From positions 1-48,299 of the IMG/VR virus record IMGVR_UViG_3300024265_000081: a stretch of DNA of 48,299 bases. The stretch is one strand, 5' to 3'. This stretch comes from a virus. The position numbers were made by a program, and so were the translations under genes. The notes under the pieces are model-generated. The model was not told where the DNA came from. It saw only the letters and a list, made by a program, of their open reading frames with translations, and searched no databases. This document shows, piece by piece, positions 1 to 48,299 of the stretch (positions within the stretch are counted from its first letter, which is position 1; each line of letters starts with the position of its first letter).

Positions 1-135
1 GTTGATGAACGGTTACGAACCGTTAGTAATTTTAAAAACCAACCCCCTTTTGGTTCAAGCGGGTGATTTGCGTTTTGAAATAGGCGAAGAGGTTAGAATA
101 TGCCAGCAGCCATAGGCGGTGGAATAAATATAGTT
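1..135. repeat. Left copy of 135-bp terminal direct repeat
   Basis: Positions 1-135 repeat 48165-48299 in the same orientation, differing only at position 9 (a here, g at 48173). The repeat lies inside coding sequence: the end of the GNAT-like gene and the start of the first ejection-protein gene. It therefore looks like a circular or circularly permuted genome opened by assembly rather than a dedicated terminal repeat. This agrees with the headful-type terminase, but a true terminal redundancy cannot be excluded from sequence alone. Confidence 0.9.
2..115 (+). CDS. 3' end of GNAT-like virion protein (cut by window edge)
   Basis: This is the last 37 codons of the gene seen whole at 47563-48279, cut by the window start. 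The frame continues to a stop at 113-115. The single repeat mismatch makes codon 3 of this fragment Asn here and Ser in the full copy. The fragment overlaps the start of the next gene by 16 bp, exactly as in the right-hand copy. It is not a separate gene. Confidence 0.85.
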   Translation: MMNGYEPLVILKTNPLLVQAGDLRFEIGEEVRICQQP

Positions 136-765
136 GAAGGCGAGCGCAGTCGACAGGCATCCGAAGACATTGCGGAAAGATCCTCGGCAGCATCTCTAGC
201 GGCCGGGGAACGTTCCCAGGAATTCACGCGGGAACGACTGGCGCTGGCTCAAGGCTTGGTTGACCCCTATGTTCAGCGAGAGGTTCAAACCTCGAATCAA
301 TTACTCTATGAATTGGGAATGGCCCCCTACGTCGAGCCGGAGGGCCAGTCTCGTTACCCGAACATTGCACCGATTGAGGGAGGGGCTTATCAACAAGGAC
401 CGGGTTACCAACAGCTTCAACAGGCAGGAAGCTCCGCCGTTAGTCAAGGAGCCACCAATGTGGGGGATTTATACGGCGGTGCGCGAGGTGAAGCGCTTAG
501 TCAGGTCGATCCCAGTATCGAAGGCCAGTTTTACACTAACTACCTTAACCAGTTGCAGAACTTAGCGAGCCCTCAAGTCTCACAGAACATCGGCGCTTTG
601 GCTGTCGGACAGGGAGCCACCGTAGGAGCGCAGGGAATTGCGGCTCAAAGGCTCGCGTCCGATTACAACTTACAAGGCACGGCGGCTACTCAAGCCGCTA
701 GAGCGGATCAAATCGGCGCGCTCAGTCAATTGGCCAGTAGCTATTTTTCTCAGAATGGAGCCTAA
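100..765 (+). CDS. Ejection (pilot) protein, P22 gp7-like, copy 1
   Basis: This 221-residue protein is rich in Gln, Ala, Ser and Gly and has no signal peptide. Its N-terminal third is a charged, helical segment; the C-terminal half is low-complexity and helical. It sits directly after the GNAT-like gene and before two larger proteins, the position of P22 genes 7-20-16, whose products leave the virion with the DNA and build a conduit through the envelope. It is clearly a paralogue of the next gene: both share a DP-[YF]-[VI]-QRE segment followed by SNQLLYE, IEGQFY, and an ASDY-LQG segment near the C-terminus. A GAGG motif lies 7 nt before ATG. Assignment rests on position and composition as well as general resemblance, so the exact P22 counterpart is uncertain. 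Confidence 0.6.
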   Translation: MPAAIGGGINIVEGERSRQASEDIAERSSAASLAAGERSQEFTRERLALAQGLVDPYVQREVQTSNQLLYELGMAPYVEPEGQSRYPNIAPIEGGAYQQGPGYQQLQQAGSSAVSQGATNVGDLYGGARGEALSQVDPSIEGQFYTNYLNQLQNLASPQVSQNIGALAVGQGATVGAQGIAAQRLASDYNLQGTAATQAARADQIGALSQLASSYFSQNGA

Positions 766-769
766 TTAA

Positions 770-1495
770 ATGGGATTTTTTAGTGATGCAGCAACCGTAC
801 CGGTTGATTTCTTGGACGTGGGCGGGGCCACCGCCTCCAAAGAAGCCGCCGAACGAGAAGCCGCCGCGACCCTTGAAGCCGCCCGAGCCTCTGAGCAATT
901 CAACGTCGAACAATTCGGTGTGGCCCAAGAGTATTTCGATCCTTTTATTCAGCGAGAACAACAGGCATCTAACCAATTATTGTACGAGATGGGCTTGGGA
1001 GATTTTCTACCCGAGGGCGCACAGGTTGACGAAGGGCCACCCGCGTATCAGCAAACGGACGCCTATTCACGGTTGCGTGAGGAAGAGTTTGCACGGGTCA
1101 ATCAAACAGCGGCTAATACCGGTACGTTGTACAGCGGGGCGCGTGCTCAAGGACTTAAAAGCGCCGGGGCGAATATTGAAGGCCAATTCTACTCTAACTA
1201 CATGAACATGCTGCAAAACATATCTAACCCGCAAGCCACGCAAAACCTCGCCGCTTTAGCCACCGGACAATCCGCCTCCATAGGACAACAGAACATTCAG
1301 GCTCAACAAATCGCCTCTGATTACCAACTACAAGGCGTGGCAGCTTCTAATGCCGCCAGAGCGGATATAGGCGGTGCGGCTAGCGCTTTTGGCTCCTATT
1401 TTGGTAATCAACCCACGTCTCAACCATCCGGGGGCTCGGGTGCCTCGGGATTTGGCGATTACTCCAACGCTTACGATTACAGCGGGTACGTCTAA
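770..1495 (+). CDS. Ejection (pilot) protein, P22 gp7-like, copy 2
   Basis: A 241-residue paralogue of the preceding gene, starting 4 bp after it ends. Shared blocks include QLLYE, the IEGQFY segment near mid-protein and the ASDY-LQG block close to the end. It differs in an acidic Ala-rich start (about residues 20-45) and a Gly/Ser/Tyr-rich tail (about 205-241) that copy 1 lacks. The pair is best read as an ancient tandem duplication within the ejection module. It probably acts in the capsid interior and in the DNA-ejection conduit. Family role is inferred from gene order. Confidence 0.6.
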   Translation: MGFFSDAATVPVDFLDVGGATASKEAAEREAAATLEAARASEQFNVEQFGVAQEYFDPFIQREQQASNQLLYEMGLGDFLPEGAQVDEGPPAYQQTDAYSRLREEEFARVNQTAANTGTLYSGARAQGLKSAGANIEGQFYSNYMNMLQNISNPQATQNLAALATGQSASIGQQNIQAQQIASDYQLQGVAASNAARADIGGAASAFGSYFGNQPTSQPSGGSGASGFGDYSNAYDYSGYV

Positions 1496-2710
1496 ATGGC
1501 TCAACAACTTTATACACCCTTTCTTGAGCGATCGGCTCAAAATATCACGGGCGCTATGGAGCGTCGCGATACTCGACGACGAGAAGAACAAGAAAAGAAA
1601 CTGTTCGGCCAAGCGTATATGGGAGACCCGCAAGCGCGTGAACGGTTGGGGCAGACTAATCCGCAAGCATTGATGCAAATCGATCAAATGACCCAACAGC
1701 GAAAGCAGAACGAATTAGCACTACGTGCCGCGCAGCAAAAACAACAAATTCAAGTAAAAGAAATAATCACTGGTGCGCTCACCGAAGCCGCCAAATTCGA
1801 CACGATGGAGGAAGCACAAACCTTTCTAGACAGCGAAATAGAAGCCAACAGAGGCATTATTGACCCGTCAAAATTTCAGCCGCTCACGCCAGAAAGTTTC
1901 GAACAAATCAAAACGCGATTTGGTGAAAAGCCTGACCTACCGCTAGCGAAAATGTTAGAAGCCAGAGAAGCCACCGCCGAGGGCAGTGAAGAGCGCCGTC
2001 TGTGGGATCAACAAATCGTTAAACAGGTTACTACCTCCAAAGGAATGAAACTGTCCGTTGATAAAGAAGGCAATATCACGTTCTCCCAAGGCGATGTATC
2101 CGGAACAGCCGACTTAACCAAGCCCGTTACTACGCAAGTGCAAAAAGACGTGATCAAGCTCGAAGATTTAGGTGTTCGATTAGCATCATTAAATGATCCC
2201 GCGTCACCCAATTATTTTGATCCGGATCAATTGACGCATCAGGGACGTATATTAACTAAAGCAGCGGAAGTAGCCGATCGCTTTGGTATATCAACGGAGG
2301 ACGCCAAAAAACGGCTCACTCAACATACACGATGGAGTAACACGGTAGATCAAATATTTAATAACTATCGACAAGAAATCACGGGTGCAGCGGCCTCCGT
2401 GGCGGAATTGGACCGCTTGAAAAAAGCGTTATTGAACACCGATCAAAGCCCTACTCAATACCGTGCTTCTTTGGCAGCATTCCAGGATGAAATCAATCGA
2501 GGCGTAAGAGTCAAGAAAATGCTGTTATCACAAGGAATCGATATTGGAACCAAAGAAGGGGCAGAAACCTTGGATGAAGCGATTGCTCGTGAACGCGATG
2601 TTCCGAAAATAGCGGGAAAGAATCCAGCGGTAGCTTCACAAGCGGAGTTTGATGCTCTGCCGTCGGGCGCTCTTTATACCGAAAACGGCCAACAATTCAG
2701 GAAGCCCTAA
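1496..2710 (+). CDS. Probable internal virion/ejection protein, gp20-like
   Basis: A 404-residue, strongly helical, Gln/Glu/Lys/Arg-rich protein with a charged coiled-coil-like N-terminus (about residues 15-100) and no signal peptide. The ATG directly follows the TAA of the preceding gene and its own TAA overlaps the next ATG by one base, so the four ejection genes look translationally coupled. In P22-type phages the second of the three ejection proteins (gp20, about 470 residues) occupies this place. I see no enzymatic motif. The product name is an inference from position, size and composition. Confidence 0.55.
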   Translation: MAQQLYTPFLERSAQNITGAMERRDTRRREEQEKKLFGQAYMGDPQARERLGQTNPQALMQIDQMTQQRKQNELALRAAQQKQQIQVKEIITGALTEAAKFDTMEEAQTFLDSEIEANRGIIDPSKFQPLTPESFEQIKTRFGEKPDLPLAKMLEAREATAEGSEERRLWDQQIVKQVTTSKGMKLSVDKEGNITFSQGDVSGTADLTKPVTTQVQKDVIKLEDLGVRLASLNDPASPNYFDPDQLTHQGRILTKAAEVADRFGISTEDAKKRLTQHTRWSNTVDQIFNNYRQEITGAAASVAELDRLKKALLNTDQSPTQYRASLAAFQDEINRGVRVKKMLLSQGIDIGTKEGAETLDEAIARERDVPKIAGKNPAVASQAEFDALPSGALYTENGQQFRKP

Positions 2711-4671
2711 TGGCGAGTCAATTCGGCGGTATTGCAGTAGAACAACCGGTTAGTCAGTTTGGCGGTGTTGCTGTGGATCAGCAAGACGCGCTTACCGCTG
2801 AAGAGCCCGGTGCGCTAACTAAAATCGGCGGTGAATTTGCAGCCGGGGTTAATCGCACGGTGATCGGCGGACTCGATTTCTTCACGGCCGATCAAGTGAA
2901 TAACATTTTAGAGTTGTCAGGCAGTGAAAAGCGCGTACCGACCTTTAGCGAACAAGCGGCGAAAATCGGTGCCACTCAGGGCGGCTTTATGGAAGAAGGG
3001 TTAGCGCGGGATGTCGTCGCTACAGCGGGTGAAACCGCCGCCCTGGGAGCGGGTGTAGGCGGTGGACTCCGAACGGCGGCGACCCAGTTACCATTAATCC
3101 AGCGGGGCGGTGAAAGTGTAAAGGCCGGTGTTCTGCGTGAACTGGGACGACCCACCGCTCGCCAAGACATTACGGCCGGTGCGCTAGCCGGTGCGGGTGC
3201 CGAATTGGGCGCGGAATACGGCGGTGAGACGGGTGAACTGGTGGGATCTCTTGCGGCTCCCTTGGCTCCTACGGCGGCGCGTGTGGCCGGTTCTGAAGGC
3301 GTTCGGCGAGCGGTTCGCGGCGGTGAGGATGCGCTCGTGAGCGTGCGACGTACCCTAGCAGACTTTGCCGAAGCCCGAGCGGTTCCGAATATCGGTCAAG
3401 CGATTGACAGTCCCGGCTTACAAGCGGCTCAAACGCGGTCGAGTAAATTTTTTGGTGGCTCACCGCTTATAAAATCCATTCAAACAGCGGCTCAAAAACT
3501 CCAGCTTCGCCGCGATGAAATAGCGGGGCGTATCTCGGGTAAGGCCGATACCACTAAAGCCGGACGCACTATTGAAAGAGCGATCAAGGGTGAAGGCGGT
3601 TTTATCGATCGCTTCCACTTGAAGTCCAATGAATTATGGTCGCCGCTCGATACAGCGCTTAAAAACAAACAAGTAAAATTAAAAAATACTCGGCCTACTC
3701 TCGATAATTTAATCCGAGAGGGAGCGTTAGCCAAAGAATTAAATAATCCCACGATTGCCCGAATTAACCAACTGGCTAAAGAAGGCGATGACATTGTTAG
3801 CTATAACGAATTAAAAGATTTGCGCTCATCGCTGGGACGGCGCATTGCTCAAAACGATTTAACATCCGATATCCCGCAAGCTGAATTACGCCAATTATAC
3901 GGCGCTGTCACTAACGATATTAAAACGGTCGCTGAGAGTCAGGGAAAGCTGGGGATGTTTAACCGAGCGAATAACTACACGCGAGGCGGACAAGAGCGGA
4001 TTGGTGATTTTCTCCAGAAAACCATTAACAAAGGCGACTTCGTTAAAATCTACGACGCGGTAACCCGAGGCGGTGAAGGGGTTCAAACGGTGAATGCCTT
4101 TAAGCGCTCCATGAAACCCGCTGAATGGAACGTGGTCGCCGCTAATGTTGTCCGTCAGTTAGGAAGACCGACTCCTGGGAAAACGACCACCGTCGAGGGA
4201 GACGATTTTTCCTTTGTTAAGTTTGTCACGGATTGGAACAAGTTAGGCGATGTAAAAAAAGCGATGTTCTCGGGATCCCCTGAACTGGATAAATACCGCA
4301 ATAATTTAAATCGTCTTTCTCGAATGGGTGCAACGCTTAAAGCCGATGTTCTAGCCGGGGCTAACCCGTCGGAAACGGCGGCGGCTCTTTCTCAAACCGC
4401 CGCGCTCGGGACAGCATTAGGTGCGGCTTCTCAGGGTAATTACACGCTTTTAAAAGCATTAGTAGGGGCGGCGGCGGCTAACAAAACGTTCGCCCATGTT
4501 ATGACAGAACCTAAATTGGTTAATTGGCTGGCGAAATCCACGCGATTATCCGATGCCAAACTCCCGGCACATATTGCTCGATTGGGCGTCATCGCTAATC
4601 CCGATAAGCCCGGAGAGGTCGAAGCGGTTGAAGATATATTTAATGCGTTCAGCGACAGCCCTACACGTTAG
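2710..4671 (+). CDS. Large ejection protein, P22 gp16-like
   Basis: A 653-residue protein. The N-terminus carries two short repeats of the form SQFGG[IV]AV (about residues 3-20), followed by Gly/Ala-rich hydrophobic stretches (about 90-115 and 155-200) that could enter a membrane. A long helical, Lys/Arg/Asn-rich middle follows, and the C-terminus has an Ala-rich segment near 555-590. P22 gp16 (about 609 residues) is the largest ejection protein and is needed to pass DNA across the envelope. The ATG overlaps the upstream stop and an AGGAAG-like ribosome site precedes it. No muramidase motif is evident. Confidence 0.6.
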   Translation: MASQFGGIAVEQPVSQFGGVAVDQQDALTAEEPGALTKIGGEFAAGVNRTVIGGLDFFTADQVNNILELSGSEKRVPTFSEQAAKIGATQGGFMEEGLARDVVATAGETAALGAGVGGGLRTAATQLPLIQRGGESVKAGVLRELGRPTARQDITAGALAGAGAELGAEYGGETGELVGSLAAPLAPTAARVAGSEGVRRAVRGGEDALVSVRRTLADFAEARAVPNIGQAIDSPGLQAAQTRSSKFFGGSPLIKSIQTAAQKLQLRRDEIAGRISGKADTTKAGRTIERAIKGEGGFIDRFHLKSNELWSPLDTALKNKQVKLKNTRPTLDNLIREGALAKELNNPTIARINQLAKEGDDIVSYNELKDLRSSLGRRIAQNDLTSDIPQAELRQLYGAVTNDIKTVAESQGKLGMFNRANNYTRGGQERIGDFLQKTINKGDFVKIYDAVTRGGEGVQTVNAFKRSMKPAEWNVVAANVVRQLGRPTPGKTTTVEGDDFSFVKFVTDWNKLGDVKKAMFSGSPELDKYRNNLNRLSRMGATLKADVLAGANPSETAAALSQTAALGTALGAASQGNYTLLKALVGAAAANKTFAHVMTEPKLVNWLAKSTRLSDAKLPAHIARLGVIANPDKPGEVEAVEDIFNAFSDSPTR

Positions 4672-4898
4672 AGAAAGGCTCTCGTTCTTTTTTCTTAGGC
4701 TCTTTCTCGGTTGTGCCAAAAATACGCACCAAAACCAGACTAATAATACTAATCCACATAAACCAATGAACAACGGCACCAGGGGCGAAGTAAGCCAAAC
4801 AAACAGCAAATATTAAGAATTCCATTCCCGCACTTTACCACCTCTGTTCACATTTTGAAACCATTCCTTCGACATTTATACACACTAGAGAAGCCATT

Positions 4899-6470
4899 AT
4901 GACAGGTCTAGCACTCAATCCTTATTCCCAATTCCTTGACGACGCCGGGGTTGTTTTAAGTAACGGAACGCTAACGTTTAATGTCAATAACACAACCACG
5001 ATCTCCACTATTTTTACCGACTTAACCGGGTTAGTGGCGCAGTCGAACCCCTACACATTAGATGCCTCGGGACGGCTCACGGGTGACGTTTATTATGATG
5101 GACTAAAGCGCATGATTGTTAAGGACAGCAGCGGCGCAACAATTCGAACGTTAGACGATGTGGCCACTCTCACAGATGAACAGGTCGGGCAACGAACAGT
5201 ACCGACAACCGGGACATTTACCGCGCTGGGAGATACCTCTTACTCCTTAAACTCATCCTTTATTTTCAATATCACCTTACCTCTAGAGCCTGATGACCAG
5301 ACGTTCGTTCGTTTTTACACCACTAATCCCAGCCTTGTCCTAACTTTACTCGCGCAAGGATCGGACTTTATCCAAGCCTCTGTTGGCACGATTGCCAGTG
5401 CGACAGGTACGCACGACGGCGGTGCTTTCACACAACTAGAAGATAGCACGGCGACTTTCACGGAAAATCGGTTTAGAGGGATAGCGATTACTAATACCAC
5501 GACCGTTGATACGGGAATAATTGATGAGAATACGACAACCGGCGTGACTGGTTCGCCTTCTGTTTTATTCAGTGCCGGTGACGCGTACCTGATCGATAGT
5601 TCGCGGTATAAAATCGTTACTTCTATGAATTTTACTCTGTTAGAAATAATTTATGAAAACGCATCCGCTCGCTGGCAGGTATCGATGAGGGCGGGCACCG
5701 ATGACGCGGTTCTATTCAATCCGGGTTCGTTTAACTCCTATCCGTTCATTGATGGAGGTTTTAACAGCTTTACACTTAAGGATTTGATGGCACAGATAGA
5801 TGCCATTTTAGACGTTCATCTCGATCCTGACTCTTATACCGTCATGGGTGAAACAGCCGTGACGTTTAATTTGGGCACGCGGGCCAATAACAAGGTTACT
5901 GAATTTACGGGTTCAACGGCAGCGGTCGCAACAATCAACACGAACTTGGGTATATTTTGGCACTTGTTCTTTAATAACGGCACAGTGGATGTAACTGTGA
6001 CGACTGCTGTCGATATCACCACCTTGTCTTTTTTAAACGGAGCGCGCATATCCACCAGCGACGATATTATTGTTCCGCCTGGTGGGTGGTGTTTTATTAG
6101 AACCAATGAAGATGCCGAGGCGAGAGTTATTGCATCGCCCTCGGTGGTTAAGGATTTCACTGGCACCACCCAGCCACAAGCACAGATTGCTACCGGTGTC
6201 TTAACCATTCCTGACACTGTGCGACATGTGGATATTTTATTTGTTCTTTCTGAAGTCCTGGGCGTGCCCGATACGATCACCTCCTTGGTAGGAGGGCATG
6301 AGGGGCAAATGCTGGTTTTCAGGACAGTTGTCGATCCCGAGTTTATCACGTGGACGGATTCAGGATCGATTAATTTAGCGGGTAATTTTGTTACGGCTAC
6401 CTCACGAGATACACTGACGTTAGTGAAATCCTCAACTGCGTGGTACGAAGTCAGTCGATCCACCAACTAA
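4899..6470 (+). CDS. Tail spike/fibre with P22-like head-binding N-terminus
   Basis: A 523-residue protein. Residues 1-95 read like a P22 tailspike head-binding domain: an NPYSQFLDDAG segment, a short strand pair, an NPYTLDASGRL segment and a D-[VI]-YYDG-LK motif, which in that family joins the spike to the tail hub. The rest is Thr/Asn/Gly-rich beta structure. The last 100 residues contain beta-strands and Trp/Tyr suitable for a trimeric tip. It is separated from the ejection genes by about 230 bp and ends 4 bp inside the convergent AlpA-like gene. It probably recognises the host surface. No catalytic residues for glycan cleavage can be assigned. Confidence 0.65.
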   Translation: MTGLALNPYSQFLDDAGVVLSNGTLTFNVNNTTTISTIFTDLTGLVAQSNPYTLDASGRLTGDVYYDGLKRMIVKDSSGATIRTLDDVATLTDEQVGQRTVPTTGTFTALGDTSYSLNSSFIFNITLPLEPDDQTFVRFYTTNPSLVLTLLAQGSDFIQASVGTIASATGTHDGGAFTQLEDSTATFTENRFRGIAITNTTTVDTGIIDENTTTGVTGSPSVLFSAGDAYLIDSSRYKIVTSMNFTLLEIIYENASARWQVSMRAGTDDAVLFNPGSFNSYPFIDGGFNSFTLKDLMAQIDAILDVHLDPDSYTVMGETAVTFNLGTRANNKVTEFTGSTAAVATINTNLGIFWHLFFNNGTVDVTVTTAVDITTLSFLNGARISTSDDIIVPPGGWCFIRTNEDAEARVIASPSVVKDFTGTTQPQAQIATGVLTIPDTVRHVDILFVLSEVLGVPDTITSLVGGHEGQMLVFRTVVDPEFITWTDSGSINLAGNFVTATSRDTLTLVKSSTAWYEVSRSTN

Positions 6471-6685
6471 TTATTGGGGTCATCCGACATTTCCTTAATT
6501 AAGACACGAATATCATCCACTCGCCACGCCACTATGCGATCACTCATTTTCACCGGTTCTGGAAATCGGCCCTCTTTTACGCCTTTATACCAAACGGATC
6601 GGCTGACGGGAATAAGTTCTAACACCGCCTCTAGTCGAATAAATCCTGTTTTCGGTAAGTCCCTTATCTTTTTTCCGTGATCCAT
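6467..6685 (-). CDS. AlpA-like winged-helix DNA-binding regulator
   Basis: A 72-residue protein with the MerR/AlpA-type fold: FIRLEAVLELIPVSRSVWYK gives the helix-turn-helix, followed by a GRFPEPVK wing motif and a WRVDDI helix. AlpA-family proteins are small activators or excisionase-like factors of prophages. I start it at 6685, where GGAGG lies about 6 nt upstream, instead of at the in-frame ATG 12 bases earlier that lacks a ribosome site. It is the last gene of the leftward block and converges on the tail-spike gene. With no integrase in the window, a purely transcriptional role is likelier than excision. Confidence 0.75.
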   Translation of the reverse strand: MDHGKKIRDLPKTGFIRLEAVLELIPVSRSVWYKGVKEGRFPEPVKMSDRIVAWRVDDIRVLIKEMSDDPNN

Positions 6686-6771
6686 GTCTGCCTCCATTCT
6701 GTATAAAAGGCGCGATTATGTCACATAAAAAATAGATAAAAAATAGAGGGGTTCTAATATTTAAAGTAAAT

Positions 6772-6791
6772 CCTGTAAAGGACGTTACAGG
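6772..6791. promoter_or_regulatory. Perfect 7-bp dyad upstream of AlpA-like gene
   Basis: CCTGTAA (6772-6778) and TTACAGG (6785-6791) form a perfect inverted repeat around 6 bp in the non-coding gap between the small membrane gene and the AlpA-like gene. It could be an operator for the neighbouring regulator or an RNA hairpin. There is no directly adjacent T-run on the leftward strand, so a simple terminator for the leftward operon is less likely. Confidence 0.4.
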
Positions 6792-6861
6792 ACAAGTCGC
6801 GTCAAATTCTGTTAGTTTTTTTTATTGCGTCGGGCGTGATTAAAATATAAGCGAAGTTTTA

Positions 6862-6981
6862 TTATTTCAAAAACGTTATTAAAACGCTTACCACCGCCAC
6901 CCATGCGAGGATCCAAATAATGTGCTCGCCTATCGTTTGGCATTCGATGTCGGAAGAGAACAGGGGACATTTTTTTTTCAC
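6862..6981 (-). CDS. 39-residue single-span membrane protein downstream of csrA
   Basis: A GTG-initiated small ORF that begins 9 bases after the csrA stop, with AGGA 7 nt upstream of GTG. It encodes a basic start (Lys at 2-4), two Cys (5 and 14) and one hydrophobic segment at about 20-38 (HIIWILAWVAVVSVLITFL). The tight spacing and good ribosome site suggest co-translation with csrA. A longer ORF in another frame over the same bases (start 6970) lacks a convincing ribosome site. Function is unknown; candidates are a small membrane effector or holin-like peptide. Confidence 0.5.
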   Translation of the reverse strand: MKKKCPLFSSDIECQTIGEHIIWILAWVAVVSVLITFLK

Positions 6982-6990
6982 GAGTGTATC

Positions 6991-7206
6991 CTATTCAAAT
7001 GAAGATTCTATCTCTTGGGAAAATGCGCCATTTTTTGCATTTTTTGTATTCTGAATCTTTTCGTATATTTCCTCTCGATGGACGGCCACGTGCTTGGGTG
7101 CGGTAATACCCAAGCGTACTTGGTTGCCTTTAACGCCCAAAACGGTGACTGTAACTTCATCGCCGATCATGAGATTTTCACTTATACGTCTCGATAAAAT
7201 TAGCAT
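6991..7206 (-). CDS. csrA: CsrA/RsmA-family RNA-binding translational regulator
   Basis: A 71-residue protein with the full CsrA signature: [18 protein letters not shown], then [15 protein letters not shown] and [15 protein letters not shown]. The conserved Leu4/Arg6-Arg7 region of strand 1 and the VHREEI region of strand 5, which form the RNA-binding surfaces, are intact. CsrA dimers bind GGA motifs near ribosome sites and change translation or stability of mRNAs for carbon metabolism, motility and biofilm. The C-terminal tail from about 55 is Ser/Glu/Asn-rich. An AGGA ribosome site lies about 7 nt before ATG. A phage copy could retune host mRNAs or regulate phage messages. The identification is firm; the target is not known. 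Confidence 0.93.
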
Positions 7207-7256
7207 ATCAATTCCTTTAATTAAGTGGGCCTATAAAAATCGAACAGGGCATTCAT

Positions 7257-7481
7257 TCATTCATCCTTTCTTTCTTTCTTCTCTTGTGCTCGCGTTGCCA
7301 ACGCACTTCTAATTTCATTGTACTCACGTACAAAAGACGCAGCGAGCCATACAATAAAACCAATAAAAAGACCGAGACCTAACCAGTTAGGCTCCCGGTT
7401 GTAACATAAAAATTCAACTTTACAGAAACCGTGGATAAAAGCTTGCCACGCTTGGTCGATCATTGGCCATAGGTCTTCCAT
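7257..7481 (-). CDS. Small single-span membrane protein
   Basis: A 74-residue protein starting MEDLWPMIDQ, with one transmembrane segment at about 33-51 (WLGLGLFIGFIVWLAASFV) and a highly charged C-terminus rich in Lys, Arg and Glu. I start at 7481 because AGGAG lies 7 nt upstream; the longer reading to 7550 has no ribosome site. Size, one membrane span and a basic tail fit a holin or lysis-accessory protein, but its place in the leftward block, far from other lysis candidates, makes that uncertain. Confidence 0.55.
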   Translation of the reverse strand: MEDLWPMIDQAWQAFIHGFCKVEFLCYNREPNWLGLGLFIGFIVWLAASFVREYNEIRSALATRAQEKKERKDE

Positions 7482-7572
7482 CACCAGACTCCTTTTTTGT
7501 GTGAACATAATGTGTATACACAGCAAATATAACACACCTTCGGAACTCATGCCTTATTTTTATTAAATGATT

Positions 7573-7917
7573 TTAAAATCTATTCGTATAATCCCTGAAA
7601 TCATAGATCTCTAGTTTGGCTTTGACCGCTTCGCGGTACATCGAGTCAGTCCCTTTTCCTCCGGGGAACAGCACAACCGTATCCGCATACTCGGCCATCT
7701 TTATATTTCGAAGCGGTCCAGCCGCCGACTTGTATTTTTTCCATTCGGCTTCAAATATTTTGCAGGGTATATGACGAGACAGTGCCCACGCTTCTGCATC
7801 CCTGTCGATCCCTGAACAGCCACCGCTCACCACTTCGGTTATACCGAGACAATCAAGTACCTGCATATTCTTGGGGTTTAAGTGACCGTCACGACCACCC
7901 GCAATAATCGTTTTCAT
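7573..7917 (-). CDS. SLOG-fold (DUF2493/YspA-like) protein
   Basis: A 114-residue Rossmann-like protein with IIAGGRDGH near the N-terminus, then VSGGCSGIDRDAEAWA (about 30-45), and an ADTVVLFPGGKGTDSM loop near 82-97. These Gly-rich loops match the DUF2493/YspA branch of the SLOG superfamily, proposed to bind nucleotides or nucleotide-derived ligands. It stands 4 bp downstream of an HTH gene and 90 bp upstream of the membrane protein. SLOG proteins occur in phage and defence contexts as ligand sensors; no activity can be assigned here. Confidence 0.7.
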   Translation of the reverse strand: MKTIIAGGRDGHLNPKNMQVLDCLGITEVVSGGCSGIDRDAEAWALSRHIPCKIFEAEWKKYKSAAGPLRNIKMAEYADTVVLFPGGKGTDSMYREAVKAKLEIYDFRDYTNRF

Positions 7918-7921
7918 TTAT

Positions 7922-8227
7922 TCATTCCTTTGGCTGGGGCATGAACGCTCCTTTGATGCTAATATAATCCGCATTCAAACGGCAACCCATCACCCGCAAG
8001 ATACGCTCCACGGTATCGAGACGGGGCTGGTAATGCTCTTCACATTCTAACACCCTGTCCACCGTGACTTTAGAGAGATAAGCATTCTCAGCAATGTTTT
8101 TGGTGGCGTTCACCCCGTACTCAGCAATCAAATCACTGGCCAGCTCCTTAAGACCTCGTTTAGAGTTGCCTAATGTACGAGTTTGTATCGACATCATAAT
8201 GGCTTTCTTTGCGGTTGCATTACTCAT
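7922..8227 (-). CDS. HTH (Cro/CI-like) transcriptional regulator
   Basis: A 101-residue protein. A YGVNATKNIAENAYLSKVTVDRVLE segment (about 37-61) looks like the recognition part of a lambda-repressor-type helix-turn-helix, followed by a helix (PRLDTVERILRVMGCRL) typical of such domains. The start overlaps the end of the upstream gene by 8 bp, suggesting translational coupling. There is no LexA-like protease domain, so it is not a self-cleaving CI. It may set early or lysis-lysogeny control together with the Cro/YdaS-like protein on the opposite strand. Confidence 0.6.
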   Translation of the reverse strand: MSNATAKKAIMMSIQTRTLGNSKRGLKELASDLIAEYGVNATKNIAENAYLSKVTVDRVLECEEHYQPRLDTVERILRVMGCRLNADYISIKGAFMPQPKE

Positions 8228-8855
8228 CTGACTTTACTCCCTTTGCTATTAGCTTATGAATAGAAGAAATGATTTTTCTAAATTCTGCCGTTTCCTTAAT
8301 TACTTCGGCGAGCGCTCCCACTTGGGTGGAGACGTTGGGTAATGGCTCGGCATCGCTTAGATAATTTGCAAACTGCATGAACGTCTCTACGAGCAATTTC
8401 TTAGCCACGTCGTTGGTGTGGACGATAGTCCCTACTTCATCAATAGCCGCCTGTGCAGCGCCGGTATACGTTATCTCAACAGCCGGTTTAATGTCTTTCT
8501 TTGATCTGGGTCCATACGGTTTAGTTTCACCCACTTGATAACGAAATTCAGGAGCCATTTTTTCCCAATTCGTGTGCTGGGGTTGGACAAGATCCTTATT
8601 CTCTTTTAGCCGCTTCCTTCCTTTTGCCGTTATAAAATAGAATTTCTTGCCTCTGTGTTGAGATTTAGTGGCATCGATTAAACCTGCCCCACACATATCG
8701 CTCATTCGACCGCCAAAATTATAATCAGAAGGCAAACCGGGAAAGCATTCTTCTTTGAACATACTTCCTGATATTTTTGTATAATTTTGAATGCGGTGAA
8801 GAATGGTTTCGTAGGTCACCAACGAGGTTCGCAGTTTGGTTCTTGGACTTTCCAT
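8220..8855 (-). CDS. Putative winged-helix regulator of unknown role
   Basis: A 211-residue protein. The first 90 residues alternate helices with a short wing (GRMSDMCGAGLIDATKSQHRGKKFYFITAKGRKRL), which reads as a winged-helix DNA-binding domain. The rest is mostly helical, with a long C-terminal amphipathic helix (about 165-211) that could mediate dimerisation. It is the first of the HTH pair in this operon and overlaps the next gene. I do not recognise a named family. Confidence 0.4.
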   Translation of the reverse strand: MESPRTKLRTSLVTYETILHRIQNYTKISGSMFKEECFPGLPSDYNFGGRMSDMCGAGLIDATKSQHRGKKFYFITAKGRKRLKENKDLVQPQHTNWEKMAPEFRYQVGETKPYGPRSKKDIKPAVEITYTGAAQAAIDEVGTIVHTNDVAKKLLVETFMQFANYLSDAEPLPNVSTQVGALAEVIKETAEFRKIISSIHKLIAKGVKSDE

Positions 8856-8917
8856 ATCATGTCGCTTCTTTGTTGGGAGGGAGTAAAACTAAGTGATCAT
8901 TAGATCGCCACCTTATT

Positions 8918-9070
8918 TTAGGAGCGACTTTGTTTATTTTTATGGGTGGTTTTGTAGTGTACGAGACTTCTTAGGACGCCTACGGACGCTTCCCCGTCCC
9001 CAATTCTTTTGAAGTACTTCCATTGTGCATCGGTCATCCGAATTGTCCTGTTAGTTTTTACTTTGGCCAT
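8918..9070 (-). CDS. 50-residue ribbon-helix-helix-like protein
   Basis: This short ORF reads MAKVKTNRTIRMTDAQWKYF and continues to a basic tail, ending KQSRS. The NRTIRMTDAQW strand-turn-helix is the usual start of a CopG/Arc-like ribbon-helix-helix domain. The ribosome site is weak. It lies between the winged-helix gene and the outer-membrane protein gene and might repress either. Confidence is limited by its length. Confidence 0.45.
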   Translation of the reverse strand: MAKVKTNRTIRMTDAQWKYFKRIGDGEASVGVLRSLVHYKTTHKNKQSRS

Positions 9071-9150
9071 ACGTTATCTACTTTTTAACCAATATCGTTT
9101 CCTACCGGCGAGTATAAGTTAGAAATGAATTTTGCGCAATGCGATGTTTA

Positions 9151-9771
9151 TTAGAACTTTCTAGCAATCGATAACGACATGTTTTCAATCGTGTGGTCGA
9201 CGGATCTCAATCCGGGTAATGATGTGTTTAGATTAGCCTCAAGCTTCCTATATTCGAATCCAATCAATATATCGTTGCTGAAGTCGTATTGAGCCCCTAT
9301 TCCCCAGTACATATTATTCCCGTTATCATCGAGAACTATTGAAAGCCCCGCTAAGGAATCAGAGGATTCACGGGATAGATTGTATTCAACCTCCCACACC
9401 GACAAGCCCATGCGTGCATTCAGTGAAAAACCGGTTGAGAACGGAATGACCGCTTTAAACCCAAGGTTAAAAGCGGTTGTTTCCAGTGTCTCACTCCACA
9501 CACCGTCTAACGCAGTACCCTCAAAATCATAATCTGAAGACTCTTTTGCCTCGCCATAATCCTGAAAGGCTAACTCAACGGCAATATAATCGGCGAGTTG
9601 ATAGCCGCCCCTTACCCCCCATGAAGTACCACGGCCAGAAACGGAGCTGCCAGCACCAGCGTCCGCTTTTTGATGGGCCGTACCCATTAAGAATTCGACA
9701 TAAAAATCCGTGTTCGCGATGGTGGGTAGGGATAATGTGGCTAGCGCAAGGGCTGTAATAATCTTTTTCAT
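9151..9771 (-). CDS. Outer-membrane beta-barrel protein (OmpA/Ail/Lom-like)
   Basis: A 206-residue protein with a Sec signal peptide (MKKIITALALATLSLPTIA, cleavage near 19-20). Alternating aromatic/hydrophobic strands separated by polar loops then run to a terminal Phe (SLSIARKF), the usual BAM-complex signal. Size and pattern fit an eight-stranded barrel such as OmpA N-domain, OmpX/Ail or lambda Lom. It would be exported to the host outer membrane, not placed in the virion. AGGAGA stands about 7 nt before ATG, and a long dyad lies just upstream. Known phage relatives alter host surface, serum resistance or phage adsorption; which applies here is unknown. Confidence 0.85.
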   Translation of the reverse strand: MKKIITALALATLSLPTIANTDFYVEFLMGTAHQKADAGAGSSVSGRGTSWGVRGGYQLADYIAVELAFQDYGEAKESSDYDFEGTALDGVWSETLETTAFNLGFKAVIPFSTGFSLNARMGLSVWEVEYNLSRESSDSLAGLSIVLDDNGNNMYWGIGAQYDFSNDILIGFEYRKLEANLNTSLPGLRSVDHTIENMSLSIARKF

Positions 9772-9784
9772 TGGTTTTCTCCTG

Positions 9785-9809
9785 TTTATGATAAGGATTG
9801 GATCATAAA
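9785..9809. promoter_or_regulatory. Dyad in leader of outer-membrane protein gene
   Basis: TTTATGAT (9785-9792) and ATCATAAA (9802-9809) form a perfect 8-bp inverted repeat around 9 bp; three more bases (CTG/CAG) pair beyond a single unpaired A. It ends only a few bases before the ribosome site of the outer-membrane protein gene. It may be an operator overlapping the promoter or transcription start, or an mRNA hairpin that tunes translation. Confidence 0.5.
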
Positions 9810-9846
9810 ACAGAAAGACTCAGTGCGCAATGCGTTCGAGGGTTTT

Positions 9847-10074
9847 TTAGAAGAAATCGCCCGAATAGCCGTTTCTAATCAGCCATTCCCGGCTCGATGC
9901 TTTGTATTCTGGTTCAATGGCCGTCGCAAGTATCCGTGCTTTATGCATACCGGCTAAGAGTTGTTTAACCGTCAGATTATTATTATCTCGCTTCCTTGCC
10001 CATTCTATATCCAGCGCTCTCAATGCCTCGTCGCGCTCTATAACATAGGAGGCTATGTCCTCGCGTTTAGCCAC
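9847..10074 (-). CDS. Small helical protein of unknown function
   Basis: A 75-residue, mostly helical, charged protein. I place the start at a GTG (10074-10072) that overlaps the stop of the upstream gene, because GGAGGA lies 8 nt before it. The longer reading from an ATG at 10128 would overlap that gene by 62 bp and has no comparable ribosome site. It contains EWARKRDNNNLTVKQLLAGM and ends GYSGDFF. No family is recognised. Confidence 0.55.
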   Translation of the reverse strand: MAKREDIASYVIERDEALRALDIEWARKRDNNNLTVKQLLAGMHKARILATAIEPEYKASSREWLIRNGYSGDFF

Positions 10075-10246
10075 TACCACTTTCCTCCATTTTTCTATGA
10101 TTCCGCAATGCTTCTCTAACGATTTCACTCATTGAGGAATACTCCTCACTTTGTAGCAACTTATTAATGTATTTAACGTTCGACGTTCCAATATAAACCG
10201 TAATTCGTCCGCGATCTTTGGAATCGGTTTTACTTTGTTTTTGCAT
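10067..10246 (-). CDS. Ribbon-helix-helix (CopG/ParD-like) protein
   Basis: A 59-residue ORF. Residues 14-50 (RITVYIG, NVKYINKLLQ, then SMSEIVREALR) match a ribbon-helix-helix domain with the ParD-type ending S-[MV]-[SA]-E-[IV]-[VL]-REALR. It overlaps the membrane gene upstream by 17 bp and is coupled to the small helical gene downstream. It is similar in layout to the protein at 12838-13032. It could be an autorepressor or antitoxin; no RelE/ParE-type toxin is next to it. Confidence 0.6.
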   Translation of the reverse strand: MQKQSKTDSKDRGRITVYIGTSNVKYINKLLQSEEYSSMSEIVREALRNHRKMEESGSG

Positions 10247-10457
10247 TGGAGCTGTATTCCGCTGATGATTTAAAGGTTTTTTCTAATATTCCACTCGACG
10301 CCAAGTCTTCTAACTGGCAAAGACGAGTATGCAAATTAAGCAATTTTTGGTGTGCGTCCATTATTACGCGATGCGATTTGCCGTTCATCCACATTATGTA
10401 AATAAGTGATGTCATAATAATTAAGTCAGCAGTAATTTGGGCTATTCCAGGTTCCAT
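10230..10457 (-). CDS. Small membrane protein with helical cytoplasmic tail
   Basis: A 75-residue protein with one hydrophobic segment at about 9-24 (TADLIIMTSLIYIMWM), then a helix of heptad-like pattern (VIMDAHQKLLNLHTRLCQLEDL) and a polar tail. The layout resembles i-spanin or small accessory lysis proteins, but no partner o-spanin is visible. It precedes the ribbon-helix-helix gene with a 17-bp overlap. Function is unassigned. Confidence 0.5.
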   Translation of the reverse strand: MEPGIAQITADLIIMTSLIYIMWMNGKSHRVIMDAHQKLLNLHTRLCQLEDLASSGILEKTFKSSAEYSSNAKTK

Positions 10458-10549
10458 AGGGAAAGTCTCTTTATAAAAGGGTGCGAGATAGTAAAACCCC
10501 AGTCTATCACCGTCAATGGTTTGGCTACATTATGTGACTAAGGTAATCC

Positions 10550-10804
10550 TTAAAATGGAATTTCATCATCCTCCCAGTCCTCGGGGGTCTCAGGACGTTC
10601 CGTAGGTAGTGCTCGGGCTTCTTTGAGCTTCGCTTTCAGGGAGACAACGGGCGCATTGGGATCGTCCGTGGGTTTTCTCTTCCAGCCCGACAGCCAATAC
10701 TCCGTGCCATCAATATTAATGGTTCCTTGGAAATCGCGATCGGTGGGTGATTGTTTGTTCTCACTGCGCCATATCTGGCCACGGTTGGTGTTGTCATAAT
10801 TCAT
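10550..10804 (-). CDS. Small protein with SSB-like acidic C-terminal tail
   Basis: An 84-residue protein. Residues 25-45 (GTINIDGTEYWLSGWKRKP) are strand-rich, like part of a beta-barrel. The C-terminus ends EDWEDDEIPF, closely matching the acidic DDDIPF tip that bacterial SSB uses to recruit replication and repair proteins. It is coupled by a 4-bp overlap to the lambda-type exonuclease, so it may bind single-stranded DNA or recruit host partners to recombination. The body is too short for a full OB fold, so the tail may be the functional point. Confidence 0.6.
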   Translation of the reverse strand: MNYDNTNRGQIWRSENKQSPTDRDFQGTINIDGTEYWLSGWKRKPTDDPNAPVVSLKAKLKEARALPTERPETPEDWEDDEIPF

Positions 10805-11478
10805 TGCATGGTTTCCTTTGAGCTTAAATAGTAGGGGTTTTCAAGTATCGTTTTTTGGGTGGCGTTAACCAGGTGGTAGAAACTTTGTAATCGCCGTTCC
10901 ATCTTATCCATTTCGTCGAGCACGTCGTCTCGGTGAAGACGGTATACAAATATTTTTTTGTCGGGTGGGTAGTCTTCGCAGAAACTAATAAAATCGATCC
11001 AGTCTCGTTCGGTGTATTTGAGGTTTCCGATTAGCTGCCATTTATAAGCGGGGTCATAGGATTGGCGCTTGATGTTTCTGAAGTGCGTGGAAGGAATTAC
11101 CGACTTAATTTCTATCGCCCCATCGTCTCCGACTAAGCCATCGGGTGATACACCGCACCGGCCGCATTCAAAAAAACCTCCGTTATCCACCGTGCAGAAA
11201 TATTCGCTTTCGTATTTCATCCGGGCTAACGGTTCCTGTTGGTGTCCTCGCTCCATGTGGTCATTGGAATAATTGGAAGAAACAGGGTTGTGAGTAATCT
11301 TCTCTATGGCTAAATTGGCCGCGTATTTTTTCGCCGGTTCGCTAAATACACCGCCGTAGTTGGCCATGACTTTACTAAAGGCTGATCCCGTTACTTTACC
11401 CGCTCTGAGCGCTAACCACCCTTCCGTGTTCTGTTCTATGTCATGAAACTTTATTTTTAGTCTCCTCAACGCTCCCAC
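10801..11478 (-). CDS. YqaJ/lambda-exonuclease-like recombination nuclease
   Basis: A 225-residue PD-(D/E)XK nuclease. Visible active-site blocks are RGHQQEP (Glu82), GVSPDGLVG (Asp113) and AIEIKS (Glu123, Lys125), with a following Gln at 148. The N-terminal QNTEGWLALRAGKVTGSAF segment is the family start. Such enzymes resect double-stranded ends 5' to 3' to make single strands for annealing during phage recombination and concatemer formation. It uses a GTG start at 11478, overlapping the upstream gene by 38 bp; a later start is possible. The SSB-tail protein follows and a probable annealing-associated protein precedes. Confidence 0.88.
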   Translation of the reverse strand: MGALRRLKIKFHDIEQNTEGWLALRAGKVTGSAFSKVMANYGGVFSEPAKKYAANLAIEKITHNPVSSNYSNDHMERGHQQEPLARMKYESEYFCTVDNGGFFECGRCGVSPDGLVGDDGAIEIKSVIPSTHFRNIKRQSYDPAYKWQLIGNLKYTERDWIDFISFCEDYPPDKKIFVYRLHRDDVLDEMDKMERRLQSFYHLVNATQKTILENPYYLSSKETMQ

Positions 11479-11650
11479 GATCTAACGTGCCTTCTACAGA
11501 TTTCCATTTAGCTCCTTTCCAGGATTTCTCTTGAAAATCACCAATCGGGATAGGTGCCTGCGATCCATCAAATCCCATGCAGATATGATTAAACTCATAC
11601 TCTCCTGTTTGTGGATTTAGCTTATGCCATACCGTTATAACTTCATTCAC
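11441..11650 (-). CDS. Small protein of recombination operon, unknown function
   Basis: A 69-residue protein, rich in Gly, Lys and Trp, beginning MNEVITVWHKLNPQTGEYEF. It overlaps its upstream neighbour by 8 bp and the exonuclease by 38 bp. No domain is recognised; the context suggests a helper in the recombination module. Confidence 0.5.
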   Translation of the reverse strand: MNEVITVWHKLNPQTGEYEFNHICMGFDGSQAPIPIGDFQEKSWKGAKWKSVEGTLDRGSVEETKNKVS

Positions 11651-12164
11651 CTTCTTTAGCCTCCTGGATTAATATTTTTTTATTTTTGTCACTGATATGC
11701 GCATGCCTTAGTACCTGATCGAAATTACCTTCGCGCTTATAGGAAGCAATAGCCTGCGCCCATATTGTTTTATCAGCGGGCGATATTTCCCGCTTTTTAT
11801 TGGTCGGTTGCTCAGAGGATATTCTCAAACCGTCTCTCAGGTCGCGGCCCATTTTAACATCCTTCTCGACATAGATCGTGACGGCAACTTTGTTCCAGTC
11901 TTCTATATAGGGCGAATCGGTAAACTTTCTCACTAAAAGAGAATTACCGGCGTTCAAGATCATCGGTTTTAATTCCTCCCCTGTGCGAATCTCTTTCTCG
12001 ACAAAATAGGCGGTGTTAAAGTTTTCCTGCGATTTGTGCGAATGATCGGGCTCAAGTAGCACGTGCTTAATCGTTAGCTCAATCGGCCCGATTAGATCGG
12101 CACTGCTCAAGTACGGGCTATTAAAGGCTTTTCTGTAGTGGGTTTTTGTTGCAGTTTTTGTCAT
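11643..12164 (-). CDS. Recombination-operon protein, possible DNA-binding/annealing partner
   Basis: A 173-residue protein. The start HYRKAFNSPYLSSADLIGPIELTIKHV resembles a common phage protein found beside lambda-type exonucleases. A central strand-rich section (about 30-105) could be an OB-like barrel and is followed by a helical, basic C-terminus. Nothing proves annealing activity: there is no clear RecT, Redbeta or ERF motif. It lies 4 bp downstream of the lysozyme-like gene and is coupled to the next gene. Confidence 0.45.
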   Translation of the reverse strand: MTKTATKTHYRKAFNSPYLSSADLIGPIELTIKHVLLEPDHSHKSQENFNTAYFVEKEIRTGEELKPMILNAGNSLLVRKFTDSPYIEDWNKVAVTIYVEKDVKMGRDLRDGLRISSEQPTNKKREISPADKTIWAQAIASYKREGNFDQVLRHAHISDKNKKILIQEAKEGE

Positions 12165-12168
12165 GAGT

Positions 12169-12597
12169 TTATCCTTTAAAAGCCAGTGCTATACCGTTAG
12201 ATATAACATCGGGTGAATAAGGTTGCATGCCGTTTTCGTGAAAGGTCATCGCGGCAAACAGGTCTGCATAATCACGATGGTCAACCAAGTATTTCCGTTC
12301 AAGGCCAGTCATATCGCAGATTGATTTAATGTAAGCTTCTACATCATTTTTATCTTCCGCTGGTGCCCACGTGCTGATAATATCCTCAACAGAGTTTACG
12401 CCCCGTATTGAATACGAGCGCAATATCCTGGCACTCGCTCGGAAGCCGTATATAGGCTTAGTAAATTCTTCAAAGTCGGGATCAAAATCTTCGTCGTGCT
12501 CCCCTTCCCAGTCAAAATCGCTGCGCTGGTTTTCACGAATGTTCATCGGATTGTTGTTCCGAATACCTCGCGGTAGTGGATCGGTTTGCTTGAACAT
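12169..12597 (-). CDS. Lysozyme/transglycosylase-like protein (P5-type)
   Basis: A 142-residue protein with the hallmark PRGIRNNNPMNIR near the N-terminus, an FRASARIL motif at about 55 and a FHENG motif near the end. Proteins with RGIRNNNPxNIR are usually annotated as phage structural protein P5 or lysozyme-like hydrolases and are thought to cut peptidoglycan. There is no signal peptide or membrane anchor. It sits in the leftward recombination block, not in a late lysis cassette, yet it is the only endolysin candidate I see in the window. Catalytic residues cannot be fixed from sequence alone. Confidence 0.6.
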   Translation of the reverse strand: MFKQTDPLPRGIRNNNPMNIRENQRSDFDWEGEHDEDFDPDFEEFTKPIYGFRASARILRSYSIRGVNSVEDIISTWAPAEDKNDVEAYIKSICDMTGLERKYLVDHRDYADLFAAMTFHENGMQPYSPDVISNGIALAFKG

Positions 12598-12608
12598 GGT
12601 TTTCCTCT

Positions 12609-12851
12609 CTATATTTCGAAAACTTCTATACAGATAACCCGGCTTCCTTTATCTGTTTTGCGCGTGGTAAAGCGCTTACCCAGTAATACTGGCATCGCTG
12701 ACAGGATAATTCTGTAGTTGCTAGGGAAGTACTGGATCACAAACGATTCCCCTTCCTCTATATCACGGATCGCCTCTAGAAATTGCTCCACCGTCGATGA
12801 GTCATAATCTCGTTTGGGCATCGGTACAGTCTCAATTTTAATTTTTTTCAT
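12609..12851 (-). CDS. Small phage protein of unknown function
   Basis: An 80-residue protein (from the ATG at 12851, preceded by a GAGAG stretch). It has a VEQFLEAIRDIEEGESFVI segment and an FTTRKTDKGSRV strand-turn, a pattern I associate with small host-takeover or DNA-mimic-like phage proteins, without a named family. It overlaps the ParD-like gene upstream by 14 bp, in the place where a toxin would stand, but it does not look like ParE or RelE. Confidence 0.5.
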   Translation of the reverse strand: MKKIKIETVPMPKRDYDSSTVEQFLEAIRDIEEGESFVIQYFPSNYRIILSAMPVLLGKRFTTRKTDKGSRVICIEVFEI

Positions 12852-13032
12852 TATCAAACTCTCTCTCGTGTAGCCGAAGCGCTTCGCGTAAAACTTCCGC
12901 TACCGACATATACCGGCCGGTAGCGATAAGATCCTCTATATATTTAGCGTAATGTTCACCAATGGATTTTTGTATCGTTCCGCCAACCTGCTTTTTTCTG
13001 CTGGGCTCTCTCTTGTTTGAATTTTTTTTCAT
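12838..13032 (-). CDS. ParD/CopG-like ribbon-helix-helix protein
   Basis: A 64-residue protein with a very basic first 15 residues, then GGTIQKSIGEHYAKYIEDL and MSVAEVLREALRLHER, the ParD-type ribbon-helix-helix ending. An AAGG ribosome site precedes the start. ParD proteins are DNA-binding antitoxins and autorepressors. The adjacent gene is not a recognisable toxin, so a solo repressor is as likely. Confidence 0.65.
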   Translation of the reverse strand: MKKNSNKREPSRKKQVGGTIQKSIGEHYAKYIEDLIATGRYMSVAEVLREALRLHEREFDNEKN

Positions 13033-13112
13033 GTCTTACCTTTAAATGCTACCTGCTAGGCCGGGGATAGCGCTCCGTATTGGCTTGGCCGTGAACCCAC
13101 AACCTAAAACGC

Positions 13113-13637
13113 CTAACTCGTTGCCAATTCTCTATATAATCTGTCGAATTGCTTCCCACGAGGGAATATTTTTCTAATCTTCCGGTTCAAATGAACGTGT
13201 CCACTAAAATCAGGCCATTCTTCCCGGTAACCCAAATCAGGCCATTCTTGCCGGTAACTCATTTGCGCTTTAGTTAGTAGACGTTTTTTTTGATTGCGCC
13301 AAGCATCATAAAGTTTCAATGCCGATTTGTAGGGCTTATTAAAGTTGCCTCTAATAGCCAATCCACAGGCTTCCGAGTGACCGACTACCGCTTGATCCCA
13401 CGTTGAATAACGCCACTGTAGGTCGTCTAATTCGCCACCAAATACCATGGTTTCAAACAGCAAGGGAGGGCCATCGCCCCACGAATGATCTAAACCCAGA
13501 AATACCGTGCTAATATAAACACCGGGTTTATTCGTTCTAGCAACACGGCGGCTAACATCTTTCTTGAACAGCTTCACCCACTCTAGAATGTCGTCGCATT
13601 CGACTGGCTCTTTACCGTTGAGAAGATAATAAATCAT
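13113..13637 (-). CDS. Conserved phage protein with internal 9-residue duplication
   Basis: A 174-residue protein with ISTVFLGLDHSWGDGPPLLF followed by ETMVFGG (about 42-68), a segment I recognise from many phage hypothetical proteins, and a WRYSTWDQAVVGH motif. Near residue 130 two copies of YR-[QE]-EWPD stand side by side, encoded by a 27-bp tandem duplication. The C-terminus is basic. No catalytic motif is certain. It is part of the leftward operon downstream of the methyltransferase-like and zinc-finger genes. Confidence 0.6.
   Translation of the reverse strand: MIYYLLNGKEPVECDDILEWVKLFKKDVSRRVARTNKPGVYISTVFLGLDHSWGDGPPLLFETMVFGGELDDLQWRYSTWDQAVVGHSEACGLAIRGNFNKPYKSALKLYDAWRNQKKRLLTKAQMSYRQEWPDLGYREEWPDFSGHVHLNRKIRKIFPRGKQFDRLYRELATS
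13207..13260. repeat. 27-bp tandem duplication inside a coding gene
   Basis: Two in-frame 27-bp units (13207-13233 and 13234-13260) differ at two positions and add one 9-residue copy to the protein. The near-identity implies a recent slippage or duplication. Expected effect is a small loop extension. Confidence 0.85.
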
Positions 13638-13653
13638 AATGTTTTCCTAACGT

Positions 13654-13980
13654 TTAATATTGTTGGTAAATGCTGCCTTCCTGACCCGGTGAATTACTGC
13701 CGGTACATTCCCAGCGATGATCGCTCGCTTTAGGGCAACGCTTGTTTCCACAGTCCCCGCACAAAATCATTTTAGAGGTACTGATCGGCAGGTTCAACGT
13801 TGTGTCACCAATCCTGATCGGACAGGTTTTTGAATACTCGCCAATGCACTGGTGACACTCGCACGCTTCACTGCCGTCTGTAATTCCTTTCAACATTTTA
13901 GCTATACGCTCCCTATGTGGATGCACGATACAAGTTATGCTTATGTCTGTGCAGGTACATCTGCTCATATCTAAACTCAC
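13654..13980 (-). CDS. Zinc-finger-like Cys-rich phage protein
   Basis: A 108-residue protein with eleven or more Cys in groups: CTCTD near the start, CECHQCIGEYSKTC at about 39-52, and CGDCGNKRCPKASDHRWECTGSNSPGQ near 74-100. The last block recurs in many phage small proteins. Cys pairs could hold one or two zinc ions. A GTG start overlaps the upstream stop, with GGGGTGA before it; an ATG four codons later is an alternative start. Function is unknown. Confidence 0.6.
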   Translation of the reverse strand: MSLDMSRCTCTDISITCIVHPHRERIAKMLKGITDGSEACECHQCIGEYSKTCPIRIGDTTLNLPISTSKMILCGDCGNKRCPKASDHRWECTGSNSPGQEGSIYQQY

Positions 13981-14630
13981 AAATCACCCCATTGATCAGC
14001 CATGGCATCAGCCCAGCCTGGGTAGGTTTCACCGCGAATTCTTGCTCTATCCGCGCTAGGAGGCAGATTGTTCTGCCCGCTGTCGGTTTGGTTTCCCCAT
14101 CTCATCACGTAACTTCGACCGTCTTTTGACTTTGCCAGCCTCGGGATAAAAAATCCTGTCGGCACTAAAGGGTCGAGATGATCTAGCCATAGACACGTTT
14201 CTTTGCTCGCATTCTCACCGTACTGGTAAGGCTGTATATACTGGGTCGGCTCCATCCATCGGGTAGATAAAACTCCTTTAGGGTTTTCCACACACTTTCT
14301 TTTAATAGGTGCCTCCCACAACATTTCCACGAAAGCAATTGCCTCTTCTCGTGCCTCTCTTCGAGCGGCACCCACCAAAGTTTCTGGCTTTACCTTTTGG
14401 TGGTACGGACCATCTCCATAAGCCCACTCGCCAGAACAGCTTAGATAAGTGCAGACAGGGTGAAATATGCCGAGATCCCAACCATCATTCAGGATGTCTC
14501 GAACATCCCCTTGATAGTACGGTCCAGGTCTATCAGTCGGGGATAAATCACAACTCACAGCATCGTGCCCGGCAGCAATAAAAGCGTCTCGTATAATTCC
14601 ACTTCGCTCCAAACCTACTAAAACCCTCAT
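13977..14630 (-). CDS. Phage DNA-methyltransferase-like protein
   Basis: A 217-residue protein of Rossmann type. VLVGLERSGIIRDAFIAAGH with CDLSPTD is a SAM-binding motif I and a following acidic loop; FHPVCTYLSCSGEW (about 56-69) takes the place of the C5-methyltransferase Pro-Cys loop; an ENPKG motif follows near 116. It lacks a large recognition domain, as in a family of short phage cytosine-methyltransferase-like proteins. It could modify phage DNA against restriction, or be inactive. It overlaps the first gene of the leftward operon by 4 bp. Confidence 0.7.
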   Translation of the reverse strand: MRVLVGLERSGIIRDAFIAAGHDAVSCDLSPTDRPGPYYQGDVRDILNDGWDLGIFHPVCTYLSCSGEWAYGDGPYHQKVKPETLVGAARREAREEAIAFVEMLWEAPIKRKCVENPKGVLSTRWMEPTQYIQPYQYGENASKETCLWLDHLDPLVPTGFFIPRLAKSKDGRSYVMRWGNQTDSGQNNLPPSADRARIRGETYPGWADAMADQWGDL

Positions 14631-14965
14631 ACAATAAACAAATCGTTTATTTCGGCGATATCCATTTCATCCACTTTTTTTATCAGTGTCAACTGTATCA
14701 CCCTGACAAATTCTAGAGTACTGCGAATTTCTGTGCGCGTAAACTTATCGGGCACTTTTTGGTAATCGATGTTACCGGGCATTTGCTGGAGTAACCCTTG
14801 AAAGGTAATCATTCCTGATTCATCCATGAGCATTTCAAAGTGCAGTGAGCGGCCACTAACACATCGACTAAGGATGATTCCGTAGTCAGAAAGACTTAAC
14901 GGGACGCTAAATGGCCCTTCTTTGGGGTCATCGGGCGGTGCTGTTCTGGTCGGATTTTCACACAT
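14627..14965 (-). CDS. First gene of leftward operon, unknown function
   Basis: A 112-residue protein with a polar, Pro-rich start, a central strand-rich part and a helical C-terminus (RSTLEFVRVIQLTLIKKVDEMD). It is the first gene read leftward from the divergent control region at 14966-15119. No family is recognised. Confidence 0.5.
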   Translation of the reverse strand: MCENPTRTAPPDDPKEGPFSVPLSLSDYGIILSRCVSGRSLHFEMLMDESGMITFQGLLQQMPGNIDYQKVPDKFTRTEIRSTLEFVRVIQLTLIKKVDEMDIAEINDLFIV

Positions 14966-15013
14966 AATCTGTATATTTCATCTCGAATTAAGTTTCATAA
15001 CCCCCTTTAAATG

Positions 15014-15041
15014 TTGATTTTCAAGCGTAGCCTTATAAAAT
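15014..15041 (+). promoter_or_regulatory. Sigma70-like promoter for rightward early block
   Basis: TTGATT (15014-15019) and TAAAAT (15036-15041) are spaced 16 bp in the divergent gap between the leftward operon and the Cro/YdaS-like gene. Transcription would start near 15048, leaving a leader of about 70 bases. The gap also contains the direct repeat GCTTTAT twice (about 15070-15090). Confidence 0.5.
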
Positions 15042-15119
15042 AATACCAATTTCCCACTAAATCAGGGCTTTATAGGAAAAAAGCTTTATTTTTCTGTATG
15101 GCAATGCTTCAATGCCTGC

Positions 15120-15374
15120 ATGAAAAATCATGAGCCCAAGCAAGACCCGTTATACGATGAGATTCTCGCCTTCTGTGAGCACGATAAACAAAAGGTCGTT
15201 GTTCTCTTCGAGCCCATTACTGTTCAATCCATTAATCAATGGAGAAAAAAAGTGCCTCGTTATCGAGCGATGCAATTCAAGCTCTGGGAGGGAAAAACCT
15301 TCTCGGACGTTCTGATACTGAGGCTCAAAAAACTGGCTGAAAAAGGACTGGTGCTCGATGATGATTTGCCCTGA
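15120..15374 (+). CDS. Cro/YdaS-like DNA-binding regulator
   Basis: An 84-residue protein with a helix-turn-helix read as ITVQSINQWRKKVPRYRAMQ (about 33-52), the recognition-helix pattern of YdaS/Cro-type repressors. The C-terminal helix is charged. It is the first gene rightward from the divergent control region, the position of cro in lambdoid phages. No clear Shine-Dalgarno sequence precedes the ATG, so it could be poorly translated or have a leaderless-like start. It probably controls both divergent promoters. Confidence 0.6.
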   Translation: MKNHEPKQDPLYDEILAFCEHDKQKVVVLFEPITVQSINQWRKKVPRYRAMQFKLWEGKTFSDVLILRLKKLAEKGLVLDDDLP

Positions 15375-15380
15375 ATCTTA

Positions 15381-15412
15381 CACTAACACTCCCGTTATTG
15401 GGAGCGTTAGTG
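15381..15412 (+). terminator. Strong hairpin after Cro/YdaS-like gene
   Basis: CACTAACACTCCC (15381-15393) pairs with GGGAGCGTTAGTG (15400-15412) with one mismatch around a 6-base loop. It begins 6 bp after the regulator's stop. No T-run follows, so it may be a weak or factor-dependent terminator, an RNA-processing or stability hairpin, or an antitermination element. Confidence 0.5.
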
Positions 15413-15542
15413 GTAAACTCACTTCGAGGGCTCGGAAGGCTCCGGCCGCGATTGAGATGACCCACGGTGTGTACCCGTAAAGATCGTATTCTGTAAAAAT
15501 AAAAATATTTCCTTAACAGACAGGCGAGGATAAGGAGTGTTT

Positions 15543-15749
15543 ATGTGCGAAAATGAAGCTGAATTAGTGAGTTTAGCCGAATTTCGGGTGAGTTATTGGC
15601 ACGGCCATCTGGACGCCCTGATGCTTATCAAGACGCTAATGGACTCTCCAAGACAGTTGGATAACCCGCTTAACGTCACTGACATTGAAAAAATGTTAGA
15701 AGCCGTTATGAGTCATATCCCACCGCGCAAAAAGGAATTGAGCACTTGA
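15543..15749 (+). CDS. Small acidic protein of unknown function
   Basis: A 68-residue helical protein beginning MCENEAELVSLAEFRVSYWH. AAGGAG lies 5 nt before this ATG; a GTG two codons earlier is a possible but less likely start. It lies between the Cro-like and primase-like genes. No family is recognised. Confidence 0.55.
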   Translation: MCENEAELVSLAEFRVSYWHGHLDALMLIKTLMDSPRQLDNPLNVTDIEKMLEAVMSHIPPRKKELST

Positions 15750-15822
15750 ACATTATTATCCTTACCCTTTATTATAGCTCGCTGCTTTTTATGCGCCGCC
15801 CTTTTCAGGATCAGGTTTATTT

Positions 15823-16203
15823 ATGAGTGCTGATATTGATACGCTGCTAGCTCGATTAGAGGTTGTGCGTCAAACCAAGCCGAATCATTGGACCGCTCGC
15901 TGCCCTGCTCACGACGACAACACGCCGTCGTTATCCATCAAACTCGAAGACAACGGCAAGATCTCTATCCATGACCATGGCGGTTGCGGGGCTATAGATG
16001 TGCTGTACGCCATTGGCATGGAGTTCACCGATTTGTACCCCGAAGAGGGCTACGAGAAGCATCGGCGGCGCATTAAGAAAGGCATTGATTTTCACGAGCA
16101 CCATTTAGAGATCTGCGATTCTCGCCGTAGAAACGGTCATCGTTTGACCGAAGCGGATAAGCAAGCCGAGCTGCATTCCTTCCTTTTATCGAGGAAAAAA
16201 TGA
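15823..16203 (+). CDS. Stand-alone CHC2-type primase zinc-finger protein
   Basis: A 126-residue protein starting with LARLEVVRQTKPNHWTARCPAHDDNTPSLSI, then ISIHDHGGCGAIDVLYAIGM. This is the CHC2 zinc-binding module of bacterial and phage primases (Cys-x2-His ... His/Cys). No TOPRIM catalytic domain follows here or elsewhere in the window. The protein ends in a basic His/Arg-rich tail. It may supply the template-recognition part of priming and use a host or separate catalytic domain. It is followed immediately by the initiator-like gene. Confidence 0.75.
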   Translation: MSADIDTLLARLEVVRQTKPNHWTARCPAHDDNTPSLSIKLEDNGKISIHDHGGCGAIDVLYAIGMEFTDLYPEEGYEKHRRRIKKGIDFHEHHLEICDSRRRNGHRLTEADKQAELHSFLLSRKK

Positions 16204-16884
16204 ATGGCCGGGGACTGGATTAAGATGCAAATCAACCTTTGGACCCACCCAAAAGTTGTCCGCATGATGTCCGCATTGAATGCGGACACAGTTTTAATCT
16301 GCGGCGCGCTCTATCGAATCTGGTCAATCGCCGATGAGCACACGATTGATGGCTTCCTCGAAGGGTACACAATCGCGATCGTTGATAAGGAGGTCCAGTT
16401 GATTGGTTTTGGGCAAGCGTTACAGGACGTTGGGTGGCTCCAAGACCATGGCGATAAAGGCGTGCAAATCGTTGATTTTGAAGCACATATGGGGAAAGGA
16501 GCCAAGCGCAGAGCGATGGAAAGTCGGCGCAAAAAATTGTCCCGAGAAAAGGGTCCAATCGCGTCCGCACCCAATGCGGACAGATTGCGGACTAGAGAAG
16601 AGAGAGAGAAGAGAGAGAGTATATACAATCGATTCGATCGATTCTGGATCGCTTACCCCAAAAAACAAAACAAAATAGCGGCACAGCGATCATTTGAAAA
16701 ATTGAATCCAAACGATACGTTACTGGAAAAAATCTATGCCAATATTTCACAGCGGATAAAATCTGATCAATGGAATACCGGGGCACGAAAGAAATTCGTT
16801 CTCGATCCTGTCGTGTATCTCAGGGACGAGCGGTGGAACGATGAGAGTTTGGTGGCTGAAACCACAGCGGAGCGATTGGAATGA
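16204..16884 (+). CDS. Replication initiator/organiser-like protein
   Basis: A 226-residue protein. The N-terminal MAGDWIKMQINLWTHPKVVRM and following 80 residues look like a winged-helix DNA-binding domain of phage replication proteins. A Lys/Arg/Glu-rich linker (about 95-140) follows, then a C-terminal domain beginning FDRFWIAYPKKQNKIAAQRSFEKLNP, typical of phage replisome-organiser families. It starts directly after the zinc-finger gene and overlaps the helicase gene by 4 bp. It probably binds the origin and loads the helicase. The origin might lie inside this gene, but no iteron set was spotted by eye. Confidence 0.65.
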   Translation: MAGDWIKMQINLWTHPKVVRMMSALNADTVLICGALYRIWSIADEHTIDGFLEGYTIAIVDKEVQLIGFGQALQDVGWLQDHGDKGVQIVDFEAHMGKGAKRRAMESRRKKLSREKGPIASAPNADRLRTREEREKRESIYNRFDRFWIAYPKKQNKIAAQRSFEKLNPNDTLLEKIYANISQRIKSDQWNTGARKKFVLDPVVYLRDERWNDESLVAETTAERLE

Positions 16885-17798
16885 AAAAATTCACGCTCGA
16901 CATGAGCGACCAAGAATTACTTGCGTTCCTCGGGAACCAGGAATCACAGGAAATCTATCCGTTTGGCTCGATGAGGGATCGTGTTCTCGAACAGCTCAAC
17001 GCACCCGAGCTGGTGGGCGATAAACTTCCGTGGAGCAAAACCCACGGCGATGTGGCGTTAGGTCCGGGAGAGCTGAGTCTATGGGCGGGCATCAACGGAC
17101 ACGGAAAATCCCAAATGGTTAACCAAGTGGTTTCGCATTTCGCTAGGAACAAAACTATTTTCATTGCGTCCATGGAAATGCCTGCGGCAAAAACCCTGCA
17201 AACGTTGATTACCCAAAGCGCCGGTTGTAAACCCTCCAGTGAGTATGCGTCAGACTGGATGAAAAATACGCCGGGGTATATTTACGACTGTCTCGAAAAA
17301 GTTGCCTCAGAGCGCATGCTGGGTTTAGCCTACTACGCCGGACAAGAACTTGACGTTGATCACATGGTCATCGATTCTCTAACGATGTGCGGTGTGGGGC
17401 GTGACTACGACGACCAAGCTAATTTTGTTAATCACCTGCGGGCAGCGGCTAAGCGTCACGACATGCATATCCATTTGGTGTGCCACATGCGCAAAGGTGA
17501 AAATGAATCGTCAAAGGTCGGGAAGTTTGATATCCGTGGTGCCGGTGAAATAGCTGACATGGCCGACAAAGTGTTCATCGTGCAACGGAACAAAGCCCGA
17601 GAAGAAGCCAAAAAGTGCAGTGCCAACGGGTATGAACTTACGGAAAAACAAGTTGATCTGTTAGAAAATGGATACGATGTTGCTTTGCGATTAGAAAAAA
17701 ATAGGCAAGACGGAAATGAAAATGCATGGGGCTTGTATTTTCACAAGGATTCTTTACAATTCACCGCTCAAGAAGGCAGAGCATTAACGTTAGTATAG
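16881..17798 (+). CDS. DnaB/RecA-fold replicative helicase
   Basis: A 305-residue RecA-fold ATPase. Walker A is GINGHGKS (about 70-77), Walker B lies in DHMVIDSLTM (about 160-169), and an HLVCHMRKGE segment near 200 matches DnaB motif H3. There is no N-terminal DnaB primase-binding domain or TOPRIM domain, so it is a short helicase core like those of P22-type gene 12 or twinkle fragments. It would unwind DNA at the fork and recruit host polymerase. Its neighbours supply the initiator and zinc-finger functions. Confidence 0.85.
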   Translation: MKKFTLDMSDQELLAFLGNQESQEIYPFGSMRDRVLEQLNAPELVGDKLPWSKTHGDVALGPGELSLWAGINGHGKSQMVNQVVSHFARNKTIFIASMEMPAAKTLQTLITQSAGCKPSSEYASDWMKNTPGYIYDCLEKVASERMLGLAYYAGQELDVDHMVIDSLTMCGVGRDYDDQANFVNHLRAAAKRHDMHIHLVCHMRKGENESSKVGKFDIRGAGEIADMADKVFIVQRNKAREEAKKCSANGYELTEKQVDLLENGYDVALRLEKNRQDGNENAWGLYFHKDSLQFTAQEGRALTLV

Positions 17799-17905
17799 GG
17801 AGAGATATTATTAGTAATATCAACAGGGGTTACACAAAAGAAGTTTCGTTAAAGGATGCTTGCAATCCTTCACAGACGATTCCCACGTTAAAAAAAACAC
17901 CCGGT

Positions 17906-18196
17906 ATGAGGGATTTGACGGACCGGCAAGACAAAGTGTTTTATTATCTGTATGGGAAAAGGAGAGCCACCACCACCCAAGTGGATAAAGCGTTAGATTT
18001 GGAGGCGCATGCTTCACGGCACACTTTGCAATCACTGGCGCTCAAAGGGCTGGTTTTTTACAGCAAAGACACCGGCCATTGGCACTCGGCTATTTCTCAC
18101 CACCAGGACGCAAAAAAATGGATGCTAGGCCACCTCTGGAGCGAGTTGGGGAATGAGACTTTTCTCCAGCAACAACGCGAACAGGGGGTATTATGA
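17906..18196 (+). CDS. Putative winged-helix protein
   Basis: The shortest well-supported reading is a 96-residue protein starting MRDLTDRQDKVFYYLYGKRR with a TTTQVDKALDLEAHASRHTLQSLALKGLVFY segment typical of winged-helix DNA-binding domains. An in-frame reading extends upstream to 17726 inside the helicase gene, and an AGGGAGAG motif near 17800 precedes ATT codons, so the true start is unsettled. It overlaps the next gene by 4 bp. Role unknown. Confidence 0.5.
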   Translation: MRDLTDRQDKVFYYLYGKRRATTTQVDKALDLEAHASRHTLQSLALKGLVFYSKDTGHWHSAISHHQDAKKWMLGHLWSELGNETFLQQQREQGVL

Positions 18197-18492
18197 GCGA
18201 GGAGAAAATTGCCGCGTTTGGGTTTTGTACCCTGAAACTTCACCCGCACTGTGAGTTCATCGCGACGGGGTTTCTAAGATATCCATTGCCTGATATTGTA
18301 ACGTCTGAATCCCCTGCCGCTTCCGATGAATTAGCACAAAACTATCATTGGTGGGGTGCCATTGGTTGTGATAACTGCAAGGATTTAGTTGTGTCTAACA
18401 CTTCCGAACCCGATGTAAAGGAAGCGGATATCTTAATGGCCATGGAACGCGGTTTATTTTTAACCCTACGAATGCGATTAGGAGACAGTTAG
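18193..18492 (+). CDS. Phage protein of unknown function
   Basis: A 99-residue protein, rich in Cys and His in its middle (CDNC at about 60-63), coupled to the upstream gene. A GGGGG stretch precedes the ATG. No family is recognised. Confidence 0.5.
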   Translation: MSEEKIAAFGFCTLKLHPHCEFIATGFLRYPLPDIVTSESPAASDELAQNYHWWGAIGCDNCKDLVVSNTSEPDVKEADILMAMERGLFLTLRMRLGDS

Positions 18493-18497
18493 CCCCA

Positions 18498-18665
18498 ATG
18501 GCAAATTTAAATCAATGTCCCCATCCAGCAACAAAACAGAAGCTCGTTGCTTGGGCGTATGATATTAAACGCACTCACTACCAAGGTTTTAATTGGAGAA
18601 ATTGTTGCGTGAAATGTGGCTGTGTGATTCCAACTAAGTTAGAGGAAATTATTGTCCAAAGCTGA
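18498..18665 (+). CDS. 55-residue zinc-ribbon-like protein
   Basis: This short ORF starts 5 bp after the preceding stop and overlaps the nuclease start by 14 bp. It contains CPHP near the N-terminus and CCVKCGC near residue 36-42, which could bind one zinc ion. The fit between neighbouring genes supports it. Function unknown. Confidence 0.5.
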   Translation: MANLNQCPHPATKQKLVAWAYDIKRTHYQGFNWRNCCVKCGCVIPTKLEEIIVQS

Positions 18666-19014
18666 AGACCAATTTTTATTTCAGGTTAAAGCCCTCGCCC
18701 TACCCCTCCCCTTCCGAGAATATAAATTTCACCCGACACGAAAATGGCGGTTCGATTTTGCGTGGCCGGAATTAAAATTCGCCGTTGAAATCGAAGGCGT
18801 CACGTATTACGGCATCAACAAAAACGGCACGATGAAACTGGGTCGACACCAACAAGCCAAAGGCGTGACCGCTGACTGTGAGAAATACGGCGAAGCGATG
18901 TTACTCGGCTGGACCGTATACCGCTGCACGCAAGCGCTGGTGAAGAACGGTGACGCGATAAAACTGGTTGAAGAACTCATCCACCAACGTGAAGACATAT
19001 TATGTCAAAGCTGA
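18652..19014 (+). CDS. DUF559/Vsr-like PD-(D/E)XK nuclease
   Basis: A 120-residue protein. WRFDFAWPELKFAVEIEG (about 33-50) holds the Asp and Glu of a DUF559/very-short-patch-repair-type nuclease core, and a YRCTQALVKNGDAI strand-helix follows. A TTG start overlapping the upstream zinc-ribbon gene is used. Such nucleases nick or cleave DNA in recombination or repair, or resolve branched DNA. The exact substrate is unknown. Confidence 0.7.
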   Translation: MSKAEDQFLFQVKALALPLPFREYKFHPTRKWRFDFAWPELKFAVEIEGVTYYGINKNGTMKLGRHQQAKGVTADCEKYGEAMLLGWTVYRCTQALVKNGDAIKLVEELIHQREDILCQS

Positions 19015-19463
19015 CAGGACCGACCGATACCTACCGACCGCGCCGAGATCGACGACGGGGATTAGTGATCGATATTCGCAACCCCGCGAGAGGCAAAGAA
19101 AAACGGATCGAACCGGGAAGCAAACCGCCGCGTGTCAGTTTCGGTGCGCGGTTTTTATCTCCGCAGGCTGAATTACTGCGAGACGCCCGGCAAGGTGACC
19201 GCGACGCGGAAGAGCGTTTGTTAATCCACCTGGAGGCGTCGATTCGTGAAACCGCTAAGCGCGAGATGTGGCGACTCGAAGGCCGCTACCGGCTCATAGC
19301 TGAGCTGGCGCTGAGACCGGCTATCTACCAAGACGTGATGAGCTTGCGCAAAGCCGCGCATTTTTGCGGCGTGCGTCATACGCCCTTCCAACGAAACTGG
19401 ATTCCCAAAATTCGGCAGATTCAATACGATGTAAAAAAATGGGTCGATGAGCTGAATAAATAA
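19002..19463 (+). CDS. Candidate late-gene regulator (Q-like by position)
   Basis: A 153-residue, highly basic protein (Arg/Lys-rich first 45 residues), then a helical body with FLSPQAELLRDARQGDRDAEERL and a C-terminal VKKWVDELNK. It has no zinc motif and no firm homologue comes to mind. It is the last gene before a promoter-leader-terminator arrangement leading into the next genes, the position of the Q antiterminator in lambdoid phages. The regulator role is positional inference only; a DNA-binding protein of another kind is equally possible. Confidence 0.45.
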   Translation: MSKLTGPTDTYRPRRDRRRGLVIDIRNPARGKEKRIEPGSKPPRVSFGARFLSPQAELLRDARQGDRDAEERLLIHLEASIRETAKREMWRLEGRYRLIAELALRPAIYQDVMSLRKAAHFCGVRHTPFQRNWIPKIRQIQYDVKKWVDELNK

Positions 19464-19532
19464 TTGCAGAGTTCGATTATTTGGCTAGAGTTAAGAGTGA
19501 CACGTTGTGCTTCACCGACTGAGGATGTGTCA

Positions 19533-19562
19533 GGGCTACAAGGCTGGGATGCTTTGTAGCCC
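19533..19562. repeat. 9-bp inverted repeat, possible terminator or operator
   Basis: GGGCTACAA (19533-19541) and TTGTAGCCC (19554-19562) are perfect complements around 12 bp, followed by an A/T-rich tail of ATA repeats. It may end the replication-block transcript or serve as an operator near the promoter 25 bp downstream. Confidence 0.45.
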
Positions 19563-19584
19563 AATAATAATAAATAATAACCCC

Positions 19585-19614
19585 TTGACATGGGGTAACA
19601 AAAAACCTTAAAGT
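19585..19614 (+). promoter_or_regulatory. Candidate late promoter
   Basis: A perfect -35 hexamer TTGACA (19585-19590) with a modest -10 TAAAGT (19609-19614) at 18-bp spacing. Transcription would begin near 19620 and meet the terminator at 19699-19723, giving a short RNA of about 100 bases. Confidence 0.45.
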
Positions 19615-19698
19615 TATCTAGCTTGGCAAGTATTGCCCACGCACTCTTTTTAACCTCATAATGTAGACCTGTTTTCTAGCCCACCATGGCTAGTCCCC

Positions 19699-19723
19699 AC
19701 CGCCTCTATGGGCGGTTTTTTTT
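19699..19723 (+). terminator. Intrinsic terminator
   Basis: ACCGCC (19699-19704) and GGCGGT (19711-19716) form a perfect 6-bp stem around TCTATG, followed by eight T (19716-19723) and a further T-rich stretch. It stands between the candidate late promoter and the next gene, so read-through would be needed to express that gene from the promoter. Confidence 0.85.
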
Positions 19724-19768
19724 ACTCTTTTTTTAGTGCCCTTCCCGGTTATTTGTCCGGATTTGTCT

Positions 19769-19792
19769 GTGAAACACGGCTGTGTGTTTCAC
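19769..19792. promoter_or_regulatory. Inverted repeat of parS half-site sequence
   Basis: GTGAAACAC (19769-19777) and GTGTTTCAC (19784-19792) are perfect complements around GGCTGT. Each arm contains GTGAAACA or its complement, the half-site of the parS palindrome that lies 8 bp downstream, but the arms face with a spacer, not as a fused palindrome. It could be a second protein-binding site. Confidence 0.6.
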
Positions 19793-19800
19793 GAATCTCA

Positions 19801-19816
19801 TGTTTCACGTGAAACA
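19801..19816. promoter_or_regulatory. parS: Perfect parS-like ParB-binding palindrome
   Basis: TGTTTCACGTGAAACA is a perfect 16-bp palindrome identical to the well-known consensus of chromosomal parS sites bound by ParB. By chance such an exact 16-mer is expected about once per four billion bases. I found no second full copy in the window and no recognised parA or parB gene. It lies in the non-coding region about 80 bp before the next gene. Host ParB binding is the natural prediction. Confidence 0.75.
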
Positions 19817-19896
19817 TCTTCTACATCTTATTGATTTTTGATCTAAGGACGGGAGTTTTTAGAGGATTTGCGGGTGTGGCGGAGGAATCTTTAAAA

Positions 19897-20223
19897 ATGA
19901 TAGACCAATTTCTCAAAGTCGTGGCTCGAACAGACATTTTCACGTTGTTGATCTTGCTCGGCAGTTTGGGGTGGGCGGGTCAACAGATTTTCGCCAAGCA
20001 CACGGGTGACGTGAAGGCGATTTACACCCTGCATAATCGGGATATCAACGTTATTCAAATCTCACGGCTGCAAATGGATTACGCGTGGGTGTGTGACGCG
20101 CTGGAGAAGGGGACCGCTGGCGTGTTTCTCACCCAGCAAAAAGCCACGTTGGAAACGAGTATCCAGGTCATTGCCACGGAATTGGGCATTGAACCCACTG
20201 AATTTTGTTATGAAACGCCGTAG
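19897..20223 (+). CDS. Possible holin-like membrane protein
   Basis: A 108-residue protein from the ATG at 19897, which has GGAGG 11 nt upstream. One transmembrane segment at about 14-34 (DIFTLLILLGSLGWAGQQIF) precedes a soluble, helical C-terminal part with two Cys. It is the first gene after the control region, where phage lysis genes often start. A single-span N-in holin or another inner-membrane protein are both possible. An upstream TTG at 19831 would lengthen it without a ribosome site. Confidence 0.4.
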   Translation: MIDQFLKVVARTDIFTLLILLGSLGWAGQQIFAKHTGDVKAIYTLHNRDINVIQISRLQMDYAWVCDALEKGTAGVFLTQQKATLETSIQVIATELGIEPTEFCYETP

Positions 20224-20232
20224 CGGGGCGGC

Positions 20233-20586
20233 TTAGCCGTCGATGGGAACTCGGCGTTTTTTGTTGTCTGTCGGAGCGGTGACGAGGGGATAGTGTTCCC
20301 ACGCCAGCTTTACCGCTAAGGGTTTGTGCAGTTTCTCTTGTTCGATCAACAGCACCACGAATTCCGCCCGCTCCATCGTTTGGAGGTTTTCACCCTGTAA
20401 TGCCTTCCCCTGACAGTCCCGGACAAATTGCCATAGCCCCATGGGGTCCATTTTATACCCCTTTTGGCTGTAATGATGGCAGCGAGGGAATTGCCCAAGG
20501 ATTTTTAATCGTTTCCACTGCCTGAGCAAGCGGCGCAGGGTTCGATCATTTTTGGCGATCTCTTTATCCGTCTTTTGAAACGACAT
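20233..20586 (-). CDS. Basic protein of unknown function on opposite strand
   Basis: A 117-residue basic protein with KTDKEIAKNDRTLRRLLRQW near the start, convergent with the holin-like gene. An AGGAG lies about 11 nt upstream of its ATG. It has a plausible HTH-like helical N-terminus. It is the only leftward gene within this rightward group. No family is recognised, and reality as a gene rests on its length, composition and ribosome site. Confidence 0.45.
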   Translation of the reverse strand: MSFQKTDKEIAKNDRTLRRLLRQWKRLKILGQFPRCHHYSQKGYKMDPMGLWQFVRDCQGKALQGENLQTMERAEFVVLLIEQEKLHKPLAVKLAWEHYPLVTAPTDNKKRRVPIDG

Positions 20587-20620
20587 TTTCTTATTAACTC
20601 CTCACTCTCTGGTAACTCCC

Positions 20621-20941
20621 ATGCTGAAATTATGGCTATTTTTGGCGGCATTTCTGTGCGTGCCCGTTCAGGCGGCTACCGTGACATTCCAGTGGGAATA
20701 CACCGGCAACGAAGTCTTTTCATCACAACGAATAACCCTTTTTGGCCTTGAGCACGAATTGGACGCCACCGATCGCGAGTATACGCTACTGAATCAAGTG
20801 GCGGGGGATTACACCGTCGAGCTGCGCGCCTGTAACGAGGTGGGCTGTAGCTTGGAACCGCTGATCGAGAGCTACACGGTGCCGGATGTTCCGACCATGG
20901 CCGATTTCACCCTAACGATCACGGTAACGAAAGATCCGTGA
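20621..20941 (+). CDS. Secreted protein with fibronectin-III-like domain
   Basis: A 106-residue protein with a clear Sec signal peptide (MLKLWLFLAAFLCVPVQA, cleavage near 18) followed by a single beta-sandwich-like domain: FQWEYTGNEV, then GDYTVELRACNEVGCS, as in fibronectin type III or Big-like modules. It would be exported to the periplasm or surface of the host. It ends in an overlap with the next gene. No lipobox is apparent. Role unknown; surface modification or a virion-associated beta protein are options. Confidence 0.55.
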   Translation: MLKLWLFLAAFLCVPVQAATVTFQWEYTGNEVFSSQRITLFGLEHELDATDREYTLLNQVAGDYTVELRACNEVGCSLEPLIESYTVPDVPTMADFTLTITVTKDP

Positions 20942-21381
20942 GCTTGAGTGACGACGCTTTTTCTCTACAGAAAGCCGCCATCCTTTCGGCAGGCGGCTTT
21001 GTCCACCCCTCGGCGCAGTTTGTTTCCTCTGAACACGGCGGCGTTAGGCTGGATATTCAGTGTGACAAAGACACCATCAGCATTCTGGCCCCGAAAAGCT
21101 GTGCCGTAGAGATTTTATCGGTGGACTTTGAGCGTCCAAGAAGCGCATTCATTGCCTCGATTATTGAATTTTGGAGACACAGCTACCCGGTGATTGACAA
21201 TCCTCGTGAGTTTGTTGGGAACCGGTTCTTTGATGGGTTGGTGGTGCCGTTGATGAGTTGGGCTGATCACTCCGAGGGTTCTCATAGGCCCATATACGGA
21301 AGCGGTGCCTTTGCTATGGCTGGGAGCTTTGTTTGTTATTCGCGGTATTTCAGGAGAAGGAATGGGCACGCTAACTTTTGA
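20938..21381 (+). CDS. Protein of unknown function, coupled to secreted gene
   Basis: A 147-residue protein with a GTG start overlapping the preceding stop. The N-terminal part (about 1-75) is strand-rich and the rest mixed. It overlaps the next gene's start by 20 bp. No domain is recognised. Confidence 0.45.
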   Translation: MSLSDDAFSLQKAAILSAGGFVHPSAQFVSSEHGGVRLDIQCDKDTISILAPKSCAVEILSVDFERPRSAFIASIIEFWRHSYPVIDNPREFVGNRFFDGLVVPLMSWADHSEGSHRPIYGSGAFAMAGSFVCYSRYFRRRNGHANF

Positions 21382-22165
21382 TGTCACTGTTATTGAAGAT
21401 CCTGCCATTGTTGTTGGTTTTGGTAAAGCCAACCACACGGAAGGGCAGTTAGATGTCCATATCCCCCTACAGTTTTACAAAGATGCTGTATTGATCTGTG
21501 AATGCTGGAGTTTCTTCCAGCAAATATCGGCAAAGGGATTAGACGATAATCGCTCCGTATTTAGAGCGGTGGGCAATGTGGCTGATGATACTAACGATGC
21601 GGATTGGCCGCTCGAATCCATTGGCATTTATGACCTTGGCACCGGGTCACTGATACAAGAATTAAACTCAACAACTATTGATACAAAAGCCCAAATGGCC
21701 GCTGGGCCTCTAACGAGTTCAGACCAATTTGTTCTATACCAGGATACGGGTGGCTTCACCACCGATCTTGTGGGTGGAACGAGTTACCGGATGAGATATA
21801 CGGGTGATTTTGATGAGGTTCGGAATGCTGACGGGTTGTATCAGGAGTGGACCGATAACACCGCCTACAGCAGCTCAGAGTTGATTTATGGCAAGAAGTC
21901 AGGAGAAAACAATAAAGTGTGGTTCGGCATAGTTGCCATTGTGGCTCAGGTTCACGGAAGTTTTGATGATTTTGTTACTTCCGAGGGTGCTAATTTGGTC
22001 GAGGTTGGCGAGCGGAAGACACCTTTCTTTAGCATTGTGCAAAATGGCGTTGAGACAATCCTGGACGTTAACGCCGACAAGACAAACAGTTATTCACTTA
22101 TCTTGCCCGTCTTTTCGAAGGGCATTACCTCCAACCTTACTGGGGGAATAACCTCCTCCTTTTAG
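21362..22165 (+). CDS. Beta-rich putative structural protein
   Basis: A 267-residue protein from the ATG at 21362, where AGGAGAAGGA is directly upstream; a longer reading to 21305 is less likely. It is Gly/Asp/Thr/Ser-rich with many short strands and no signal peptide. It resembles phage fibre or decoration proteins in composition. It may be a fibre or capsid appendage encoded away from the main structural block. No family is recognised. Confidence 0.5.
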   Translation: MGTLTFDVTVIEDPAIVVGFGKANHTEGQLDVHIPLQFYKDAVLICECWSFFQQISAKGLDDNRSVFRAVGNVADDTNDADWPLESIGIYDLGTGSLIQELNSTTIDTKAQMAAGPLTSSDQFVLYQDTGGFTTDLVGGTSYRMRYTGDFDEVRNADGLYQEWTDNTAYSSSELIYGKKSGENNKVWFGIVAIVAQVHGSFDDFVTSEGANLVEVGERKTPFFSIVQNGVETILDVNADKTNSYSLILPVFSKGITSNLTGGITSSF

Positions 22166-22174
22166 GATCTTGTT

Positions 22175-22279
22175 ATGACAAAAAAAGCAGCTATCCCCAA
22201 AGGCGATAAAAACCAACGCCGCATTCGCACTCAAAATTACACGCCGAAACCCGTCAAGGGTTCCCGGATGAAAAAGTAG
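22175..22279 (+). CDS. 34-residue highly basic peptide
   Basis: Starts 9 bp after the previous gene, reads MTKKAAIPKGDKNQRRIRTQ and ends with a Met-Lys-Lys. It is Lys/Arg-rich and Pro-containing. Its TAG overlaps an upstream alternative GTG start of the next gene. It could bind nucleic acid. Confidence is limited by length. Confidence 0.45.
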   Translation: MTKKAAIPKGDKNQRRIRTQNYTPKPVKGSRMKK

Positions 22280-22353
22280 TGCCTAAGCCTCGGCCGAGCG
22301 CTAGAAACAGCGATCAAAACCCCAATCTTTACACGAGAACCAGGAGCAAAACG

Positions 22354-22518
22354 ATGGACGGCAAACACGGCTATGCAATGCCGAAAGGCAGCAAATCATC
22401 CATGAAATCAGGCAGTCATTACATGGGCAATTCTAAACGAGCGGCTAACATGTCGCGCATGGGCACGAAGAGCATGCGAAAAGGCTCTCGCTCATCTCAT
22501 CGCGGCAATCCGTATTAA
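22354..22518 (+). CDS. Small Lys/Ser/Met-rich basic protein
   Basis: A 54-residue protein from the ATG at 22354, with AGGAG 7 nt upstream; an in-frame GTG at 22279 overlapping the preceding stop would give 79 residues. It contains GS/KS-rich repeats (GSKSSMKSGSHYMGNS) and many Met and Lys. It could be packaged with DNA. No family is recognised. Confidence 0.5.
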   Translation: MDGKHGYAMPKGSKSSMKSGSHYMGNSKRAANMSRMGTKSMRKGSRSSHRGNPY

Positions 22519-22742
22519 TGAAATATTTCCACGTGCGGAATGAAGGTGAATCTATTCAATGTGGGTTTAACTTTTATCCTCTCTCTGGCTCACAATTTGG
22601 GTTCATTATTCAAACGACTAATCACAGATTGATTTGCTATTGGTCTAAGATTGTTAATAAATTAAATTTTAATTTTGGCAAGCATAATCTAGACGCGGAG
22701 CGAGAAACGGTTAGGAAGTTCCATGCCAGTACAAAAAGTTAA
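22518..22742 (+). CDS. Phage protein of unknown function
   Basis: A 74-residue protein starting at an ATG that overlaps the preceding TAA. It begins MKYFHVRNEGESIQCGFNFY. It overlaps the next gene by 20 bp. No family is recognised. Confidence 0.5.
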   Translation: MKYFHVRNEGESIQCGFNFYPLSGSQFGFIIQTTNHRLICYWSKIVNKLNFNFGKHNLDAERETVRKFHASTKS

Positions 22743-22878
22743 AGGCGGCTATCGCTGGGGCACCCAAGGCAAGGTGTACAAAACCCGAGCCGGTGCCGAA
22801 CGACAAGCGGCTGCGGCTTATGCGTCCGGCTACGGAAAGACTAAAAAACCCAAAAATCGAAAAGCTCAGAGATCCTAA
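22723..22878 (+). CDS. Small basic phage protein (GYRWG...GKVY type)
   Basis: A 51-residue protein with VKGGYRWGTQGKVYKTRAGA near the start, then ERQAAAAYASGYGKTKKPK, a combination I recognise from many phage genomes as a short conserved protein of unknown function near structural or lysis genes. It is very basic. It ends about 50 bp before the convergent leftward operon. Confidence 0.6.
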   Translation: MPVQKVKGGYRWGTQGKVYKTRAGAERQAAAAYASGYGKTKKPKNRKAQRS

Positions 22879-22930
22879 TGTCGTTTCGAGGATTACTTAA
22901 AGTCAAATCGAGCTTAACTTAAAGTAGATT

Positions 22931-23212
22931 CTAACTTATTTCTTCATCCAGAATTTTAGCAATACGCTTTAGCTCTTCGGGTTTAAGAGAAAAACCCAGC
23001 TCATGAGCCAAGCAACCCAGCGCCACGATGTGGAATAGGTTGGGCTTCTCGTTAGTCCAGTTGCGCAAAGTACCAGGCTTGGCACCTGATATCTCAATCA
23101 TCCGTTTCAAACCGCCCGTAAGTCCAATGTACCGGGCGTAGATATCGGCGGTTACATCTACTACTTTGGGGTCGATTAATTCGGTGCTGGAGCGATTTTC
23201 TATCTTTGTCAT
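22931..23212 (-). CDS. HTH-like transcriptional regulator
   Basis: A 93-residue protein from the ATG at 23212 (a longer reading to 23266 is possible). Its middle, LTGGLKRMIEISGAKPGTLRNWTNEK, is a helix-turn-helix, and HIVALGCLAHELGFSLKPEEL continues in helices. It is the last gene of this leftward operon and might feed back on its promoter. Confidence 0.55.
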   Translation of the reverse strand: MTKIENRSSTELIDPKVVDVTADIYARYIGLTGGLKRMIEISGAKPGTLRNWTNEKPNLFHIVALGCLAHELGFSLKPEELKRIAKILDEEIS

Positions 23213-23294
23213 TTTAGTTTTCTCAGTTGGGGTGAAATTCAAAAAGCTCAGAGATTTCAATCTCAAATGCCGGATTCCAAAAAATCAAAAAGCT

Positions 23295-23528
23295 TTACAA
23301 TACTTTTACGAAATGGCCGCTCGCGGTAAATCGATAAAACATCCCGCCTTGTTTCGACGGCTTGCCGCTCTTTAATACCTTGCTAGCAAAATACATCGCG
23401 GGATCTTTGCCGCTGCTCTCAAGGGCTTTTATCATCGCGGTTAATTCCGGGTCGATACGTTGCACCTGATCGATTTTGTAGGGGGTACTGCCCACAACAA
23501 ATAGTGTGCCGACTAATGATTTTGACAT
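23295..23528 (-). CDS. Small protein of unknown function
   Basis: A 77-residue protein beginning MSKSLVGTLFVVGSTPYKID. Basic C-terminal half with Gly/Ser/Phe. Its start overlaps the end of the upstream gene. No family is recognised. Confidence 0.5.
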   Translation of the reverse strand: MSKSLVGTLFVVGSTPYKIDQVQRIDPELTAMIKALESSGKDPAMYFASKVLKSGKPSKQGGMFYRFTASGHFVKVL

Positions 23529-23782
23529 TACGAACTCCTTTTAGGCCGATAGACGAGGCGCGCCACTTCTAAGCGGGACTTGTCACCGGCAAACAGTTTG
23601 ATATATTTTAGCGTGGTCACGTCGTTGGGCGTGAGGCACTTCTCTAACTGATCAATCATGTAAGTACAGTCATTGATTTTTTTATCAATGTCATTCAAAA
23701 CGTTATGCTGGAGGTGATTCAATCTCACGGTTTGGTCGTTACGCGCATAATTGGAGAGCGCGATAAGGTTCTCTATCTGCAT
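23528..23782 (-). CDS. Helical protein of unknown function
   Basis: An 84-residue all-helical protein with heptad-like Leu/Ile spacing (LNHLQHNVLNDIDKKINDCT), suggesting a coiled coil. It overlaps the next gene by 1 bp. No family is recognised. Confidence 0.5.
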   Translation of the reverse strand: MQIENLIALSNYARNDQTVRLNHLQHNVLNDIDKKINDCTYMIDQLEKCLTPNDVTTLKYIKLFAGDKSRLEVARLVYRPKRSS

Positions 23783-23829
23783 GGCTCGGTTACTCCGTGG
23801 CTAGGTTATACGTAGGGTTTAAAAGACCG

Positions 23830-24180
23830 CTATTCAAAGCGGTCATGCACAGGAATGGGTGAGTGGTACGGGAAACGGCTGTCACTTGTCGTTATGTAGT
23901 TACCGCCAAACATGCCCATACGGCGCGTTATCGGCTTTCCGTATTGATCACAAGGAACCGCTCGGGCGCGCACAATTGATCCATCGCGCTTTACGACAGG
24001 CTTTCCAACTTGGAGCCTGTCTTTATCATATGGGCCTTCGATCACTATCAAGGACGGGTGATCTTTATTGGCTTCGAAAATGGTTACACCGTCGACTTTT
24101 AAAATCGCGTGGTGTTTGCCACTGGTCACGCCGTTATTAGTGCTGTCGTCGCCGATAATTCTTACTAGTAAACCGAACAT
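23830..24180 (-). CDS. Protein of unknown function
   Basis: A 116-residue strand-rich protein with HHAILKVDGVTIFEANKDH and a Pro-rich C-terminus. It has no recognisable motif. Length, orientation and close spacing within the operon support it. Confidence 0.5.
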   Translation of the reverse strand: MFGLLVRIIGDDSTNNGVTSGKHHAILKVDGVTIFEANKDHPSLIVIEGPYDKDRLQVGKPVVKRDGSIVRARAVPCDQYGKPITRRMGMFGGNYITTSDSRFPYHSPIPVHDRFE

Positions 24181-24204
24181 AATTTTTTTCCTTTTGGGTT
24201 GTTG

Positions 24205-24420
24205 TTAAAAGTTTTCGGTGAATTCGTAGTACGAAAATTTAAAATAGCCTTTGGTGCCAAATTCTGGCCGCTTTTTGTTGTGCGCTTCGCATCGCTCCAC
24301 GGCTTCATCGATCGTATCAACAAAGTCAATATGTGTTTTTCTGGCTCCGGCATACGGCGCGAAACCGTAGGGATAACTGGGGTCGGGTTTCCACGCTTTT
24401 CGGCTGAATATTTTAATCAT
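24205..24420 (-). CDS. Small protein of unknown function
   Basis: A 71-residue basic, aromatic-rich protein (KAWKPDPSYPYGFAPYAGAR). A short helical section (DTIDEAVERCEAH) follows. No family is recognised. Confidence 0.5.
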   Translation of the reverse strand: MIKIFSRKAWKPDPSYPYGFAPYAGARKTHIDFVDTIDEAVERCEAHNKKRPEFGTKGYFKFSYYEFTENF

Positions 24421-24454
24421 GGTGATTTCCTTTTTTGTTGTGGGTAAATGTGAG

Positions 24455-24916
24455 TTAGCTAGCGTCTATCCATTCGGCGTCGGTGTTATAAACTTTCTCC
24501 AATCTCGTTAGAAGCAGGCTGGCTTGTTCAAGGGTCATGTCGTCGAATTCTTCAACGACAATGGTATCTTTGCCGCACGGGCTGGTATCGATATTGAGTA
24601 CAGACACGTCGTAATAGTCGACCGCATCAGGACGGGACAAAACGTCTCCAGCCATGGCATAGCATTCAATCAACACCTGTCTAACGATACCTTCTTCCCA
24701 CTCTTCTATTACTTCGCAAGTGTGGATATCGGACAATTCAAGCGCACGGTATACTGTTGTTTCCCATGCGGTGAAGTTTTCAGAGCTGACTGTCTCTAAC
24801 AGTCGTCCGTTAGGTTCATCGCCCTCGGTTCTGTGAGTCTCGACGGTGTAAACGACTGCTTTTTCTATGTCGGTTTCACCGTCCTTTAGCGTGGCTGAAA
24901 TGATTACGGTATGCAT
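24455..24916 (-). CDS. Acidic protein of unknown function
   Basis: A 153-residue, strongly acidic protein (many Glu/Asp throughout). Acidity and moderate size are seen in some phage DNA-mimic proteins, but no specific similarity is apparent. It lies mid-operon, 12 bp from its upstream gene. Confidence 0.5.
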   Translation of the reverse strand: MHTVIISATLKDGETDIEKAVVYTVETHRTEGDEPNGRLLETVSSENFTAWETTVYRALELSDIHTCEVIEEWEEGIVRQVLIECYAMAGDVLSRPDAVDYYDVSVLNIDTSPCGKDTIVVEEFDDMTLEQASLLLTRLEKVYNTDAEWIDAS

Positions 24917-24928
24917 GATTATTTGTCC

Positions 24929-25465
24929 TTAATCGCTTTTAAAGTGGTCCGCTATCTGTGAGACAGGGAGATGGTTTAAAACTGTGTGTTCGCCTTGCCT
25001 CTCTATCTGGTCACAGACGGCTAGCACTTGCGCAACAGTGGGATTTTTGACTTTCAGTTTAAACGTTACCAGTTCGCCGTCACTGTTCAGGGCTAGCACG
25101 TTTCGCTTTATTATCCGTTTTACTTCTTTCTCGCGGTGCCACTCGTTCACGAGGTCACAAACAATCTTTTCGAGGTCTTGAGGAACCGCGCCTTCTGTAT
25201 CCACCGGAACCGCACTAAATTTACCGTCTTTGTACTGTGTCCACGGCAGCGAGGCACGCAGTTTATTATTGACCTCGGCAACGCGAGCAAATACTAGCTT
25301 AGGCGCTACGCCACCTTTGATTGCGTCGTAACTGTCACAACCGCCGTGACCGTCGTTAGAAGCCGTGAATAGTTTTACACCGTCTATGTATACGGTAGCC
25401 TGAAAACAATGTGTATCCTGACTGGCGAACGCTGAATACTTGATATTTTTTAATGTGATTTTCAT
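24929..25465 (-). CDS. Protein of unknown function in accessory operon
   Basis: A 178-residue protein. The first half is strand-rich (CFQATVYIDGVKLFTASNDG); the second half is helical with KRIIKRNVLALNSDGELVTF. It resembles phage or mobile-element accessory proteins in style only. No family is recognised. Confidence 0.5.
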   Translation of the reverse strand: MKITLKNIKYSAFASQDTHCFQATVYIDGVKLFTASNDGHGGCDSYDAIKGGVAPKLVFARVAEVNNKLRASLPWTQYKDGKFSAVPVDTEGAVPQDLEKIVCDLVNEWHREKEVKRIIKRNVLALNSDGELVTFKLKVKNPTVAQVLAVCDQIERQGEHTVLNHLPVSQIADHFKSD

Positions 25466-25476
25466 AACGTTATCCT

Positions 25477-25935
25477 TTAGTGTAATTGTGAAATGGATTT
25501 AGGTGTTTTAGCGGTTACGCGGGGTTTATGGGTAGTCCACAATTTCGGGCTGTGAGGGTGACAGCCATTAAGCATTTGATGTACTTGCGAGTCTTGGTTA
25601 AAGTCAGAAGGCAGCGCTAAATGCTTTATTAATTCACGCGCTTTTTCTCGAATCTCTTGATCGTATTCCGCACTAACAGACACAAAACTGGCTTGCGGTA
25701 TATCGTCACGAAAATCCGTTATGCGACTGTCATCTATTCTTGAGCCTTTGTCATAACCGTATTTTTTGCAGAATTCGGTCACAGCTTTAACCGTAGCGGG
25801 TAACGGGTTGTTTTTAATCGTTACGCTGATACTGCTACCCATGGAATAGTTATCGCTTGTTACGCTCGCTTTTATGTTGAATTTCTTCAGCTCTTTTCTA
25901 ATCTCTGCGGCAGCTCTGGCGGCTTCGGTTCTCAT
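25477..25935 (-). CDS. LPD29-like protein
   Basis: A 152-residue protein whose first 55 residues (AAEIRKELKKFNIKASVTSD, then SMGSSISVTIKN) match the Large Polyvalent Protein-associated domain 29, found in polyvalent proteins of phages and conjugative elements. Such domains are linked with early protection of incoming DNA against host defence. Here the domain is in a single small protein, not a large fusion. It follows the first operon gene with a 4-bp overlap. Function is inferred from family context. Confidence 0.65.
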   Translation of the reverse strand: MRTEAARAAAEIRKELKKFNIKASVTSDNYSMGSSISVTIKNNPLPATVKAVTEFCKKYGYDKGSRIDDSRITDFRDDIPQASFVSVSAEYDQEIREKARELIKHLALPSDFNQDSQVHQMLNGCHPHSPKLWTTHKPRVTAKTPKSISQLH

Positions 25936-26135
25936 GATTCTTTCTCCGATCCTGCTTTTAAGTCATTTAATATTGAAACCGCTTTCCGACGACATTCCGC
26001 ACGGGTTGCATGATAAGTGCTGTCAACCAATATTCCCTGACACATGTGCTCAGCGGTGAAAAATCCCGAGCTGTCTCGATAGATCTTAATATCAGAGGTC
26101 AAATATCGGTTCGAGCTTTGTTTTTTGCGGTTCAT
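25932..26135 (-). CDS. Small basic leader gene of accessory operon
   Basis: A 67-residue protein. I choose the start at 26135 (GGAG 9 nt upstream) over the ATG at 26150, which has no ribosome site and lies only about 13 nt after the predicted transcription start. It begins MNRKKQSSNRYLTSDIKIYR. No family is recognised. Confidence 0.5.
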   Translation of the reverse strand: MNRKKQSSNRYLTSDIKIYRDSSGFFTAEHMCQGILVDSTYHATRAECRRKAVSILNDLKAGSEKES

Positions 26136-26169
26136 CGTTTTTTGCTCCATTTCTTAAGTTGATACAATC

Positions 26170-26197
26170 ATTATAATCAATTATTGACTAATATCAA
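26170..26197 (-). promoter_or_regulatory. Strong sigma70-like promoter for leftward accessory operon
   Basis: On the minus strand TTGATA (forward 26192-26197) and a perfect TATAAT (forward 26170-26175) are spaced 16 bp, with transcription predicted to start near 26163. It is the strongest promoter match I see in the window, consistent with immediate expression of the operon after entry. Confidence 0.7.
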
Positions 26198-26213
26198 GTT
26201 TTTTCTTCATTAT
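26184..26213 (+). promoter_or_regulatory. Weaker divergent promoter for late block
   Basis: TTGACT (26184-26189) and CATTAT (26208-26213), spaced 18 bp, face rightward toward the HNH-terminase genes and overlap the leftward promoter. A second TTGACT stands at 26225 within a repeated ATTATTGACT motif. One regulator could control both directions. Confidence 0.4.
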
Positions 26214-26255
26214 TTAGCTAATTATTGACTGTTATTCATTTAGCAAGGGGTTTCT

Positions 26256-26873
26256 ATGCTCGCTAAAACGTGCTCAATCCTGGATTGCCCTTGCGAGAAT
26301 CCACAACCGCTGGAGAATTTTTACAAAGACAAAACAAAAAAAAGCGGTCGTAGATCGCGATGTAAGACTTGTTCAAAACGTTACCACTATGAGCTAACCG
26401 AACGAAGGATAAAGCAAGAAGTGGTTATACCGTTATATAAAGAATGCGGTCAGTGTAGGGAAATGCTGCCAAGTTCGCTAATGGTTAAAAAGGTCCAGAG
26501 CCCCGATGGATTAGGCGTCATTTGTAAAAGTTGTCAGAATCAAAATTATTCCGATAGGGGATATTATTCCAATAGGGACTTCGAACGGGAAGCTATATTA
26601 AGTCGTGTTCGTTACCTCGCTAAGATTGCACTGAAGAACGGCATTATTGTTATGCCTGACGAGTGCCAATGCACTTGGGATGATTGCGATGTGTCGGGCG
26701 GATTAGAGATGCACCATTGCAATTACCACTACCCCACAGTTGTGGTTTTTTTATGCCGTAAACACCATAAGCATTGGCATCATAAATACACGCCTGTCTA
26801 TCCATGGGATTCCGACGATAGCAATTCACCCACTAAAGAAGCTTTTATTTTGAGGTTCCCTGTATATGACTGA
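26256..26873 (+). CDS. HNH-endonuclease-like zinc protein
   Basis: A 205-residue protein. Its N-terminal half has several Cys pairs (CSILDCPCE, CKTCSK, CGQCR, CKSC), and its C-terminal third holds CQCTWDDCDVSGGLEMHHCN followed by LCRKHHKHWHH, an HNH-type metal site. It stands immediately before the small terminase, where phage HNH proteins often assist terminase cleavage or DNA packaging. It overlaps the small terminase by 8 bp. A homing-type endonuclease role is also possible. Confidence 0.65.
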   Translation: MLAKTCSILDCPCENPQPLENFYKDKTKKSGRRSRCKTCSKRYHYELTERRIKQEVVIPLYKECGQCREMLPSSLMVKKVQSPDGLGVICKSCQNQNYSDRGYYSNRDFEREAILSRVRYLAKIALKNGIIVMPDECQCTWDDCDVSGGLEMHHCNYHYPTVVVFLCRKHHKHWHHKYTPVYPWDSDDSNSPTKEAFILRFPVYD

Positions 26874-27342
26874 AAAGAAAAACGGCCGACCGTCTAAATA
26901 CTGCGGTGAGCTGGTCACTATTATTTGTACTAGGTTGGGTGAGGGTGAATCACTGCGCTCAATCTGTGCTGATAAAGAGATGCCTGCTAAGTCTATGGTT
27001 ATGCGATGGCTCTCTAAGGAAGAAAGTTTTCGGGACCAATACGCACGAGCTAAAGAATTAGGCGCTGAAGCCATCTTTCACGACATGCTTGAAATTGCTG
27101 ATGATAAGAGCGAGGACCATACAACCAATGAGGAAGGGAGTTTTGTAGGCGGTACAGCGGTACAACGCGCACGCGTACAGATAGACACACGTAAGTGGTA
27201 TCTATCCAAGATATTGCCGAAGAAATACGGTGACAAACAACAGGTAGAAGTATCGCGTGCGTTGGTTGATTTAGATGAAGACGAGCTATCGTCCACTATC
27301 AAACGATTACAGCAACAGCTTGAACAAAGCACAGAAGATTAA
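26866..27342 (+). CDS. terS: Terminase small subunit (Sf6 gp1-like)
   Basis: A 158-residue protein. The N-terminal GRPSKYCGELVTIICTRLGE with SLRSICADKEMPAKSMVMRW is the helix-turn-helix that binds the packaging site, and AVQRARVQIDTRKWYLSKIL followed by PKKYGDK is the conserved region of phage small terminases. A GAGG lies 9 nt before the ATG. It selects phage DNA for packaging and hands it to the large subunit, whose gene overlaps by 68 bp. Confidence 0.85.
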   Translation: MTEKKNGRPSKYCGELVTIICTRLGEGESLRSICADKEMPAKSMVMRWLSKEESFRDQYARAKELGAEAIFHDMLEIADDKSEDHTTNEEGSFVGGTAVQRARVQIDTRKWYLSKILPKKYGDKQQVEVSRALVDLDEDELSSTIKRLQQQLEQSTED

Positions 27343-28780
27343 GCTCGCTCAGGCGCTAGAGGAGCAAATAATACGGAACAAGCTGGATAGGGCTAACCGT
27401 ATCTATAGCTCTTTCTATGAGTGGCAGCACGCGTTTAATGCAGCCACTAAAGACCATACGTCGTGCATGTTGATGGCGGCGAATCAGGTCGGTAAGACAC
27501 GCACCGGCACGTGCATCGATGGCTTTCATTTAACGGGTAACTATCCCGATGATTGGAGCGGGCACAAGTTCGAACGCCCGGTTACCGCGTGGCTATTGGG
27601 CTATTCAGGGGAGAAGACTCGCGACCTGTTGCAACATAAGCTCTTTGGCCGTATGGACCCGCAATCAGGCTTAGAGGGAGGGTTGATACCCAAAGAGCTG
27701 ATCATTGATTACAAGTCCATGAAGGGCATTAGCGGCAGTGTGAGAGAGGTGCGCGTTAAACACGTGCGCGGTGTCTCCGTCTGTCAATTCTGGTCGTACT
27801 CTCAAGGCCAACACGCACTAATGGGCGATGTGGTTGACTGGTATCACATCGACGAGGAACCCGAGGATCAAGAGATATTCCCGCAGGTCATCACTCGTAT
27901 TGTTAACGGTGATCGCAACAGGGGCGGCAGAGGCATACTCACGTTTACCCCTGAGAACGGGAAGACAGAGTTAGTGACACGCTTCATGGATGAACCTGAA
28001 TCCTCTATGTTCTTACAGCGTGCCACATGGGACGAAGCACCGCATCTATCCGAGGAAGCCAAGACCAACATACTGTCTCAATACCCTGCGTATCAGCGTG
28101 ATATGCGCTCCAAGGGTGAGCCATTAATGGGCACGGGATTAATCTTTGACGTTGATTCGGAGTCCCTTATATGTGAGCCATTTGCGATCCCGGAATACTG
28201 GTTCATTATAAACGGCATGGACTTTGGATGGGACCATCCGCAGGCACACATACAATTAGTTTGGAATCGCGACGAAAATATTTTTTATGTGACCGCCAAT
28301 TGGAAAGCCAGTAAAACTCAGCCTTATGAAGCGTGGCACATAGTTAAATCCTGGGCTGAAAATGTCCCTATAGCGTGGCCAGCAGACGGATTACAGCATA
28401 AACAACAATTAGGAAAGGAAGCCGTACAGCAGCGCTCATTATACGAGGAAGAGGGTTTTAACATGCTCTCGGACCACGCAACGTGGGAAGAGGGGGGTAA
28501 TGGGGTATGGGTTGGAATTATGGAATTAACCAACCTCATGAAATCCGGCCGCTTAAAAATATTTAAAAATTGTTTTGATTTGCTAGCAGAAATACGACAG
28601 TACCACACCAAAACCGGCCCCAACGGAAAAATAGAAATAGTAAAAACCAACGATGATTTGTTAGACGCATTGCGTTACGCCTACATGATGCGCCGGTATG
28701 CCTCACGAATTTTTGATTTAAATCCTGAAAACATCCCTGAACATACCGAAGAACGGATAGAAGGGGATATCTACGCGTGA
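27275..28780 (+). CDS. terL: Terminase large subunit, ATPase-nuclease
   Basis: A 501-residue packaging motor. Walker A is ANQVGKTR (about 69-76) and Walker B lies in VVDWYHIDEE (about 186-195). The nuclease has GMDFGWDHP (Asp316 and Asp320) and DDLLDALRYA (Asp near 460-464). It drives ATP-powered translocation of DNA into the capsid and cuts headful lengths, as in Sf6/P22-type terminases. The start at 27275 overlaps the small subunit; a TTG at 27320 is an alternative. Domain identification is firm. Confidence 0.93.
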   Translation: MKTSYRPLSNDYSNSLNKAQKIKLAQALEEQIIRNKLDRANRIYSSFYEWQHAFNAATKDHTSCMLMAANQVGKTRTGTCIDGFHLTGNYPDDWSGHKFERPVTAWLLGYSGEKTRDLLQHKLFGRMDPQSGLEGGLIPKELIIDYKSMKGISGSVREVRVKHVRGVSVCQFWSYSQGQHALMGDVVDWYHIDEEPEDQEIFPQVITRIVNGDRNRGGRGILTFTPENGKTELVTRFMDEPESSMFLQRATWDEAPHLSEEAKTNILSQYPAYQRDMRSKGEPLMGTGLIFDVDSESLICEPFAIPEYWFIINGMDFGWDHPQAHIQLVWNRDENIFYVTANWKASKTQPYEAWHIVKSWAENVPIAWPADGLQHKQQLGKEAVQQRSLYEEEGFNMLSDHATWEEGGNGVWVGIMELTNLMKSGRLKIFKNCFDLLAEIRQYHTKTGPNGKIEIVKTNDDLLDALRYAYMMRRYASRIFDLNPENIPEHTEERIEGDIYA

Positions 28781-28798
28781 AAATAAGACAGGTAACGC

Positions 28799-28927
28799 AT
28801 GGCCCAATGTGATCAATGCATAGAAAAAAAGACAACGACATTAACGCATACACGGTGCGGCGTGTGCGGGATGTGGCGACCCATGACGGATAAAGAATTA
28901 GCGAAGGTAGCGGCGCGTGGCCGATAA
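28799..28927 (+). CDS. 42-residue zinc-ribbon protein between terL and portal
   Basis: A short ORF beginning 19 bases after the terL stop and overlapping the portal start by 11 bp. It has CDQC at about 4-7 and RCGVCG at about 20-25, a four-Cys zinc-ribbon pattern. Similar mini-proteins exist in phages with unknown roles. The placement between packaging genes and the exact spacing support it. Confidence 0.55.
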   Translation: MAQCDQCIEKKTTTLTHTRCGVCGMWRPMTDKELAKVAARGR

Positions 28928-31061
28928 TTTACTGGACGTTGCACAAAGCCCCCAGGAATTACCCTCAATACTCCCCAACGTGCCTGAAATGGGACAATCG
29001 TTAGAGGTAGTGGAAGAGGAAGTAGATATACCGTTATTGAAGTACTTGGAAGAAAGCAACATCGTTGAGGAATTAAAAGACGCCAAGAAAACCGCCTCGG
29101 ACATATTACTGAGTTACGGAGACGCGTTTAACTCGATGAAGGAGTGGAAGAAAAAATACGACGAAGCGTTGCAGTTAGCCAAGTTGGAACCCAAAGCGAA
29201 GAAAAAGACCTTTCCCTTTGACGGGGCGAGCACGGCGATGCTTCCCTACATCCTGGAATCCATGTTGGACTTTAACGCTCGCTCGGCCCCGGAGCTGGCT
29301 TTTGCCAAGCGAATAGTCTCGGCACGTATCTTTGGTGCCAAGAATGACGAGAAGGATGCGAGAGCGAAGAGGGTAGAGACCTATTCCAATTATCAGCTCA
29401 TCGAGTTAATGCCGAGTTGGCAGGATGAGCAAGACAAGAATTTAATGGCGTTGCCGTGTGTGGGAACGACCTATAAGAAAACCTATTACGACTTTGATAA
29501 AAAGGAAGTGGTTTCGGATCTGTGCTTGGCGGATGAAATTGTTTTTGACCAAAGTTACCGGACTTTTGATCTCGCGCCGGACAAGTACGAGAAAACCACC
29601 TACACCAAAAACGAGTTAATCGGATTAATTCGCGGTGATCAGCAGTGGGTCATCGAGGAAGACAAGATCGATGACGAGGACGACGAGACGTTCATCGAGG
29701 CTTATACCTGGATTGACTTAGACGAGGACGGTTTGGAAGAGCCGTATTTGGTCATCGTGTGGGAGCGCAACGCGCAAGCGGTTTACATGCGGCCGCTGTA
29801 CGACGAAGACACCATCACCCTCGCGGACGATGAAAAGATTATCAAAGTAGAAATGGTGAAGATATTCACCCAATACCGATTCATGCCGGACCCGGAAGGC
29901 GGTCCTATGGGGATGGGTTGGGGTATTTTGCTCGGCTCGATGTTCAAGGCGCTCAACACGTCCTTAAGGCAGCAGTTAGATGCCGGAACGCTGGCGGTAA
30001 CGGCGAGTAATTCAGGGCTTATTAATGCGGATACCACCTCGAAGCGGGGCAATTCCGTACAGAGCGGGCCGATTAAAATCAAAATGGGCCAGTTGACCCC
30101 TATTCACACGCGGGGCACGGGAAATCTGTCGCAAAACGTGGCTCAGTTTCCGTTTTCCGGCCCTAATCCGACGATGTTCCAGTTATTAGACTATCTGAGC
30201 AGTGCAGCTCGCACGATTGTGAATACCTCGGTCGAGATTGAATCTAATGCCGGTGAAGCCTCCAGTTTATACCTGGCGCGTCTGCAACAAGGCTTAAAAC
30301 GGCCTAACGTTATCATTATGCGGGTGTACAAGGCCGCTCAGTTTGAATTCAATAAAATCTTTGAACTTAACGGTAAACATCACTCTAACGAAAAATACAA
30401 TCGTGTTCTTGACGAGGGTCAAGAGTACTCAATGCGCATGGATTTTAACGCCGACGATTGTGATATTCGCTTGGTAGCGGACCCGCAGAAGGGGTCGGAC
30501 ATCGAGCGGGCGGCGAGAGCGGACGCCATATTACAAGAAGCCAAGACACAACCCTCGCAAGTATTAAATTTACGCCAAGCCTATTTGGATTGGTTAGAAG
30601 TAATGCAGCTTCCGCAAGAGGAAATTGAATTACTGGCACCGAAACCGCCTGAACAGGATCCGATGCAACAGATGCTACTGGCACAGCAGCAGATGGAAGC
30701 GGAATTCCGTAATAGGGAAATGAAAACTCGCGAACAACGGTTGCAGTTAGACCAAATGCGAGCGGCTATCGATGCATCCAAAGAGATTTCTAAGCTCGGG
30801 ATAGAAGCGGATAAGACCGAAGCGGAGATAACCAAACTCTATAGCGAAGCCTTAAAGAACATTGTCGATAGTGGCGTAGCAGCAGGACAAGACGCCATAC
30901 AGACCGTGCAAAGAATTGAAGATCGATTTATTAACAGCGCCCCAGGAGGCGGAAATGGCACAAGCGCCGCGAGACCCAACCCCGGTGATCCAAGACGAAA
31001 TAGAAACTTGGCTGCACCACCCGGTAACCAAGGCATACCTTCGCTGCCTCCAGCTTTATGA
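28917..31061 (+). CDS. Portal protein, P22 gp1-like
   Basis: A 714-residue protein, close to P22 gp1 (725). It shows a helical N-terminal arm, acidic stem and clip sections, and a long Gln/Glu/Lys-rich helix near 570-660 (QQMEAEFRNREMKTREQRLQ) typical of the P22 barrel. It ends in a Pro/Gly/Arg tail. The dodecamer forms the DNA channel at one vertex and nucleates assembly. It uses a GTG start. Its final 107 bp overlap the following gene. Confidence 0.85.
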   Translation: MADNLLDVAQSPQELPSILPNVPEMGQSLEVVEEEVDIPLLKYLEESNIVEELKDAKKTASDILLSYGDAFNSMKEWKKKYDEALQLAKLEPKAKKKTFPFDGASTAMLPYILESMLDFNARSAPELAFAKRIVSARIFGAKNDEKDARAKRVETYSNYQLIELMPSWQDEQDKNLMALPCVGTTYKKTYYDFDKKEVVSDLCLADEIVFDQSYRTFDLAPDKYEKTTYTKNELIGLIRGDQQWVIEEDKIDDEDDETFIEAYTWIDLDEDGLEEPYLVIVWERNAQAVYMRPLYDEDTITLADDEKIIKVEMVKIFTQYRFMPDPEGGPMGMGWGILLGSMFKALNTSLRQQLDAGTLAVTASNSGLINADTTSKRGNSVQSGPIKIKMGQLTPIHTRGTGNLSQNVAQFPFSGPNPTMFQLLDYLSSAARTIVNTSVEIESNAGEASSLYLARLQQGLKRPNVIIMRVYKAAQFEFNKIFELNGKHHSNEKYNRVLDEGQEYSMRMDFNADDCDIRLVADPQKGSDIERAARADAILQEAKTQPSQVLNLRQAYLDWLEVMQLPQEEIELLAPKPPEQDPMQQMLLAQQQMEAEFRNREMKTREQRLQLDQMRAAIDASKEISKLGIEADKTEAEITKLYSEALKNIVDSGVAAGQDAIQTVQRIEDRFINSAPGGGNGTSAARPNPGDPRRNRNLAAPPGNQGIPSLPPAL

Positions 31062-31233
31062 AGAGGAGATTGACGAAGGCTTAGCCCTATCCAGTTACGT
31101 GGATTCCGACTGTTCGGATAGAACGTTTTCTCAAATTCACGTAGCGATTGGCAATCAGCAAGGCTTGCAGAGTGCCGCCGCCTATATGTTTCTGTTAGAT
31201 CGATTCCAAATGATCAAGGTGGAAGCGGCATGA
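30955..31233 (+). CDS. Small protein translated from inside portal 3' end
   Basis: A 92-residue protein from the ATG at 30955, with AGGAGG 5 nt upstream, read in a different frame over the last 107 bp of the portal gene. It is acidic and helical (IQDEIETWLHHPVTKAYLRC, LQLYEEEID) and ends coupled to the GroES-like gene. An unusually long overlap with a strong ribosome site suggests deliberate coupling to portal translation. Function unknown; a head-assembly factor is possible. Confidence 0.6.
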   Translation: MAQAPRDPTPVIQDEIETWLHHPVTKAYLRCLQLYEEEIDEGLALSSYVDSDCSDRTFSQIHVAIGNQQGLQSAAAYMFLLDRFQMIKVEAA

Positions 31234-31682
31234 GGATCGGAAACGAATTAAAGAAGCAATATGCCGACATGTTGCGGCGTGATATGAATCAAGACGAAGT
31301 AGACGAAATTCGGCTTCGATTTTCCGCTCTGGAGCCCGAGGCGACGGGCTATCACATCCTGATCCGGCCGATTGATGCCACTCAGGGAATGGAAGCCGCG
31401 CAGATGGACCTAGCACCTGAACTCGCGGCAGCGGGATTCCAGATGAAAACCGACCACGAGCAATCGCGACAGTCTAAAGGTTCAGACATTGGTTTGGTGA
31501 TTCATCTCGGCCCGGAAGCTTATCAACACGAGCGTTTTGGCGATCCGTGGTGTGAAATCGGTGACATTGTGTTGTTCAAGCGCTACGAAGGCCATCAATT
31601 TGAATTTCCTCCCGGAAGCGGTACGCGCTATCACCTCGTTAACGATGAAGACATATTTGGCGCGTTAGGGGATAAATCATGA
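31230..31682 (+). CDS. GroES/Cpn10-like co-chaperonin
   Basis: A 150-residue protein. After a helical 38-residue start, residues 40-147 read like a Cpn10 fold: GYHILIRPIDATQG, an open mobile-loop region, DIGLVIHLGPEAYQ, then EIGDIVLFKRYEGHQF and LVNDEDIFGAL. The GD-x-VLF and DEDI-x-G motifs are characteristic. T4 gp31-like phage co-chaperonins replace GroES so GroEL can fold the capsid protein; its place between portal and scaffold suits that. The mobile loop that would contact GroEL seems replaced by a Glu/Gln/Asp-rich segment. Confidence 0.75.
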   Translation: MRIGNELKKQYADMLRRDMNQDEVDEIRLRFSALEPEATGYHILIRPIDATQGMEAAQMDLAPELAAAGFQMKTDHEQSRQSKGSDIGLVIHLGPEAYQHERFGDPWCEIGDIVLFKRYEGHQFEFPPGSGTRYHLVNDEDIFGALGDKS

Positions 31683-32569
31683 GTGAATTAGACCAAAAAA
31701 TCGATGATCTAGCCAGCCAATACGACAAAGAACCGGCGTCCGAGGCTAAAAAAGCCGAAGCTCCTGCAGGAGAGGAAGTTTCGGAGCCAAAACCGGCCGA
31801 AAAATCCGAGGAATCCACGGACGATCCACCGGGTTACATGAATTACGAGGCGTGGGTGGCAGCGGGCAAGGATCCCGACGATTTCAAAGGCAAGAATGCC
31901 TACGAGAAAAACTTCAAGAGTATCAAGGAAAATAAATCCTTGCGCGCTGACATTCGCGAGATGAAGTCCACGCTAAAAACGACAGCGGAAGCGATTAATG
32001 TACAAGTCCAGGAGGCGAGGCATACCGAACGGGCGAAAGTCGTGGCCGAATTTGAAGCCGCCAAGGAAAACGACGATATCGATGCCGTGATAGCCGCCAA
32101 GGATAAGTTACACAGGATCGACTCACAACCGGCCCATAAAGCCGCTCCTCCGCTGAACCCGGTGGTTAGTGAGTTCTTAACCGATAACGGTGTACTCAAT
32201 AAAGACTCGGATGAATTCGATGTTAAAGCGAGGCGACAATTCGAAAAAGCGTATGACAACAAACTGCGCATTCTCGATGACGGTAGCCATCTGTTTGAGG
32301 AAGACGACATTAAAGATTGCCTGAATGCGGCGTTTAAGGACATCAAAGGATTAAATTCGCACTTGTTTGAGAGCCCCAGGAACGAGCGCAAAGGGCCAGC
32401 GTCGAAAGCGCGCCGTACCCCCACTAATGCGGCTCCCACGGGCGTGGACAAGATTGAACGCAGCAACCCGAGAGATCAGAACGCCGCTGCCGAGGTCTTC
32501 GAATTAATTAAAAGTCGAGATCCGAAGGCCGCTGAAGCGTTTGCCAAAGTAATGGGAGAGCCCCAATGA
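31679..32569 (+). CDS. Scaffolding protein
   Basis: A 296-residue, highly charged protein with an acidic Pro/Glu-rich N-terminus, long helical middle (REMKSTLKTTAEAINVQVQE) and a basic C-terminus (about 235-260). It has the length (P22 gp8 is 303 residues), composition and position, after the portal and before the coat, of a scaffold that directs procapsid assembly and is then released. The basic C-terminus is the usual coat-binding part. It overlaps its neighbours by 4 bp each. Confidence 0.75.
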   Translation: MSELDQKIDDLASQYDKEPASEAKKAEAPAGEEVSEPKPAEKSEESTDDPPGYMNYEAWVAAGKDPDDFKGKNAYEKNFKSIKENKSLRADIREMKSTLKTTAEAINVQVQEARHTERAKVVAEFEAAKENDDIDAVIAAKDKLHRIDSQPAHKAAPPLNPVVSEFLTDNGVLNKDSDEFDVKARRQFEKAYDNKLRILDDGSHLFEEDDIKDCLNAAFKDIKGLNSHLFESPRNERKGPASKARRTPTNAAPTGVDKIERSNPRDQNAAAEVFELIKSRDPKAAEAFAKVMGEPQ

Positions 32570-33108
32570 GTAAAAAGAAAGTGCGCAAGTCTACAGGCGC
32601 TACCGACACGAAAATACGAGCACCGATGCACCGTAAAAAGCAATTGGACGCTGAAATATTTCAGGAACGATACGGCGCTGAAAATCAATTGATGTGGATT
32701 GTTGATGAAGGCGGCGATTTGGATCGCTGGCTCGATGCAGGAGCGCAGCCGGTAGAACGAGCGGCCGGGCGACAACACAATTTTGAAGGCTTAAGCGATC
32801 GGCACCAGTCTAAGTGGATGCGGGTAGTCGCGGGCACGGATAAGTCCGGTAATACCTCGTATCAATACCTGTTAGCGATCGATAAAGAGGTATACAACGA
32901 CATTAAGCTGGAGCCGGAGAGACAACGGCAAAAGGAAATACAAAAAGCCATGGGCCTTAACGCGCAAGAGGGCGTTGCACCCATGGAAGCACGCGAAGTA
33001 AACAAAGCCGGTGTAAAAACCTATGCACCGTACAATATCGACGGCTCACAAGGGTACAACGCTATCCGATCGACGCCTAATGAGTTCCCTCCAGCCCAAA
33101 GCGGCTGA
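32566..33108 (+). CDS. Head-region protein of unknown function
   Basis: A 180-residue basic protein. It begins MSKKKVRKSTGATDTKIRAP and has an LMWIVDEGGDLDRWLDAGAQ strand-helix, then a DKSGNTSYQYLLAIDKEVYND segment. It lies between scaffold and capsid genes, coupled to the scaffold. It may be a minor head or head-assembly protein. No family is recognised. Confidence 0.5.
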   Translation: MSKKKVRKSTGATDTKIRAPMHRKKQLDAEIFQERYGAENQLMWIVDEGGDLDRWLDAGAQPVERAAGRQHNFEGLSDRHQSKWMRVVAGTDKSGNTSYQYLLAIDKEVYNDIKLEPERQRQKEIQKAMGLNAQEGVAPMEAREVNKAGVKTYAPYNIDGSQGYNAIRSTPNEFPPAQSG

Positions 33109-33158
33109 CACCACTTCCCCCTCCTGGTTCTATCAGGAATCCGAGCCAAAAGCGGCTC
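33092..33158 (+). terminator. Pair of small hairpins after head gene
   Basis: CAGCC/GGCTG (33092-33107) at the gene end and GAGCC/GGCTC (33143-33158) each form a 5-bp stem with a six-base loop; the second is followed by a short T-stretch. They may slow or partly end transcription before the decoration and capsid genes. A further GTGT/ACAC hairpin before a TTTTATTATTATT run stands near 33222-33247. Confidence 0.4.
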
Positions 33159-33260
33159 TTTGTAATACTAAAAGTTGTATTGCATCTCTAACGTTTTATC
33201 TTTTGCGTAACACCTAAAAGCGGGTGTGAGCACACTTTTATTATTATTTGGAGGCCAATT

Positions 33261-33839
33261 ATGGCTAATGTAGACAGTCCATTTGGTGCCGTGGCTATAG
33301 GCACTTCTGATGGCTCTGATTATCACGGCAAAATGCGTGAAGTAGAGTTTCTAGCGGCTGATGCCGTCGCTGCGTTTATCGGCGATTTCGTCACGTTGAC
33401 AGGAACCACGGGCACTGACGGTTTTACACCGGTTGTGGCCCAAGCTGCGGCGGGTGATTCCGTTATCGGAGTTCTCGTTTCCCTTGTCCCCACTTTTGAG
33501 GATGAAGGTTCACTAACCCTAAACAATCGTCTCGCTTCAACGGCCCGTAAAGGTTACGTGTTGTTTGGCTCAGACGTTCTCTACACCATGCAGGAAGACT
33601 CTGTTGGCGGCGCTTTAGTGGCGGCTGATCAGGGTTTGAATGTCGATATCGTGGTTGCGGCCGGTGACACCATCACCGGTATCTCTGCGATGGAAATCGA
33701 TAGTTCCACGATTCTACAAGCGACGGGTCAACTTCGGTTGCGTCGTGTGGATCGCGGCCCGGATAACGAGCTGGGAATTAACGCTAAGTGGGTAGTGAAC
33801 ATCAATGAAAACCAAGATGATCACGGAGCAGGAGTTTAA
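33261..33839 (+). CDS. Head decoration-like structural protein
   Basis: A 192-residue beta-rich protein with Ala/Gly/Asp/Val composition (DFVTLTGTTGTDGFTPVVAQ), followed by the capsid gene 2 bp away. GGAGG lies 7 nt before the ATG. Its size and place suit a decoration or capsid-stabilising protein. No catalytic motifs. Confidence 0.6.
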   Translation: MANVDSPFGAVAIGTSDGSDYHGKMREVEFLAADAVAAFIGDFVTLTGTTGTDGFTPVVAQAAAGDSVIGVLVSLVPTFEDEGSLTLNNRLASTARKGYVLFGSDVLYTMQEDSVGGALVAADQGLNVDIVVAAGDTITGISAMEIDSSTILQATGQLRLRRVDRGPDNELGINAKWVVNINENQDDHGAGV

Positions 33840-33841
33840 TC

Positions 33842-34756
33842 ATGGCTAATCCAGCGAGTATTGTAACGCAAGGTAGTGAGGCCCGGTTACTCCAAGAGGG
33901 CATCAACGCCATAGCGACCATTGAGTATAACGATTTACCAATGGAAAAAGACGCCATTTTCACGTCGCAAACCAGTGAGAAAGCTTACGAGCTTGATGTC
34001 TCACTGAGCGGAACGGGACTGGCGAAAATCAAACCCGAAGGCACTTCTATCTCCTACGACGGAGAGAAACAGGACTTCGCCACCACTTACGTCAACACAG
34101 TGTATGCACTGGGAACCATCATTACGATGGAAGCCCAAATGAATAACCTGTACCGCGATCTAGTGCTGAGTTCAGGGCGTTTGTTAAAACGATCGCTCAT
34201 GCACACAGACGAACAAGTCGCGGCTGACGTAATCAACAACGGCTACGACGGAGCCTTTCCAATTGGCGACGGTCAACCGTTGTTTAGCTTAACGCACGTG
34301 TTAGGTAAAGGCGGAACATTCGCTAATATCTTCTCAGTCTTTACCGCGTTAAGTCAAACCGCTGTAGAAGATGCGTTAATTGAAATCGAGGACTATCGAG
34401 ACGGTGCGGGGCTCTTAATTGATGCTCGCGGCATGTCACTGCATATTCCACGTCAATTGCGCTTCACCGCTGATCGTATCCTGGCGTCTCGTTTCGAGCC
34501 CGCCACGGCGAACAATGCGGTCAACCCCGTAGCGAATATTTTTCCTGACGGCTATCACGTCAACCACCGTTTCACCAGTGCTACTGACTGGTTTATTAAA
34601 ACGGATGTGGACGACGGCTTTAAGGAATTTAATCGCATGGACTACTACTTTGACACCGATAACGATTTTGGAACCTCCAACTATCGGCATAAAGGTATGT
34701 TTTATAAGTCTTACGGATTGACTGACCCACGCGCTGCCTTCGGCAGTAACACATAA
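33842..34756 (+). CDS. Major capsid protein (HK97-type fold likely)
   Basis: A 304-residue protein. FTSQTSEKAYELDVSLSGTG follows a helical N-arm; YVNTVYALGTIITMEAQMNN resembles the E-loop and spine-helix region of HK97-type capsids, and DGQPLFSLTH with a later ADRILASRFEP match Mu gpT-like capsid proteins more than the 430-residue P22 coat. It is followed directly by the strong terminator at 34761, as befits an abundant product. The fold assignment is by pattern. Confidence 0.8.
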   Translation: MANPASIVTQGSEARLLQEGINAIATIEYNDLPMEKDAIFTSQTSEKAYELDVSLSGTGLAKIKPEGTSISYDGEKQDFATTYVNTVYALGTIITMEAQMNNLYRDLVLSSGRLLKRSLMHTDEQVAADVINNGYDGAFPIGDGQPLFSLTHVLGKGGTFANIFSVFTALSQTAVEDALIEIEDYRDGAGLLIDARGMSLHIPRQLRFTADRILASRFEPATANNAVNPVANIFPDGYHVNHRFTSATDWFIKTDVDDGFKEFNRMDYYFDTDNDFGTSNYRHKGMFYKSYGLTDPRAAFGSNT

Positions 34757-34760
34757 CATT

Positions 34761-34783
34761 GGGGGCTTCGGCCCCCCTTTTTT
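34761..34783 (+). terminator. Strong intrinsic terminator after capsid gene
   Basis: GGGGGC (34761-34766), loop TTCG, and GCCCCC (34771-34776) form a perfect stem with a very stable UUCG tetraloop, followed by six T (34778-34783). It lies 5 bp after the capsid stop and separates head genes from the fibre genes. Confidence 0.92.
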
Positions 34784-34825
34784 CTGTCCCTGGTGGTTAA
34801 GTTTCGGTTCGAATCCGTTAGGCAG
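34784..34825 (+). other. tRNA-like fragment (B-box match)
   Basis: GGTTCGAATCC (34806-34816) is an exact tRNA T-loop/B-box. It is preceded by TGGTTAAG, like a D-loop, and CTGTC (34784-34788) can pair with GGCAG (34821-34825) as a short acceptor-like stem. There is no anticodon arm and the T-stem is only three pairs, so it is not a working tRNA. It might be a remnant or a chance match at the start of the fibre-gene block. Confidence 0.25.
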
Positions 34826-34836
34826 TTGGAGTTATC

Positions 34837-35229
34837 ATGTCCCTAACAAATTTCCCCAATGGCATGGGCAGCTTTTTTGTCGATTCAAATGCCACAGAAA
34901 TAACCGCTAACTACAGTGTAATCATCCCGGCTGATTCAGGTAAAACCTTTACCATAGCTACAGACGGCTTAACCTTCACCCTTCCAAATCTCGTCACTGG
35001 TAACACTGTTACTTTTGTCAATATGGGTTCTGACGGCACGGTAGCATTAACTATTGACCCAAATGTTGCTGACGGCATCACCTATGCCGGTGATTCAACC
35101 GATGGCGTGACTTTAGTTAACACCAAAGCTACGGCTAAGAAGGGCGATTATGTCACCCTAGCGAGCTTGTTTGCCACTGCATCTTGGCAAGTAGTCGCTG
35201 TTCGCGGCGTATGGGCTAAAGGCGTTTAA
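34837..35229 (+). CDS. Beta-rich structural protein, fibre or decoration
   Basis: A 130-residue protein, rich in Thr, Gly, Val and Asp with short strands, and a VRGVWAKGV ending. GGAG lies upstream. It precedes similar small protein and the giant protein, suggesting a shared virion appendage. No family is recognised. Confidence 0.5.
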   Translation: MSLTNFPNGMGSFFVDSNATEITANYSVIIPADSGKTFTIATDGLTFTLPNLVTGNTVTFVNMGSDGTVALTIDPNVADGITYAGDSTDGVTLVNTKATAKKGDYVTLASLFATASWQVVAVRGVWAKGV

Positions 35230-35249
35230 GATAAGAGGAGTCTTATCTT

Positions 35250-35612
35250 ATGGCTACTATAAACGGTAAATCGTTTACCCAGTACACCGACCTCAACATC
35301 CTGGATGAGTTACGCGTTCAGGGCGTTTTGATCTCGCCCTCGGGTGGGCAAGACATTGTTGAAGTGTCAGGGAATTACTCTCAAGAGATCGATGATGATG
35401 TCATTGTCATCACCGGACCTGCCAACCTGACTTTAATTCAGGCTTCAACCGCCGTTAAAAGCGTTTCCGTAAAGAGCAAGTTAGGCGGCGGAGACGTTGT
35501 ACTACTCCCCTTTGCCGGTGATACGGTGAATGCCACCACCAGCGTTACCCTCACGAACGGCACCGCGAATAAATTCACGCCAATCACTTTGGACTGGGAA
35601 ATCACGGCCTAA
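35250..35612 (+). CDS. Beta-rich structural protein, fibre or decoration
   Basis: A 120-residue protein, Ser/Gly/Val/Thr-rich, with an AGGAG ribosome site. ILDELRVQGVLISPSGGQDI gives a helix-turn-strand start; it then continues in strands. It may be an adaptor for the giant protein that follows 14 bp later. No family is recognised. Confidence 0.5.
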   Translation: MATINGKSFTQYTDLNILDELRVQGVLISPSGGQDIVEVSGNYSQEIDDDVIVITGPANLTLIQASTAVKSVSVKSKLGGGDVVLLPFAGDTVNATTSVTLTNGTANKFTPITLDWEITA

Positions 35613-35626
35613 CGGCAGGTTTATCT

Positions 35627-38600
35627 ATGGCATTTAAGAGTAATATCGACGGACAAATAAGAGGCTTTTACTTTGCCGCCTCTGGCGATGATCAATTGAG
35701 TGGTGAAACTCTAGAAGTCCCCAAACTCACCATTCAGGCAGCGATTAACGCAGCGGCGGCATTAATACCCGTGCCTTCAGCCACCGACCTGGCCATTGTG
35801 TCTGCCTCGCAAGGGGGATCATTCACTAACAGTTTTGTCATGGCTGACTTTGTTCAAGTCAACGGCGTCAATACCAGTATCAACGCCACGGCCGCGATCG
35901 CGATAACCATGGCCAACAGTGCGGAGTTGATATTAACCTCGGCGGCCAACTCTCAAGCCTCCAGCACCGTCTTGGATGTAACCGGGAAGACGTTTGTCGC
36001 TTCCTTTGTCGGCGTGCTTGGCACCATTGGCGCGAGTTCCATCGGCGCGAGTGTGAGCGGCACGGTCTCGAATATTTTCTTTGATACGCCCCAAGTGTTG
36101 TGTGACGGCACGGGTTCTACCGCGTTTAGCATCACCTCCACCAATACCACGGCGGTTGATATTAACGTGGACACGGTAAATTTTCTCGGCAATGACACCA
36201 CGTTCATCGATCACAACCCCGCCAATGTAACGGACGTGACCAACGTCAGTGTGTCGAGCATTGAAAAAAACAGCTCGACCGGCACCACCGCCTTTTTAGT
36301 CCAGAACGGTCTGCTGAGTGTGGAATCGGCCGGGACGATTGATGCGGCCGACGCGATTCAGGTCACGGGCGCGGGCACGCTCATCATCGATGCCAACGAA
36401 ATTAACGGCGATATCACCGTCGACGCGGGAGCCACCCTAAAATGTAACATCCGAAACTTTACCGGCACGCTGACCAATAACGGCACCATTCAAGGCACTA
36501 TTTTTCATACTGCCTTGAATGAAACGGTTTTTTATGGGGATGCGGCTTTTAATGATGTTATATCGATCCAAGGCGGCGTAAGCCTCCAGTCTCCGATTGA
36601 GTTTTCCGACGGCTCAACCCAAATAAAAGCCGCGTCTCCTAATTTGTTTGAAGGGCGCACCGTCTCCGCTATTTTAAATCAAACCTTTGATGTAACCGCA
36701 CAGGACACGCAACCGCACGCCGTTTTCTTCCGGGAAGACGGCATAAAAATGTACGTGAGCGCCGCGATTACCGATACCGTGCTGGAATACGATTTGTCGA
36801 CAGGGTGGGATATTTCAACGGCGGTGTTCAATCAGTCTTTTGATGTTTCGTCGCAAGAGTCCAATATCCGTGGGCTGTTTTTTAAAGAAGACGGTTTGCG
36901 AATGTATATCACCGGTTCGGCCGGTATGGACATTAATCAATACGATCTTGGCACCGCGTGGGATATTTCGACCGCCGTTTTTGACACTAATTTTTCTCTC
37001 GCCGCGCAAACCACATTACCTATTGCGGTGGTGTTTAATCCTCTGGGTTTTTCTTTTTATATTGCCGATTTTATTAACGGTTTTATTCGTCGCTACAACA
37101 TGACAACGGCGTGGGATGTTGCCACAGCCAGTTTTAGCGGTGACAGTTTCGACACCAGCGGAACGATCGGTACACTCGATCCCGGCGGCGTCTGCTTCAG
37201 GCTAGACGGCGCTATTATGTATGTGTTAGGCGATACCGAAGAATCCATACTCGAATATTTCCTGACGACACCGTGGGATATCACCACCGCGCAGTTTGAA
37301 GACGTGCGCATTGAAAATATTGAAGCCATGCGCGGCCTATGCGCCAATCATTATAACGAAAAATTGTTTTTTGTCAGTGCCAGCACAGCGCTGGTTTATG
37401 ATTTTAACTTGGGCATTGCTCTCGAAGGAGGGCTGTCTGCGCCGCAAACTTTGACGATTAACCCGTCGGGTGACGTTGATATTACGACGCCGGTTAATTT
37501 TCTCGATGGTTCGACCCAAATCCAAGCGTCCGCACCCGGACAACCGCCGCGCCTTAACACGATTAATCTGCTGACGACCTTCGATGCCAGTGGCCAGATA
37601 AGCGATAGCAACGGGATCTGGATAAGCCGGAACGGCTTAAAGCTCTACCTTGCCGACGACACCACCTTAACCGCCTTTGAATACACGCTGACGGTGCCGT
37701 TCGACACCTCGACCATGACCTATAGCGGTAACAGTTTGGTGCGTGGGGCGGCGTTTGAAAGTTTCGCCCTGTCGTCCGATGGCACCCAAGCCTATTTTAT
37801 GAACCTCGTAGGCCAGTTTACCATCGCGGATTTAAGCACCGCGTTTGATTTATCCACGGCCGGATCCTTCTTTACCGCGACGCCTTCGGGCCTTTCGGCG
37901 TTATCGTCGGTGCGGGTGCTTGATAACGGTATCGACGTGTTTTTCATGATGAACGGCGGTGTCATTCTGCAATGGGAAATGACCGTACCGAACAACCTGG
38001 ACACGCTGGTTGACACCGGAAACAGCTTCACAGATGCCGGTATAGGCAATGCCGCTGGTTTGGATATTTTTAATGACCGGCGCGGCTTCGTTACCTGTGA
38101 TCCTAACACCGACACTATTTTTCATTATGCGTTAGATGTCCCCGGCGATATTACCAGCGCCCGATTGATTGATAGCTTTTTGGATAGCGGCGCGGGCTTT
38201 GTAGAAATTGCGGCGGCGTCTAACACCTCAAAACTATTTACCCTGCAAATCGCCAGCGGAACCATGCGCGATTATACGCTGGGTTTGGGATCGGATGCGT
38301 TATCCGTGTTTGACGGCGTGAACACCGGCAACTTAACGATTGAAGAAAATAGCGCGATAGCCTTTGGCAACGAGTCCACACAAAACCAAGCCCCGATACC
38401 GGGCGGCACAGCATTCAATTTAAAAAATCTTTATTTTGAAAATAGCGAGGACGTTAGCGCGGAGATAGACAGCGTGCGTGGCATGTGGATTAGCCAGGAC
38501 GGCCTTAAATTGTACATTGCTGATGTGACCAGTCAGAGCGGTTTTGAGTACGACATGACGGTGCCGTGGGATACCACCACCCTGAGTTATTCAGGGAACA

Positions 38601-41600
38601 GTATCAACATCAGCACCAACATGACGGATATTGCCTTAAAACCCGACGGAACCAAAGTGTGGTTCATGACCTTTAGTGGCGATTTTCTGGAACGCACCTT
38701 AAGTACGCCGTTTGATTTCTCAACAGCCGGTGGTGCCGCAACGCGGAACACGACAGCGAGCAGCACAAACGGGTTTGTGATTAAACCCGATGGATTATCC
38801 TTATATTTCTCACAGGAAAATGGCACCGTTTTACGCTGGTCCATGACCATCCCGTATGATCTTTCAACGCTTACTGATACCGGCGAAAGTTTTGCCACCG
38901 GTATTACGCCAAACTCAACGGACCTGATCATCTCTGACGATGGTCGCCGGTTCATCATGTGCGGCAACAGCACAACGATTAATCTTTTTGAGATGACGGT
39001 TCCCTGGGACATTACGACGGCGGTCTTGATTGACACGGTAGTTATTTTGGGTGCCGGAAACATTCAGAATACCTGTTATGCCTTCGATAACTCAAAGCTG
39101 TTCTTTGCAAGTGCCGTTACCGACACCATTGAACAGTATGCCATGGGCGAAGCCTTTGACATTTTAGTCTATGAGCAAAGCCCCACGGTCATTGAGAATA
39201 TACAAGATAATGCGGTGCGCACCGCCGAAAGCGGGCATATAGCCACCGGTAAATTTATTGCGGTGGTGGAAGACACGGCATTGCCCGCACCGTTGTTGGC
39301 GCTGGAAGTTAGTTACGACGGCTTAAAGTATTTCGTGGCCGGTAACGATCCGAATATCAACGTCTATAACATGACGGTGCCCTTTGATATTACCTCGGGC
39401 ACGTTAGAAGCCAACAACTCATTTAACGCCGGTTTTTCTGTCCAAACCTTGGGGATTAGTCCCGACGGTTTGAATGTCATTACGCCGTCAGGCGGCGGCA
39501 TCGTGCGGTTTTGGACGCTTGGCTCACCCTTTGATTTTGATGATTCCACCCAAGGCGCGGACGTGTCACCGACCGAACTCACCGGCACCTTGGTGTCGTG
39601 TTCGAGCAGCGGCGACGGTCGATTTTTCTATATACACGATGACGACGGCGGACTCTTTCAATACTCGCGGCGCAATTGGGAGGACCAAACCCTTACCTAT
39701 ACCGGCAATACGTTTAGTTTTGGAAGTACTAGCAATACGCAATGCTCGACCATTAGCAGTGATGGCCGGATTTTATACGTCAAATTAGGGAACAACGACG
39801 ATCTTCGCGAATATACCCTTACTACCCCTTGGGATGTATCCACCGCTATTTTAATCGATACAAATACAGCGTTCTTTGATAACTCGCTGATACGGGAAAT
39901 TGTCGTGATTGGCAATGCGTCTCGAATCTACGGCGGTTCAACGGATATCAATAACGGCGATGTCGGCGAGTATTCGCTCGGAGAGTCCACCACGACGTTA
40001 CTGGCGGACGATGTGACCGCCGTGAATGCCACGGTCAATAATGCGCTGACCTATTTGGACGGCTCGACCGAGAGTGTGGCAGTAGCCGCGAACGGTATCA
40101 CTAACCCAATTGCCAACTCGACGTTTGTTCAAGCCTTTGATGTGTCGGCACAAGAAACCGCGCCTAACGATGTTCACTTTCGCCCCGACGGCTTGCGCTT
40201 TTATATTATTGGCAACAGCTCCGACCGGGTGAACCAATACCACCTATCCACCGCGTGGGATGTGTCCACGGCGGTGTTTAATCAATTTTTGAATGTCAAT
40301 AGCGAAGACGCGTTCCCCGAGGGGCTGTTCTTTAAGCCCGACGGCACGAAGCTGTATTTCGTCGGCCAGACCGGGGACAACCTCTACGAATACGACCTAA
40401 GCACCGCGTGGGATGTGTCCACGGGCACGCTGACTAATACCTTTGATCTATCGAGCGAAGATATTACACCGGTTGCCGTTTGGTTCCGTCCAGATGGACT
40501 AGCATTTTTCATGTTCGGTTTTGCCACTAACGATGTTTTCAAATACGATGTAGTAACGCCTTGGGACACCACCAACGCCAGTTATAGCGGAGTCTCATTT
40601 AGTCTACCCGGTTCCTTTACTAGTCTACGCGGCGGTGGTTTTAATGAAGACGGGCGTTCAATGTATGCCACTTTTGATGCTCCAGACGAGATGGCAGAGT
40701 TTCGCCTGTCCACGCCGTGGAATATTACCACCGCCGTATTGATTAGCACGTTATCAACCAGCTCTACGCTGTCACGCGGCTTTTGTCTCAATAGCGCCGA
40801 GGGCAAATTGTATGTTGTTGATGGCACCAACGACACGGTGCGCGAATACGATTTAGGGTTAAGTAGTTTACGCACGGATAATTTGACCACCAGCAGTATG
40901 GTCACTTATCGCGACGGATCGACCCAAATAGCGGGAGCCACACCCGACGGGGTGGGCTGGCATCCGCTCGGTCTGCGTCAGATACAAACGTTCGATGTCG
41001 GCAATGAAGATTTAGCGCCCGTGAGTATGTTTACTCGCGTGGACGGTTTAAAGCTGTTCATTACCGGCGATATAGTCGATGAGATGTTCGAGTACGATCT
41101 GACCGTGCCGTGGGATTTATCAACCATATCCTATTCAGGCAATTCTGATTCAACCATTCCAGCACTCCCCGTCGGCCAATTCTGGAAATACGACGGCACG
41201 CGCATGTACGTGTTGCCTTTTACTACGGGCCTTGTAGAGCAATTTGATTTAGACACTCCCTGGAGCTTAACCGGTTCGACCAGTAGCGGCACCTTTGATG
41301 TCGTCGGTCCTTCATCTGGCCCTGAAGATATCACGTTTAAGCCCGACGGCACCGCGTTTTATGTCATCGATATTGTTGAAACGATCCGTCAATTCGATAT
41401 GTCTACCCCGTGGGATTTGAACAGCGCCAGCGATCCGAGCATTTCGTTAGATGTTTCCACCGATGTCGGCAACGGTGCAGCGGTCGCGTTTCGTCCTGAC
41501 GGAAGTGTGATGCTGGTTGGCGATAACGTTAACGATTCGGTCCACCGCTACGATTTGGCCGTGCCTTGGGACATATTAACGGCCGTGCATATCGAAGAGT

Positions 41601-43381
41601 TTTTACTGTCGGGTGTTGATAACCTGGTTAGCATGAGCTTTAAGGGTGATGGCACTAAAGCCTTTTTGCTCGAAGAGACAAATAACCTTATCCACGAATA
41701 CGATCTGGATTTGGTGACCACTAATTTAGTCACGACAACGGTCAATGGCCGTGTGGATTCGTTGGTATCTGACGAGGGTATAGAAATATTCACCAGCGCC
41801 GACTTAGACGCCTTGGCATCGGGCGGTGTGATTACCGTGGCCAGTCCCACCAATTTAATATTTAAAGACGACATACTCACTACAAACGTTTTTGATGTGA
41901 CGGTCGGTCCTTTAACCATTAGCGCGCCCGGCGAAGGGTTTTCGCTGACTTATATTGGCACCGGGACTTTATTCTCGGGATCGGGTTCGTTGGTGATTCG
42001 TCCCAGTATGCAAATGACCAGTGGTAGCACGGGCACGCTGTTTAATATGGATTTGGGTGACGCCAACCTGTTTATTCATCAGGATTCGAGTTGGATCAAT
42101 TGGGATACCACCGGCACGATTAAGGGCGGTATCGTGCTTGTCCAAAATATGAATAATATTTTGTGGGCCACCCCGTTAATTCTCGATAGCAATGTGTTTG
42201 CCGATGTGGCCACGCTGGCGACAGCTTTGCCGCCCAGTAGCGGAAACATGATTTCGATAGTAAATCGCGAAAAAGAAAACGCGATTTACCGGTTCACCAA
42301 TACCACGGGGGATCTCTCGGGCACCACGACCAGCCTGTACAAGATTGATCCGTCTATCCTTGACTCGACCCAAGTAACGATAATTAGCGGGGCGATCATC
42401 AACGGTGGCGGCAATTTTGATACCGCTGGCAGCACGGGCACATTTACCGCCGTGGCCGATGCGTCCGTCGCTGCGACGGCCATCACCAGCGTTACCGACT
42501 CCAGCGGCGTGGCGCGGTTTAATTTCACCGTGGGGCCGACACTACACGTTAACCAGGAAGTGGTGATATCCACTTTTGTCACGAATACAGCCTACAACGG
42601 CACCTTTTTTATCACCACCACCGGCGTGGGCTTTTTTGAAGTTGCCTCAATTGATTTCGGCACTGACGAAACCGGCAGCTTTCTAAGCAACAGTGTGTCG
42701 GTCACCTCGGCCACGCACGGCCTTGGCAACGGCCAATCACTGGTTATTGATAGTGACTTGAGCACGGATTACGACGGTGGCGCGGTTACCTACCAAGCGG
42801 CCACCAATACTTTCAGAATAAACCGAACGTTTACCGCGACCCAAACCGGAACGTGGGATACCAGCGGACTCAATCAAAAAGATCCCCGCGTGTTGGCGCA
42901 GTTACAGCAAATTGAAATTGACAGCAAATACATCGGTTGTGCGTTCGTCAATGACAACTCGACGGCTAACGGCGCGATTGTTAATAACACCTTTACCGAT
43001 ATGGTCTTCGGCACCGCTGGCACCGCGATGGTGGAATGTTCCAACGCCGAGCGCTGGAAATTGGTAGACGAGTTAAACGGCACCTTGGAATACACCGGAA
43101 CTGAACCTTTCGACGGCACTATAGGCTATGACTTTTCCGTCGTCAGTAGCGGCGGCGCGGTGGAGTTTCGTTTTAAGTGGGTGAAAGATCCAGGCGGCGG
43201 TTTTGCCGATCTGGACGACGATGTTCAAGCGTTAGCCGATGTGGCGAGCACGGCCACCAGCGTATCCAAAACCCAACCCTTAACGGCTGTCACTGGCGAT
43301 TTGATTAAACCCCAAATAACACGCAATTCAGGCACCAGTGGCATTACCGCACGCTATGCCACCGTGAACGTGACGCAATAA
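35627..43381 (+). CDS. Giant modular repeat protein, 6 x 5 propeller-like repeats
   Basis: A 2584-residue protein that alone takes 16% of the genome. Residues 1-335 resemble a beta-helix, ending FSDGSTQI. Residues about 337-2040 hold six modules of some 270-295 residues, each with five repeats of about 45-50 residues having a D-G-(lk)-(fm)-Y strand and a Y-x-L-[ST]-T-[AP]-WD-[IVL]-[ST]-T ending, typical of beta-propeller blades. Modules end with short DGST-Q segments, as in trimeric fibre joints. Residues 2040-2584 return to beta-helix-like sequence. It is probably a long receptor-binding or adhesive appendage. It has no signal peptide or transmembrane segment, and is followed 9 bp later by another structural gene. 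Confidence 0.75.
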   Translation: MAFKSNIDGQIRGFYFAASGDDQLSGETLEVPKLTIQAAINAAAALIPVPSATDLAIVSASQGGSFTNSFVMADFVQVNGVNTSINATAAIAITMANSAELILTSAANSQASSTVLDVTGKTFVASFVGVLGTIGASSIGASVSGTVSNIFFDTPQVLCDGTGSTAFSITSTNTTAVDINVDTVNFLGNDTTFIDHNPANVTDVTNVSVSSIEKNSSTGTTAFLVQNGLLSVESAGTIDAADAIQVTGAGTLIIDANEINGDITVDAGATLKCNIRNFTGTLTNNGTIQGTIFHTALNETVFYGDAAFNDVISIQGGVSLQSPIEFSDGSTQIKAASPNLFEGRTVSAILNQTFDVTAQDTQPHAVFFREDGIKMYVSAAITDTVLEYDLSTGWDISTAVFNQSFDVSSQESNIRGLFFKEDGLRMYITGSAGMDINQYDLGTAWDISTAVFDTNFSLAAQTTLPIAVVFNPLGFSFYIADFINGFIRRYNMTTAWDVATASFSGDSFDTSGTIGTLDPGGVCFRLDGAIMYVLGDTEESILEYFLTTPWDITTAQFEDVRIENIEAMRGLCANHYNEKLFFVSASTALVYDFNLGIALEGGLSAPQTLTINPSGDVDITTPVNFLDGSTQIQASAPGQPPRLNTINLLTTFDASGQISDSNGIWISRNGLKLYLADDTTLTAFEYTLTVPFDTSTMTYSGNSLVRGAAFESFALSSDGTQAYFMNLVGQFTIADLSTAFDLSTAGSFFTATPSGLSALSSVRVLDNGIDVFFMMNGGVILQWEMTVPNNLDTLVDTGNSFTDAGIGNAAGLDIFNDRRGFVTCDPNTDTIFHYALDVPGDITSARLIDSFLDSGAGFVEIAAASNTSKLFTLQIASGTMRDYTLGLGSDALSVFDGVNTGNLTIEENSAIAFGNESTQNQAPIPGGTAFNLKNLYFENSEDVSAEIDSVRGMWISQDGLKLYIADVTSQSGFEYDMTVPWDTTTLSYSGNSINISTNMTDIALKPDGTKVWFMTFSGDFLERTLSTPFDFSTAGGAATRNTTASSTNGFVIKPDGLSLYFSQENGTVLRWSMTIPYDLSTLTDTGESFATGITPNSTDLIISDDGRRFIMCGNSTTINLFEMTVPWDITTAVLIDTVVILGAGNIQNTCYAFDNSKLFFASAVTDTIEQYAMGEAFDILVYEQSPTVIENIQDNAVRTAESGHIATGKFIAVVEDTALPAPLLALEVSYDGLKYFVAGNDPNINVYNMTVPFDITSGTLEANNSFNAGFSVQTLGISPDGLNVITPSGGGIVRFWTLGSPFDFDDSTQGADVSPTELTGTLVSCSSSGDGRFFYIHDDDGGLFQYSRRNWEDQTLTYTGNTFSFGSTSNTQCSTISSDGRILYVKLGNNDDLREYTLTTPWDVSTAILIDTNTAFFDNSLIREIVVIGNASRIYGGSTDINNGDVGEYSLGESTTTLLADDVTAVNATVNNALTYLDGSTESVAVAANGITNPIANSTFVQAFDVSAQETAPNDVHFRPDGLRFYIIGNSSDRVNQYHLSTAWDVSTAVFNQFLNVNSEDAFPEGLFFKPDGTKLYFVGQTGDNLYEYDLSTAWDVSTGTLTNTFDLSSEDITPVAVWFRPDGLAFFMFGFATNDVFKYDVVTPWDTTNASYSGVSFSLPGSFTSLRGGGFNEDGRSMYATFDAPDEMAEFRLSTPWNITTAVLISTLSTSSTLSRGFCLNSAEGKLYVVDGTNDTVREYDLGLSSLRTDNLTTSSMVTYRDGSTQIAGATPDGVGWHPLGLRQIQTFDVGNEDLAPVSMFTRVDGLKLFITGDIVDEMFEYDLTVPWDLSTISYSGNSDSTIPALPVGQFWKYDGTRMYVLPFTTGLVEQFDLDTPWSLTGSTSSGTFDVVGPSSGPEDITFKPDGTAFYVIDIVETIRQFDMSTPWDLNSASDPSISLDVSTDVGNGAAVAFRPDGSVMLVGDNVNDSVHRYDLAVPWDILTAVHIEEFLLSGVDNLVSMSFKGDGTKAFLLEETNNLIHEYDLDLVTTNLVTTTVNGRVDSLVSDEGIEIFTSADLDALASGGVITVASPTNLIFKDDILTTNVFDVTVGPLTISAPGEGFSLTYIGTGTLFSGSGSLVIRPSMQMTSGSTGTLFNMDLGDANLFIHQDSSWINWDTTGTIKGGIVLVQNMNNILWATPLILDSNVFADVATLATALPPSSGNMISIVNREKENAIYRFTNTTGDLSGTTTSLYKIDPSILDSTQVTIISGAIINGGGNFDTAGSTGTFTAVADASVAATAITSVTDSSGVARFNFTVGPTLHVNQEVVISTFVTNTAYNGTFFITTTGVGFFEVASIDFGTDETGSFLSNSVSVTSATHGLGNGQSLVIDSDLSTDYDGGAVTYQAATNTFRINRTFTATQTGTWDTSGLNQKDPRVLAQLQQIEIDSKYIGCAFVNDNSTANGAIVNNTFTDMVFGTAGTAMVECSNAERWKLVDELNGTLEYTGTEPFDGTIGYDFSVVSSGGAVEFRFKWVKDPGGGFADLDDDVQALADVASTATSVSKTQPLTAVTGDLIKPQITRNSGTSGITARYATVNVTQ

Positions 43382-43390
43382 GGCGAGCCG

Positions 43391-44071
43391 ATGAATAAAG
43401 ACATTTATGTAAACGATTTGCTGCACCGCTATTCCGGCTACAGCTTTGTTGAAACGACGGTGGGCTCGATGACCCAAGTGGAGTTTCAGGACGGTGGCTC
43501 GGCCACGGTGGCCGAGGCAACGACCTTAGTGTTGGTGGATGCCTACAAAAATATCCGCGATCAGATGCTAGAGGGTGCTTTTATAGCGGCCTTTATATCG
43601 ACCCCGACAGAGCGTGACGCTCTAACAGGCGTGGACAATGGCACCCTCATATTAAACGACGATAGCTATGCGATGGAGTGTTTTGACGAAAGTACGTGGT
43701 ATCCCGCGTCGGGAACCACCACGTGGGACACACGGCCCCGATCGACCGTGCAAACCACGGATGCCACCGCGACACAAATTGACCAATTTGATTTGGACGA
43801 CGAAGAAGTTTATATGGTTCAAATTTCGGTGGTGGGCATCACGGCTGACGGTTCTGACCGGTGCGGAGTGATTAAATCGGCGGTCGCCTATCGAGACGGC
43901 GGCGGCAGTGCCACCCTACAGGGAAACGTCGCGACGATGCTGGAAGAATACAGCGATTCGAATTGGGACGTTAACCTAACGGTTAATTCCAATGCTATTA
44001 GAGCCACCGTAACCGGCGTGGCGGCCACGACCATCAACTGGACTTGCTCCATGCAATTTATCGAGCGATAG
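43391..44071 (+). CDS. Fibre/appendage-associated protein
   Basis: A 226-residue protein with an N-terminal mixed region (NKDIYVNDLLHRYSGYSFVE) and a C-terminal Thr/Ala/Gly-rich beta region with Trp near its end. It starts 9 bp after the giant gene. It may form a base or tip of the appendage or act as its chaperone. No family is recognised. Confidence 0.5.
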   Translation: MNKDIYVNDLLHRYSGYSFVETTVGSMTQVEFQDGGSATVAEATTLVLVDAYKNIRDQMLEGAFIAAFISTPTERDALTGVDNGTLILNDDSYAMECFDESTWYPASGTTTWDTRPRSTVQTTDATATQIDQFDLDDEEVYMVQISVVGITADGSDRCGVIKSAVAYRDGGGSATLQGNVATMLEEYSDSNWDVNLTVNSNAIRATVTGVAATTINWTCSMQFIER

Positions 44072-44082
44072 GAGAACACTTT

Positions 44083-44412
44083 ATGCGCCCTCAAACCTCT
44101 AACACGATCAGCTCAGTCACTTCGACTGGTTGGATGATGCACGACTACACACGCAACCCGTTTGGCGTGACGATGCGACCGGAACTCTCCACGGGAGCGG
44201 CCTTAACCTACACCGTCGAACACACGCTCGAAGCGGTGAACCGAGGCGTGACGCCCACGGCCGCGCAGATTTTTGATGACGACGTGATTGTCGGGCTCAC
44301 CGCCTCGACGGCGCAAAAACTCTTGTCGTCTGTCGTCGCTTCACGGCTAACCATAACCGCCTTTACCAGCGGCGATGCCACTCTCAAGCTGATTCAACCG
44401 GACGCCGACTAA
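44083..44412 (+). CDS. Small structural protein
   Basis: A 109-residue protein from the ATG at 44083 with GGAG upstream (a longer reading starts in the previous gene). It is Thr/Ser/Ala-rich with strands, and TSTGWMMHDYTRNPFGVTMR looks like a conserved start. Its stop overlaps the next ATG by 1 bp. It leads into the tail-hub genes. Confidence 0.5.
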   Translation: MRPQTSNTISSVTSTGWMMHDYTRNPFGVTMRPELSTGAALTYTVEHTLEAVNRGVTPTAAQIFDDDVIVGLTASTAQKLLSSVVASRLTITAFTSGDATLKLIQPDAD

Positions 44413-44663
44413 TGGGGCGGTACATACGAATCAACACCTTCAGTGAGTGGGATTCCAACACCATCGATGATATTTCCGGTTTTAAAGTCAAAGTTAGCGA
44501 AGTGGCGAGGCGATGGGACGGCATTTATGCGGCTCCGGTATTGATCGAACCGCGCCAGCCCCAGGACTTCCCGGTGGCGGCTCAACCACAAGTCGTCTAC
44601 AAAACCGCTCGCAGTGAACAAGTCGAAGCGGAAGGCGCAGTAACAGCGCCCGAGATTATATGA
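44412..44663 (+). CDS. Small virion-region protein
   Basis: An 83-residue protein with MGRYIRINTFSEWDSNTIDD and a Pro/Gln/Ala C-terminus. It overlaps the gp4-like gene by 4 bp. It may be a head-tail joining or closing protein. No family is recognised. Confidence 0.5.
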   Translation: MGRYIRINTFSEWDSNTIDDISGFKVKVSEVARRWDGIYAAPVLIEPRQPQDFPVAAQPQVVYKTARSEQVEAEGAVTAPEII

Positions 44664-45592
44664 CCACCAGCGGCGTTTACGCTTTAGATCTCACCTTAAA
44701 TGAAATCCTGATTGACGCTTTCGATCGCCTCCAAATTGGGGCTGACGGTGAGACGTTAGACGGCGATATGTTTGAACGAGGGAGGCTGGCGGCAAACCTG
44801 TTGATAAAAAGCTGGGAACAACAAGGCATTCACCTCTGGACCTACACCGAAGGGACGTTGTTTATCCAAAAAGGTCAGGCCAAATACGATTTTGCCACGG
44901 CTCAGCTATCCAATACCTTCTTTGAAACGACCACTACAGCCGCATCGCTAATCGCAACCGGCCAAATTACGGTGACCTCTACCGATGACATGGTGATCGG
45001 CGATAATCTCGGAATAATCCTGGAAGACAACTCAATCCAATGGACGTTGATAGCTAGTCTACCCGGCGCTAATGTGGTTACTTTTGGCGATGCGTTAACT
45101 CAGGCTGTGAATTCTGGCGCGGTCATATATAACTACAGGGACACGTTTGTCCCGGTTAAGCGCATATTAAACGTTAGGCGACGTGAGACGGATAACTACG
45201 AAATCCCCATTATCTTTGAATCGCGTGAGGATTATTTCGATCTCCCTAACAAGGAAAACGAGGGGACACCCATTCAAGCCTATTTTTCACGGCAGCGAGA
45301 CGCGGGCATCATGTATTTATGGAATACGCCCTCCAGTGCCGTGCCGGTAATTAATTTCACCTACGAAAGATCCTTACAAATATTCGTGACGGCCGCTGAT
45401 ACCTTTGATTTTCCCGAGGAATGGCACGAAGCGATTATTGCTAACGTCGCTGTGAAGTTAATCCCAAAATACGGATCCAGTCAGGCTCTATCGGACCTAT
45501 TAAGAGTCGAGGCGGCGGATGCGCTCGCTATGGCGCTGAGCTTTGATTCAGCGGTTTATCCCGTCGAAATGGACATGCAAGAGTACGGCTAA
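44660..45592 (+). CDS. Head-to-tail adaptor, P22 gp4-like
   Basis: A 310-residue protein. N-terminal helices (LTLNEILIDAFDRLQIGADG) precede a beta section and a C-terminal FDFPEEWHEAIIANVAVKLI segment typical of tail-tube/adaptor proteins of podoviruses. P22 gp4 (166 residues) is shorter, so the fit is by order and motif. It would bind beneath the portal and hold the tail hub. It overlaps the gp10-like gene by 1 bp. Confidence 0.65.
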   Translation: MTTSGVYALDLTLNEILIDAFDRLQIGADGETLDGDMFERGRLAANLLIKSWEQQGIHLWTYTEGTLFIQKGQAKYDFATAQLSNTFFETTTTAASLIATGQITVTSTDDMVIGDNLGIILEDNSIQWTLIASLPGANVVTFGDALTQAVNSGAVIYNYRDTFVPVKRILNVRRRETDNYEIPIIFESREDYFDLPNKENEGTPIQAYFSRQRDAGIMYLWNTPSSAVPVINFTYERSLQIFVTAADTFDFPEEWHEAIIANVAVKLIPKYGSSQALSDLLRVEAADALAMALSFDSAVYPVEMDMQEYG

Positions 45593-47007
45593 TGCCTAAT
45601 TTCCCGTTAACCGAAAGCAGCAAAGATTTCGACTCTAAACGCTCGCGATCGGTTTTATTTAATTTAATGACGGAGACCGATTTCAAAGGGTATCAGACCG
45701 TCAGGCGCACAGAAGGATTAACGGAATTTTCTACAACCGAGGATACGCCTCGATCCAATTTTATTATCAATTCGGATTTATTGTATTTTGTGGGAGGACT
45801 GAATTTACTGACTCTCACCGCTGCCGGGATTCAAACAATAATTGGTGCTATCGGCGGTGAAGGTCGCGCTTCCCTAGCGCAAAACTCCGCACCGGGCGGC
45901 AATCAAATTTGCGTACTGAACGGCACAGGAGAGGGGTATATTTTTACCGTTGGCGGCGCGCTAGTTCAAATCACGGACACGGATTTTTTCCCTTCCACCT
46001 CCGTCACCATATTGAACGAACGGTTTTGGTTCGCTCGCGACGGCACTAACGAATTTTTTGGCTCCGAGATCTCCGATGGATTCACGTATGACCCGTTGAC
46101 GTTTGGATCGGCTGAAGAATCCCCTGACGATGTGGTGAGTCTTATCGCGAAAAAGTCGTCGTTATGGGTCATTGGCGAACGAACTTCCCAGTATTTCCAA
46201 ACCTTTGATGATGTCACTTTTCCATTGCGTGCGGTGCGCGGGGCCACCAAAGAGCGAGGAATTGCAGCGCCGGATTCGATAGCCGAGATAGGCGAATTTT
46301 TTGCTTATCTCGCCGATGACGGAACGGTAAGGCTTTTTTCGGGTACGGAGATGCAAAAAATCTCAACGCTGGAACTCGAATTAAAGATAAACGGGAACGG
46401 TACTTTAACGTCTCCTGGTTTCACCAATATCACCGATGCGGTTGGATTTTTCATTGACGGTCCGGTGCATAAAATCTACGTGCTCACCTTCCCGACTGAC
46501 GGCTATACATGGTGTTATGACATAACGACTCAGTTGTCCCACGAAAGAGGATCGGAGGGAGAGCCGACGTGGCGAATCTCTTCAGCGGTCATCTTTGATA
46601 ATAAAAATATTGTGGGCGATATTTTTGTTCCGACCATGTGGGTTCTAGATCCCAATGCACAGAAGGAAGGAGATGAAATCCAAAGAACCCGGATTCGATC
46701 GGCCTCAGTCGTTAATCCCAAAAACATAACGATTCCTTTAATTGAGATTGATATGGAAGTGGGCCAGCCTAAAAATCCCGATGATGACCCGCAATTAATG
46801 GTGAGCTATTCCAAAGACGGCGGCTATACCCTCGTTAATCACAGCGACATACCGTTAGGAACATTAGGTAATTATCGAACACGAGTTCCCATTCGTCGGT
46901 TTGGACGTGTAGTCAGGAATAAAGATTTTATTTTGGAGCTGGAGACTACGGACGAAGTAAGGGTTCAATATTACGGGGCGTTTTTTGAGCCAAGAGTTTC
47001 AATGTGA
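45592..47007 (+). CDS. Tail hub/DNA stabilisation protein, P22 gp10-like
   Basis: A 471-residue protein, matching the length of P22 gp10 (472). It begins NFPLTESSKDFDSKRSRSVL and contains strand-rich blades with SLIAKKSSLWVIGERTSQYF and RAVRGATKERGIAAPDSIAE. Such proteins bind the adaptor and plug the tail so packed DNA stays in. Order, length and coupling with both neighbours support it. Confidence 0.75.
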   Translation: MPNFPLTESSKDFDSKRSRSVLFNLMTETDFKGYQTVRRTEGLTEFSTTEDTPRSNFIINSDLLYFVGGLNLLTLTAAGIQTIIGAIGGEGRASLAQNSAPGGNQICVLNGTGEGYIFTVGGALVQITDTDFFPSTSVTILNERFWFARDGTNEFFGSEISDGFTYDPLTFGSAEESPDDVVSLIAKKSSLWVIGERTSQYFQTFDDVTFPLRAVRGATKERGIAAPDSIAEIGEFFAYLADDGTVRLFSGTEMQKISTLELELKINGNGTLTSPGFTNITDAVGFFIDGPVHKIYVLTFPTDGYTWCYDITTQLSHERGSEGEPTWRISSAVIFDNKNIVGDIFVPTMWVLDPNAQKEGDEIQRTRIRSASVVNPKNITIPLIEIDMEVGQPKNPDDDPQLMVSYSKDGGYTLVNHSDIPLGTLGNYRTRVPIRRFGRVVRNKDFILELETTDEVRVQYYGAFFEPRVSM

Positions 47008-47225
47008 CCCAATTATTGGATATGGATCAAATATGTTTTGACGAAAACGGCAGGCCAACCGCCTATTTTGAGGATTTGTGGGCACAGCTCGTCGAAGATC
47101 TGGGAGGAGAAACCACTAACTTTGCTTCCGAGGCTTTCGAGTTGGCGAATTTCCCGATTGAATCCGCTGTTCTTCTGGCCCAGGTTGCAAGGCTTCGCCA
47201 GAGAATAGAAGCGCTAGAGCCCTAA
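47004..47225 (+). CDS. Small tail-region protein
   Basis: A 73-residue acidic protein with a C-terminal coiled-coil-like helix (LLAQVARLRQRIEALEP). It is placed where P22 gp26 (tail needle, 233 residues) would be but is far too short. It could be a small needle-like or chaperone protein. Confidence 0.45.
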   Translation: MTQLLDMDQICFDENGRPTAYFEDLWAQLVEDLGGETTNFASEAFELANFPIESAVLLAQVARLRQRIEALEP

Positions 47226-47227
47226 CG

Positions 47228-47566
47228 ATGACGATAAACTTTGTAGCGGCTGTTTCAGAGTCCGTTCCCACCACAGATACCGTGTTATTTACCGCCTCGA
47301 CCACAATCAATAGCGCGCAAATCGTTTCGGGTGTTTGCAATAATTACTCAGCGGGCGCGGAAACCATCACGGTCAACATAATTTCCAGCGGTGGTTCGGT
47401 CGGGACCACTAACGAATACATCAGCGCTCTGTCGATTGCAGCGGGAGACAACGACCCGTTAGAGGGCATTGTAGGGGCTATTCTAGCGCCGGGAGACAGC
47501 GTTTCGATTGTTGGAAGCACCGTAACCACCATGAACCTTCGACTAGGGATAAAGGAATTATCGTGA
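47228..47566 (+). CDS. Beta-rich minor tail/virion protein
   Basis: A 112-residue protein, Thr/Ser/Val/Gly-rich with strands (TTINSAQIVSGVCNNYSAGA). It overlaps the GNAT-like gene by 4 bp. Composition and place suggest a virion decoration. No family is recognised. Confidence 0.5.
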   Translation: MTINFVAAVSESVPTTDTVLFTASTTINSAQIVSGVCNNYSAGAETITVNIISSGGSVGTTNEYISALSIAAGDNDPLEGIVGAILAPGDSVSIVGSTVTTMNLRLGIKELS

Positions 47567-48279
47567 TACCAAAACCCGATATTACTCCGGCCAGCCCGCT
47601 TGTCCGATCTTTTGATTACCAATTTATTGAGAGTGTCATTACTCACCCTTCGGTGATTAAAGGTGCGCGATGGAAGGACGGCCTAACGATCCAGCCAGTA
47701 GTGGAAAATCTGAATAATTATTTACTCGTGAATGAATTCGGCGGTTTTATCGTGGTTAATCAACTGCCCACTGTCTACGAATGCCACACGCAATTTTTAC
47801 CGGAGGGGCGCGGTCCGCAAGTTCGGGATGCCGTCAAAGACGCCTTTGACTACATGTTTATTAACACGGATTGCGAGCGAATCACTACCCGAGCGTATAA
47901 AGATAATTTTGCGTCCGTGAAGTTATCAAGAGAATTTTTCACCGAAGAAGGCGAAACTAACGAATATTTTTATTACAGTTTACGGTATGAAAACTGGGTG
48001 AAAACAGATTTAAACCTATCAGCGGGTCAAGAGTTCCACGAACTTGTCAAAGAGACCACCAATCACGGTGACGATAAAACCCACGATTATCACGTGGGTG
48101 CGGCGGTACGAATGGCTAAGGCCGGAAATTACGGCAAAGCCCAACACCTTTTTAATTCATGGGCGTTGATGAGCGGTTACGAACCGTTAGTAATTTTAAA
48201 AACCAACCCCCTTTTGGTTCAAGCGGGTGATTTGCGTTTTGAAATAGGCGAAGAGGTTAGAATATGCCAGCAGCCATAG
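47563..48279 (+). CDS. GNAT-fold virion-associated protein (T7 gp13-like)
   Basis: A 238-residue protein. The N-terminal 130 residues have the GNAT layout: NNYLLVNEFGGFIVVNQLPT (strand and cofactor region), ECHTQFLPEGRGPQVRDAVK (motif A, about 73-92), and ERITTRAYKDNFASVKLSRE (motif B, about 105-124). A helical C-terminal part follows. In T7 a GNAT-like protein, gp13, assists virion internal-core assembly; the place before the ejection genes fits. Acetyl-CoA binding residues cannot be confirmed. Its end overlaps the ejection gene start by 16 bp, repeated at the window start. Confidence 0.7.
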   Translation: MIPKPDITPASPLVRSFDYQFIESVITHPSVIKGARWKDGLTIQPVVENLNNYLLVNEFGGFIVVNQLPTVYECHTQFLPEGRGPQVRDAVKDAFDYMFINTDCERITTRAYKDNFASVKLSREFFTEEGETNEYFYYSLRYENWVKTDLNLSAGQEFHELVKETTNHGDDKTHDYHVGAAVRMAKAGNYGKAQHLFNSWALMSGYEPLVILKTNPLLVQAGDLRFEIGEEVRICQQP

Positions 48280-48299
48280 GCGGTGGAATAAATATAGTT
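48165..48299. repeat. Right copy of 135-bp terminal direct repeat
   Basis: Repeats 1-135 with one mismatch (g at 48173, a at 9), which changes Ser to Asn in the GNAT-like protein. The copy contains the first 12 codons of ejection gene copy 1 from 48264. It shows the sequence closes into a circle or is circularly permuted. Confidence 0.9.

Follow-up and report, generated by a model that had tools for sequence, protein, structure and literature searches.

The biochemistry of ParB is established: the protein is loaded as a clamp at parS, spreads from there and makes contact with ParA and SMC. Phage-plasmids encode a ParA and a ParB of their own, together with their own site, and phage phi29 is reportedly captured in B. 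subtilis spores with the help of the host ParB, Spo0J, an observation attributed to Meijer et al. in 2005. The phi29 entrapment is also mentioned in PMC9429907, and ParABS systems of phage-plasmids and extrachromosomal prophages, e.g. mycobacterial ones, have been described (PMC7157519). In SGI1, parS-like elements hijack the parABS system of IncC plasmids, and both binding and stabilisation have been demonstrated (PMC10954446). The consensus parS used in ParB work is TGTTTCACGTGAAACA (PMC7383237).

A 48,299-base viral record from IMG/VR, referred to in its entirety as the window, contains TGTTTCACGTGAAACA as an exact consensus chromosomal parS and not as one of its tolerated variants (Table 1). 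The site lies outside the listed genes, and the preliminary description of an exact 16-bp palindrome in non-coding DNA is thus borne out. The exact palindrome extends one base pair further on each side, to the 18 bp of ATGTTTCACGTGAAACAT, and the site with its flanks agrees at 19 of 20 positions with the crystallised parS duplex GATGTTTCACGTGAAACATC. It is the sole match to TGTTTCACGTGAAACA in the window at up to three mismatches; shuffled windows have a mean of 0.26 such matches. The number of exact 16-mer matches expected by chance is 48,284/4^16, or 1.1e-5 for the window (about 1 in 90,000), and the earlier figure of about 1 in 100,000 is right as the figure for one pre-specified motif, the parS motif having been chosen only after the 48 kb had been read. 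The palindrome was also considered as an intrinsic terminator; this was rejected, as no T run follows it and a terminator scan lists none there.

The two ends of the record repeat each other with identity at 134 of 135 positions. The record is therefore probably near-complete, and the absence of ParA and ParB probably extends to the whole genome. That absence, asserted in the preliminary description, held up when profiles were applied: ParB_N (PF02195), HTH_ParB (PF17762) and the ParA-type ATPase (PF13614) have no match in the record, and a Pfam scan of 69 ORFs found no ParA or ParB family. A partition system belonging to the phage itself is thus rejected. A tyrosine integrase profile likewise has no match in the window. 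Relatives of the large terminase in IMG/VR are 55-72% identical, and relatives are also found in genomes of Pseudomonas, Azotobacter and Acinetobacter; bacteria of these types generally carry parABS.

Table 1. Positions of features in the window; '.' marks features without strand.
Feature	Positions	Strand	Remarks
Terminal repeat, left copy	1-135	.	repeated at 48165-48299
Two adjacent DNA-ejection-like proteins (PHROG 598)	100-1495	+	47% identical in alignment; apparently a tandem duplication
AlpA-like protein	6467-6697		
CsrA homologue	6991-7206	-	Pfam E 6e-26
Phage outer-membrane beta-barrel protein	9151-9771	-	has a signal peptide; sequence of OMP beta-barrel type; may function in exclusion
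RHH protein	12838-13032		
Replication module: initiation protein, DnaB-like helicase	16204-17798	+	2-3.6 kb upstream of parS
ORF upstream of parS, 153 aa	19002-19463	+	without family match
Intergenic region with parS	19464-19896	.	from ORF list and start-codon check
Sigma-70-like promoter match, TTGACA-18-TAAAGT	19585-19614	+	consensus match only
Intrinsic-terminator-like hairpin, then T run	19699-19716	+	about 85 bp upstream of parS; consensus match only
Inverted pair of parS half-sites, GTGAAACAC-ggctgt-GTGTTTCAC	19769-19792	.	6-bp spacer; 8 bp upstream of parS
Exact 18-bp palindrome	19800-19817	.	
parS	19801-19816	.	
First ORF downstream of parS, 108 aa	19897-20223	+	ATG at 19897; one hydrophobic segment near N terminus; no PHROG match; perhaps a lysis-type membrane protein
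Small (26866-27342) and large (27275-28780) terminase genes	26866-28780	+	Sf6/P22-like packaging; 7 kb downstream of parS
Protein whose C-terminal part is GroES-like (co-chaperonin)	31230-31682	+	among capsid genes (PHROG 3188)

Immediately upstream of parS, and unmentioned in the preliminary description, two further copies of its half-site form another inverted pair in the opposite arrangement, so that four GTTTCAC half-sites are found within 48 bp. The GTTTCAC heptamer is bound by several chromosomal ParBs (PMC7022226). In other viral contigs, half-site clustering near parS is not general (0.27 vs 0.26 per kb), and for this reason the meaning of the pair is uncertain. With this pair beside it, the palindrome might also be read as an operator for a regulator of the phage, e.g. 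the RHH or the AlpA-like protein, its likeness to parS being coincidental. The phage does encode such small DNA-binding proteins. However, an exact 16-bp match to one particular sequence that is enriched across unrelated phages, with degeneracy of the ParB type (see below), makes the operator reading improbable.

The next gene begins 80 bp downstream of the site, which is beside a terminator-like and promoter-like region; this raises the question of whether host ParB acts as a local regulator. Clamps of ParB spreading over the late promoter region would then retard or adjust transcription of the lysis or late genes downstream. When a parS was placed next to a test promoter, P. aeruginosa ParB bound there had a negative effect on neighbouring genes (PMC7022226). 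In another phage group, parS precedes terL by no more than about 150 bp in at least 13 contigs of one large-terminase family, which also fits local regulation. Against it, the position of parS varies between phages and includes the vicinity of structural, replication and pre-early genes; local regulation is unlikely, if still to be taken seriously. The leader between parS and the downstream ORF has several GGA motifs, possible CsrA targets.

The exact parS sequence was found in at least 120 IMG/VR stretches. In the same collection, the reversed palindrome, which has an identical composition, was found in 1 and its 14-bp core in 20. When the bare 16-mer flanked by N was used as a query against the 50,697 annotated phage records of INPHARED, 286 records had exact parS vs 0 for the reversed palindrome; close relatives account for many of these and independent origins are fewer, yet many lineages are represented. 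Among the matches listed are Herelleviridae of Listeria and Lactobacillus, phi29-like Salasmaviridae, the T5-like Vibrio phage phi 3, Roseobacter/Ruegeria phages, several groups of Gordonia, Arthrobacter and Microbacterium phages, one Butyrivibrio phage, one inovirus and Microviridae. Cultured carriers include Ruegeria phage DSS3P8 and the Bacillus phages Chedec 11 and B103. Chance as a general explanation is rejected by the reversed-palindrome controls in the two collections. For the window itself, chance occurrence without function might be argued from the single site and from its lack of conservation at this place in relatives. An expectation of about 1e-5 per genome speaks against it, and the class-wide enrichment makes function much likelier beforehand; we hold a chance origin to be highly improbable.

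Phages of Escherichia, Salmonella and Klebsiella, though abundant in the collection, are absent from the matches listed. Enterobacteriaceae are without chromosomal par genes (PMC7022226), and this host pattern, among the matches listed, is suggestive.

Contamination of IMG/VR by host chromosomes is unlikely as the main source of these sites, because a chromosomal parS is usually near parAB, ParB_N is found in only four of the 96 parS-bearing IMG/VR records tested (92 are without it), and the carriers share phage gene families: 34 of the at least 120 contigs have one large-terminase family and 30 have one portal family. Single contigs may nevertheless be host DNA, notably the short unannotated 'Listeria phage LM 4-' records. 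ParB_N is also found in one of 12 named parS phages (11 are without it). With ParB_N nearly absent from the carriers, the reader of parS is either host ParB or an unrelated phage protein of the same specificity, and host ParB is the simpler choice.

Several carriers without ParB have multiple copies. Bacillus phage vB_BcoS-136 has four parS within about 1 kb, and the phi29-like phages B103 and Chedec 11 have two to three parS or near-parS sites (two exact and one near in Chedec 11, which lacks ParB). An extreme case is bajarodino virus 3 (L323, PQ006097.1), a 6.2-kb inovirus with six exact parS and no ParB. Vibrio phage phi 3 (L319, KP280063.1) has in each terminal repeat one exact parS and one TGTTTCACGTGGAACA; the exact parS is between the A1 and A2 genes, a region that presumably enters the cell first. 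In Microbacterium phage Quhwah (L330), parS is inside a gene annotated as encoding a DNA-binding protein, and a ParB_N protein is encoded about 7 kb away.

The near-sites are informative about specificity. The at least 120 IMG/VR contigs have 21 further one-mismatch sites vs 0.012 expected; 15 of these are TGTTCCACGTGAAACA and a further five deviate at the outermost base alone. Near-sites of the named phages are likewise TGTTCCACGTGAAACA or its complement. Natural parS sites tolerate a C as fifth base and a variable first base. As judged from these sequences, the pattern would not be expected from a random or an operator origin. In addition, 76 of 146 parS sites (52%) are non-coding, whereas about 11% of the sequence is; with the count restricted to long ORFs, 96 of 146 (66%) are outside them vs 23% of the sequence.

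The parS-rich large-terminase family of 34 contigs has as its nearest named phages 023Pt_psg01, Pelagibacter HTVC027P, HTVC023P and DSL-LC04. When this clade was sampled by terminase, six of 78 members had the exact site, all six already present in the parS scan. Universal conservation of parS in the clade is therefore rejected; the trait is patchy, with some members having parS and most not. Two contigs carry five exact parS each, with arrays of four to five in or beside the terS-terL gap (L101, 2657-3444; L128, 10535-11462).

Such arrangements bring up DNA packaging or terminus processing, in which the DNA would be marked by host ParB or else by the small terminase at a parS-like sequence. 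Many SU10-portal phages have parS immediately before terL, which fits this, as do the arrays and the degenerate sites upstream of terminase genes in some relatives (see below). On the other hand, parS in the window is 7 kb from terS, the inovirus and Microviridae also have parS and package DNA quite differently, and what is matched across phages is the ParB consensus and not a terminase-specific site. A packaging role is thus distinctly improbable for this phage. Both late-gene control and packaging are kept alive by the recurrence of the site upstream of terL in other phages.

Among 11 longer IMG/VR relatives of the phage in the window, a close one (G001/L003) carries TGTTCCACGTGAAACA at a different place, apparently inside a coding sequence. 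Three others (G003, G007 and G010) have parS-like sites centred on CACATG, which in two of them are upstream of terminase genes; the rest have no convincing parS, and ParB_N was found in none of the 11. A few relatives have sites with two to three mismatches, some of these directly upstream of terminase genes; degenerate sites are so placed in L020, L045, L048 and L055. When 80 terminase relatives were pooled, five sites at up to two mismatches were found, three of the five being orthologous; 30 shuffled palindromes averaged 0.1. Conservation in relatives, proposed as a check in the preliminary description, was therefore seen in part, as TGTTCCACGTGAAACA elsewhere in the close relative and as a few sites with two to three mismatches; the 15 relatives in bacterial genomes have no parS at up to two mismatches in the stretch examined. 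Positional conservation at this locus is rejected: no IMG/VR relative of the ORF upstream of parS was found, no DNA similar to the parS region was found in annotated phages, and the closest terminase relative (L002) has no parS at up to three mismatches. Conservation of parS at this locus is thus weak.

Taken by its sequence, parS in the window is most likely a loading site for host ParB, i.e. a centromere mimic. After infection, host ParB would recognise the phage parS, close as a CTP-dependent clamp and slide onto adjacent phage DNA. The phage genome would then resemble a host origin to ParA and, via ParB, to SMC, and while unintegrated it could be held on the nucleoid and moved with it. The likeliest benefit would be to keep the genome from being lost when hosts grow slowly, divide or lie dormant. 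The earlier proposal that the phage uses the host ParABS system gains good indirect support, as far as a host-ParB site is concerned, from the large enrichment of the exact site, the ParB-like near-sites and the absence of ParB from almost all carriers. The three functions it had offered (segregation, polar placement, and a switch for transcription or packaging) are not distinguishable here. Segregation of a plasmid-like prophage is rejected as a general explanation, because strictly lytic phages also carry parS; Listeria P100, the T5-like Vibrio phi 3 and the phi29-like phages are taken by us to be of this kind.

That parS is a selected target of host ParB of some kind is quite probable. Within this confidence, retention or positioning as the benefit takes a little over half, as against gene control or packaging. 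Retention or positioning is favoured because the phage is without an integrase and both precedents, SGI1 and phi29, act in this way; binding by host ParB and a benefit of this type are what we infer. It should be pointed out that the window has only one full site and that its position is not conserved. The complete statement, a host ParB-loading site that serves retention or positioning of the unintegrated phage genome, is offered tentatively and with slightly less than even confidence. As to phages in general, we lean towards the view that carrying a host-type parS but no ParB is a common strategy that has evolved repeatedly, with examples among tailed phages, an inovirus and Microviridae, and that through it phages draw the partition complex of the host chromosome to their own DNA where the host has ParABS, and not where it is missing.

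Recruitment of host ParB to phage DNA, if real, would make chromosome partition a host factor of infection across many phage groups and would account for the persistence of some non-integrating phages. A prediction is that phages of hosts lacking ParABS, such as Enterobacteriaceae, are without parS, and the matches listed agree so far. Full-text searches, which covered part of the literature, found no survey of phage parS sites without ParB and no paper directly on phage parS with host ParB.

The phage site has the same 16-bp sequence as chromosomal parS (PMC7383237, PMC7022226). Chromosomal parS is near oriC, whereas the phage site is on a 48.3-kb phage record without parA or parB and thus has no chromosomal location near oriC and parAB. 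The ParABS systems of phage-plasmids resemble the present case in having a partition site on a phage genome and differ in that the phage in the window has neither a parA nor a parB gene. Like phi29, the phage would be a non-integrating one that exploits host ParB; unlike phi29, it has P22/Sf6-type packaging and relatives of a Gram-negative type, and spore capture is therefore not expected. The likeness to SGI1 is that of a mobile element with only the cis site, whose stability is, or in the phage would be, served by the ParAB of another replicon, and the window indeed has a cis site without its own ParAB. The SGI1 elements depend on a plasmid-encoded ParB, whereas in the phage case the ParB is putatively chromosomal and the element is an uncultured virus. 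A parS mimic that hijacks the ParAB of another replicon is thus already known, and it is the breadth of the phenomenon across phages that is of interest.
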